NCBI GenBank assembly: GCA_016929435.1
Contig: JAFGIV010000020.1
Span: forward strand, 1-42,881
DNA from: Candidatus Uhrbacteria bacterium
Lineage (GTDB): Bacteria; Patescibacteriota; Patescibacteriia; SG8-24
Direction of reading: 5' to 3'
Length of the DNA stretch: 42,881 nucleotides
A model generated the notes under the pieces. The model saw nothing but the letters and a program-made list of their open reading frames with translations. It did no database searches and had not been told where the DNA came from. Position 1 is the first letter of the stretch, and each line of letters starts with the position of its first letter. Both the position numbers and the translations under genes were made by a program. This document shows positions 1 to 42,881 of the stretch, piece by piece.

Positions 1-643
1 ACACGGGAACCGGACCCGAATCGACCTCCATAACCGGCCTTTCGCCCAATATCCGATTTTCAGTCTCGGTTGGCGGCGGCTCTGCGGTCGGTTCGGGTTC
101 AGTGACCGTCTCCGGCCGGACGGCCGCCGCATCCGTACCCATTACCGTTTCCCGTTCTGCCGAAACAACCGGATCGACGGTCGGATTTTCCCCAATCCCC
201 GATTCGGTCCTGAAGGTCAACGACCGGCTGACCGTGCCGCCCTTAACGGTGGAATAGGCGGTAACGACGTATTCCTCCCCGGGTTTCAGGTTGATGATAG
301 TCAGGCTGTGATCAGTTCCGATGACGTCCCCCATCTCCCCGCTTGCCAAATTGGCTATCGTCCGGCTGCGGTAGTTCCTGACGCACTCACCCGTGGAAAC
401 CAGGCAATAGTCTATCCAACCGCTCGATTCCTCGGCAATTCCCCAACTGACCGTAGCCTCGGTTTGGGTAACGCCGGACATCACCGGACCGAAAGTGAAC
501 GGTGCGGATTGGGCCCTAACCGTCATCCAGACCGACGGAACCGCAATGGCCAGGGCCAAAGCCGCTGCCGCCAGGACCAAACCCCAAGACCGGGGAAACC
601 TGGCTTTCCCCCTCCAGACGGCATCCCTGATGATCACTGGCAT
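1..643 (-). CDS. Membrane-anchored or secreted fibronectin-III-like protein (C-terminus beyond window)
   Basis: The frame is open from an ATG at 643 to the left edge, giving 214 residues without a stop. A TAA lies in frame six codons upstream, so this is the first ATG. Residues about 19-44 form a hydrophobic segment (LVLAAAALALAIAVPSVW) after basic residues, which fits a signal peptide or signal anchor. Residues about 48-146 look like a fibronectin type III or purple-acid-phosphatase N-terminal fold: GPVMSGVTQTEATVSWG at the start and INLKPGEEYVVTAYSTV near the end. From about 150 the chain turns rich in Pro, Thr and Glu, like an extended linker. Its real function would lie in the missing C-terminal part. 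A surface role is inferred; no catalytic motif is visible. No good Shine-Dalgarno precedes the ATG. Confidence 0.75.
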   Translation of the reverse strand, partial: MPVIIRDAVWRGKARFPRSWGLVLAAAALALAIAVPSVWMTVRAQSAPFTFGPVMSGVTQTEATVSWGIAEESSGWIDYCLVSTGECVRNYRSRTIANLASGEMGDVIGTDHSLTIINLKPGEEYVVTAYSTVKGGTVSRSLTFRTESGIGENPTVDPVVSAERETVMGTDAAAVRPETVTEPEPTAEPPPTETENRILGERPVMEVDSGPVPV

Positions 644-729
644 ACGGATCTTTACCGGTTAGTTGAATTCGCCGTTCCTGTTTTTAAGAATACCAAAAAA
701 ACGCCGCCTTGGCACTTCCGATGAATTGC

Positions 730-758
730 TTGACAGGTTGGGGACTACAGGGCAATCT
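730..758 (+). promoter_or_regulatory. Possible sigma70-type promoter of the secreted protease
   Basis: A perfect -35 box TTGACA (730-735) lies about 85 bases before the protease start. At the standard 17-base spacing the -10 position reads CAATCT (753-758), a poor match. The assignment therefore rests mainly on the -35 box and its position. Confidence 0.3.
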
Positions 759-819
759 CAATACAGAACCGTAAAAAGCAAAGACCGAAGCGGCCAAACC
801 CGGCCAGAAAGGATCAGCC

Positions 820-1740
820 ATGAAAAGGATTTTTGCTTGTCTTTTGACCGTGGCTTTGGCCCTGTTGGTTATCCCCAACCAGGCCATCGCCAAGAAAAAT
901 GACCGAAACCCCAACGTTAACGTTCGACCGATCGAACGGAAAGTAATGGATGCGGTAGCCATCCTGTATGCCCGGAATGATTCCGGAAGCATGCAGATGA
1001 TGTGCACTGCAACGGCCTACGAAAAGACCAGGGGAAAATACAGGTTCGTGACCGCCTCACACTGCGTGGCGGAGGATCACTTCCTGATCAAGAAGTCGGA
1101 ATTGGCTCCGGCCACCTGGTTCCTGTCGCTTGATACGCCGGGAAACGAAAAACAGGAATTCTATCCGGCCAAGGTGCTCCGAGCCGGATATCAAAGTTCG
1201 GGAAACGACTTTGCCGTATTGGAAGCAATGATCGATCGGGAAATTCCGGTGGTTCCAGCGGCAAAAACCGGCCCAAAAACCGGAGAGGAGATAGTAAACA
1301 TCGCTGCCCCATACGGGTTGGGGAAGCAAATCTTCCGGGGACACGTCATAAAAGACAGGATCGACCGGAATCTTGAATACCATTCCCCGTTCTTTTCGAT
1401 AAACTGGACCGGGGGAACCCTTCTTCAGATGCCCACCGGTGGCGGCGCTTCCGGATTGGCCATCGTCAGCCGTGACAGGAAGGAAATCGTCGCCATACTG
1501 GTCGGGTATTACGGCAACCTGACCGTTGCCTTGCCCATCGACCGGTTCAACGAGTTCAAAAAAGGACTGGGTAAGGGGAAAAGGAAGGGAGACACAGAGG
1601 ACCTGTTGCTGGATCTCTTCGGTAACGCAAGAAATTCGACCGAGAGGTCACAGGCACCGGAAACGATGTTGGACAGGATCTTGAAACGGTGCAAAAATGG
1701 TTTGCGCATATCGGCGGAGACGAACCAAGCCGTCGAGTAA
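820..1740 (+). CDS. Secreted trypsin-like serine protease (S1 fold)
   Basis: This 306-residue protein starts with a signal peptide (MKRIFACLLTVALALLVIP, cleavage likely after AIA at residue 24), so it acts outside the membrane. The trypsin/HtrA-type catalytic triad can be read as His81 (TASHC), Asp130 (GNDFAVLE) and Ser211 (GGGASGLAIV). Cys62 and Cys82 flank the histidine as in the chymotrypsin family disulfide. The C-terminal 60 residues are basic and polar with no PDZ domain, so it is not a classical DegP. The start is set by AGAAAGGA about 8 bases upstream of the ATG and by the signal peptide. It stands alone between a probable promoter and a terminator. The substrate is unknown. A second trypsin-like protease of different architecture sits at 13707. 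Confidence 0.9.
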   Translation: MKRIFACLLTVALALLVIPNQAIAKKNDRNPNVNVRPIERKVMDAVAILYARNDSGSMQMMCTATAYEKTRGKYRFVTASHCVAEDHFLIKKSELAPATWFLSLDTPGNEKQEFYPAKVLRAGYQSSGNDFAVLEAMIDREIPVVPAAKTGPKTGEEIVNIAAPYGLGKQIFRGHVIKDRIDRNLEYHSPFFSINWTGGTLLQMPTGGGASGLAIVSRDRKEIVAILVGYYGNLTVALPIDRFNEFKKGLGKGKRKGDTEDLLLDLFGNARNSTERSQAPETMLDRILKRCKNGLRISAETNQAVE

Positions 1741-1771
1741 CCCCACGCTCTTTAATCTCTTCGAAAAAAAC

Positions 1772-1799
1772 AAACGGACCGACTGGTCCGTTTTTTTTT
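1772..1799. terminator. Bidirectional rho-independent terminator
   Basis: The stem AAACGGACC/GGTCCGTTT (1772-1780 and 1785-1793, loop GACT) is followed by nine T on the plus strand. On the minus strand it is followed by TTGTTTTTTT-type sequence. It lies between the convergent protease and pilin genes and probably serves both. Confidence 0.88.
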
Positions 1800-1833
1800 C
1801 GTGCTTTTACGCAAATTCGTTTCCCGTGGCGAA

Positions 1834-2364
1834 CTACCGCAAATCCAGCCAGATGTCGTCGCAGTCGTACCCGTTCAGGCCGGTCCCGTTCGGCCCGAAG
1901 GATACGATGGCCGGACGTTCGGTCCTGGCGGTCTGACTGCCGCAATTGGCGTACGGCTGGTAATCGGGATCGAAATGGTATTCCTGGCCCCAGGGATCCG
2001 ACCCGAAACCGGCGTAGGGACCGTTCCATTTCCCAACTTCATCGGCGGTCCAAAAACAACCGCCGCCCTGATTGCCGACGGTCGGGGGGGATTTCAGCCC
2101 GGCTTGGGCGGCCGACAGCTGAATCTCCGGATTGGCGACCTCCTCCGCCGGACAGCCGTTCGGCCACTTCCCCGTATCCTGCACCAGTATCCCTATTCCG
2201 CTGCGAATGGCGTCCAAATCGGCCCTGGCCTTGGCTTCCATGGCCGCGTCCCTGGCCCGAGCGAAACCGACCATGGCCATGACGGCCAACAGGCCGATTA
2301 TGCCTATGACCACCAGAATCTCGATGACCGTAAATCCACGGCGTTCGTGTGCGATGTCTCTCAT
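1834..2364 (-). CDS. Type IV pilin-like / GspG-like pseudopilin
   Basis: The 176-residue protein begins with a class III prepilin leader: MRDIAHERRG then FTVIEILVVIGIIGLLAVMA. Cleavage by prepilin peptidase is expected between Gly10 and Phe11, and the conserved Glu5 of the mature protein is present. The hydrophobic helix is followed by an amphipathic helix (ARARDAAMEAKARADLDAI) and a globular head. The head contains DPWGQEYHF and SFGPNG, both typical of GspG-type major pseudopilins, and three or four cysteines. It would be a subunit of a type IV pilus or pseudopilus, systems often linked to adhesion and DNA uptake in CPR bacteria. No assembly genes (pilB, pilC, pilD) are in the window. The predicted promoter lies so close to the ATG that the mRNA may be leaderless. 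Confidence 0.9.
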   Translation of the reverse strand: MRDIAHERRGFTVIEILVVIGIIGLLAVMAMVGFARARDAAMEAKARADLDAIRSGIGILVQDTGKWPNGCPAEEVANPEIQLSAAQAGLKSPPTVGNQGGGCFWTADEVGKWNGPYAGFGSDPWGQEYHFDPDYQPYANCGSQTARTERPAIVSFGPNGTGLNGYDCDDIWLDLR

Positions 2365-2372
2365 ACCAAATC

Positions 2373-2378
2373 ATTATA
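2373..2378 (-). promoter_or_regulatory. -10 box of the pilin gene, next to the start codon
   Basis: A perfect TATAAT lies on the minus strand only 8 bases before the pilin ATG (2364). A weak -35 (TAGGCA, 18-base spacer) can be placed upstream. Transcription would start at or very near the A of the ATG, implying an mRNA with little or no leader. Confidence 0.6.
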
Positions 2379-2404
2379 TCCCACGTCTGGCCCCAATGCC
2401 TAAC

Positions 2405-2433
2405 TGGACTGAAAACCGGGGCCTGACTATCAT
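2405..2433 (+). promoter_or_regulatory. Promoter of the ATP-grasp gene, close to the start codon
   Basis: TGGACT (2405-2410), a 17-base spacer and TATCAT (2428-2433) form a reasonable sigma70-type promoter. The ATG at 2443 is only nine bases beyond the -10 box, so transcription would begin within about three bases of it. No Shine-Dalgarno is present. Confidence 0.5.
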
Positions 2434-2442
2434 TAAGCCAAT

Positions 2443-3306
2443 ATGCGCCTGCTGGTGATCGGGGACAGGAACTCATACGAGTGCCGAAGGCTGACCGAGG
2501 AAGGCCGACGGCTGAAGCACCGGGTAACCGTGGCCGGACTTCAGGACCTTTTTTTTGAGGTTCCGGGGAGGTTGGTTGGGGGGCAAATTCGGCTTGGCCG
2601 CCGGCCGATCGACGAGAATTTCGATACCGTCTACATAAGGCAGCTGTTTCCGTACGTCTCCGAAGCCCTTTTCCTGGCCGAGTGGGCCGATTCCCGCGGC
2701 ATGCGGGTCATTGACCGCCAACTGGCTACCGGAAACTACGTCCAAAGCAAGATCTACGCTTCCTGGAAACTGGCCGAAAACGGGTTGCCGGTCATTCCCG
2801 GATTCCAGGCCATGCGGCTTGACTTGGCCAAACGACGGCTGGCGAAAACCGAAAAACCCGCCGTCGCCAAGGGTATCCACGGTTCGCAGGGCAAATATGT
2901 CTTTCGCCTGGATAATCCGAAAAAAGAAATCGACGGGTTGAATGACGATCTGATCGGCCTGTTCACCTTCCAGGACCTGCTGAAAATCGACTGCGAATAC
3001 CGGGTACTGGTGATCGGCGGGAAACACTTCGGGGCGGTCAAAAAAACGGCTCCGACCGGGGATTTCCGCCGCAACATGTCCCTGGGGGCAAGGGCCGAAA
3101 CCGCCGAATTGCCGACCGAACTGAAAAGGATGTGCGTCCGGGCCGCCAAGGTCTTGGGACACGAATTCTCCGGCATTGACCTGGCCGTCAGCCGCCGCCG
3201 GCCGTACGTCATTGAGGTCAACCGCTGCCCGGGATTCTCCGGATTCGAACAGGCCACCGGAAAGAACGTTGCCCGCCGATTCCTGGAAACGGCGGCCGGA
3301 AAATGA
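2443..3306 (+). CDS. RimK-type ATP-grasp ligase
   Basis: The 287-residue protein has the size and layout of RimK/LysX ATP-grasp enzymes, which join a carboxylate to an amine using ATP. An N-terminal pre-ATP-grasp domain (MRLLVIGDRNSYECRRLTEEG) is followed by the lid and core. Visible motifs are PAVAKGIHGSQGKYVF (nucleotide-binding lysine and glycine loop), EYRVLVIGGKHFGAVKK (strand with the acidic Mg2+ region) and SGIDLAVSRRRPYVIEVN, ending in the conserved ExN metal motif. RimK relatives add glutamate to ribosomal protein S6, build amino-acyl tags or make peptides; which applies here cannot be told. The gene stands alone and converges on the cupin gene with a three-base gap. The start is the only ATG that keeps the N-terminal strand. 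Confidence 0.87.
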   Translation: MRLLVIGDRNSYECRRLTEEGRRLKHRVTVAGLQDLFFEVPGRLVGGQIRLGRRPIDENFDTVYIRQLFPYVSEALFLAEWADSRGMRVIDRQLATGNYVQSKIYASWKLAENGLPVIPGFQAMRLDLAKRRLAKTEKPAVAKGIHGSQGKYVFRLDNPKKEIDGLNDDLIGLFTFQDLLKIDCEYRVLVIGGKHFGAVKKTAPTGDFRRNMSLGARAETAELPTELKRMCVRAAKVLGHEFSGIDLAVSRRRPYVIEVNRCPGFSGFEQATGKNVARRFLETAAGK

Positions 3307-3309
3307 CCG

Positions 3310-3684
3310 TCACTCCCCATGCGGGGTGACGGTCCCCTCCCGCCCGAAATCGTCCTCATAACGGACAATGTCGTCCTCCCCCAGATAGTCCCCGATCTGG
3401 ATTTCAATGAAAACCATCGGTTCGCCTCCCGGATTGGATACCCTGTGCCTGGATTGAACCGGGATAAAGGCGCTCTCCCCGACCCCTATGGGACGGTCGT
3501 TCCCGTCCAGGGTCAGGACCGCCGTGCCGGACACCACCACCCAAAACTCCGACCGCCGGCCGTGCGACTGGTAGGACAGGCGCTTTCCGGGATTGACCGT
3601 TATCCGCTTGACCCTATAGCCGTCGCCTCCGTCTATGACGTCATACCGGCCCCACGGCCGGACGTTTTCCGGTTGTCCTGACAT
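3310..3684 (-). CDS. Cupin of the mannose-6-phosphate isomerase type II family
   Basis: This 124-residue single-domain cupin matches the C-terminal isomerase half of bifunctional ManC/AlgA proteins. Conserved blocks are RPWGRYDVIDGGDGYRVKRI, LSYQSHGRRSEFWVVVSGTA (metal-binding histidine and glutamate), ESAFIPVQSRHRVSNPG and IEIQIGDYLGEDDIVRYEDD. Family members interconvert fructose-6-phosphate and mannose-6-phosphate, feeding GDP-mannose and surface glycans, which fits the three glycosyltransferases elsewhere in the window. The guanylyltransferase half is absent here; stand-alone cupins of this type are common. It follows tspO by 8 bases and is probably cotranscribed with it. The enzymatic activity is inferred from the family. 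Confidence 0.85.
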   Translation of the reverse strand: MSGQPENVRPWGRYDVIDGGDGYRVKRITVNPGKRLSYQSHGRRSEFWVVVSGTAVLTLDGNDRPIGVGESAFIPVQSRHRVSNPGGEPMVFIEIQIGDYLGEDDIVRYEDDFGREGTVTPHGE

Positions 3685-3692
3685 ACGTTTGT

Positions 3693-4169
3693 TCAGTTAA
3701 GTCGCCAAATGGCGCAATTCAAGTATCCGGCAAAGCTGACCCAAAGGATATAGGGCAGGAGAAGCCAGGCGGCCGGCTTGGAGATTTTATAAAATGCGAT
3801 TATCGTGGCGAGGATGGCGAACCAAAGGAAAACAATCTCAAGAAACGCGCCGCCCGGGGAACGAAGGCCGAAGAAGACAATCGACCAGAGGGTATTGAGC
3901 GCCAGCTGGACCAGAAACAGCCCGAGGGCGATCCTGTTTTCCCGCTGTCCCAATCCCCGCCTCCAGACCAAAAACGCCGCCAACCCCATCAGGGCAAACA
4001 GGGCCGTCCAGACCGGCGCGAATACCCAGGCCGGCGGCGACAGTTCCGGCCTGGACAGGCCCGCATACCAGACGGGAACGGCCGGGGCCGTGAACAGGGA
4101 CCCGATCAGGCCGGCCGATTCGGACAGGGCGACGGCGGCAAGCAACTTAAGGAAATCGATTGGACGCAT
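3693..4169 (-). CDS. tspO: TspO/MBR family membrane protein
   Basis: The 158-residue protein has five hydrophobic segments and the TspO signature. Conserved features include WYAGLSRPELSPPAWVFAPVWT near residues 34-55, LMGLAAFLVW, and the tryptophan- and asparagine-containing LALNTLWSIVFFGL. TspO proteins bind porphyrins, heme or other hydrophobic ligands in the membrane and are linked to stress and redox responses; the ligand here is not known. The family is usually 150-170 residues, so the gene is full length. It is first in a two-gene unit with the cupin. An extended -10 promoter lies about 45 bases upstream. Confidence 0.92.
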   Translation of the reverse strand: MRPIDFLKLLAAVALSESAGLIGSLFTAPAVPVWYAGLSRPELSPPAWVFAPVWTALFALMGLAAFLVWRRGLGQRENRIALGLFLVQLALNTLWSIVFFGLRSPGGAFLEIVFLWFAILATIIAFYKISKPAAWLLLPYILWVSFAGYLNCAIWRLN

Positions 4170-4214
4170 AGGGATCGGTTTTGTGGGAATTGGGATTCAG
4201 TCGGCGATTTTTAA

Positions 4215-4223
4215 ATTATACCA
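4215..4223 (-). promoter_or_regulatory. Extended -10 promoter of tspO
   Basis: On the minus strand TGGTATAAT gives a perfect -10 hexamer (4220-4215) with the upstream TG of an extended -10 element. No good -35 is seen, as is usual for this promoter class. The 5' leader would be about 40 bases. Confidence 0.6.
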
Positions 4224-4306
4224 AAATATCGCCAGTCTTGCTTCAGCCCGACAAGAGATCGATTGATGTTAAATATGATACAATCAAATACAATCAAACC
4301 ACGCCC

Positions 4307-4648
4307 ATGGACGAATACATCAAGAAAACGACCGCGTTCCTGGAAAACGCCGCCGTAGCCAAGAGCGACCCCCATAGCCTGGAAGAGGCGTGTCGGCACG
4401 GCCAAAAACAGCTGGAGAACCTGAAACACGAGCGCCTGATCCACCTGCTCGTCACCCTCTTCTTCGCCGAGGGCGTCCTGGTCACCCTGACGCTGTTCCT
4501 GTTCCTGAAAATGACTCTTCTGCTCGTCATCTTCGCCCTGTTTCTGGCGCTCCTGATCCCGTATGTCTTCCACTACTACTTCCTGGAGAACACCTGCCGG
4601 AGGTGGTACGGTCTGCTGCGGGAAATATACGAAAGGAAGGCCGGGTGA
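4307..4648 (+). CDS. Small two-helix membrane protein of unknown function
   Basis: I do not recognise this 113-residue protein. It starts MDEYIKKTTAFLENA, has a charged helical N-terminus (residues 1-42), then two adjacent hydrophobic segments (LIHLLVTLFFAEGVLVTLTLFLFL and TLLLVIFALFLALLIPYVFHYYF), and ends with a basic tail (ENTCRRWYGLLREIYERKAG). Both termini are probably cytoplasmic. The frame is open 42 codons further upstream, but that DNA is AT-rich, carries the promoter elements and lacks coding character, so the ATG at 4307 is preferred. A TATGAT at 4274-4279 is a plausible -10. No Shine-Dalgarno is visible. Confidence 0.7.
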   Translation: MDEYIKKTTAFLENAAVAKSDPHSLEEACRHGQKQLENLKHERLIHLLVTLFFAEGVLVTLTLFLFLKMTLLLVIFALFLALLIPYVFHYYFLENTCRRWYGLLREIYERKAG

Positions 4649-4739
4649 GCCCGGTCTGGCGCAATCGGTCCGGCGGCGATGACCGCCCCATCGCGACTGT
4701 TGCCGCCACCCGGCGGGCGGCCCTTGACAAAATCGGCTT

Positions 4740-5127
4740 AACACAGAGCACGAGGAAATAGTTTGGCCCAGACGGCAAACGGGCGCAAGGAAAGGAGAAA
4801 AAAGGTGGAAAACGATTTCTAATATCGTCTGGCTCCAGACGGTAAACGGGCAAAATAATAGCCCCCCAATAAACAAAACGCCTTAGAAAGCGTCAAATGG
4901 GGCAACCAAAGAAAACTTAGCCGTCCATCCAGACGGCGTGGACGGGATGGTATCTGGGGGGGGCCTTGCGCATCCCGATACCAATCCCCTCCGCAGACAA
5001 AAACGGTCTTCTATAGGTAGGTGACTCATCGCCACAGCCTGTTACGACAGCCTGTGAGAGCGACGACGAACCTACCTCTTACCATATCCGGACGTTTTTG
5101 CCGCCGGCCCATGCCGGCGGTTTATTT
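4740..5127 (+). ncRNA. Putative structured non-coding RNA, class unknown
   Basis: No protein gene covers 4649-5268, but the plus strand folds into consecutive hairpins. These are CGTCTGG/CCAGACG (4826-4841); GCCCC/GGGGC (4861-4865/4899-4903) enclosing ACGC/GCGT (4878-4893); GCCGTC/GACGGC (4920-4937); GGTATC+GGG/CCC+GATACC (4949-4982); and AGGTAGGT/ACCTACCT (5015-5077). The last encloses TCGC/GCGA and CACAG-C-CTG/CAG-C-CTGTG with a TTACGA loop. It ends in a strong terminator (5100-5127). A 17-base element CCAGACGG(C/T)AAACGGGC occurs twice (4768, 4835). A TTGACA (4724-4729) may be the -35, but no clear -10 follows. I looked for RNase P, tmRNA, SRP and 6S signatures and found only partial resemblances. 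The 5' end is approximate. The segment 4649-4723 holds only a GC-rich hairpin. Confidence 0.5.
5100..5127 (+). terminator. Rho-independent terminator of the putative RNA
   Basis: An 8-bp GC-rich stem CCGCCGGC/GCCGGCGG (5101-5108 and 5113-5120, loop CCAT) is followed by TTTATTT. The minus strand lacks a T tract after the stem, so it terminates plus-strand transcription. No plus-strand protein gene ends nearby, which supports a non-coding transcript. Confidence 0.8.
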
Positions 5128-5268
5128 GGTTTATGCAATATGATTTCTCAAAAACTCAAAACCGCCGCTTTAGGCGACGATTTTGCATGGCTCCGGTGCT
5201 TCGGTCACGGAACAAGCCATTGGGAGCTTTCCGAGACGGCTTTTCAGATAACCCTAACGATATTTCTG

Positions 5269-7263
5269 CTAACCAGACAAGGCCGCCAAAAGAGACAAGA
5301 AAAGGTATACGCCCACCACTCCGGTTAAGAGCAACATGATTATGACTATTATGAGGGGCATTCTCGTGCCGATTGTCATACCGTACTTCCTTTCTCGCCA
5401 CTTAAAGAAAATCATGACGTAAATCAAGTAGAGTGACGGTATTGCAACGATACTGCACATTCCGACGATTTGCCAAAATAAAATTATTCTGGTCGTCAAA
5501 AATGATGCAAATTCAGGATACACGAGGCCGGGACTTAATATCGCCGAGACGAACACCAAGGCGGGCGACACCAATACCCCCAACGTCAACATGGCGGAAC
5601 GCCATCTTCCCGACTTGATGGCCACGGAAAATACGGCTACGCCAACCATGGCCAGACTTATATTGCGAATTCCGACTAGGGTCTGGTCAAAGAACGGTAT
5701 TTCAGCCAGAAAGTTGCTGGCAGAGACTGCCCAAAAAACCGCAATAGTCGTCAAGGCAACCAAGGGACCGACCCGTAAAGCCTCACTTTTCCCTAACGTC
5801 TTACGGTATATCCAAATCATTGCCGCTCCATACAAACCCAACAGAAGCAAGGCCAGATAAGTGATGGGGGAACGAAAATCTGTCCCTGCAATACGGTAAC
5901 AAATTATGCGGTCGTTTCTTTTGGATAACGATTTGCAGGTTTCTGGAGACACAGTGACAGGCGATCTGCCGTAAGGTGCGGGTAGGGGGGGGACGGATAT
6001 CTGGTCGTATAGGGCACCGACGCATTCCATGGCCATCGCCAAGATCGTGGCCCCCCGTTGGACGGATATCTGTTCGTATAGGGCACCGACGCATTTCGTC
6101 CGCATCCGCTCGTCCGGTATCATTTGGCAATATGAGACGTCGCCGGTATTGGCGGTAATGTCTTTCAGGCAGTACCACAATCCGTTATATAATCCGCTCG
6201 CCTGTAGGTTTTGCAGGTGTTCCGCCTTACATCCTAAATACTCTCCGGTCAGCACCAGTTCCCGGCAAACTTCTTTTATGCTCAAATCGCCATGGTAATC
6301 GCACAGATCCAAATCGCCGGTAGTGATGGCCGCGCTTACCATGCAGGAATCGATCATGGACGATTGGGTCAAGCATGCTTTCTCCAGCCCCGCCACGACC
6401 CCCTCAACGCACCTGTCGTATTCGTTCGGGTAAGAATCCCCGTTTATGCGGCGGCAAACATCAATGTCACTAAAAATTATTCCCGAATTAGCGAGACACA
6501 CGGATTGTTCTTCCGACTTGTCTTGCAGGTTATCGCACCGTTCGCCCATCAATTCCCGATCGACACCGTCGTTTTTCTCCATTTCAAGCAGGCAAGACTG
6601 CCATTTTTCGTTAAAGACACTTTCACCTTCCCGATCATTCATTTCGGAACACGGTCCGCCATCGAAGTTTATTGATACAGCCGCAAGACAGTCGTTTCTG
6701 CCAGAATTTCCCGTCTCAGAGCAGGACAGCATGCGTTCATGGTATCTTTTTGTGCCAAAGCTATTCCCTGCCCCAAAGACACTATCGTTCCAACAAGCGA
6801 CCCTCATCCGATCATTTTCTATGAGTGCGCACGATGACAGATTATGGTCTTTTCTGGCAATGGCATAATGACATTCGTCGACTGCCCGCAAAGATTGTTC
6901 GGCAAGACTATCGCAGTCATCATGCCCCATGTTTTCGTTCAAAAATCTCGAGTACACGAAACGGCATCCCTCGGCTTCGTGTCCGTATGACGTCCTATTG
7001 CACTCAGACAAGTCGTCGTTTCTGAACGCAAGGGACAGAAAGTAGTCAGTCCGCTTTTCTGACGGTAGAAAATTACATGCAGTAACGGTATCGAGGCTGA
7101 TTCCCCTTTCCATTATGCAGTCCGACATGTCGTCCTCCGGCAAGGACTGCGGACAAAAGTCATAGTAATCTGCGCGGATACTGTCCTCAGCGGTTTCCGG
7201 AATATTGGCGGAAACTCCCAACGGAACAAGCAGAACAATCAGGGCGATAAAAAATTTTTTCAT
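5269..7263 (-). CDS. Large cysteine-rich ectodomain protein with six C-terminal membrane helices
   Basis: This 664-residue protein is not from a family I can name. It starts with a signal peptide (MKKFFIALIVLLVPLGVSA), so I take the ATG at 7263 rather than an earlier one at 7305. The ectodomain to about residue 460 carries 28 cysteines in a loose repeat: short helical units with Cys pairs spaced about 12-18 residues, often followed by Asp/Glu-rich stretches (NDDLSEC, TGDLDLC, TGDVSYC). Near its end a 23-residue unit is duplicated (CVGALYEQISV, then CVGALYDQISV), matching a 69-bp direct repeat in the DNA. The last 200 residues hold six hydrophobic segments. It probably forms a disulfide-bonded surface domain anchored by a helical bundle. 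It lies downstream of tRNA-Gln. Codon use is less GC-rich than in its neighbours. Confidence 0.8.
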   Translation of the reverse strand: MKKFFIALIVLLVPLGVSANIPETAEDSIRADYYDFCPQSLPEDDMSDCIMERGISLDTVTACNFLPSEKRTDYFLSLAFRNDDLSECNRTSYGHEAEGCRFVYSRFLNENMGHDDCDSLAEQSLRAVDECHYAIARKDHNLSSCALIENDRMRVACWNDSVFGAGNSFGTKRYHERMLSCSETGNSGRNDCLAAVSINFDGGPCSEMNDREGESVFNEKWQSCLLEMEKNDGVDRELMGERCDNLQDKSEEQSVCLANSGIIFSDIDVCRRINGDSYPNEYDRCVEGVVAGLEKACLTQSSMIDSCMVSAAITTGDLDLCDYHGDLSIKEVCRELVLTGEYLGCKAEHLQNLQASGLYNGLWYCLKDITANTGDVSYCQMIPDERMRTKCVGALYEQISVQRGATILAMAMECVGALYDQISVPPLPAPYGRSPVTVSPETCKSLSKRNDRIICYRIAGTDFRSPITYLALLLLGLYGAAMIWIYRKTLGKSEALRVGPLVALTTIAVFWAVSASNFLAEIPFFDQTLVGIRNISLAMVGVAVFSVAIKSGRWRSAMLTLGVLVSPALVFVSAILSPGLVYPEFASFLTTRIILFWQIVGMCSIVAIPSLYLIYVMIFFKWRERKYGMTIGTRMPLIIVIIMLLLTGVVGVYLFLSLLAALSG
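5992..6095. repeat. In-frame tandem duplication, 69-bp period
   Basis: Two near-identical 35-base copies (5992-6026 and 6061-6095) start GACGGATATCTG and end CACCGACGCATT, with one difference. The 69-base period is a multiple of three and adds 23 residues to the cysteine-rich protein. Confidence 0.9.
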
Positions 7264-7338
7264 AATTTTGGTAAAAAATCTTTCCGACACGGCATACCGT
7301 CTCATTAAATTGGGTTTATAGACCCGTGTGTAGTTTTA

Positions 7339-7412
7339 TGGCTCGGGGACTTGGAATCGAACCAAGATGCGCAGCTTCAAAGGCTGCTGTCCTACCTTTA
7401 GACGATCCCCGA
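7339..7412 (-). tRNA. tRNA-Gln (anticodon UUG)
   Basis: A complete 74-base cloverleaf is read on the minus strand. The acceptor stem is TCGGGGA/TCCCCGA, the anticodon stem GCAGC/GCTGC with loop CTTTGAA (anticodon TTG), and the T arm CTTGG-TTCGATT-CCAAG. The discriminator is G73, as expected for glutamine, and CCA is encoded. Confidence 0.96.
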
Positions 7413-7504
7413 ACAAGATGTCTTCGCCCTCACCTTGCCAAAAACGGCCGTAAAAATCAAGCCGAATCCCGAAAAACTTCCCAAAACCCCTTTAGAGACA
7501 ATCC

Positions 7505-8272
7505 TCACTCCCCTTCCGGCTCCGGAAACAGGCCGTTGCCCAGGGTCATCACCCGACTCAATTCCGAGTCGTACGCGAAAGCCCCGTTCCGCCAGACATA
7601 GACATCGGTCGAGCTGCTGAAACCCGGAGTGCCGTCGCCGTAGGCGACATAGCGACCCTCCACAATGGCCTCCGGCAACCCGTCATCGGTCAGGTCCCGC
7701 AGGCTGAAGTTCTCGTACCCCTCCAGGACATTGCCGGTATAGAAGACCGCCGGATGCCGTCGTCCGCTGCCGTCGATCCGTTCGGCCATCACCAGTCTCC
7801 TCCCGTCCAGCAGGACGAAGGCGGTCGCTGCGGCGTCAAAGGCCGCTCCGGAACGGACTCCGATCGCCGGCGAGGCCCCGGGGCCGAAAATCTGGAAAAA
7901 CAGCTGCGGAATGCCGGAAACCATCGGTTCAGTCCCGGAGACGTCCAGATCGTCGGCCACGGCCAGCCGACCGCCGGCATCGGGAACCACCAACGCCACG
8001 CGGGTCTTCCCGTTCGCCGAATAGCCGACAGCGGTGGCCTGCGGCAAGGCATCCAACGGCAGGAAACCGTCCGGAACGGTTTCGGCCCCGACCGGAAGGA
8101 GGCCCTCCAGGCGCCGGTCCCCCACCGTCAACTCTCCGAAACCGGTGCGACGGTCAGCCAAACCCTGCCAGACCGCCGCCAAAATAACCAGGGTCCCGGC
8201 CAAACCCACGAAAAAAATCGGAACCCTCCGCTCGTTTACCCGATGAAGCCAACGGCTGTATTTCCAAACCAT
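7505..8272 (-). CDS. Single-span membrane protein downstream of ftsX, unknown function
   Basis: The 255-residue protein has a basic N-terminus, one membrane helix (VPIFFVGLAGTLVILAAVW, residues about 17-35) and an extracytoplasmic domain of about 215 residues. I do not recognise the family. Part of the domain resembles FG-GAP/VCBS-type repeats: ENFSLRDLTDDGLPEAIVEGRY has the pattern hydrophobic-x-D-x-(T/N)-x-D-G-hydrophobic-x-E. That pattern often binds Ca2+ in beta-propeller blades, but only one such unit is clear. It starts 17 bases after the ftsX stop and probably belongs to the ftsE-ftsX operon, which may suggest a role at the division site or in envelope remodelling. That link is inference from position. 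Confidence 0.8.
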   Translation of the reverse strand: MVWKYSRWLHRVNERRVPIFFVGLAGTLVILAAVWQGLADRRTGFGELTVGDRRLEGLLPVGAETVPDGFLPLDALPQATAVGYSANGKTRVALVVPDAGGRLAVADDLDVSGTEPMVSGIPQLFFQIFGPGASPAIGVRSGAAFDAAATAFVLLDGRRLVMAERIDGSGRRHPAVFYTGNVLEGYENFSLRDLTDDGLPEAIVEGRYVAYGDGTPGFSSSTDVYVWRNGAFAYDSELSRVMTLGNGLFPEPEGE

Positions 8273-8289
8273 AAGGAATCCCGGTTAAG

Positions 8290-9204
8290 TCATGTCCGAA
8301 GATAGCGGGCCGTCGCCATTTTTGTCGTGATGATCGACATGGCCATCACGGCCAGCAACTGCACCCCGAATATCTCCAATAAGTTCACCCTATAGAACCC
8401 CACGAGATCAACCGATGTTGACCCAAAAAACCTCTCCAGGTACGGCTGGACGAAAAACACCGTAGGTACGGTAACGGCAGCGGTCAGGGCCACTGCCAAT
8501 ACGGACCATGCGACGGCCTGGACATAGAACGGGCCGCGAATGAAGCCGTTGGAGGCCCCCACCAGCCGCATGATCCTGATCTCCTCCCGGTGGGTATAGA
8601 TGGAAACCCGAATGGTGTTCAGGACGATCAGAAAGGTCACTATGGCAATGGCAGCGCTGGCTCCCAGCCCAAAGGCCTCAATCCGCCGGGAAATGGTCTC
8701 GATCCGGCCGATTATCTCCTGGCGGTCGTCAAAATCCCTTTCCTCAATGATCTCGGCAAAAGCCGGGTCGTCCAGGGTTTTGATTATCTTTTCGTAATCG
8801 CCGATTGAGCGGGCCCTTACCACCAGGGTCGATCCGAAGGGATTGCCGTCAACCTCCCCCAGGGACTCGATGACCAACGCGTCGTCACCGTACTGCTCGG
8901 AGAACCGCCTCAGGGACTCGGCCGGGGAAACGTATTCGACGTCCCTGACCTCCGGCATCCCCATCAGGGTTATCTTCACGGTCTGAATCCGCTCCTCCCC
9001 TATTTCCGGACGGAAATGGATCCCGACATCGACCCGGTCCTCGGCCTCGGAAATGGCCATTTTCCCCAGGAAATTGACGGCGATCAGGCCGTTGACCGTA
9101 AGCAGAGTCAGGGTCAGGACGCTTACGGTCGCCAGGGACAGCCAAAAGTTTCGGAAAAAATCCTGGAAGGCGAACTTAATGATGCGGATTCCGGAGATGA
9201 TCAT
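8290..9204 (-). CDS. ftsX: Cell division protein FtsX
   Basis: FtsX is the membrane partner of the FtsE ATPase; the pair activates peptidoglycan hydrolases at the septum. This 304-residue protein has the expected layout. There is a cytoplasmic N-terminus with the first helix (FRNFWLSLATVSVLTLTLL), an extracytoplasmic domain of about 120 residues (ECD, 48-165, with VSPAESLRRFSEQYGDD), and three further helices. The conserved cytoplasmic motif THREEIRIMRLVGASNGFIR, typical of FtsX, lies near residues 205-225. Its ATG overlaps the ftsE stop by four bases (ATGA), indicating translational coupling. The hydrolase it would activate is not in the window. Confidence 0.96.
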   Translation of the reverse strand: MIISGIRIIKFAFQDFFRNFWLSLATVSVLTLTLLTVNGLIAVNFLGKMAISEAEDRVDVGIHFRPEIGEERIQTVKITLMGMPEVRDVEYVSPAESLRRFSEQYGDDALVIESLGEVDGNPFGSTLVVRARSIGDYEKIIKTLDDPAFAEIIEERDFDDRQEIIGRIETISRRIEAFGLGASAAIAIVTFLIVLNTIRVSIYTHREEIRIMRLVGASNGFIRGPFYVQAVAWSVLAVALTAAVTVPTVFFVQPYLERFFGSTSVDLVGFYRVNLLEIFGVQLLAVMAMSIITTKMATARYLRT

Positions 9205-9881
9205 AGGACGTATTTCCCTTCCTCCTGGTCCGAAACGACCAGTCCCCGATCTATCGTGACCACCCGGCGGTTAAGCTCGTTGACCACGTCCCGATTGTGG
9301 GTAACAAGAACGACCGTAGTCCCGAACCTGTTGATCCGCTTGAGCAGATCGATGATTTCCCGGGTGTTCAGGGAGTCCAGGTTTCCGGTCGGCTCGTCGG
9401 CCACGATGATCTTCGGGCGGTGGACCAGGGATCGGGCGATAACCACCCTCTGCTGCTCGCCGCCGGACATCTGTCGGGGGTAGCGGTCGGCCTTGGACGA
9501 CAGGCCCACGATCTTCAGGGCCTGGGGAACGACCGTCCGAATGTCCCTGTGGGAAACCCCACAGACCTCCAGGGCAAAGGCAATGTTCTCACGGGCCGTC
9601 TTCTTGGGCAGGAGCTTGAAATCCTGAAAAACCACCCCGATCTGCCTGCGCAGGACCGGAATCTCGGACTGACGAATGTCGGAAATGTCCCAGCCGCCGA
9701 TGGTGATCTGCCCCCTGGTCGGCCGTTCCTCGGCAATCAGAAGCTTGCAGAAGGTGGTCTTCCCCGTTCCGCTCTGCCCGACGATCGAGACGAATTCCCC
9801 CGGTCGGATATGCAGGTTGACGTTCCTCAGGCCGATGACGTCCGGAGGGTAGGTCTTGGTGACGTTCTTGAAGCGAATCAT
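9201..9881 (-). CDS. ftsE: Cell division ATP-binding protein FtsE
   Basis: This 226-residue ABC ATPase shows Walker A GQSGTGKT (residues 35-42), Q-loop VVFQDFKLLP (83-92), signature MSGGEQQR (138-145), Walker B with D-loop ADEPTGNLDS (161-170) and the switch histidine in VLVTHNRDV. The VFQDFKLL block and the length are typical of FtsE rather than LolD or MacB. It powers FtsX at the division septum and acts on the cytoplasmic face of the membrane. It is the first gene of the ftsE-ftsX-membrane protein operon. Divergent tRNA genes lie 100 bases upstream. Confidence 0.96.
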   Translation of the reverse strand: MIRFKNVTKTYPPDVIGLRNVNLHIRPGEFVSIVGQSGTGKTTFCKLLIAEERPTRGQITIGGWDISDIRQSEIPVLRRQIGVVFQDFKLLPKKTARENIAFALEVCGVSHRDIRTVVPQALKIVGLSSKADRYPRQMSGGEQQRVVIARSLVHRPKIIVADEPTGNLDSLNTREIIDLLKRINRFGTTVVLVTHNRDVVNELNRRVVTIDRGLVVSDQEEGKYVL

Positions 9882-9910
9882 GCCGAGATTGACGGTTAGC
9901 CAAGAGACAC

Positions 9911-9938
9911 TTGCGCTCTTCTCCAGTCAGTATATAAT
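9911..9938 (+). promoter_or_regulatory. Promoter of the tRNA-Gly/tRNA-Thr pair
   Basis: TTGCGC (9911-9916) and a perfect TATAAT (9933-9938) are separated by 16 bases. The start of tRNA-Gly is 46 bases after the -10 box, leaving room for a short 5' leader. Confidence 0.65.
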
Positions 9939-9983
9939 AGTTCCGGTGATTCACAAAGGGTGCGGGACAGGAAGGTGCCTTAT

Positions 9984-10057
9984 GCGGGGTTAGTACAATG
10001 GCAGTACTCATGCTTCCCAAGCATGTGACGCGGGTTCGATTCCCGTACCCCGCTCCA
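9984..10057 (+). tRNA. tRNA-Gly (anticodon CCC)
   Basis: A 74-base cloverleaf has acceptor GCGGGGT/ACCCCGC, anticodon stem CATGC/GCATG with loop TTCCCAA (anticodon CCC), T arm GCGGG-TTCGATT-CCCGT, U73 typical of glycine, and an encoded CCA. It reads GGG. Confidence 0.96.
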
Positions 10058-10063
10058 GCCCTT

Positions 10064-10139
10064 GCCACCTTAGCTCAGATGGTAGAGCAATGCTTTCGTA
10101 AAGCAGAGGTCCCGGGTTCGATCCCCGGAGGTGGCTCCA
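10064..10139 (+). tRNA. tRNA-Thr (anticodon CGU)
   Basis: A 76-base cloverleaf has acceptor GCCACCT/AGGTGGC, D arm GCTCAGATGGTAGAGC, anticodon loop TTCGTAA (anticodon CGT), T arm CCGGG-TTCGATC-CCCGG, U73 and encoded CCA. Pair 27-43 is an A-G mismatch; the rest pairs well. It reads ACG and is six bases from tRNA-Gly, so both come from one transcript. Confidence 0.95.
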
Positions 10140-10156
10140 CGCCATAGACAAAACCA

Positions 10157-10195
10157 CAAGGCCGCCCGGTCATCCGGGCGGCCTTGGACGTTTTT
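10157..10195. terminator. Terminator shared by the tRNA pair and the foldase operon
   Basis: A 13-bp stem CAAGGCCGCCCGG/CCGGGCGGCCTTG (10157-10169 and 10174-10186, loop TCAT) is followed by GACGTTTTT on the plus strand. On the minus strand the stem is followed by TGGTTTTGT. It ends the tRNA transcript and may also catch the convergent operon ending at 10212. Confidence 0.85.
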
Positions 10196-10211
10196 CGGGT
10201 TAGGTTGCGGA

Positions 10212-11153
10212 TCACTCCGAATCGCCGTCCAGGGCGACAAACCTCTTGATGTTGGCCTGTTCCATCCTTTCCCGGAGGAAATCGTCCGCTCCGTAGTTCA
10301 TGACCAGGATGTGACTGGCGTGAACCTCGCTGACCTCACCGTCCTGGCCGTTCCTGACCTCCTCCACCCTGATTATGTGGTATCCGAACTGGGTCTTGAT
10401 CGGCGGACTGACTTCCCCGGGTTCCATGGAAAAAGCCGCGGACTCAAACTCCGGAACCATCTCGCCCCGGCCGAACCAACCCAAATCCCCGCCGTTGGCC
10501 GCACTGGCGGTATCGTCGCTGTATTCGGAGGCCAAGGCCCCAAAATCCCCGCCGTCCTCAATTTTCTCACGAACGGAATCCACCCTTTCCCCGATCAGGG
10601 CGTACCCCAGCTTCTGTTCCAGCAGATACGGTCCAATGACCTTCTCCTTGAACTTCTCGGATGTCCAACCGTACAGGTCGGCGATCTGATCCTCCACCCC
10701 GGCATCCGGATCCTCCCCGACCATCCGGTCGAATTCCCCGTCAATCTCCTCCTTGCTGACCGTCAGGCCCATCCGATTGGCCTCAAAACGCAGCAGCTCG
10801 TTCCTGATCAGGCGATCCAGGGCGTTTCGGCGGTTTTCGGCCGGCAATGGCCGGTTCTGGGCATCCTGGAACCCATATTCGATGGCCTTGTCGTAAAAAC
10901 GCTCCAGGGTCCTGACGTCATCGCGGTAATCAGCCAGGCGGATGACTCCGCTCCCGACGGTCGCCGCCGGATAGGGCATGATCTTGGAGACGAAATCCGA
11001 AGTCGGCCCGCTCCACTCCAACCGGTATATGCCGAAGGTCAGCACGGCGAAAGCCCCCAACAGCGCCAACCCCAATCCTGTGCCCAAACCCAGCAGGACG
11101 GTCCTGCGTGACAATTTAATTTTTTTCAGCCCCCCAAGATTGATCGGTGACAT
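10212..11153 (-). CDS. Membrane-anchored parvulin-type peptidyl-prolyl isomerase
   Basis: The frame is open further upstream, but that stretch overlaps the previous gene, so I take the ATG at 11153 ([10 protein letters not shown]), giving 313 residues. Residues 17-41 are a membrane anchor and the rest is extracytoplasmic. Residues about 70-190 resemble a SurA/PrsA-type chaperone helical domain ([20 protein letters not shown]). Residues about 191-266 match parvulin: [35 protein letters not shown] and [13 protein letters not shown]. The family's first strand, normally xxHILV before the helical part, is missing there and instead appears after it as [10 protein letters not shown] (residues 277-286). 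The two catalytic-site histidines would be His259 and His281. It should help fold exported proteins. It is last in the murE operon, 13 bases after the FtsB-like gene. Confidence 0.9.
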
Positions 11154-11166
11154 AGTGCCCTGTTTC

Positions 11167-11577
11167 CTAATAATTGAAAAAATATTTCCACCATAGGCGC
11201 AGTTTCCCGTCTTCGGAATCCCCCGGGACGGAAGCGGCCGCTTCCCCGCCCGAAGACACGGGAACCGCACCCGTTCCCTTGAGGATGATAACCGATTCGC
11301 CGGGTTTCCGCAAACCCAGCTTGGTCCGGGCCTCCCTTTCCACGGCCTCGTCAGCCGCAAACCGCCGGCCCAATTCGACGGTTTCCGAATTTTCGGTTTC
11401 CAGCCGAACGGCTTCCGCCTCCAGCCGGGAGAGTTCCGACTTGAGCCGCCGGTGGCGAAAATACTCCCCGGAAAACCCCCAGGCGACCAGGGCCAATACC
11501 GCCAAGTTGGCCAGGAACAGGCCGCGTCCGGCCAGCCACCAGCGGCTCCTGCTGTTTTGGTTCGGCTTACGAATCAT
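11167..11577 (-). CDS. FtsB/DivIC-family septum initiator protein
   Basis: The 136-residue protein has a short basic cytoplasmic N-terminus, one membrane helix ([15 protein letters not shown], residues about 21-35) and a coiled coil ([23 protein letters not shown]). A conserved C-terminal block [20 protein letters not shown] follows. This is the layout of FtsB/DivIC, which bridge FtsL and FtsQ and signal the septal peptidoglycan synthase. The last 35 residues (from about 100) are a Gly/Ala/Ser-rich tail not typical of the family. It lies between the PH-domain gene and the foldase in the murE operon, consistent with division. Confidence 0.87.
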
Positions 11578-11588
11578 GTCGTTCGGTC

Positions 11589-12257
11589 CTATTCCCTCTC
11601 AAGGACGTCGTTCCTGCGGCCGCCGAAACTGTCCGCCAGGAACCGTCCGGTCTCGTCATCGTCCCCGCCAAGGGCCTCGGCTGAACCGTCGATTTCGTCG
11701 CCCCGAAGGCCTGTTTTTGCGCCTTTCCCGCCTCCCCCCGTTTCCCCGGCCCTTTCTTCCCGAACGCCGGAATCGGCTCGCTCCACGGCCTCGACTATCA
11801 GGTGGTGCACGTCACGGGGCCTGCGGATATGGTGCTGTTCCAGGCGCGCCGATGCGCCGATCCGGACGGAAACGGTCCCGAAACCGAAGACTGTCCCCCA
11901 AAATCCCCGGCGGGCATAGGAGATGTCCTGAATCCTCTCGAACGGCACCTCGGAAACCAGGCGGTCGAAGAGTCCCTGCTGTTCGACGTCGACCAACCGG
12001 CGGCTGGTGACGATCAGGACCGTCCAATGCCAACGGACGGCGATCCGCAGGGCCAGGATCAGGCCGACCGAAACCGAAAGCGCAAAAACCCCCACACCGA
12101 TCCGGCCGAACCGAAACAGCGGGATCATCAAAAAAAACGGCGTGCCCACTAGGAGAATGGACAGGATGGCCGGACGGAGGTGGACAATCGGAAACCGCCG
12201 GACAATTCCCAAGACGGATTCCCCGTCCTTCAGCCTGACTATTCCGCTGACGTTCAT
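11589..12257 (-). CDS. Bacterial PH-domain (YdbS-like) membrane protein with acidic tail
   Basis: This 222-residue protein has two membrane helices (ILSILLVGTPFFLMIPLF and VGVFALSVSVGLILALRIAV). They are followed by a bacterial PH domain: WTVLIVTSRRLVDVEQQGLFDRLVSEVPFERIQDISYARRG, then TVFGFGTVSVRI and RPRDVHHLIVEAV. The TxxRxxxxxG and IxDIxxxxxG blocks define the bPH2/YdbS family. From about residue 165 a Gly- and acid-rich tail (EERAGETGGGGKGAKTG, GGDDDETGRF) probably forms an unstructured cytoplasmic region. The ATG overlaps the murE stop by four bases. Its function is unknown, but the operon suggests a role in envelope growth or division. Confidence 0.85.
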   Translation of the reverse strand: MNVSGIVRLKDGESVLGIVRRFPIVHLRPAILSILLVGTPFFLMIPLFRFGRIGVGVFALSVSVGLILALRIAVRWHWTVLIVTSRRLVDVEQQGLFDRLVSEVPFERIQDISYARRGFWGTVFGFGTVSVRIGASARLEQHHIRRPRDVHHLIVEAVERADSGVREERAGETGGGGKGAKTGLRGDEIDGSAEALGGDDDETGRFLADSFGGRRNDVLERE

Positions 12258-13609
12258 ATTGCGGTCTTTGGGCCAAACAGCTCCCGAATCGCCTGCCGAG
12301 CGACTGTCCGGTCATCCCACGGGTCTTTCTTCCCGTCCGCCCGGCAAATGGCCTGCTCCGCCCCCTTACCGGTTATGAGAACCAGATCGCCGGGACGGGC
12401 CATGCCGATCGCCTTCCCGATCGCTTCCCGACGGTCAGGAACCCGAAACAAATCTACCCCGTCCCGCTTTCCGGCCCGGACGGCCCCGGCGGCCACCTCA
12501 TCGATGATGTTTTTGGGGTCATCGTCGTAGGGATCCTCGTCCGTAACGACGACAATGTCGGCGTTTTCGGCCGCCAACCGCCCCAAAACCGGCCGGCGAT
12601 CCCTGTCCCGTCCGCCCCCGCACGACCCCAAGACATGGATGATGCGGCCGCTGGTTTCCAGCAAACCAATCGCCCCGTACAGTTTCCTGAAAGACTCCGG
12701 CTCCGGGGCGTAATCGACGATGACCGAAAACGGCTGCCCCCCGTCGATCGGCTCCATCCTGCCGGGAATGCCGGAAATTCCCGACAGGACGGCGGAGGAC
12801 CTCTCCAGGCTGATGCCCAACGCCAATCCTACGGCAGCCGCTGCCAGTCCGTTCTCCACGTTGAACCGCCCCAAAAGCCGCAGGCGAAACGGCACGCCGC
12901 GGACCGAAAACTCCGACCCCCCGGCGGTCAGGCGGACATCCGCGGCCTCCAGTATTTCATCCAGACGGGTACCGTCCCCAACAGCCGGCTGACCGACCGA
13001 CCAACCCCATCTTTTCCACCCCGGAAACGACAGGAAATACCCGGCCTCCGGATCGGACAGGTTGACCAGGCCAATTTTGGGCCGCAACTGACCGCCAAGC
13101 CGCTTCAGGCACCCCTTCCCCAACTGCGAAAACAGCCGGCCCTTGGCGGCCCTGTAGTTCCCAAACCCGCCGTGGGATTCCAGGTGTTCCGGCGTCAAGT
13201 TGGTGAAGACCGCCAGGTCATAGTTGATGGCCGCCTGGCGATGCTGCTTGATCCCCTCTGACGAGGTTTCAATGACCGCATATCCGCATCCGTCCTGCAC
13301 CATGTCGCGGATAAGTTTCTGAAGGGCGAACCTGCCGAGCATGGTCATCTTCCGGTCGTTCAGCCACTCCCTTTCCCCAACCCGAAAATTTGCGGTGGTG
13401 GCCAAACCGACCCGGTGACCGGCCCCCTCCAGGATGTCGGCGATCAGGTTACAGACCGTGGTCTTACCGTTCGTGCCGGTCACGCCGATGACGACCAGCC
13501 GTTCGGACGGAAAACCGTAAGCCAAGGCCGCCAGCCACGCCAAAGCCCAATGGTAGGCCGAAATCCAGCTTTCCGGTAACGCTTTTTTCAGGCGATTTTT
13601 CAGCGACAT
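12254..13609 (-). CDS. murE: MurE-type Mur ligase (UDP-MurNAc-dipeptide amino-acid ligase)
   Basis: Mur ligases add amino acids to UDP-MurNAc in the cytoplasm to build the peptidoglycan stem peptide. The 451-residue protein has ATP loop GVTGTNGKTT (42-51), substrate motif ETSSEGIKQHR (114-124), TNLTPEHLESHG (136-147) and the carbamylated lysine site NYRAAKGRLF with Lys156. The C-terminal domain has DYAPEPES and GKGAEQ. These motifs identify MurE. The diagnostic DNPR of meso-diaminopimelate enzymes is replaced by EDPY (358-361), so the third amino acid cannot be assigned. The N-terminal uridine-binding domain is unusually short (about 40 residues before the ATP loop). It is the first gene of the murE-PH-FtsB-parvulin operon and is divergent from the protease at 13707. 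Confidence 0.92.
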   Translation of the reverse strand: MSLKNRLKKALPESWISAYHWALAWLAALAYGFPSERLVVIGVTGTNGKTTVCNLIADILEGAGHRVGLATTANFRVGEREWLNDRKMTMLGRFALQKLIRDMVQDGCGYAVIETSSEGIKQHRQAAINYDLAVFTNLTPEHLESHGGFGNYRAAKGRLFSQLGKGCLKRLGGQLRPKIGLVNLSDPEAGYFLSFPGWKRWGWSVGQPAVGDGTRLDEILEAADVRLTAGGSEFSVRGVPFRLRLLGRFNVENGLAAAAVGLALGISLERSSAVLSGISGIPGRMEPIDGGQPFSVIVDYAPEPESFRKLYGAIGLLETSGRIIHVLGSCGGGRDRDRRPVLGRLAAENADIVVVTDEDPYDDDPKNIIDEVAAGAVRAGKRDGVDLFRVPDRREAIGKAIGMARPGDLVLITGKGAEQAICRADGKKDPWDDRTVARQAIRELFGPKTAI

Positions 13610-13640
13610 ACACCCTAAAGACTATCACGACCGGCCCCTC

Positions 13641-13669
13641 TTGAAAAATACGGGTAAAGCTGCTAATTT
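13641..13669 (+). promoter_or_regulatory. Promoter of the membrane-anchored protease
   Basis: TTGAAA (13641-13646), a 17-base spacer and TAATTT (13664-13669) give a good sigma70-type promoter about 37 bases before the ATG. Confidence 0.65.
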
Positions 13670-13706
13670 GACCGAAAGTGCCTTAACAACCAAAGGAGAG
13701 GAAGAA

Positions 13707-14666
13707 ATGGAAAAATACGAAGAAGAAGATGAAGGTGGTGCATTCGAGTATGACCCGCTGGGAAAGTGGAAAAAGATGGCCGTGGCGGCCGTCGGCCTGA
13801 TTTTTCTGACGGCAACCTTGGCGGCCGCAACCGCCGTGCTGTCATTCAGCGCAGAAAAGACCCGACAGGGGGCCAACGCCGCCTACCGCCAAACGTTGGC
13901 GCGACTTCAGGCCGAAAAGGCCAGGCCAACCGTATCCCCGAAACCAGAATTGATCGTCGACCTGGACCTGACCGACCCGAAATCGATTCCGAAAGTCATC
14001 AGGCAAACGGCGAACGCCATCACCCCAATTGTTGTCACGTGGAACGATAAAAGCCACATGAGAGGTACGGCCATTCTGATCGGGAACGACATCGGGTTGA
14101 CTTGCACCCACATCTTTCTTGGTGAAGGGTACAATCCCAAAAAACTCCCGGAAAAGATTCTTGTGGCCTGCCCAACTCAGTTAAAAGCAGTCGAGGCTGA
14201 ACTGATCAGGGCAGATACCCTATCCGATGTGGCATTCATACGCCTGAAGTCCCATTGCCCGGTTCCGAAAACCGAATTTTGGGAAAAACCTCCCGAACAG
14301 GGGGAGGAGGTATGGATGGTGGGAATTACGTATGAGGAAAACAACGCAAGACTTACTGCCCAAAAAACAACCGTAACTTCGGAAAATTCCATTGTCTCTA
14401 CCCAGTGGTGTAGGAATCCAAAAACGGCGAGAAAAAATGCCGTCAAATTATCTTCCTTATTATCAAACAGGGGGTTATCCCCCAGCGGGGCCATAGAAAT
14501 TCCGTCCGTGCCCGGACAATCCGGGTCGGCAATCGTAAGCGGCAATGGAAAAACCATGGGAATGGTAAATGGAACGAATTGCCTGAATCAGGCAGTCGTT
14601 ATCCCAACAAAAAACATTCTGAAAGTCGCCGAAGACTTTCGAATCAATCTTTCGAATCAATCTTAA
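13707..14666 (+). CDS. Membrane-anchored trypsin-like serine protease
   Basis: The ATG at 13707 is chosen because AGGAGAGGAAGAA stands just upstream and the promoter lies inside the longer frame. The 319-residue protein has an acidic cytoplasmic N-terminus (MEKYEEEDEGGAF), a membrane helix (23-47) and a 45-residue linker. A chymotrypsin-fold domain follows with the full triad: His135 (LTCTHIF), Asp174 (LSDVAFIRL) and Ser272 (PGQSGSAIV). Four cysteines (133, 155, 184, 235) may form disulfides. There is no PDZ domain, so it is only distantly like DegS/HtrA. The catalytic domain faces outward and its substrate is unknown. It is monocistronic, framed by its own promoter and terminator, and unlike the signal-peptide protease at 820. 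Confidence 0.9.
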   Translation: MEKYEEEDEGGAFEYDPLGKWKKMAVAAVGLIFLTATLAAATAVLSFSAEKTRQGANAAYRQTLARLQAEKARPTVSPKPELIVDLDLTDPKSIPKVIRQTANAITPIVVTWNDKSHMRGTAILIGNDIGLTCTHIFLGEGYNPKKLPEKILVACPTQLKAVEAELIRADTLSDVAFIRLKSHCPVPKTEFWEKPPEQGEEVWMVGITYEENNARLTAQKTTVTSENSIVSTQWCRNPKTARKNAVKLSSLLSNRGLSPSGAIEIPSVPGQSGSAIVSGNGKTMGMVNGTNCLNQAVVIPTKNILKVAEDFRINLSNQS

Positions 14667-14693
14667 GTAAAAGAAGCAAAAACAATCGGATCC

Positions 14694-14721
14694 AGTCCGC
14701 CTTCAAAGGCGGACTTTTTTT
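14694..14721 (+). terminator. Rho-independent terminator of the anchored protease
   Basis: The stem AGTCCGCC/GGCGGACT (14694-14701 and 14708-14715, loop TTCAAA) is followed by seven T. Confidence 0.9.
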
Positions 14722-14732
14722 ATCCGTTGGGA

Positions 14733-14761
14733 TTGACAAACCGGCCAAAAAGTGCTATCTT
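14733..14761 (+). promoter_or_regulatory. Strong promoter of the small 102-residue protein
   Basis: A perfect TTGACA (14733-14738), an exact 17-base spacer and TATCTT (14756-14761) lie right after the terminator of the preceding gene. Confidence 0.8.
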
Positions 14762-14818
14762 GAACCTAAGTCTCAAACAAAAAGGTTAAAAAAGACCTTT
14801 AAAAACAAGGAGAAAGAA

Positions 14819-15127
14819 ATGGCAAATTTCGGTTATTCCCCAGGAACCCTGAAAGGGGTTCGAATTTATGAAGAAAATAAGGGAAGCGTGACGGAGATTA
14901 AAAGGGGGGTCACGGTATCCCCCCATAAGATGATAGATATGAAGAACGATATCCCCTCTGGGGTCTCGTATCTCATATCGAAAGGCGATCCGGACAATTT
15001 TGTTGTTCGGATAACAAAGAAAGGGATCGAAATAAAGAATGAGTCCCTTTTTGAAGAAATAAAAAGGGAGGCTTATAACTATGGACCCACTATGTGGGCT
15101 GAGGGAAATTTTTCCCTCATCAAATAA
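14819..15127 (+). CDS. Small soluble protein of unknown function
   Basis: This 102-residue protein has no family I recognise. The ATG at 14819 follows AAGGAG at good spacing and lies 58 bases after a strong promoter; the longer open frame would run back through the promoter and the previous terminator. The chain starts MANFGYSPGTLKGVRIYEE and is rich in Lys, Glu and Ile, with alternating polar and hydrophobic residues (SYLISKGDPDNFVVRITKKG). This suggests a small beta-rich fold. There is no signal peptide, membrane helix or cysteine. It has its own promoter and terminator, which suggests it is well expressed. It directly follows the protease, but a link to it is unproven. Confidence 0.8.
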   Translation: MANFGYSPGTLKGVRIYEENKGSVTEIKRGVTVSPHKMIDMKNDIPSGVSYLISKGDPDNFVVRITKKGIEIKNESLFEEIKREAYNYGPTMWAEGNFSLIK

Positions 15128-15139
15128 CCGCAAGCGCAA

Positions 15140-15175
15140 GGGCCGTTCGTCATCACGACGAACGGCCCGTTTTTT
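15140..15175 (+). terminator. Rho-independent terminator of the small-protein gene
   Basis: A 12-bp stem GGGCCGTTCGTC/GACGAACGGCCC (15140-15151 and 15157-15168, loop ATCAC) is followed by GTTTTTTG. Confidence 0.92.
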
Positions 15176-15205
15176 GTTATAGCCCACAAGGCCATGGTCC
15201 AAACC

Positions 15206-15937
15206 TCACTCCTGACCGCCATCCGCCCCTTTCCAGGCCAACCGGAACATCTGGCGCAGGGTATTGGCCATGGCCTCATTGCTCACCTGGACTCCAGCCG
15301 GTTCCGGACGGCGAACAGTGATGTTGACCAGCGATCCGCAGATGACGATCTCCCCATCGAACGGGTAGTCGCCGGCGGGAATTGCCCGCATTTCCGATCC
15401 CTTCCTGACCCCCAAACCGGAATTTTCGCCCCGATCGGCGCAGATGGCGCGGACCGTCTTGCCTTCCGGAAAAACAGCGGCATTCCACCCCTCGAACGAC
15501 GGAAAAAACGCGCAGATTTCCTTGGCCGTGGATTTCTGGAGACTCTCCCCCATCCGCTCCAGGCCGTTCTGCCCCTCGAATGTCAGGGCCTCAGGCCGGT
15601 CCCCGGAACCGACGGCCAGGGCCTTCAGGTCATCCATGATCCGGGCCGCCCGGCCTTCCCGATCCTCCAGGATCCGCTTCTGTTCCTGGATCATCCGGAA
15701 GATCTTATCCGGCGGCTCGGCCACGAAATACCGCTTCTTTCCCCGGACAACCGAACTCATCAGCCCCCGCTTGACCAGGGACTCGATGGAGATGTAGGTG
15801 GTGGGGCGGTTGACGGTCGCCCGGGCGGCAATGGTCTGAGCCGTAGCCGCCCCCAATTTAAGCGAAGACAGGTAAATCTTGGCCTCCCGGTCAGACAGGC
15901 CCACCCCCTCCAATTCGGTTACCAGACGGTCAGACAT
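15206..15937 (-). CDS. TrmB-family transcriptional regulator
   Basis: The 243-residue protein begins with a TrmB-type winged helix: LEGVGLSDREAKIYLSSLKL, TAQTIAARATVNRPTTYISI (recognition helix) and LVKRGLMSSVVRGKKRYFVAEPP. A coiled-coil linker (IFRMIQEQKRILEDREG) and a C-terminal ligand-sensing region follow (ICAFFPSFEGWNAAVFPEGK, MRAIPAGDYPFDGEIVICG). TrmB proteins control sugar or other metabolic genes, often in archaea and CPR; the ligand here is not evident. An inverted repeat overlies its own promoter, suggesting autoregulation. It follows the GT4 gene on the same strand. Confidence 0.88.
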   Translation of the reverse strand: MSDRLVTELEGVGLSDREAKIYLSSLKLGAATAQTIAARATVNRPTTYISIESLVKRGLMSSVVRGKKRYFVAEPPDKIFRMIQEQKRILEDREGRAARIMDDLKALAVGSGDRPEALTFEGQNGLERMGESLQKSTAKEICAFFPSFEGWNAAVFPEGKTVRAICADRGENSGLGVRKGSEMRAIPAGDYPFDGEIVICGSLVNITVRRPEPAGVQVSNEAMANTLRQMFRLAWKGADGGQE

Positions 15938-15948
15938 GGAATCAATAC

Positions 15949-15974
15949 AAAAGTGTCAAAACCATAACACTTTT
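15949..15974. promoter_or_regulatory. Inverted-repeat operator over the TrmB promoter
   Basis: A perfect 8-bp inverted repeat AAAAGTGT-N10-ACACTTTT (15949-15956 and 15967-15974) surrounds the -10 box of the regulator gene. Half-site centres are 18 bases apart, about two helical turns, as expected for a dimeric winged-helix protein. Confidence 0.65.
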
Positions 15975-15989
15975 AACGGCAACCGTCAA
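15961..15989 (-). promoter_or_regulatory. Promoter of the TrmB-type regulator
   Basis: On the minus strand TTGACG (15989-15984), a 17-base spacer and TATGGT (15966-15961) precede the ATG at 15937. The promoter overlaps the last codons of the upstream glycosyltransferase. Confidence 0.6.
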
Positions 15990-17131
15990 GGATTGAGCCT
16001 GGAGGATAGGACTTCCCAGGTCATTCTTGCCGTCTTTTTCCACGAAAAACCCCTTAGGCGATCTTCCCCGGCTTGAACCAAGAAATCCCTCCTTTCCCGG
16101 CTTTCCGCAATTAGGCGCATGGCCCTGGCCAGGTCCTCCGGCGAGTCCGGGTCAAAATATTCCGCGGCTTCCCCGGCCACTTCCGGCAGGGAGGCGGTCC
16201 GGCTCAAAATGACCGGAATGCGGCTGGCGAAAGCCTCCAAGACCGGCAAACCGAACCCCTCATAGCGGGACGGAAAAACCAGGGCCTCGGCCCCGGCATA
16301 GAGAAGCGGCAGGTCAACGTCATCGGCATATCCGACTTCCCGGATGAAATCCGTTGCCAACGATCCGGACAATCCGGCCTTAGCCGCCTCATATCCCCTT
16401 CCCGGAGGTCCGACCAGCGCCAATTGCCTGGCCCCCACCTGGCCGGCATGCTGCTCATGGAAAATCCGGAAGGCCCGAATAAGGCCGTCAATGTTCTTCT
16501 TTGACTCCAACCGCCCAACGAACAGGAAATACGGCGGCCGCAGGCGGTTCCTGCCGACGGCCGAAAGAACCTCTCCCCGCTCCTGCACCGGAAAACGGTA
16601 GGGATCAAAGGCCAGGGGCGTAACCGTAACCCGGCCGCTCGCCTCAGGAAAATGCCTGGCTATCTCTGCCTTGGAAAATTCAGAAACGGTCAGGATGTCC
16701 GAGGCCGTTTTGGCGGCCCGAGCGGTCATCAATCCCTGGAACAGGCGGTCTTTCCGGCCGTAAGCCTCCGGGAAGGCCGTAAAACCGACATCATGAACGG
16801 TAATGACGGACGATTTCGGCAAGACCAACGGCAGGACATGGGACGGTACGAAAAGCAGGTCCGGCGGATTCCGGTACATCTCCCAGGAAAGACGCAGAAG
16901 GGTCCAAAGGCGGCGGGGTGGCCATTTCAGGACCTGGCCATTCCAGTTTTCGGGCAGTTCCCCCAATTCGCCCCGTAGGGGCTCGTCCGAATAGAGGACG
17001 ACCCGGCAATCGGACGGGATGGTGCCCTTCAGCTCCTGTATCAGCCGGAAAGAATACCACTCCACCCCGGTTTTCCTGGCTCGATTGGCACGGGATGCGT
17101 CAATTCCGATTGTCTTTGGGGAATTAGCCAT
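15986..17131 (-). CDS. GT4-family glycosyltransferase
   Basis: This 381-residue GT-B enzyme transfers a sugar from a nucleotide donor to a surface polymer or lipid carrier on the cytoplasmic membrane face. The N-terminal acceptor domain starts KTIGIDASRANRARKTGVEWY and includes VITVHDVGFTAFPEAY and ILTVSEFSKAEIARHF. The C-terminal donor domain has PYFLFVGRLESKKNIDGLIRA, EVGYADDVDLPLLYAGAEAL and PSRYEGFGLPVLEAFASRIPV, with the EGFGLPVLE donor-binding signature. The ATG at 17131 is preferred because AGGTGA lies at correct spacing; an earlier ATG would fall near the upstream terminator. Sugar and acceptor are unknown. A mannosyl role would fit the cupin at 3310 but is a guess. Confidence 0.92.
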   Translation of the reverse strand: MANSPKTIGIDASRANRARKTGVEWYSFRLIQELKGTIPSDCRVVLYSDEPLRGELGELPENWNGQVLKWPPRRLWTLLRLSWEMYRNPPDLLFVPSHVLPLVLPKSSVITVHDVGFTAFPEAYGRKDRLFQGLMTARAAKTASDILTVSEFSKAEIARHFPEASGRVTVTPLAFDPYRFPVQERGEVLSAVGRNRLRPPYFLFVGRLESKKNIDGLIRAFRIFHEQHAGQVGARQLALVGPPGRGYEAAKAGLSGSLATDFIREVGYADDVDLPLLYAGAEALVFPSRYEGFGLPVLEAFASRIPVILSRTASLPEVAGEAAEYFDPDSPEDLARAMRLIAESRERRDFLVQAGEDRLRGFSWKKTARMTWEVLSSRLNP

Positions 17132-17162
17132 ATTCACCTGAAGGTTACCACAAAACAGGGAC

Positions 17163-17193
17163 AAAAAGGACAGGCGCAAGACCTGTCCTTTTT
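17163..17193. terminator. Rho-independent terminator after the nuclease-like gene
   Basis: A 12-bp stem AAAAAGGACAGG/CCTGTCCTTTTT (17163-17174 and 17182-17193) with a 7-base loop carries T-rich tails on both strands. On the minus strand it lies 20 bases after the nuclease-like gene and before the GT4 gene. Confidence 0.87.
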
Positions 17194-17212
17194 CCTTCCG
17201 GTTCAATGGGCG

Positions 17213-18064
17213 CTATTTCCCCCAAAACCCGTTTCCGTGCGTTTGGGCATCAATACCGCCGACAATCATCATCTCCGCATTCCTGAAGTTCGGGGGTTCG
17301 ACACTGTGAAAGGCCCATCCCATCCGGACGACCTCCAGGTTCAGGAGGGTTTCCCCTGCCCTGACCATGCGGAGCTTGGAACCGTCGGTCGCCTCGTCCT
17401 TCCGGTCCGCCTCCAGGCAAACGACCCCGCCGTTACCGTCAATCAGGCTCTGTAGCCGGGCCTTGGCCGGGATCTGGTACTCCACGTTGCCGGGAGCGTC
17501 AACACTCATCAGCCTGATTTCGGTATTATCCTCAAGAACGATCCGGTCGGTGGCCACCACCTCCCTGACCTTCTGTTCGCCGGACGGAACGAATTCAACT
17601 TCCGGTTCGACGGGAATGGTTTTCAGCAGTTTGGCGCTGACCGGAACTCCGGCCCGCATGATCCGCCAGGCATCGTCGGGAATCCCCAATCGGAGACGGA
17701 CCCGCAGGACCGGATGGACATACCAGGCCGCCCCAAGCAGGTCATTCGGGGCCAGGACATATCCGGCCATCCGTTCGGCATAGGCCGGATCGGGGCTTGC
17801 CGCCCCATCCTCGGCAATCCGTTCGATGTTTACGAAATCGACCCAAACGGCCAGTTTGGACAGCCGGTAAAGGGCCTCTTCCGGCCGGCCCAAATAGGTC
17901 CGCTGCAGGGTCTGCGGATTGACATACCATGCCTCCCCGTGATTTTCCACATCCAGCAGGATCTTTCCGCTGAACTGCCGAACCTGCTCTTCCCCGGCCC
18001 CCACGGATGCAGGCAAGAGGCAGGCCACGATGGCCATTACCAAAAAAATATTCCTGATTCGCAT
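17213..18064 (-). CDS. Secreted protein with WYVNP repeats and an SNase-like domain
   Basis: The 283-residue protein has a signal peptide (MRIRNIFLVMAIVACLLPASVGA). Residues 30-135 hold two copies of a repeat: GKILLDVENHGEAWYVNPQT...TYLGRPEEALYRLSKLAVWV and GAAWYVHPVLRVRLRLGIPDDAWRIM. I associate this repeat with surface proteins of CPR bacteria. Residues about 165-283 resemble a staphylococcal-nuclease fold: RIVLEDNTEIRLMSVDAPGN, ARLQSLIDGNGGVVCLEA, LLNLEVVRMGWAF and GNGFWGK. The RLxxVDAP arginine is kept. The usual DxYGRxLA motif with the second catalytic arginine reads DGSKLRMV, so activity is uncertain. It may bind rather than cut nucleic acid. It is monocistronic with a terminator. Confidence 0.82.
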   Translation of the reverse strand: MRIRNIFLVMAIVACLLPASVGAGEEQVRQFSGKILLDVENHGEAWYVNPQTLQRTYLGRPEEALYRLSKLAVWVDFVNIERIAEDGAASPDPAYAERMAGYVLAPNDLLGAAWYVHPVLRVRLRLGIPDDAWRIMRAGVPVSAKLLKTIPVEPEVEFVPSGEQKVREVVATDRIVLEDNTEIRLMSVDAPGNVEYQIPAKARLQSLIDGNGGVVCLEADRKDEATDGSKLRMVRAGETLLNLEVVRMGWAFHSVEPPNFRNAEMMIVGGIDAQTHGNGFWGK

Positions 18065-18132
18065 AAAAACGGTTGTTTAGTCCTGCTTGTCCTATACATT
18101 AAACCACCAAACCGCCTCCCTATCCAAGCGGG

Positions 18133-18141
18133 TTATCCACA
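18133..18141 (+). other. Consensus DnaA box
   Basis: A perfect TTATCCACA lies in the gap between mreB and the nuclease-like gene. It is the only such box I see here. No AT-rich unwinding region or dnaA/dnaN gene is near, so it does not mark an origin; it may be chance or a minor DnaA site. Confidence 0.4.
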
Positions 18142-18150
18142 TGGGCAACA

Positions 18151-18180
18151 AAAAATAAGCTGGGGACAGTCCCCAGCTTA
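18151..18180 (-). terminator. Terminator of the mreB operon (distal)
   Basis: The near-perfect palindrome AAGCTGGGGAC-N-GTCCCCAGCTT (18158-18180) is followed on the minus strand by ATTTTTTG. The plus strand also has an A/T-rich tail (18181-18190). Confidence 0.8.
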
Positions 18181-18202
18181 AAAAAATAAAACTTTCTATC
18201 AG

Positions 18203-18228
18203 AAAATACCCCCTTTAGGGGATATTTT
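18203..18228 (-). terminator. Terminator of the mreB operon (proximal)
   Basis: On the minus strand AAAATATCCCC-TAAA-GGGGGTATTTT forms a hairpin ending in TATTTTC, starting about 12 bases after the mreB stop. It stands in tandem with the palindrome at 18151-18180. Confidence 0.65.
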
Positions 18229-18240
18229 TGGGGACATTAC

Positions 18241-19248
18241 CTATCTGGTCGTCAGGACGGACCGTTTGTAGGAGGCCAGGTTCTCCAGGGCAATGCCCGT
18301 TCCCCGGGCCACGCAATATTGGGCGTCGTCGGCCAGGAAGGCCGGCACGCCGGTGGCCTGGGAAAAAAGGTCGGTCAGGTGACGGAGCTGGGAAGTGCCC
18401 CCGGACAGGACCATCCCCTTCTCCATGACATCGGCCGAAAGCTCCGGCGGGGTGTTGTTCAGGACCTCCTTCAGGGCACTGACCATGCCGCCCAACTCGT
18501 GCTGAATCGCCTCGGTGATGTCGTCGGAGGTGACGTTGGCCACCCGCGGCAATCCCGTGACCATATCCCTCCCCTTGATGTCCATGTCCAGCTTGTCCTT
18601 CAGGTACATGGCCGAACCGACCTGAATCTTCACGTCCTCGGCAGTCCGTTCGCCGATGGCCAACCCGTACTTGCGGCGGATGAAGTCAGCAATGGCCGCA
18701 TCGAGCTTGTTTCCGCCGATCCGGACCGAATCGGCGGAAACGATCCCACCCAAGGAAATGACGGCCGCCTCCATGGTGCCGCCGCCTATGTCGATGATCA
18801 TGTGTCCGGAGGCGCTGCCGATCGGGATGTCCGCCCCAATGGCGGCGACGATCGGCTCCTTTATGACATAGGCCGCCCGGGCCCCGGCCCGGATGGTGGC
18901 GTCCACCACGGCCCGCCGCTCGACGGAAGTGATGCCTCCGGGAACGGCCACCATGACCTCCGGGCGGAAAAGCCTGGCCCCGCCCAAGGCCTTATTGATG
19001 AAATAGCGGAGCATGGCCTCGGTCATCCGGAAGTTGGCGATCACCCCGTCCTTCAGCGGCCGGTAGGCGATGATGGTGTCCGGGGTCCGACCGAGCATGT
19101 CCTTGGCCTCGTTGCCGACGGCCAAAATCCTCTTGTCCGCGGCGGAAACGGCAACAACCGAGGGTTCATTGATGATGACCCCCCGTTTCGGGACATAGAC
19201 CAGGACGTAGGTTGTCCCCAAATCAATTCCGATTTTCGGTATAAACAT
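18241..19248 (-). CDS. mreB: Rod-shape determining actin homologue MreB
   Basis: MreB polymerises under the membrane and guides peptidoglycan synthesis along the cell side. The 335-residue protein has the actin-fold motifs: phosphate-1 IGIDLGTTYVLVYV (6-19), VAVPGGITSVERRAV, phosphate-2 MIIDIGGGTMEAAVISLGGI and the adenosine motif MVLSGGTSQLRHL. Its length equals that of typical MreB. The N-terminus MFIPKIGIDLG carries hydrophobic residues suited to membrane binding. The usual partners mreC and mreD are absent. Instead it ends an operon of two glycosyltransferases and a DUF4012 protein, tying surface-polymer synthesis to cell shape. Two terminators follow. Confidence 0.95.
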   Translation of the reverse strand: MFIPKIGIDLGTTYVLVYVPKRGVIINEPSVVAVSAADKRILAVGNEAKDMLGRTPDTIIAYRPLKDGVIANFRMTEAMLRYFINKALGGARLFRPEVMVAVPGGITSVERRAVVDATIRAGARAAYVIKEPIVAAIGADIPIGSASGHMIIDIGGGTMEAAVISLGGIVSADSVRIGGNKLDAAIADFIRRKYGLAIGERTAEDVKIQVGSAMYLKDKLDMDIKGRDMVTGLPRVANVTSDDITEAIQHELGGMVSALKEVLNNTPPELSADVMEKGMVLSGGTSQLRHLTDLFSQATGVPAFLADDAQYCVARGTGIALENLASYKRSVLTTR

Positions 19249-19270
19249 GCTTTTCCCGTCAACTTGGACC

Positions 19271-21289
19271 CTACCGCAACAACACCCGGAACTCGCGGTC
19301 TGACTTAAGGTCAGAGACGAACCGATAGCGGGAATCGCCGAAATTTTCGGGATTTTCCGCCGGTTCGGCTGCCGTCAACTTCTTACCAAAATCCAGGTCT
19401 AAAGTCAAACCGTAACCCGGAGTTCCGGACTGCCGCTCGAAATAGAGGCGGTATTCGCCGGACTCGATGGCCGACACCACGGAATCAGCCAGGGCGAACC
19501 GGAACTCCAATGTCCGCGACTGTCCTGGCTCGATGGAGATGAAGGCCCCGAACCACTGCCGGCCCATCTCCTCCCCCACATCGGCCTTTCCGGGCGTGCC
19601 GGACGGATCGTTGAGTTTGTCGTCCTCCAGGGCACCGGTAACCTCGATCAGGTCGCTGCCCATGGGCAGGTATAGGCGGGTGTAGGTCCGGTACCGGGTG
19701 GTCTTCCAGTCAAAACGGCCGTTATTGGAATACCTGACGGATACCCGTCCCTCATAACCGCCCTGCCCGTCCGGACGGATGGCATAGCCGATGTCCCTAT
19801 CCACCACCGGATCGGTCTTCAGGGCGGCGATGTTGGCGTCAACCGCCATGAGGTAATCGCCGGAAACATCCCGCATCCGTCCGCCCCAATCCCTTTCCAG
19901 GATCAGACGCTGCAGGCTATCGTCCCTTGAATAGAGGAGGATGTTGCCGGAATCCAGGTTTTTCCGCACGGCATCCATGACCCCCAAAAGACGGGGCAGA
20001 TCGAACCGCATGACCCGGTCGATCATCTCCCGCATCAGGTCACCGACAATGCCCTTCCGGTCATCGCGGGAAATGCCCTTTTCCGCAAAGGCCATCTCCA
20101 CCTGAAACTCCAGCTCGTCCACCAGGTTTTCGGCCGTGAAGGCCTGCCCGCCAACGGCGATCGGACCGGTAAGCCGGAGGATGTCCTCGGCCAGGTGGGG
20201 GGTAACGGCAATCACGCCGTCAAAGCCGTCCGGCCTGACGCCATCCCTGACTTCCGATTCCTCCAGGAAAAAACGTTCCATCAGCGGAGCGCTGACCGTA
20301 AAGTCCGGGGACCAGTTGGCGTCCCGCAGGTACCACTGCCTGACGTTGGCGTATCTCTGGAGAGGCCACGGCGCTGCCGGACGGTCGGCGCTTTCGGACG
20401 GGGCATCATAGGCATAGGTATCGCTGACCTCGATCGATTCCAAATCGCCGTCCCGGACGGTAACCTGCCCGACCAGCCCGAGGAAACCGCCGGTCGGGCG
20501 CATTTCCGTACTGTTCTGCAGGAAAAACAGGTACCGTTTGGCGTCAGGGTAGCCCAAGACACCGGGCAGGCTGTCGGTCAGCGGCAAGATTGCCTCGACC
20601 GCCGGAAGGACGGACTCAAACTGGGACCGGGCTTCGGAAAGGACTTCCCCGTAGGAACGGATGATCTCGTTATCCGGCAGGCGGTCAAAGGTCTCAATGG
20701 CCCGCCTGATGCCGTCCCTTACCGATCTCATTCCCGATCCGGATTCGGACACGGCAGCCAACAGCCTACGCCGATCCTCCGCCGTCAGATCGGATATGCC
20801 GGAATCGGGCAAGAGACCGCCGACGGTCAGCCAATCGATCCCCTGAACCGATTCGGACAGCCGAACGGCCACTCCGGCGGCTTCCGCCAAGGCCTCAGCC
20901 GAAGCCTGGCCGGTCTCCAAAAGACGGTTGACTGTAACCAGCCGTTCCCCGACCCAGGGAAACGGCATCAGGAAAACGAACTTGCCCGTCTCCCGGCGGC
21001 TGACCGCAAAATCCTCGGCCGATTTCCTGGCTGCGGTTTCGGCCATCTCGAAATCCAGTTCCCCGAACCTGTCCGCCGTCTCCTCCAACCCGGCCTTTCC
21101 GGTCATGGCCCGACTGTAGGCGTTCATTCCGGCCAGCAGGAACGGGGCGGAAACCAACCCTAAAACCGCCAAAAATCCCCCGACCCACACGGCCATCCGC
21201 AACAGCGGCCGACGCCGCCTTTCCCGGCCTGACTTGACGAACGGGACAGCCTGCAGGAGATTGACGGTTTTTTTCCTGTTGAAAAACAT
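19271..21289 (-). CDS. DUF4012 membrane-anchored protein
   Basis: The 672-residue protein has a basic N-terminus with an ERRRRP cluster, one membrane helix (residues about 31-54) and a large extracytoplasmic part. A helical region (80-250) is followed by the DUF4012 core: YLFFLQNSTEMRPTGGFLGLVGQVTVRDG and MERFFLEESEVRDGVRPDGFDGVIAVTPHLAEDIL. A beta-rich C-terminal portion ends the chain (VSVRYSNNGRFDWKTTRYRTYTRLYLP). DUF4012 proteins are common in CPR and Gram-positive bacteria beside surface glycan genes. Their NSTEMRPTGGF block recalls LytR-CpsA-Psr-like or glycopolymer-handling proteins, but no reaction is established. It lies between GT2 and mreB with gaps of 8 and 22 bases. Confidence 0.93.
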   Translation of the reverse strand: MFFNRKKTVNLLQAVPFVKSGRERRRRPLLRMAVWVGGFLAVLGLVSAPFLLAGMNAYSRAMTGKAGLEETADRFGELDFEMAETAARKSAEDFAVSRRETGKFVFLMPFPWVGERLVTVNRLLETGQASAEALAEAAGVAVRLSESVQGIDWLTVGGLLPDSGISDLTAEDRRRLLAAVSESGSGMRSVRDGIRRAIETFDRLPDNEIIRSYGEVLSEARSQFESVLPAVEAILPLTDSLPGVLGYPDAKRYLFFLQNSTEMRPTGGFLGLVGQVTVRDGDLESIEVSDTYAYDAPSESADRPAAPWPLQRYANVRQWYLRDANWSPDFTVSAPLMERFFLEESEVRDGVRPDGFDGVIAVTPHLAEDILRLTGPIAVGGQAFTAENLVDELEFQVEMAFAEKGISRDDRKGIVGDLMREMIDRVMRFDLPRLLGVMDAVRKNLDSGNILLYSRDDSLQRLILERDWGGRMRDVSGDYLMAVDANIAALKTDPVVDRDIGYAIRPDGQGGYEGRVSVRYSNNGRFDWKTTRYRTYTRLYLPMGSDLIEVTGALEDDKLNDPSGTPGKADVGEEMGRQWFGAFISIEPGQSRTLEFRFALADSVVSAIESGEYRLYFERQSGTPGYGLTLDLDFGKKLTAAEPAENPENFGDSRYRFVSDLKSDREFRVLLR

Positions 21290-21297
21290 AGGCTAAT

Positions 21298-22347
21298 TCA
21301 GAACCATTTCCCTATTTCCGACGGCGGGACATGGGTGCGGCCGAACACCTGCCGCCTCTTCCTGGCCACATCCGGAAAATCCCGGAAAACCGACAGGCAC
21401 GACAGTGCCGTCCGCGGCTCAAAAAACAGGAAAAAAACGGCTTTCCCCAAACCCCCAAGGAAAATCGGGAAAAAATAACGAAAAAAATTTTTAACGTGAA
21501 CGTTCTTCAGGAAGGTTACGAGGCGGTTGCGGGACAGGAGGCCGTTGGCGGAAACCGAACGGTTACGCCTTTCCCGAACGGACTGCAGGAAACCAACCCG
21601 TCCGCCGCCGCCGTCGGTCCGAAAACGGTAGGCCACGGCTTCCGGCGCATAGGACGATCGCCAACCGAGAATCCGAAGCCTCCAGGCCAGGTCAACGTCT
21701 TCCCAACCCCCGAAAAACCCCTCATCATAGGCCGTACCGTCGCGGTAGGCAACGTCGTCCAGGGCCTTCAGGCGGTACAGCGCCGCCTGTCCCGAGACCC
21801 CGAAAACCTCCCCCGGAACGCGGAAACGGCTTCCGTCATCCGCCTGACCGGCCCCCCGATCCGCAAACCGTCCGGAGGGAAAGGCCAGGAGTCCGGTCGT
21901 CTCGAAACGGTCGGATCTTCTCACCTGACGCAAGCCGTCCTCCTCCCCGGCGGTCGCCTGAAGGATCCGGCCGCCGACGCTGCCAATGCCGGAATGGCGG
22001 TCGATCTCCGACACCAGGTTACCCAAAAATTCCGGATCTGCCATGACATCCTGGCCCAACATCAGGATCAGTGGGTCGCCATTGGCCGGATCCAGGTGGG
22101 CCCGGACATGGGACAGGCCCTGGTTGCGGGCCCGGGCCGAACCGAGATTCCGGCTGTTGCGGATGACGGCCACCGACGGATGGCTGTCCCGAACGAACCA
22201 AACCGTCCCGTCAGACGATCCGCTGTCAATGATCAGGACGGAAAAGTCCCGATACTCCTGAACGGACAGGGAAGACAGAACTTCCGGCAGGAATTTCATG
22301 CCGTTCCGGGCGACGATGATGACGGAAACCCTGGGCATGGGGGTCAT
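21298..22347 (-). CDS. GT2-family glycosyltransferase (rhamnosyltransferase-like)
   Basis: The 349-residue enzyme has the GT-A fold of family 2: VSVIIVARNGMKFLPEVLSSL at the N-terminus, VLIIDSGSSDGTVWFV (nucleotide-sugar binding), NLGSARARNQGL, LGQDVMADPEFL (DxD-like metal site) and FFGGWEDVDLAWRLRILGW (acceptor/base ED motif). The last 90 residues (KNVHVKNFFRYFFPIFLGGLGKAVFFLFF) form an amphipathic or membrane-associated tail, as in WbbL-type rhamnosyltransferases. The start is ATG 22347, overlapping the preceding gene's stop by four bases; Met4 is a possible alternative. It should build a surface polysaccharide together with its neighbours. Confidence 0.93.
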   Translation of the reverse strand: MTPMPRVSVIIVARNGMKFLPEVLSSLSVQEYRDFSVLIIDSGSSDGTVWFVRDSHPSVAVIRNSRNLGSARARNQGLSHVRAHLDPANGDPLILMLGQDVMADPEFLGNLVSEIDRHSGIGSVGGRILQATAGEEDGLRQVRRSDRFETTGLLAFPSGRFADRGAGQADDGSRFRVPGEVFGVSGQAALYRLKALDDVAYRDGTAYDEGFFGGWEDVDLAWRLRILGWRSSYAPEAVAYRFRTDGGGGRVGFLQSVRERRNRSVSANGLLSRNRLVTFLKNVHVKNFFRYFFPIFLGGLGKAVFFLFFEPRTALSCLSVFRDFPDVARKRRQVFGRTHVPPSEIGKWF

Positions 22348-23846
22348 GAGGGGTTAGGCTGTCTCTTTTTTTCCGTGACGTTGAATCCCAGATACCTGCC
22401 GAGCATCATCCTGGTCTGGGCATCAATGGCCGGAAACGCGCCGAAAACGATGAAGGTGACCGGCAGGAGGGCCCATTGCAGTATCATGAACAGCCAAAAC
22501 CAACGCGGACGGTGCGTCGGCTTGGGCGGCAGGAGGGTGAAGCTAAGAATTCCCGACACCAGGACCCCGGCCATGGACAGGGTCATCAGGGTCTCCAGGG
22601 TATGGGGGGTATTCTGGTAAAAAGCCGCCGAACGCAACGATTCCGGGGCCAGCCAAATCGGCAGGTAACCCAAAAGGAACATCAATAGGGGGGCCGTCGC
22701 CCAGGTGTACATCCCCTCCATCATGTTCCAGGTATGGAAAATCCGCTTGCGCCAGGGAATGGCCGGATGGCGAAGGGAATTGACGATGAAATACGGCAGG
22801 TTCTCCACCCCCCAAGCCCAACGGCGCTGTTGCCTGTATAGGGCCCCTAACGCCTTCCGGTACCCCCCGGTCATTACGGTATCCATGGAAATCGGCATGT
22901 ATAGGGGCGTTACCTCGTATTCGCCGTCATAGTGGAGATAGGCCTGGAGAAAAATTCGGGAATCGTCGGAAACCACGTCCCGCTGCCACCAACCGACATC
23001 GACAAGCATCTGAAGGGGCATGCTGTGGGAAGCGAAGGTGAACATCCGTTCCGGGCGAGCCAACTCGGTCAGGAGCCAAAAAGTCGTGCCGAAAGCGGAT
23101 ACCCGAACGGCGGCCGGGGATTCCCAGATGTTGTTGTTGTACAGGGCCACGGGCTGGAAAGACGACCGGGTCGGATTTGGGTGGTTGAGGTACTTGTAGG
23201 CCAGATAGGCAAAATACCGCCCGTGAACGGTGGTGTCGCAATCGAACATCGAAACCGTAACGTCCTCATACCTCAAACCAAGGGGGTCAATCACGCTTTT
23301 CATGATCTGCTGGCCGGCGTAGCTCAAGTTCGACCCCTTACCGGGAATCTCGTCCGGAAGGTCAGCCGGGTGAAGGGTGCCCTCGAAACGGAAGAACCTG
23401 TCACCGAATTCCGACTTCATCCGGTCGAACACCCGATTGAAGTGGTCCTCCCCTGCCCTGGCCTCCCCGCACAATACGACAATGAAAGACTCCCTGACCG
23501 GGTAGTCTGATTCGGCCAGGTTTCGCAGGGTCGGACCAATGACGTCCACGTCCTCATTGACGAACGGCAGGAATATGACGTGCTTCAGCTCCCTGAAGCG
23601 CGGATGGGCCATGGCCCTGGGAAGCCAATCGATTCTCGTGTCCCGCCGATAGCGCCACCAGGAGACCGTAAGGTAAAAAACGAAATAGCTGACCCTGAAA
23701 AGCCAGAGCGTATCGAAAACTATGATGAAATACATCACCCAAAGCGGACGGACAAAGGACAGAGAAATTGCCGAAATCAGGGTCAGCCAAACCAGGCTCC
23801 CCGGAACGATCTCCAAAAATCGGTAAAAACGTGTCTTGGGAGTCAT
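22344..23846 (-). CDS. Multi-pass membrane GT2 glycosyltransferase, BcsA/Ces-like
   Basis: This 500-residue membrane glycosyltransferase has two helices before the catalytic domain (LVWLTLISAISLSFVRPLWVMYFIIVF) and about four after it. Catalytic motifs are VFLPFVNEDVDVI, FDCDTTVHG (the DxD metal site), VSDDSRIF (second acidic motif) and YRQQRRWAWGVENL, which is the QxxRW acceptor motif of processive enzymes such as cellulose and hyaluronan synthases. It may therefore both extend and export a polysaccharide, but the sugar is unknown and no PilZ domain is present. It is the first gene of the operon that ends with mreB. Confidence 0.92.
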   Translation of the reverse strand: MTPKTRFYRFLEIVPGSLVWLTLISAISLSFVRPLWVMYFIIVFDTLWLFRVSYFVFYLTVSWWRYRRDTRIDWLPRAMAHPRFRELKHVIFLPFVNEDVDVIGPTLRNLAESDYPVRESFIVVLCGEARAGEDHFNRVFDRMKSEFGDRFFRFEGTLHPADLPDEIPGKGSNLSYAGQQIMKSVIDPLGLRYEDVTVSMFDCDTTVHGRYFAYLAYKYLNHPNPTRSSFQPVALYNNNIWESPAAVRVSAFGTTFWLLTELARPERMFTFASHSMPLQMLVDVGWWQRDVVSDDSRIFLQAYLHYDGEYEVTPLYMPISMDTVMTGGYRKALGALYRQQRRWAWGVENLPYFIVNSLRHPAIPWRKRIFHTWNMMEGMYTWATAPLLMFLLGYLPIWLAPESLRSAAFYQNTPHTLETLMTLSMAGVLVSGILSFTLLPPKPTHRPRWFWLFMILQWALLPVTFIVFGAFPAIDAQTRMMLGRYLGFNVTEKKRQPNPS

Positions 23847-23972
23847 AAGGGCGCAGATACTGAAACCTTACCCCAAAATAAGGCGGCTGGCAACAGTCAA
23901 TTACCCTCCAAAAACACGGCGAACCCATGATAACGGCCGACCACGGCAGCATGAAAACAGCCGATCCGGGCC

Positions 23973-26120
23973 CTATTCCATGTGCACCTCATCGACAATC
24001 GCCGCGCTGACCAGCTTCCCCAATTCCGGCCATTGCCCCAATCCCGGATCACGGTCAAGCAGCCAATCAGCCGCCTGGCGAGTCGCTTTCACGAGCGGCA
24101 AGTCGAAAAGCGAGGCCAGGTTCAGGCCGCTCCGACCGGACTGGACCGTTCCCAGCAGGTCACCGGTGCCCCTAAGCCGCAGGTCCTTTTCCGCCAACTC
24201 GAACCCGTCGGCCGTATCGACCAGGGATTTCAGGCGCTTTTCGGTATCTTCGGAAATGACGCCGGGGAGGAGATGGCAATACGACTGGCGATCTCCCCGG
24301 CCGACCCGACCGCGAAACTGGTGCAGTTGGGCCAAACCGAACCGCTCTGCCCCCTCAATAACCATTACCGTGGCGTTCGGAACGTCAACCCCGACCTCAA
24401 CAACGGAAGTCGAAATAAGGACCATGACCCTCTTCGCCAGAAAATCGGCCATCACCCTTTCCTTATCTTCGGCGGACAGCTTTCCGTGGAGCACGGCCAG
24501 GGGAATGCCCTTCAACTCAAGGTTTTTGAGCTGTTCAAAAGACTTGTTCACGGACATTGATCCCCATCGGTCGCTTTCGCTGATCAGCGGACAGACCACG
24601 AAAGCCTGGTGACCGGCCTCGATTTCCCGCCGGATGGCGGCAAAGGCCTCGTTTCTGGATGCCGGCGGGTTAAGGCACGTGATGACCGGCGGGCGGTTCC
24701 TTGGCTTGTCCCGAAGCAGGGACAGGTCCAGGTCGCCATAGACGGTCAGGGCAAGGGACCGGGGGATCGGGGTGGCGGTCATGGAAAGCAGGTGCGGCTC
24801 AATGCCGCTAAGGCCGCTCTTCTGGCAAAGCTTCTGGCGCGTATTCACCCCAAAACGGTGCTGCTCGTCAACCACGGCCAAGGCCAAACGGTCAAAGGCC
24901 AGGGCATTTTCGGTCAGGGCATGGGTGCCGACAACCGCCGCCACCCGGCCTTCGGCGATATCCGAGGCGAGCAATCGGGTCGGCTTGGCCCCGTCAGCCG
25001 CCACCTCCCGGCCGTCCCTGGCCAACCGCTTGTAAGAATTGGTCCAAAGGGCCAAAGGCAAACCCTCGGCGGCAAACATCCTGGTCAGGGTGTCAAAATG
25101 CTGCTTGGCCAAAATCTCCGTCGGGGCCATCAGGGCGCTCTGGAAACCCGCCTTGGCCGCATTGACCATGGCCACGGCAGCCACGGCCGTCTTGCCGGTC
25201 CCAACGTCACCGTCCAGGAGACGGCTCATCGGCACCGGCCTCATCATGTCCTGAAGCGCCTCCCAAGCGGCCCGACGCTGGTCATCGGTCAGCCTGAACG
25301 GCAACCGCCCGACGAATGCCCGGGTCGCTTCCCGATCGAAAGGGACCGCCGGAGCCCTCCTCCCCTGCCTCTGCCGCCGCAAAATGCCGACCGCCAACTG
25401 TAGGCGAAGCATCTCGTCAAAAGCAAGCCTCTTTCGGGCCGCAGCCAAATTTTGCCTGTCTTCCGGGAAATGAACGTTCAGCAGGGCCAAGTTCAGCGGC
25501 GCCAACTGATGGCGCTGAACCAGTTCCCCGGGCAGGTACTCGGAAACCCCGGCCAAAAGCGGCCGGCAGGCTGACATCAGCCGCCGAATGGCGTGCTGGC
25601 TAAGGCCGGCCGGAGTGGAATACACCGGAATGAGGTCGCCGACATAACCGGACCTTCCCGACCCGCAAACCCCATTCAGGGGATTTGTGCCGCTGTTTTC
25701 GTCAGGCTGTCGTGCCTGAAACAGGGGGTTGACCAAACGCCGGCCCATCTTGGTTTGGGTTACCTTGCCGGCAAATCGGCACTCAACCCCCACCGGCAAC
25801 ATCTTGGACAAATAGGGCTGGTTGAACCAAAGGGCAGTGATTTGGCCGCTGTCGTCCCTTAGCGTCGCCTGCGCCATACCGATTCGCCGCCGGAATCCCC
25901 CTTTCTGCTGCACCCTTTCCACCCTGGCCAAAACCGTCACGTGTTCCCCGATTGGCGCATCGGCAATCGGAACGGTCAGGGAAAAGTCCTCGTGCCGAAA
26001 AGGAAAACGAAAAACCAGGTCCCGAACGGTCCTGATCCCCATGGATTCCAGGGCATCCCGATTCGTTTTTGTCAACCGTCCGGCGGCGCTGACGGGCTGA
26101 TCCAGTGAAATCGCAGGCAT
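23973..26120 (-). CDS. recG: ATP-dependent DNA helicase RecG
   Basis: RecG rewinds stalled replication forks and branch-migrates Holliday junctions. The 715-residue protein has the N-terminal wedge/OB domain (VTVLARVERVQQKGGF, FRFPFRHEDF), helicase motif I GDVGTGKTAVAA, motif II VVDEQHRFGV, motif III SMTATPIPRSLALT and motif VI QFRGRVGRG. The C-terminal RecG block FELAEKDLRLRGTGDLLGTVQSG is also present. It is close to the usual 690-700 residues, with a short insert near residue 140 (RQPDENSGTNPLNGVCGSGRSG). It starts 60 bases after the atpC stop on the same strand, so it may be read from the ATP synthase transcript. Confidence 0.97.
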   Translation of the reverse strand: MPAISLDQPVSAAGRLTKTNRDALESMGIRTVRDLVFRFPFRHEDFSLTVPIADAPIGEHVTVLARVERVQQKGGFRRRIGMAQATLRDDSGQITALWFNQPYLSKMLPVGVECRFAGKVTQTKMGRRLVNPLFQARQPDENSGTNPLNGVCGSGRSGYVGDLIPVYSTPAGLSQHAIRRLMSACRPLLAGVSEYLPGELVQRHQLAPLNLALLNVHFPEDRQNLAAARKRLAFDEMLRLQLAVGILRRQRQGRRAPAVPFDREATRAFVGRLPFRLTDDQRRAAWEALQDMMRPVPMSRLLDGDVGTGKTAVAAVAMVNAAKAGFQSALMAPTEILAKQHFDTLTRMFAAEGLPLALWTNSYKRLARDGREVAADGAKPTRLLASDIAEGRVAAVVGTHALTENALAFDRLALAVVDEQHRFGVNTRQKLCQKSGLSGIEPHLLSMTATPIPRSLALTVYGDLDLSLLRDKPRNRPPVITCLNPPASRNEAFAAIRREIEAGHQAFVVCPLISESDRWGSMSVNKSFEQLKNLELKGIPLAVLHGKLSAEDKERVMADFLAKRVMVLISTSVVEVGVDVPNATVMVIEGAERFGLAQLHQFRGRVGRGDRQSYCHLLPGVISEDTEKRLKSLVDTADGFELAEKDLRLRGTGDLLGTVQSGRSGLNLASLFDLPLVKATRQAADWLLDRDPGLGQWPELGKLVSAAIVDEVHME

Positions 26121-26180
26121 GCGTCAATTATAGCCGGATGGGCGACAAAAGGTCGACCCTGACGGCGACCTCCGCCGATC

Positions 26181-26627
26181 CTATTCCCCCGACAGGTTCG
26201 GAAGCCTGCGGGACCTGTGCCTGCGTACGGCCTTAAGGCGGGCCATCTCCCGATCAAGGGCGGCGGTCATGGCGGCTACGGCCATGGCATCCGCATCGCG
26301 GGAATCCTCCAAGGCCTGGCGGGCACGCTCGCGGGCGGCCTCTACCCTTTCGGGATTCAGCTCCTCGGCCCGGTCGCAGGCATCGGCCATGACCAGCAGC
26401 CGACTGCCGGACTGCACCTCCAAATATCCGCCCGTAATCGCCAGGTACGATTCCTTTCCATTGGCCCGAACCGTAACCATTCCGGGCACCAGGACCGAGA
26501 TCAGGGGAACGTGTCCGGGAAGGACGGTTATCTCCCCGGTCACGGTCGGCAGGATCACGGCCTCCACGGACTCGCTGTAGAGCGACCGCTCGGGAGTGGC
26601 CAGTTCAAACAGGATCTCTTTTGGCAT
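26181..26627 (-). CDS. atpC: F1Fo ATP synthase epsilon subunit
   Basis: The epsilon subunit sits on the central stalk and couples rotation to, and can inhibit, the F1 motor. The 148-residue protein has the N-terminal beta sandwich (LFELATPERSLYSESVEAVILPT, EITVLPGHVPLISVL, ITGGYLEV) and a C-terminal helical hairpin (NPERVEAARERARQAL, AAMTAALDREMARLKAVRR). A basic tail of about 15 residues follows. It is the last subunit gene, five bases after atpD. Confidence 0.95.
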   Translation of the reverse strand: MPKEILFELATPERSLYSESVEAVILPTVTGEITVLPGHVPLISVLVPGMVTVRANGKESYLAITGGYLEVQSGSRLLVMADACDRAEELNPERVEAARERARQALEDSRDADAMAVAAMTAALDREMARLKAVRRHRSRRLPNLSGE

Positions 26628-26632
26628 ACGGT

Positions 26633-28935
<2,303 letters not shown>

Positions 28936-28941
28936 AAACCG

Positions 28942-30450
28942 CTAGCCTGAGGCAAAAATCGCCTGGAACTCGGAAATTGCGGCATCCAGCAGCTTAACGG
29001 TGGATGGCTCAAGACTCCCGTCCTTCTCAATGGCGGACAGGATGTCGCGGCGGGCAGACATTACGTAGTCCTGAAATTTTCCCTCCCAAAGCCGAACCTT
29101 GTCCACTCCCACCGAATCCAGGGCGCCGTTCGCCAGGGCATAAAGCGTAACGACCTGGATTGGGGCCGGGATCGGCATGTACTGATCCTGTTTCAGCAGC
29201 TCGACAGCCCGACGTCCGCGCTCGATCTGACTCTTGGTGGCCTCATCCAGGTCAGTGGCAAACTGGGCAAAGGCCTCCAGCTCCCGAAACTGGGCCAGGT
29301 CAAGACGCAGCTTTCCGGCAACCTGTTTCATGGCCTTGGTCTGGGCGGACGATCCGACGCGGGAAACCGACAGGCCGGCGTTGATGGCCGGACGGATACC
29401 GCGGTAGAAAAGGTCGCTTTCCAGGTATATCTGTCCGTCAGTGATGGAAATGACGTTGGTCGGGATATAGGCCGAAACGTCGCCGGCCTGGGTCTCAATG
29501 ATGGGCAATGCCGTCAGGGAACCGCCCCCGAATCCCTTGCCCATCTTGGCGGCGCGCTCCAAAAGGCGTGAATGCAGGTAAAAGACGTCGCCGGGGTAAG
29601 CCTCCCGACCCGGAGGCCTCCGAAGCAGCAGGGAAATCTCCCGGTAGGCCCAGGCGTGCTTGGACAGGTCATCATGGACGACAAGGGCGTCCCTCCCCTG
29701 ACCCATGAAATATTCGCCGATGGCCGTTCCGGCGTACGGGGCGACATAGGACAGGGAAGCGGAATCGGAGGCTCCGGCCACCACGACAACGGTATGGTCC
29801 ATTGCCCCGGTTTCCTGGAGCCTGGCGACGATCTTGGCGACCTTCGATTCCTTCTGGCCGATGGCCACGTATATGCAGATGACATCCTGACCCTTCTGGT
29901 TGATGATGGCGTCGACGGCAATTGCCGTCTTGCCGGTCTGCCGGTCCCCGATGATCAGCTCGCGCTGACCGCGACCGATGGGAATCATGGCATCAACGGC
30001 CTTGATGCCGGTCTGGAGCGGCTGGCTGACGGGTTCCCTCGTGATCACCCGCGGGGCAATCCTCTCAACCGGAAAGCTTTCCTCCGCCTCAATCGGGCCC
30101 CGGCCGTCAATCGGCCTGCCCAGCGAATCGATGACCCGACCGATCATCTTTTCGGAAACGGGAACGGAAAGGATGCGCCCGGTCGACTTGACGGTATCAC
30201 CCTCTCCGATGCGGGAACAGTCGCCAAGAATCATGGCACCGACGGTCTCCTCCTCCAGATTCAGGGCAACGCCCCAAACGCCCCCCGGAAACTCCAGCAT
30301 CTCCGAAGCCATACAGTCGTTGAGGCCGGTCATTCGGCAGACCCCGTCCGCCACCTCCACAACGGTCCCTATCCTGGCCGTCTCTGCCCCGGTTTTCAGG
30401 CCCTCGATCTCTTTCCTGAGCCGTTCGATGATGAACTCTTTTGTCGGCAT
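28942..30450 (-). CDS. atpA: F1Fo ATP synthase alpha subunit
   Basis: Alpha forms the non-catalytic nucleotide sites of F1. The 502-residue protein has [15 protein letters not shown] (P-loop), [15 protein letters not shown]-type strand, [34 protein letters not shown] and the arginine finger region [33 protein letters not shown]. The length is standard. It starts 17 bases after the atpH stop. Confidence 0.97.
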
Positions 30451-30467
30451 AAGATATGAAGACGAAA

Positions 30468-30875
30468 TTAACTGCGGGATCCGCCCGCCAGGACCTTACG
30501 GGCACGCTCGATGCGGCTCCTTACGGAAGCGTCCAGTATCCGGTCCGAACGGATGACGCGAAACCCCCCGATCAGGCTTGGCCTTATCCGGACGCTGATC
30601 TCGGACGATTCGGGATCAGCACCGCAGGCGGCAACCGCCGCCCTGGTTTCCTCCCGACCGATCGGCCGGGCCGTCTCGACCGTAACCTCCTCGATCCCGG
30701 ACATCCTGAAAAAGGCCCTGGGAATCCCCTCAACGATCCGGTTCATGCCGTCAACGCCAATGCGGGGGCCGAACCTCCGGACAAACCCGGCAATGATCGC
30801 CTGGGCCGCCGAGTCGTCCTTGCCGTCCACGGCCAGCAGCAGGGCAGAGGCCAAATCCCGTTTGCCGATCCTCAT
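30468..30875 (-). CDS. atpH: F1Fo ATP synthase delta subunit (short, divergent)
   Basis: Delta links the peripheral stalk (b) to the top of F1. Position alone, between atpF and atpA, would suggest it, and the C-terminal part supports it: [37 protein letters not shown] matches the conserved delta pattern of a PxLIGGxxxxxGDxxxDxSxxxxLxxL type. At 135 residues it is shorter than the usual 175-180, and the N-terminal helical bundle is hard to recognise. The ATG overlaps the atpF stop by four bases. Confidence 0.88.
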
Positions 30876-31423
30876 ACGCGCTGGCTGCGGTCCTGTCCGC
30901 CGGCCTCATCCAGGGCCTGCCGGATCAGGGCGGCGTCTCGCCGTTCGTCTATCCTTTCCCCGGCGATCTTCTCTACGGCCACCGCCAAAATCCCGCCCAA
31001 CTCCTCCTTGGCGGCCTTTGTGACGGCTTCCCTCTCCTTGGACAGGGCCTCCTTTCCCTGAAGGACGATTTTCTCAACCTCGTCCTTGGTCCTGGCCAGG
31101 GCAGCCTGCCGCTCGGACGACATGGCCTTCTCGGCCTCCTCTATGATGCGCCTGGCTTCCTGACGGGCCGCCAAGACGATCCCCTCCCTCTCGATTTCGG
31201 CCTGCCCCCTGGACTCCCCGGCCGCTGCAGCGTCCCTAAGGCCCTGTTCGATGCGCCGGGTGCGGTCATCGAGCATCCTGACCAGCGGTTTCCATACCCA
31301 ACGCCAAACGATAAGCACGACAACGCCCACGTTCACCAGCTGGGCCAGAAGAAGCCGACCATCGATTCCAAGGGTTCCGAGGACTCCGGCTGTTTCGGCG
31401 ATTTGTTTGGTCTCTTCAACCAT
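30872..31423 (-). CDS. atpF: F1Fo ATP synthase b subunit
   Basis: The b subunit is the peripheral stalk that anchors F1 to the membrane. The 183-residue protein has an N-terminal membrane helix (LLLAQLVNVGVVVLIVWRWVWKPL) with the family FxxxxW(K)P-type exit. A long charged coiled coil follows (residues about 55-165; RRIEQGLRDAAAAGESRGQAEIE, ARQEARRIIEEAEKAM). The length is typical. Confidence 0.94.
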   Translation of the reverse strand: MVEETKQIAETAGVLGTLGIDGRLLLAQLVNVGVVVLIVWRWVWKPLVRMLDDRTRRIEQGLRDAAAAGESRGQAEIEREGIVLAARQEARRIIEEAEKAMSSERQAALARTKDEVEKIVLQGKEALSKEREAVTKAAKEELGGILAVAVEKIAGERIDERRDAALIRQALDEAGGQDRSQRV

Positions 31424-31532
31424 AATGAGGACTTTTGGCTAAAATCGACGCGGGACGGCCGACCGTACCGACGGCCATACGGCCCACCCCACGCCAACCG
31501 CGCCGGCCCGAATGCCGGCGAAACGGCGGGCG
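31424..31532 (-). other. atpF-atpE spacer with GC-rich hairpins
   Basis: This 109-base gap is the longest inside the ATP synthase operon. It contains short inverted GC-rich stretches (around CGGCCGACCGTACCGACGGCC and GCCGGCCCGAATGCCGGC) that could fold after the atpE stop. Such hairpins could raise c-subunit mRNA stability relative to the rest of the operon. This is inference; no T tract follows, so it is not a standard terminator. Confidence 0.35.
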
Positions 31533-31778
31533 CTAAAGGGTAAAGACGACAACCAGAGCGTAAATGGCGATGGCTTCGGCAAAAGCCGCGCCGAGAAGCA
31601 TGGGAACGAAAAGCTTCCCCGTGGCTTCCGGATTCCGGCCCATGGCCTCCAGGCCCTTTGAGCATATCCAGCCGATGCCAATGGCCGGACCGAAACCGCC
31701 GATACACATGCATAATCCCTTAGCCAGGATCTTGACGCTTTCCGGATTGGCCATCAGGCTGGTGGTGACTGTTTCCAT
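31533..31778 (-). CDS. atpE: F1Fo ATP synthase c subunit
   Basis: The c subunit forms the ion-carrying rotor ring. The 81-residue protein has two membrane helices joined by the polar loop EAMGRNPEATGK, with RNPE/RQPE-type residues that contact gamma and epsilon. The ion-binding carboxylate is Glu68 in AAFAEAIAIYAL. Sodium-type rings carry Gln in helix 1 and Ser or Thr after the glutamate; here helix 1 has Trp (GIGWICSKG) and the residue after Glu68 is Ala, so H+ coupling is expected. AAAAGGAAA precedes the ATG. About eight extra N-terminal residues precede the usual start. Confidence 0.96.
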   Translation of the reverse strand: METVTTSLMANPESVKILAKGLCMCIGGFGPAIGIGWICSKGLEAMGRNPEATGKLFVPMLLGAAFAEAIAIYALVVVFTL

Positions 31779-31860
31779 ATTTCCTTTTCGTTAATTAATT
31801 ATGGTTCTTTAAATACATAGATTTGACCGGCTGTTTTCGCACGCCGGGGACACCCGCGGG

Positions 31861-32715
31861 TCACGGCGACTGGTTTGCCGGTACTGGTTCGTTTTTTTCC
31901 CCTTGTTCAGACCCATGCGGCGAATCGGTCGCTATCGTCAGGTAAACCAGGGTCAACGTGGCGAAAATTATCGCCTGCACCAACCCGACAACCAGTTCCA
32001 TGACCACGAACAGCGCCGGAATGACGTATCCGATAAGGCTGAAGAATACGTAAAGGAGCACCTCTCCGGCAAAGACGTTCCCGAACAGGCGAAGGGACAG
32101 GGAAACTATCTTGGCCGCCTCAGAGACCAGCTCGATGAACCCGACCGCCAGCTCGATGAACGCCACGGCCAGGCCCATCATTGCCTGGCCAAACGGCTTC
32201 CTGCCGAATTGTCTGACGGCCCGCCATATACCGGCAACCTGAACGAAACGCCCCCAATGCCTGAAGAAACCGACGGCGAAAATTCCGAAAATGTTGGAAA
32301 GCGCGACGGCCGATATGCCCATGGCCAGGGTCAGGTTAAGGTCACTGGTGGCGGCCCGGAAAATTGGGACAAGCTCCCTCTCGCCGTGGACATCCATCCA
32401 GACGCCGATCGAACCGACCCCAGGCAACAGGCTAAGCCAATTGCAGGCCAGGATAAAAATGAAGATACCCCCGACCAGCGGCAGGAAACGCCGTGTCCTG
32501 CGGCGGTCGCCCGTCACCTGATCGGAAAACTCCAGGAGGCGCTCCAGCACGAACTCCGAAACGTTCTGCAGCCCCGACGGAACCTGACGGACGGACCGAT
32601 TGAGGCGCCAGGCCAACAGCGCAAAAAGCGCCACGATGACCCAACCCGTCAACAGGGAATTGGTGACCGGCAACGGCCCGACATCAAACAGCTTTTCGGC
32701 GGCAACTGGGATCAT
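31861..32715 (-). CDS. atpB: F1Fo ATP synthase a subunit
   Basis: The a subunit forms the two half-channels that load the c-ring. The ATG at 32715 (MIPVAAEKLFDVG) gives 284 residues; the longer open frame upstream lacks coding character. Membrane helices are evident at about 21-38, 80-98, 126-150, 180-197, 215-235 and 240-262. The essential arginine is Arg209 in IVSLSLRLFGNVFAGEVLL, and NLTLAMG and ATLTLVYLTIA match other conserved segments. It is the first structural gene of the operon, and no atpI is seen upstream. Confidence 0.96.
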   Translation of the reverse strand: MIPVAAEKLFDVGPLPVTNSLLTGWVIVALFALLAWRLNRSVRQVPSGLQNVSEFVLERLLEFSDQVTGDRRRTRRFLPLVGGIFIFILACNWLSLLPGVGSIGVWMDVHGERELVPIFRAATSDLNLTLAMGISAVALSNIFGIFAVGFFRHWGRFVQVAGIWRAVRQFGRKPFGQAMMGLAVAFIELAVGFIELVSEAAKIVSLSLRLFGNVFAGEVLLYVFFSLIGYVIPALFVVMELVVGLVQAIIFATLTLVYLTIATDSPHGSEQGEKNEPVPANQSP

Positions 32716-32867
32716 CGCTTTTGCCTTTCGGCCTAAATAAGCAAATCGCGCCCTTGGCGACGATGTCAATAGGTTAAACCATATCCGAAAAACAATCAAC
32801 ACCCTGTTCAGCCCGAACCGGTCGATCCGCCCGAACGGCGGTCCGGGGCAAAACCACACCGGACAAA

Positions 32868-32898
32868 CGAAAGGCCCACCGGATCGGTGGGCCTTTCG
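32868..32898 (-). terminator. Rho-independent terminator of tRNA-Arg
   Basis: A 13-bp stem CGAAAGGCCCACC/GGTGGGCCTTTCG (32868-32880 and 32886-32898) begins right after the tRNA CCA end on the minus strand and is followed by TTTGTCC. The T tract is short. Confidence 0.75.
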
Positions 32899-32975
32899 TG
32901 GTGCACCCGAGATGATTTGAACATCTGGCCTCGTCCTCCGCAGGGACGCGCTCTATCCAGCTGAGCTACGGGTGC
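32899..32975 (-). tRNA. tRNA-Arg with anticodon GCG
   Basis: A complete 77-base cloverleaf has acceptor GCACCCG/CGGGTGC, D arm GCTCAGCTGGATAGAGC, anticodon stem CGTCC/GGACG with loop CTGCGGA, T arm AGATG-TTCAAAT-CATCT, A73 and encoded CCA. The anticodon is GCG, which reads CGC and CGU. Most bacteria use ACG with inosine at this position, so this is an unusual isoacceptor. Confidence 0.95.
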
Positions 32976-33018
32976 AAGCGACGGTTTTTGGTTTTTGCCG
33001 ACGAACCGGGGCCTTTCT

Positions 33019-33510
33019 CTATATTTTCAGTATCCGGCTGACGGTATCGGAAATGGGCTCGTCAATCTCCTTCAGGTCCTCCCGAACGAACTGCCCCAAA
33101 ACGTTCCGGACCGAATTGGGATCCTGATCCTCCAGGTCAACCCGAATCCGCGAGGAAAAACCGCCGTCCTTCAGGTGGATATAGAGCGACTTGACCGGCG
33201 GCTCGTAGAAGAACCAGAAACGGTCAACCTCCCGAAAGCGGTAGAAATCGTCGCCGATCGCAATCCCGTCTTCGGTAACGGAAAAGCGGCTCGGGCGGGG
33301 CCGGACGGTCGAAGTCACGTATATGACCAGCCCGAACATGATGACAATCAACGCAAAGAGAAAATTAGCAGAGTATACGGCATAGGTCAAGAGGGATATC
33401 CCGACAATGACCATGACGGCGTGCCAAACCGGACCGCGACTGTAGTTCGGACGATCCAGATATTCCCAGGAAATGATTTCCCGATCCCCCCCAATCGACT
33501 CGTCAGCCAT
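33019..33510 (-). CDS. Two-helix membrane protein of unknown function
   Basis: The 163-residue protein has a 26-residue cytoplasmic N-terminus (including ISWEYLDRPNYSRG), two close membrane helices (VWHAVMVIVGISLLTYAVY, FLFALIVIMFGLVIYVTS) and a soluble C-terminal domain. That domain (SRFSVTEDGIAIGDDFYRF, DRFWFFYEPP, KSLYIHLKDG) looks like a PH-type beta barrel with a C-terminal helix (NVLGQFVREDLKEI). The layout recalls the membrane PH-domain protein at 11589 but the sequence is different. The function is unknown. It is monocistronic between a tRNA and the DUF4349 gene. Confidence 0.85.
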   Translation of the reverse strand: MADESIGGDREIISWEYLDRPNYSRGPVWHAVMVIVGISLLTYAVYSANFLFALIVIMFGLVIYVTSTVRPRPSRFSVTEDGIAIGDDFYRFREVDRFWFFYEPPVKSLYIHLKDGGFSSRIRVDLEDQDPNSVRNVLGQFVREDLKEIDEPISDTVSRILKI

Positions 33511-33572
33511 ATTTCAGGTGATTATGCGTTTCGCCGTCTCCCACCATTATTAACCATTTTTCGGTTTTTGAT

Positions 33573-33604
33573 AAGGGGACAGGTCGGTTGACCTGCCCCC
33601 TTTC
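33573..33604 (-). terminator. Probable terminator of the DUF4349 gene
   Basis: GGGGGCAGGTC-AACC-GACCTGTCCCC on the minus strand forms an 11-bp stem with one mismatch, about 35 bases after the DUF4349 stop. Only TTATC follows, so termination strength is uncertain. Confidence 0.45.
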
Positions 33605-33636
33605 GCCCCGATTCCGCTGATGCGGGCCCCTATCCC

Positions 33637-34686
33637 CTACCCGTTCCAGATCCGCCTGATCGCCTTCCAGCCGTACTTGGCGGCCAAAACCAGCAGCAAC
33701 AGGTAGATGGCGTACTGAACGACCAGCAGCAGGAGCGCCACCAGGTTAATGGATACGCCCTGGAGAATCTGGTTGATGTCGGAGAGGAAATTCTGGACCG
33801 CTACCTTCCAGGAATCGCCTATCCGCTCCCAATCGACGAACTTGTTCTCGTAGATGCTGACGCGGAACGCCGTATAGGCCAGGCGATCCATCTGTTCGGC
33901 CTTGGCCCGAGCCAGCCGCTCCATCCGGGCGCTGACGTTGATCCTTTCGTTGGTCAGCCGCTCAACGATCGCTATCTTGCTGTTGATGATCCTGGCCAAA
34001 GCCTCGGCGTCGTTCAGCCGCGAAGCAACCCTGGTGATGTCGTCATAGGAGGCTACGGCATCGGTCAGGGTCGAATTGATCGTATCCAGCTTGGTTTCGA
34101 GTATGTCCAACTCGGAGGTGTAATCATCCACCAGCCGCTTGATGGTATAGGTGTTTTCGGACAGATCCTTCGGTTTCAGGGACTCGATTACCGCCAGGAC
34201 CTCCGCCACGTTCTCCCGCCTGACCTTGAAGCCGTAATTGCAGCCGTGATCGTATTCGTTGGCGTTCTCGAAAACGACATAATCCCTGTCCTTCAGTCCG
34301 GCGACCATCCGGCAATCCCGATCAAGATTCCCGGTCTCGACCTGGACGCCATAGGTGGTCACCTCAAACTCCTCGGCATCGTCTCCCGGAACCGGGGACG
34401 GCTCGATCGGCGGCATGACGTCGCCGTTGCCGACCGTCACGTTGCCCGTGACGTTCCGCACTGACAGTCCGACTCCCGCAGCCTCACTGTCATAGGCCAT
34501 TTCCTCGCCATAGGAGGGGGCCGACTTGACGGCCATTTCGCCTCCGCCCTGGCGAGCGATCTGGGAGACGGTCAGGCCGCCGATCGTCTTGACGGCCACC
34601 ATCAAGACAACCAGTCCGACCAGGGCCAACCCGCCGATCTTCAGGATCCTGACCGGCGTCAGGTTATATTTTTTGAACATGTCCAT
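33637..34686 (-). CDS. DUF4349 membrane protein
   Basis: The 349-residue protein has an N-terminal membrane helix (ILKIGGLALVGLVVLMVAV), an extracytoplasmic part and a C-terminal helix (INLVALLLLVVQYAIYLLLLVLAA) followed by a basic tail. The DUF4349 region shows GFKVRRENVAEVLAVIESL and a long coiled coil (SELDILETKLDTINSTL, ASRLNDAEALARIINSKIAIVERLTNERINV), then AYTAFRVSIYEN. The family is often lipoprotein-like or membrane-tethered and of unknown function, perhaps spanning the envelope. GAAAGG precedes the ATG at 34686. An extended -10 promoter is close upstream. Confidence 0.88.
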   Translation of the reverse strand: MDMFKKYNLTPVRILKIGGLALVGLVVLMVAVKTIGGLTVSQIARQGGGEMAVKSAPSYGEEMAYDSEAAGVGLSVRNVTGNVTVGNGDVMPPIEPSPVPGDDAEEFEVTTYGVQVETGNLDRDCRMVAGLKDRDYVVFENANEYDHGCNYGFKVRRENVAEVLAVIESLKPKDLSENTYTIKRLVDDYTSELDILETKLDTINSTLTDAVASYDDITRVASRLNDAEALARIINSKIAIVERLTNERINVSARMERLARAKAEQMDRLAYTAFRVSIYENKFVDWERIGDSWKVAVQNFLSDINQILQGVSINLVALLLLVVQYAIYLLLLVLAAKYGWKAIRRIWNG

Positions 34687-34714
34687 AAATTTGCCTTTCT
34701 TGAATTACGGTTTA

Positions 34715-34743
34715 ATTATGCCACAAACCGCCGGACGCCCCAA
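34715..34743 (-). promoter_or_regulatory. Promoter of the DUF4349 gene
   Basis: On the minus strand TTGGGG (34743-34738), a 17-base spacer and CATAAT (34720-34715) with an upstream TG make an extended -10 promoter 28 bases before the ATG. Confidence 0.55.
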
Positions 34744-34762
34744 ATCGGCACGCATTCAGGCG

Positions 34763-35776
34763 CTACAGGACCAGTGAGGCGACCGAAAAGTAAACGACCA
34801 CGCTCAAGATGTCCTGGATGATGGTGGCTATCGGTCCGCTGGCGTTCGCCGGATCCATCCTCATCCGGCTAAAGGCGTAGGGAACGATCAGTCCCGTCAA
34901 AACCGAGGTCAGGACGGCGAACAGGAGGGAAATTCCCAATACCACACTGACTGCGTAATCGCGATAGGTAATGAGGCTGGCCAGAAACGACAGCCCCCCG
35001 GCGATAACCCCTATAAGGAATACCGCCGACAGCTGCCTGACCAGGTAGTTTCCGAAACGCAGGTTGGGGTCGGTAGCCAGGTCACGGATGATGAAGGCCT
35101 CCATCTGCGCCCCGACCGCATCCGCCATGTAGACGACCAGGGGAATGAAGGCCGCCAGAACCAGATTGTCGGAAAGGGTCTCCTCAAACCCGCCGACTAT
35201 CCTTGCCACCAACAGCCCGCCGGCCAGACCGAGCAGGAGCCACGGCAGGCGATGCCGGATGGACTGCAGCGGAGTCATCACCAGGATGTCGTCGAACCCC
35301 CCACTGCTGCGGTAGACCCCGCCGAAGCGCATGATATCCTCGGTCGCCTCCCGGTTCAGGATGCCCAGGATGACATCGGACGGCAAGACGCCCAAAAAGA
35401 TCCCGTCATGGCCAACCACCGGTATGGCCTTGAAACCGTGCTTGAGGGCCGACAGGGCCGCCCGCTCCTGATCGGTGTGGGGATGGACGGAAACTATTTT
35501 TCGGGCCATCACCTCATTTATCGGCCGGTTTTTCGGGGTCCGAAACACCTCCTTGACCGAGGATATCCCCTTCAGCCGCCCCTCGCCGTCCAGGACATAG
35601 ATGTAATTGATCGTGTCAAAATCGGCGATTTTCCTGGTCAGCAGCCTCTCGACGTCGCCGATCAGGGCCGACTCGCTGACCGTCGGCACGGCGGTCAGCA
35701 TCAGCCGCCCGGCCGTTTCCGGCCGGTATCGCCCGGAAACCCGACCGCCTAATGGTTTTTTTTCCTGTCCTGTCAT
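34763..35776 (-). CDS. mgtE: MgtE-like magnesium channel lacking the N-terminal domain
   Basis: The ATG at 35776 (MTGQEKKPLGG) gives 337 residues. Residues about 20-135 form the paired CBS domains (NYIYVLDGEGRLKGISSVKEVF, AIPVVGHDGIFLGVLPSDVI). Five membrane helices follow, with PLVVYMADAVGAQMEAFIIRDLA and the Mg2+ pore signature RMDPANASGPIATIIQDILSVVVYF, where the aspartates line the MgtE pore. Typical MgtE is about 450 residues and starts with a superhelical N domain, which is missing here; such short forms exist. In MgtE the CBS domains bind Mg2+ and gate the channel. The gene stands alone and may take up Mg2+ or Co2+. Confidence 0.9.
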   Translation of the reverse strand: MTGQEKKPLGGRVSGRYRPETAGRLMLTAVPTVSESALIGDVERLLTRKIADFDTINYIYVLDGEGRLKGISSVKEVFRTPKNRPINEVMARKIVSVHPHTDQERAALSALKHGFKAIPVVGHDGIFLGVLPSDVILGILNREATEDIMRFGGVYRSSGGFDDILVMTPLQSIRHRLPWLLLGLAGGLLVARIVGGFEETLSDNLVLAAFIPLVVYMADAVGAQMEAFIIRDLATDPNLRFGNYLVRQLSAVFLIGVIAGGLSFLASLITYRDYAVSVVLGISLLFAVLTSVLTGLIVPYAFSRMRMDPANASGPIATIIQDILSVVVYFSVASLVL

Positions 35777-35916
35777 ATTGCCATGGTTTAGGACGCAAAA
35801 ACGCAAAAACGGCCCGAAATCCGAATCGCCGTCGAATCCCCGTCAGCCGTCATTATACCCCTGTCTTTTCCGAAAAGACAGGCGAAAAAACCTATTGACC
35901 CGATATCGGGCTTTCG

Positions 35917-37191
35917 CTACCCGAACATCAGCCAACCCGGCCTGAAGATCAGCATGAGCCCGATGGCCAGCATGAGCAGACCGCCGACCAGCCTGGAAAC
36001 CCTGGCGTATTTGGTCGTAATCCCGACCATCTCCAACGTAACCATGGCCACGAAAAACAGGATCAGGTCGTCGATCATGAAGAACGTGATGTATATCAGG
36101 ATGTAAGCGTAGTGCATCCAACCCGCCATCTCGTTCATGGCCAGAACCTGGGTGAAAACGGCCGGCAGCCCGGCGGAACACAGGAGCTCGACCAGGTTGA
36201 CGGCGAAAGCCAGGGCGATTATCCCGCACATCGCCACCCACAGGCTGTTCTGCCCGATCGCCGCCCGCAACCTGCCGAAAACCTTCCGCCTCTTCTCGTC
36301 ACCGACGATCCTGCATCCGGATCCGCGGTTCGTGAGGAACTCCTTCAGGCTATACCCTCCGCCGGCCAGCGCCAGAAGGCCGATGGCCATACGCACCCCG
36401 GCAACCATGCCCAAAAACAGGATCAGGTTTAGCCAGGCTGACATGAACAGGAAATACACCGAGGCCGAGGCGACAATGAAAACGCTGCCCAAGAGCCATC
36501 TCCTCCTGCGGTCCCCAATGCCCAAAAGCAGGCTGATCAGGAAAAGCAGCACCCAGGTGGCGCAGGGGTTAAACCCGTCCAATATCCCCATGATGACCGC
36601 CAGGACAGGGAGGGAAACGTCGCCCGCATCGATTTCCCCGAGGATCGGCAGCCTGATCGCCTGGCCTTTCGGGGTGTCCCCTCCCGTCTCGACGACGGGT
36701 AGGGTTCCCTCAGGATCGCCGCTGGCCAAAGAATCGCCGTCACCTGCGGTTTCGGTTTCCGGAGGTAACGCCTCCGGGGCCTCCAGGCCGACGATCGCCG
36801 CCACCGAGTCGGGACACCCGCCGGAAAGGCATTCCCTCACCCGCTCCCGAATGGAGTCCGAGGTAAAACCGTTGGCATAGCCGATGAACTCCCGGTCACC
36901 GACGATCAGGATCGGAACGCCGTCAACCCGGATGCCCAACCTTTCCGATATCGCCTGCAGGGCAACGACGTTTTCCGAATGGTTGTATATCTCAAAACCG
37001 TAAACATTGACCTCCGGAAACTCCGAATGAAATTCCCCCGCCAAAAACTGGGCTTCCCTGGCGCAGTGCGGACAGCCGTCACCGAAGAAAAAATAGGCGT
37101 TGACCGCCGCTGCCCTGGCCGAAACGGTCGGACAGAGGGTCAGGACCGCCAGACCGACCGAAAAAAGGAAAGCTTTTGCGAAAAATCTCAT
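35917..37191 (-). CDS. DsbD/CcdA-like thiol transporter fused to a CPHC thioredoxin domain
   Basis: This 424-residue protein starts with a signal peptide (MRFFAKAFLFSVGLAVLTL), then an extracytoplasmic thioredoxin-fold domain with CPHC at residues 40-43 and a cis-proline region RVDGVPILIVG (88-98). An acidic linker (130-185) leads to a six-helix membrane domain (about 192-424). Two membrane cysteines, Cys210 (DGFNPCATW) and Cys338 (VELLCSAGLP), match the reactive pair of CcdA/DsbD, which passes electrons across the membrane. The order of domains is reversed compared with DsbD, whose thioredoxin domain is C-terminal. The cytoplasmic thioredoxin 42 bases upstream is the likely donor. It should reduce or rearrange disulfides of exported proteins. 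Confidence 0.9.
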   Translation of the reverse strand: MRFFAKAFLFSVGLAVLTLCPTVSARAAAVNAYFFFGDGCPHCAREAQFLAGEFHSEFPEVNVYGFEIYNHSENVVALQAISERLGIRVDGVPILIVGDREFIGYANGFTSDSIRERVRECLSGGCPDSVAAIVGLEAPEALPPETETAGDGDSLASGDPEGTLPVVETGGDTPKGQAIRLPILGEIDAGDVSLPVLAVIMGILDGFNPCATWVLLFLISLLLGIGDRRRRWLLGSVFIVASASVYFLFMSAWLNLILFLGMVAGVRMAIGLLALAGGGYSLKEFLTNRGSGCRIVGDEKRRKVFGRLRAAIGQNSLWVAMCGIIALAFAVNLVELLCSAGLPAVFTQVLAMNEMAGWMHYAYILIYITFFMIDDLILFFVAMVTLEMVGITTKYARVSRLVGGLLMLAIGLMLIFRPGWLMFG

Positions 37192-37233
37192 ATCAACCGC
37201 GTAATTTTAGCGTCATTGCCCGTAACGGCCCGT

Positions 37234-37506
37234 TTACCGTTCCCTGTTCTGCCTAACCAGGTCAACCAGCCTTTCCTTGTCCACTTCCCCCTGAAGACGC
37301 AGGAATTCCTCCCCGTCCCGGTCCAAAAAAATGAAGACCGGAAGGTTACCTCCCTCAATGCCGTATTTCGCGATTTTTTCCCTGTCCTCGTCGAAATCGA
37401 AGTATTCGGTCTGAAGCCACGGGTTCTCACCCTCTATTTCCTTCCACCTTGGCTTCATCACCAGGCAGCCGGAACACCAAACCGCACCGCACTTAAGGAC
37501 TTTCAT
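37234..37506 (-). CDS. Small thioredoxin-like protein
   Basis: The 90-residue protein has the thioredoxin fold with active site GAVWCSGC (residues 7-14) near the N-terminus. The cis-proline segment GNLPVFIFLDRDGEEFLRLQG follows. At 90 residues it is shorter than classic thioredoxin (about 105), lacking the first strand and helix. There is no signal peptide, so it is cytoplasmic. It sits just before the DsbD-like gene and is probably its electron donor, by analogy with the thioredoxin-DsbD pathway. The CSGC motif is unusual compared with CGPC. Confidence 0.9.
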   Translation of the reverse strand: MKVLKCGAVWCSGCLVMKPRWKEIEGENPWLQTEYFDFDEDREKIAKYGIEGGNLPVFIFLDRDGEEFLRLQGEVDKERLVDLVRQNRER

Positions 37507-37550
37507 GTGTTTGCCGCTATTAACGAATAAAATTCATTTTCCGGCAGGGG

Positions 37551-37829
37551 TCATTTCCTGACCATCCGAATCGCCTTGCCGCCGATTAGGGCTTCGGCGA
37601 TTTTTTGCGAGGCCGAATTGAAAATCCGCTGGTAGGTACTGACGGAAGTATCCATCCTTTCGGCGGCCTGCCGCTGGTCCAGACCGCTGACGTGACGCAG
37701 GCGATAGGCCTCCATCTCCTCAAAAGTCAGGTCCACCACCTCCAATCCCCTCATGGGAACCCCCTGGGGCTTGAAGTGCGTGACTCCGGGTTCGAATTCC
37801 ACCCGCCGCATGAGTCTGGGTCTGGTCAT
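37551..37829 (-). CDS. UPF0251 (DUF134) DNA-binding protein
   Basis: The 92-residue protein, starting MTRPRLMRRVEFEPGV, matches the UPF0251 family from end to end: THFKPQGVPMRGLEVV, LTFEEMEAYRLRHVSGLDQ, QAAERMDTSVSTYQRIFNSA (sigma-like helix-turn-helix) and KIAEALIGGKAIRM. The ATG at 37829 matches the family N-terminus; an upstream GTG would add eight atypical residues. Members are predicted transcription regulators, often next to metal- or redox-related genes. Here it is in line with DUF5320, thioredoxin and the DsbD-like gene, so it probably controls this operon. Confidence 0.92.
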   Translation of the reverse strand: MTRPRLMRRVEFEPGVTHFKPQGVPMRGLEVVDLTFEEMEAYRLRHVSGLDQRQAAERMDTSVSTYQRIFNSASQKIAEALIGGKAIRMVRK

Positions 37830-37917
37830 AATAGCACGGTAAAAATACACCAAAACACGAAAAGACGCACGGAAATCGCCGTCGCATGAAACAAACGGCG
37901 ATTACCGTACCCATCCG

Positions 37918-38154
37918 CTACCTTCCCCCAGACGATTCCCTCTCTTCCCGAATCGCCTCAAGACGGTTTCGGAGCGCCTGCTCCTCCTCGTCCAGGGATT
38001 GGCGGCTGTCGGCCCTGAATCCGAAACCCCGGCCGAAACCGAAACCGCCAACACGACCGCAACGCCCGACCGGCCTGCCGCCGTTGCACGGTCCCTGGCC
38101 CCGTCCGGTCATCGGCCCCTGTCCGTTCGGACCGGTTCCATTCATTCTTGGCAT
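37918..38154 (-). CDS. DUF5320 small Gly-rich protein
   Basis: The 78-residue protein begins MPRMNGTGPNGQGPMTGRGQGPCNG, the characteristic start of DUF5320 proteins. A glycine- and phenylalanine-rich stretch with two cysteines (GPCNGGRPVGRCGRVGGFGF) follows, then a C-terminal coiled-coil helix (DEEEQALRNRLEAIREERESS). Family members are found in anaerobes, archaea and CPR beside UPF0251 regulators and nitrogenase-cofactor-like proteins; their role is unknown. It is the first gene of the thiol-redox operon, about 75 bases after a strong promoter. Confidence 0.88.
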   Translation of the reverse strand: MPRMNGTGPNGQGPMTGRGQGPCNGGRPVGRCGRVGGFGFGRGFGFRADSRQSLDEEEQALRNRLEAIREERESSGGR

Positions 38155-38226
38155 GTTTTTAGCCGTTAAACGCCATTATTGGCGCCATTGATTATGTCAG
38201 CCAATCGAATTACCGAACTGGCTAAT

Positions 38227-38242
38227 ATGAGTATATACCCAT
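38227..38242. promoter_or_regulatory. Palindromic operator candidate of the thiol-redox operon
   Basis: ATGAGTATATACCCAT is a 16-base palindrome with a single mismatched pair, centred on GTATATAC. It covers the -10 box of the promoter before DUF5320. The UPF0251 protein encoded in the same operon is the natural candidate to bind it. Confidence 0.55.
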
Positions 38243-38259
38243 AACCAAAAACCTGTCAA
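38230..38259 (-). promoter_or_regulatory. Promoter of the DUF5320-UPF0251-thioredoxin-DsbD operon
   Basis: On the minus strand a perfect TTGACA (38259-38254), an 18-base spacer and TATACT (38235-38230) form the clearest promoter in this part of the window. Confidence 0.75.
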
Positions 38260-38288
38260 GCCCCATCCCAAACCGCCGCAAAAAACAG

Positions 38289-40157
38289 TCAGGACAACCG
38301 CCTGGTTCCGGCCCTGGCCGGCATGCCCTTTTCGGGCAGGGTAACGGTAAATACCGTCCCCTCGCCTTCCCGGGACACAAACTCTATCCGTCCGCCGATG
38401 TTTTCCAGTATCCGTTTGACCATATAGAGCCCCAGACCGGTCCCTTCCGCGGAAACGGAATTGTCGGCACGGAACATCCTGGTAAAAATGCGGTCCTGCT
38501 GATCCTTGGGGATGCCGATTCCGCTGTCGGATACCCTAAACACGACGGACAAATCCGACATTGACAGAGAAACGTCTATTTTCCCCCCATCCGGTGTATA
38601 TTTGACCGCATTCGACAGAAGGTTCTGGAATATTATGTCCAAAAGCTGGGGATCGGCGTCATACGACCCCGGAACGTCGACACCGACGCTGACCGCCAGG
38701 TCAAGGCGCTTGCGCTCGATTTCCGGCTGAAGCAGCCCGATGACGGACTGCAGGCTCTCCTTAAGGGAAAGCGGTTCCGGAATTACGGCACAAGTTCCCA
38801 GGTCCAGACGCGACACGTTCAGGAGGGCATTGACCAGGTTGGACATCCCGCTGATTATCTTTACTATATCTCCGACCAACTCCCTGGAATTGGGTCCCAA
38901 TTCGGCGGCGTTTTCGGCCAAGGCCTCCGTGTTCCACTTCAGGGCCGTAATCGGCGTCTTCAGCTGGTGGGTGGCAATGGAGATGAATTCCACGCGATGG
39001 GCCTCCAGTTCCCTGGTCCTTTCCTCCACCTTGGCCTCCAGGTTGTCGTACAGGTCCTTGAGCCTCCCAGTCATTTCATTGAAGGAGCGGGCCAAGTCCC
39101 CGATCTCGTCATGGCTGTCAACGGCTATCTTTTTCGTCAGGTTCCCCTGGCCGATTTCCGTCGCAGCATCCCGCAAGTTGACGATCGGCAAGGACAGCCT
39201 CCTGGAAAGGTAGCGGGAAACGGCAACGAACAGGACGTAAAGCAGCAGGATGAAAACAACGAACAGAACGACCTCCTGAACGAGGATTGCATAGGCTTCC
39301 CAAAACGGCAACTCCGTTATGACCACCCAACCGGGCAGGCCCACCGAAACCAAGGTAACGACGGCCAACGTGCCGTCAATACCCCTGGATATGGCGGCGT
39401 ATCCGCCGTCGGACAGCAGGTCACCCTGCCTGTAGGCCTCCATGACCTCAAGCCCGGAAACGTCGCCCCCCTTCAGGACCCTCCCGCTGTCGGGAAAGGC
39501 CAAAAGGAACCCTTTCCTGTCGGTGACATACGCCAACCCCCCCTCACCGACCCTCATGCCTCCCACCAAATCCCACATGAACTTGATGCTGATTTCAGCC
39601 ATCAGGGTTCCCCGAAAACGGCCGAAAACGTCCTTGACGGCCGAGGCAACGACAACCATCGGCTCTCCGCTGCCCTCGTCGATGTACGACGGGCTGAAAT
39701 ATACGTCATTCTCCCTGACCGCGTTTTCCGCCCCGGAAAGAAGCGCCAAGAGGTTGTCGGATAGCGCATTCGATACCCTAGAGGCGTAACCGACGACCTT
39801 TCCGCTTTCGTCCAACAGCGCCACCTGCCTGAAATCCCCGGAAATCCCCATAATTCCGTTTACGTTGTCCCTTATGGCCACGGGGTCGTTTTCGGCCATG
39901 TCAACCATCCAAATTGCGGTCTTGAGTATTCCGACCTTTTCCGCAATATAGTCGCTAACCTCCTCGGAGGCCCTGTGGGCAACCAGGCGCTGCTGGGCCA
40001 AAATGTAGCTGTTTTGGCTGATGACCCCGAAAAACAGCCCGGCACCGCCGACAAGCACGGTAATGCCGATACAGAGCGCCAAAAACGACAGCGACAGCCT
40101 GTCTTTCAGGCCAAGCCGCTTCCTTCCGGTTTCCTTTCCCGAGGGCGACTTCCGCAT
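38289..40157 (-). CDS. Sensor histidine kinase with extracytoplasmic dCache-like domain
   Basis: The 622-residue protein has membrane helix 1 (about 24-45), a large outer sensor domain (48-285) of the dCache type (FRQVALLDESGKVVGYASRVSN, GEGGLAYVTDRKGFLLAFPD), and helix 2 (290-314). A HAMP domain follows (315-370; EIGQGNLTKKI, DEIGDLARSFNEMT), then HisKA with the phosphorylated His397 (ATHQLKTPITALKWN), and HATPase with N-box QNLLSNAVKYTP (511-522), G1 DSGIGIP (544-550) and G2 GTGLGLYMV (572-580). All catalytic residues are present. No response regulator is nearby, so it is an orphan here. It begins one base after the stop of the binding-protein gene, which suggests both act as one sensory unit. 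Confidence 0.95.
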   Translation of the reverse strand: MRKSPSGKETGRKRLGLKDRLSLSFLALCIGITVLVGGAGLFFGVISQNSYILAQQRLVAHRASEEVSDYIAEKVGILKTAIWMVDMAENDPVAIRDNVNGIMGISGDFRQVALLDESGKVVGYASRVSNALSDNLLALLSGAENAVRENDVYFSPSYIDEGSGEPMVVVASAVKDVFGRFRGTLMAEISIKFMWDLVGGMRVGEGGLAYVTDRKGFLLAFPDSGRVLKGGDVSGLEVMEAYRQGDLLSDGGYAAISRGIDGTLAVVTLVSVGLPGWVVITELPFWEAYAILVQEVVLFVVFILLLYVLFVAVSRYLSRRLSLPIVNLRDAATEIGQGNLTKKIAVDSHDEIGDLARSFNEMTGRLKDLYDNLEAKVEERTRELEAHRVEFISIATHQLKTPITALKWNTEALAENAAELGPNSRELVGDIVKIISGMSNLVNALLNVSRLDLGTCAVIPEPLSLKESLQSVIGLLQPEIERKRLDLAVSVGVDVPGSYDADPQLLDIIFQNLLSNAVKYTPDGGKIDVSLSMSDLSVVFRVSDSGIGIPKDQQDRIFTRMFRADNSVSAEGTGLGLYMVKRILENIGGRIEFVSREGEGTVFTVTLPEKGMPARAGTRRLS

Positions 40158-40158
40158 C

Positions 40159-41196
40159 CTACTCGATTATTATCTCGTCGGCCTGTTTCAGCAGCCACCC
40201 GCTGATATCCAGCCCGGAATCGCTTATTGCCTTATGGTCAATGATGAGGTACCTGTCGTTCGAAACGACGGGAATATCCCCGACCGGTATCCCCCTCAGG
40301 ACACTGTCCGCCTGGGCGGCGGCCTGCTCCCCGGCCCGTCTCACGTCAACGCTTGCCCCGAACAGCGACCGATGCCCGTCAACGTTCATGTAGGCGCCGC
40401 CGAACGGAAGCCCATGCCTTTCGGCAAACTCCGAAATGACTACAAAGGCTTCGGGAATGACGCCGAGCGGTTCGGCGATGATCAGGATGGCGTCCGCTTC
40501 CACCCCCCCCGACCTCTCCAGTCCGGCCAGCTTGGCCTCAAGGTCTGCCGCATCGACGGCCGGAACCTCAATGAAGGTCAGCCCGTCGGCTTCGGCGGTC
40601 GGCATCAGGGCCTCCATCTGGCTGGACACGATGGGGTATCCCTCCATGTACGGCACGATGATCCTTTTGGCGTCAGGGGCCAGGTCCCTCAGCACCTCAA
40701 ACCGGACTATGGCCAGGTCCGGGCCAGGGTAACGAACCCCGGTGACGTTGCCCCCGGGACGGCTGATGCTTTCGATCAGGTCCGTACCCTCAATGTTCGC
40801 GATGCTGAAAACGAGCGGAATGCCGGTATTGTCGGACACCTTCTTGGCTGCCATGGAAACCTCGGTCGGATAGGAAAAAATAAGGTCAACGCCGTCCCTG
40901 GCGAACCTCTCCAGGACGGCCCTTTCCCTTTCCTTTTCCAGCTCGGAGACCATCAGTTCCTCGTCATAGGATATGTTCTTCCCCTCGACATACCCCAACC
41001 TGGCCATCTCCGACCTGAAACCCTCGGCCGCCTCGTCGAAAAAGTGAAGCCCGCCGATGATCCCGACCCGATAGGTCCTGTCCTGTCCCGCCCGGTCTCC
41101 CCCCACCGTCCTGATTGCCCACCAACCGGCCAAAACGGCCACCAGAATCCCCACCGCCGCGGCGATGACCCATTTCCTGCTTGATACGATCGACAT
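40159..41196 (-). CDS. ABC-type substrate-binding protein (PF04392-like)
   Basis: The 345-residue protein has an N-terminal signal anchor (WVIAAAVGILVAVLAGWWAI) and a periplasmic-binding-protein fold in two lobes. Characteristic blocks are YRVGIIGGLHFFDEAAEGFRSEM, LGYVEGKNISYDEELMVSE, PLVFSIANIEGTDLIESISRPGGNVTGV and AGEQAAAQADSVLRGIPVGDIPV, matching the ABC_sub_bind family (TrpX/COG2984-like), whose ligands include aromatic amino acids. No permease or ATPase gene is in the window. Its position directly before the histidine kinase suggests a ligand-presenting role in signalling. The ligand is unknown. Confidence 0.9.
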   Translation of the reverse strand: MSIVSSRKWVIAAAVGILVAVLAGWWAIRTVGGDRAGQDRTYRVGIIGGLHFFDEAAEGFRSEMARLGYVEGKNISYDEELMVSELEKERERAVLERFARDGVDLIFSYPTEVSMAAKKVSDNTGIPLVFSIANIEGTDLIESISRPGGNVTGVRYPGPDLAIVRFEVLRDLAPDAKRIIVPYMEGYPIVSSQMEALMPTAEADGLTFIEVPAVDAADLEAKLAGLERSGGVEADAILIIAEPLGVIPEAFVVISEFAERHGLPFGGAYMNVDGHRSLFGASVDVRRAGEQAAAQADSVLRGIPVGDIPVVSNDRYLIIDHKAISDSGLDISGWLLKQADEIIIE

Positions 41197-41233
41197 ACGG
41201 AATAAACAAACTGTGGCTTAGTTTGATTTTAAA

Positions 41234-41262
41234 ACTATACCAAAAAAACAGGGGCCTGTCCC
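41234..41262 (-). promoter_or_regulatory. Promoter of the binding protein-kinase pair, inside a terminator
   Basis: On the minus strand GGGACA (41262-41257), a 17-base spacer and TATAGT (41239-41234) with extended TG give a plausible promoter. The -35 lies in the stem of the preceding terminator. Confidence 0.5.
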
Positions 41263-41265
41263 CTG
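41242..41265 (-). terminator. Terminator of the DUF2178-XRE operon (distal)
   Basis: CAGGGG-ACAGG-CCCCTG on the minus strand is followed by seven T (41248-41242). Confidence 0.85.
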
Positions 41266-41289
41266 CCCGAACAGCGGGGCCTCGGACCG

Positions 41290-41313
41290 AAAAAACCGGC
41301 TGAAAAGGCCGGT
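41290..41313 (-). terminator. Terminator of the DUF2178-XRE operon (proximal)
   Basis: ACCGGC-CTTTTCA-GCCGGT on the minus strand (41313-41295) runs into TTTTTTC, forming a second terminator in tandem. Confidence 0.8.
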
Positions 41314-41375
41314 CTCCTGTTTTTCCCCGGCGGCAACAAAATCTTGCGGCAAGACGGCCTCCTGTTGGCGGCTTT

Positions 41376-41567
41376 TTACTGAAGGGAAAACAACTCGTCA
41401 ACCGGCGTCTTCAGTTCCCTTGCGACGTTAAGCGCCAACCTGAGAGACGGGTTATACTTCCCCTGCTCAAGAAAAACAACGGTCTCCCTCCTTACCCCGA
41501 CCCTATCCGCCAGCTCCTCTTGGGTAATACCGAGCTTGGTTCTAAATTTTTTAATCTCGTTTCTCAT
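41376..41567 (-). CDS. XRE-family transcriptional regulator
   Basis: The 63-residue protein is a minimal helix-turn-helix of the Cro/XRE type: KKFRTKLGITQEELADRVGVRRETVVFLEQGKYNPSL, with recognition helix RRETVVFLEQG, and a C-terminal helix (ALNVARELKTPVDELFSL). Single-domain regulators of this size are often paired with a DUF2178 membrane protein, as here. The ATG lies inside the end of the DUF2178 gene (17-base overlap), so translation is coupled. It probably represses or activates its own two-gene operon. Confidence 0.93.
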   Translation of the reverse strand: MRNEIKKFRTKLGITQEELADRVGVRRETVVFLEQGKYNPSLRLALNVARELKTPVDELFSLQ

Positions 41568-41949
41568 CCTTAGGGGGGTGTTTACCGTAAAATTTGAAGA
41601 CGGCTGAGTAAGTAAGCATCAAGACACAGACCGAAAGGGCCAGGGTCATGGCTATTGGCTGACAGGAAGGATTCTTACCCCCAAGGGCGTATAAAACGAA
41701 CGCGGCGATTGCCCCGATCCAGGACGTCAGATGGATGGCGAGCAGCGCCGACCTGCCGCCGATCCGATAATCCCTTTCGTCCGCCATGACCGCATCCACT
41801 TTCTTTCTTAGGTAAAAAAGCGTGAGGGAAGACAGGCCCAAAACCGCAATTGGAACGAAAAAATTTCGGAGAACCAAAAACTGGCTGAACACGAAAGCCG
41901 TTACGACAACCATTCCCAACCTTATTTTATGGTATGTTTTTAGGGTCAT
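41551..41949 (-). CDS. DUF2178 membrane protein
   Basis: The 132-residue protein starting MTLKTYHKIRLGM has four membrane helices: VVVTAFVFSQFLVLRNFF, IAVLGLSSLTLFYL, SALLAIHLTSWIGAIAAFVLYAL and PIAMTLALSVCVLMLTYSAVF. The cytoplasmic motif KKVDAVMADERDYRIGGRSALLAI between helices 2 and 3 marks DUF2178, which is common next to XRE regulators. The function is unknown; membrane sensing for the coupled regulator is a guess. The ATG at 41949 is preferred to a TTG at 41979 because the predicted transcription start lies almost at the TTG. Confidence 0.88.
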   Translation of the reverse strand: MTLKTYHKIRLGMVVVTAFVFSQFLVLRNFFVPIAVLGLSSLTLFYLRKKVDAVMADERDYRIGGRSALLAIHLTSWIGAIAAFVLYALGGKNPSCQPIAMTLALSVCVLMLTYSAVFKFYGKHPPKDEKRD

Positions 41950-41987
41950 ATCGCTTATCGATCGGTTAATTGTTCCCAACTACCTAT

Positions 41988-42016
41988 ATGTTAGAAAAAG
42001 ATAACACTGTTGTCAA
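41988..42016 (-). promoter_or_regulatory. Promoter of the DUF2178-XRE operon
   Basis: On the minus strand a perfect TTGACA (42016-42011), an exact 17-base spacer and TAACAT (41993-41988) lie about 38 bases before the ATG at 41949. Confidence 0.7.
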
Positions 42017-42186
42017 GCGAACAGGTTGGCCAAACAAAAACGGCGGCTTTTCGGTCGTTGTTTTTGTCTGACTTCGCGTAAAAATTTATGGGACGAAAGG
42101 GAGTCCCGCAAATGATGTGTACCTGAACCTAAGAAATACCAATAGCTCTCGGGGCACCCGCACCTGCAAGCGTTGCCCCAACCAAG

Positions 42187-42216
42187 AAAAAGGTCAGCGC
42201 CATTTGCGCGGACCTT
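42187..42216 (-). terminator. Terminator after the small hydrophobic ORF
   Basis: On the minus strand AAGGTC-C-GCGC-AAATG-GCGC-T-GACCTT (42216-42190) has one mismatch and is followed by TTTCTT. It lies 32 bases after the TAG of the ORF at 42249. Confidence 0.75.
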
Positions 42217-42248
42217 ACATCGATTCTATCTTCTAGACGACCCGACTG

Positions 42249-42515
42249 CTACAGCAGGCCTACCAAGAGCATTAACGCCCCGCCTACATAGGTGACAGCG
42301 ACCACACGACCTGCTGCCTTTTCGCTTGATGGCAGCAGGGTTCCGACTACGGTTAGCCCCAGCAGCATGAGCATCACGCTACCAAGACCGAAGATGGCGC
42401 CCAGCGCCGGAAGTGCTGCGTACGCATCGTCAGCTTGAAGACCCACCATCAGGGAGACTAAGATGTATGGGAGGGCTGCCAATACGCAATACGAGTGGTG
42501 CAGTGTCCGCTGCAT
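42249..42515 (-). CDS. Small hydrophobic membrane protein, unknown
   Basis: I do not recognise this ORF. The ATG at 42515 (MQRTLHHSYCVLAALPYILVS) gives 88 residues; earlier ATGs at 42602 and 42566 would overlap the upstream ORF. Three hydrophobic segments can be seen (about 8-24, 34-57 and 67-88: ALPALGAIFGLGSVMLMLLGL, VVAVTYVGGALMLLVGLL). The frame continues open for 38 codons beyond the TAG, but a terminator hairpin lies in that extension. Codon use differs from neighbouring genes. Terminator and hydrophobic pattern support a real gene, but the evidence is modest. Confidence 0.5.
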   Translation of the reverse strand: MQRTLHHSYCVLAALPYILVSLMVGLQADDAYAALPALGAIFGLGSVMLMLLGLTVVGTLLPSSEKAAGRVVAVTYVGGALMLLVGLL

Positions 42516-42523
42516 ACGCCTGC

Positions 42524-42760
42524 TCAGTCCAAGAATAGCTTTGTCTCGTTGCCCGCAAGATTCCATGCACTGCAAGCATACCACGTGAAGTAGCCCACGC
42601 AAACCCAGGTGTCGTCGTCACTGAAGACGCGACCAGCGCTCGGATCATCCAAGTAGCAGATGCCTTGAGCAGTCACCCCACGCACCCGAATATCGCTTTG
42701 GTTGCCGTACGCGCCGCTGAGGTTGTATTGGAGAATCCAGTCAGCGGGAAATATCAACAC
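42524..42760 (-). CDS. Small Trp/Cys-containing ORF, unknown
   Basis: A 78-codon frame starts with GTG at 42760, preceded by AGGGTA at about 8 bases. The predicted chain is polar and aromatic (DWILQYNLSGAYGNQSDIRV, VFSDDDTWVCVGYFTWYAC) without a signal peptide or membrane helix, and I know no family for it. It ends nine bases before the hydrophobic ORF, as in an operon. It could be a genuine accessory gene or chance. Confidence 0.35.
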   Translation of the reverse strand: MLIFPADWILQYNLSGAYGNQSDIRVRGVTAQGICYLDDPSAGRVFSDDDTWVCVGYFTWYACSAWNLAGNETKLFLD

Positions 42761-42767
42761 GGTATTT

Positions 42768-42798
42768 TTACCCTAAATTAGTCAAAAAGTAAGGGTAA
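42768..42798. repeat. Inverted repeat upstream of the small ORFs
   Basis: TTACCCT-N17-AGGGTAA (42768-42774 and 42792-42798) flanks a TTGAC-containing stretch just before the GTG at 42760. It might be an operator; nothing else supports this. Confidence 0.3.
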
Positions 42799-42822
42799 CA
42801 GGAAACAAATCCCGCCAATTTT

Positions 42823-42881
42823 TCACTTTTGCACCATTAGCCCGTACAGCTCCAGGGCCTGTTCCTTCCGGGACAGGCCCC
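42823..42881 (-). CDS. C-terminal end of a gene entering from the right
   Basis: The minus strand is open from the right edge to a TGA at 42825-42823, encoding GLSRKEQALELYGLMVQK. Its codons (CTG, GAG, CGG, AAG, GCC) match the bias of the main genes. Too little is visible to name the product. A 58-base segment with the start of the adjacent ORF follows. Confidence 0.6.
   Translation of the reverse strand, partial: GLSRKEQALELYGLMVQK

Follow-up and report, generated by a model that had tools for sequence, protein, structure and literature searches.

A candidate structured 3' untranslated region downstream of a small membrane-protein gene in a compact Candidatus Uhrbacteria genome

The window analysed here, i.e., the whole 42,881-nucleotide stretch of Candidatus Uhrbacteria DNA, includes between positions 4649 and 5122 a non-coding stretch that contains no protein gene, folds strongly, carries a repeat beyond chance expectation and ends in a rho-independent terminator of the plus strand. 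It directly follows mem113, a small plus-strand gene for which no terminator of its own was found. The reading that we favour, tentatively and at somewhat less than even confidence, is that this stretch is a lineage-restricted structured 3' UTR of mem113, or a small RNA derived from this 3' UTR. An independent small-RNA gene ranks second and a structured spacer third.

The locus and its neighbours

The interval from 4649 to 5268 (620 nt), located between mem113 and an opposing gene, is the longest gene-free one in a rough gene map of the window, as the preliminary description of this DNA had proposed. No plausible ORF was found in 4740-5127, and the six frames of 4650-5268, searched with stops as X as a pseudogene check, gave no match in Pfam. 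The features of the locus are the following:

4307-4648, plus strand: mem113, small membrane-protein gene (113 aa), an ORF with homologues in two genomes, adjoining the stretch upstream and probably the origin of its transcript
4649-5122, plus strand: non-coding stretch bounded by the mem113 stop and the terminator, a candidate for a structured 3' UTR or a small RNA (fold z -5.0)
4768-4784, plus strand: module copy 1, CCAGACGGCAAACGGGC
4823-4844, plus strand: predicted hairpin with module copy 2 (pair probabilities 0.86-0.99)
4835-4851, plus strand: module copy 2, CCAGACGGTAAACGGGC, its 5' part forming the 3' arm of hairpin 4823-4844
4848-4864, plus strand: small predicted hairpin, GGGC / A-rich loop / GCCC (pair probabilities 0.98-1.0)
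4920-4937, plus strand: predicted hairpin with a third, partial CCAGACGG (pair probabilities about 1)
4938-4994, plus strand: long predicted hairpin (most pair probabilities >0.9)
5015-5077, plus strand: terminal predicted hairpin with internal loops and a C-C mismatch (most pair probabilities near 1)
5100-5130, plus strand: rho-independent terminator, hairpin 5100-5121 with tail TTATTTGGTT, the only plus-strand terminator found in 4200-5300
5157-5185, minus strand: terminator-like hairpin of the converging gene, found by terminator scan
5269-7305, minus strand: opposing, converging gene (678 aa), with no Pfam or NCBIfam family

The idea of a free-standing RNA rested initially on the absence of any upstream plus-strand gene, a claim that was wrong, mem113 being located directly upstream. 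Its product matches no family in Pfam or NCBIfam, and it is considered a real gene because homologues exist in two other genomes of the same class, G030 (39% identity, E 3e-13) and G049 (31%, E 2e-4). In G030, other reading frames lie directly after the mem113 homologue and no comparable stretch is present; the 3' UTR is thus not a conserved partner of mem113. The opposing gene carries an internal duplication at 5959-6098, where GGACGGATATCTGKTCGTATAGGGCACCGACGCATTYC occurs twice, so that the encoded protein repeats 'CVGALY(E/D)QISV'.

Thirteen ftsX loci of relatives were compared. A tRNA-Gln follows ftsX in most of them, and most genomes of the family show the order ftsE-ftsX then tRNA-Gln, with tspO coming next in G007 and G009 (within about 170 bases of the tRNA in G009). 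Since tspO follows tRNA-Gln there, the gene 5269-7305, the stretch and mem113 sit between two genes that are adjacent in those genomes. No counterpart of the stretch was detected at the syntenic loci by nhmmer or by R1, a covariance model built from the single sequence; one 13-bit match located after a tRNA (L044) was taken as chance. The tRNA-Gln located after ftsX in G007 has truncated copies of itself as flanks (L038 2900-3300), an arrangement suggestive of repeated integration or recombination events at that gene. No att-like duplication of tRNA-Gln was found in the window.

Folding, transcript ends and the duplicated module

The folding statistics support a structured and terminated RNA of the plus strand. 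The predicted minimum free energy of 4740-5127 (-143.1 kcal/mol) lies beyond that of all dinucleotide shuffles (z -6.0; z -4.8 with other shuffles), and the fold keeps a z of -4.1 once the terminator is removed and remains significant whether or not the upstream 90 nt are included. Among 726 windows of 120 nt, taken on both strands of the 42.9 kb, the lowest z (-6.0) is that of 4901-5020 on the plus strand, narrowly followed by 10081-10200, which contains a tRNA gene. The signal comes from the 3' half, as the 5' part (4740-4925) folds weakly on its own (z -1.8). The middle region reaches z -4.8 on the plus strand versus -2.0 on the minus strand, whereas the hairpin 5015-5077 is almost as stable on the minus strand as on the plus strand. 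The A-rich loops are no richer in A than those of folded shuffles.

Six elements (the hairpins 4823-4844, 4848-4864, 4920-4937, 4938-4994 and 5015-5077 and the terminator 5100-5121) return when the fold begins at 4649. A long-range pairing between module copy 1 and 4879-4904 reaches a probability of only about 0.6 and shifts with the assumed 5' end; it is therefore not relied on here. The strong folding into several hairpins that had been announced is borne out by z values of -4.8 to -6.0 and by the pair probabilities, including those near 1 of the ordered terminal hairpin, and the terminator proposed at the end is also recovered, with its hairpin at 5100-5121 and its tail.

No plus-strand terminator was found between the mem113 stop and 5100, and no site meets the criteria of a scan for sigma-70-like promoters that could serve a separate RNA. 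The best promoter-like scores near 4740 are 8 of 12, which is ordinary for this window. A perfect TTGACA is present at 4724-4729, but no matching -10 box is found 15-19 bases from it. In the region upstream of mem113, promoter-like scores do not exceed 8 of 12 either. Owing to the lack of a plus-strand terminator before 5100 and of a qualifying promoter, the simplest transcript would be that of mem113 extended by a structured 3' UTR of 470 nt.

The 17-base motif CCAGACGG(C/T)AAACGGGC occurs in two copies, at 4768-4784 and 4835-4851, with the spacing of 67 bases that had been reported, and a third, shorter CCAGACGG copy is found at 4929. When one mismatch is allowed, none of 1000 dinucleotide shuffles reaches a repeat of 17 bases, their maximum being 15. 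With both strands searched, near-matches to the motif and to its complement elsewhere in the genome do not rise above control level, so neither a target set nor further copies are visible. A pattern scan of genome contigs with both motif cores was swamped by ACGGYAA heptad repeats and is uninformative; scans of viral contigs gave only dispersed matches, and the loci matched in one of these scans gave no covariance-model match. Tandem ACGG(C/T)AA heptanucleotide arrays are carried by many unrelated bacteria (Niastella, Bacteroidales and others; L048, L057, L079, L087, L149, L165 among other loci). The pattern scan also revealed, in Desulfamplus magnetovallimortis, a repeat of about 73 bases (ACGGTAAACGGTCATGGCTG...CCACCCCCGAATATG) that is dispersed on several contigs (L056, L076, L078, L083, L105, L163).

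Known RNA families and search for relatives

At gathering threshold, Rfam 15 finds only four tRNAs in the whole window. With permissive filters and E values up to 10, cmscan of 541 bases at this locus gave nothing credible, the best sub-threshold score being 13.7 bits for a cutoff of 45. The stretch was initially suspected to be a housekeeping RNA that had diverged strongly (RNase P, tmRNA, SRP, 6S or group II intron). It resembles bacterial RNase P RNA (RF00010) by its similar length and by two strings reminiscent of that RNA, GAGGAAA and ACGGTAAAC, both of which are indeed present. However, the class A model RF00010 has no match at the locus at E up to 10, and the genuine RNase P RNA is found elsewhere in the genome (G000:C10:64663-65127, 141 bits with the covariance model). 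The tmRNA model (RF00023) does not match the locus either, where ARAGORN makes no call, and the genuine tmRNA lies at G000:C17:87953-88346 (135 bits). Furthermore, nhmmer reveals no similarity between the stretch and these two RNAs of the genome. The models of 6S RNA (RF00013) and of the small SRP RNA (RF00169) match neither the locus nor the rest of the genome, which leaves these slots formally open; the genome-wide SRP negative is that of the small model RF00169, as distinct from the large model RF01854. None of the suspected families was found at the locus, and the housekeeping explanation, already largely refuted, appears extremely improbable.

Comparison by blastn with 95 relatives, nine of them being further genomes of the family, returned only the stretch itself, and comparison with phages and plasmids returned nothing. 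Model R1 is a weak probe whose silence is not proof of absence. It recovered only the stretch itself in 12 genomes of the order; when applied to the class (381 genomes) and to the phylum (380 genomes), it returned chance-level matches in addition to the stretch. Two of its matches were rejected because, with about 760 genomes searched, their E values are no better than chance: L175 (per-genome E 0.0027), which overlaps the start of an antisense ORF, and L325 (per-genome E 0.0055), which overlaps coding frames that we take to be those of a small protein and a PIN-like toxin. The collection searched includes no close relatives of the same genus. As neither blastn, model R1 nor the syntenic locus provided a homologue, there is no covariation to judge and a new RNA class cannot be shown. 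That the stretch represents a class not described before, in which a large, structured and free-standing bacterial RNA is organised around the duplicated CCAGACGGYAAACGGGC module, with one species so far, seems improbable.

Possible origins and roles of the stretch

If the stretch belongs to mem113, a plus-strand mRNA would start in the promoter region of mem113 and stop at the terminator 5100-5121, and the stretch would form its long and structured 3' end. The stable 3' hairpins would protect this RNA, which might be processed to a stable small RNA, and the duplicated module, one copy of which is on a stable hairpin, could be where it acts, either by binding a protein or by base pairing to a target RNA. 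That the stretch is transcribed, that its RNA is processed and that the module plays this role are all inferred. The points that count against this reading are the weak 5' half, the low promoter-like scores upstream of mem113, the lack of such a stretch in G030 and the lack of any homologue.

The stretch could also be an independent, lineage-restricted small-RNA gene, equipped with a terminator and, near 4724-4764, a promoter of its own, that would act in trans through the duplicated module by titrating a protein or by base pairing. The perfect TTGACA, the strong fold with its repeat and the distance of the mem113 stop from the first stable hairpins argue for such a gene, but the missing -10 box and the control-level occurrence of the motif and its complement elsewhere make it rather unlikely. 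A little less likely still is a non-functional spacer, in which a terminator and inverted and direct repeats would fold well without any selection as RNA. The absence of a homologue in the closest relatives and at the syntenic locus, the position of tspO almost directly after tRNA-Gln in G009, the stability of the terminal hairpin on the minus strand and the ordinary A content of the loops are consistent with a spacer, whereas an energy beyond all shuffles and the best plus-strand window in 42.9 kb are not readily expected from it, and 620 nt is unusual for a compact genome (1.1 Mb, 99.9% complete).

Among known systems, 3' UTR-derived bacterial small RNAs are structured RNAs lying between a stop codon and a rho-independent terminator. 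The stretch, a candidate member, shares this position, since it extends from the mem113 stop (4648) to the terminator 5100-5121, but differs from these RNAs in having no homologue and in being unusually long (about 470 nt). Decoy RNAs of the CsrB/RsmY type are intergenic, have their own terminator and carry a repeated short motif partly on a hairpin, CsrA sites being a GGA loop. The stretch likewise combines a repeated motif partly on a hairpin, an intergenic position and its own terminator; however, it has only two full copies and a partial one, its motif is not a GGA loop and it has no Rfam match. We know of no binder of the module motif. By itself, the finding changes no picture; if real, the RNA of this stretch would add to the orphan structured RNAs from compact genomes.
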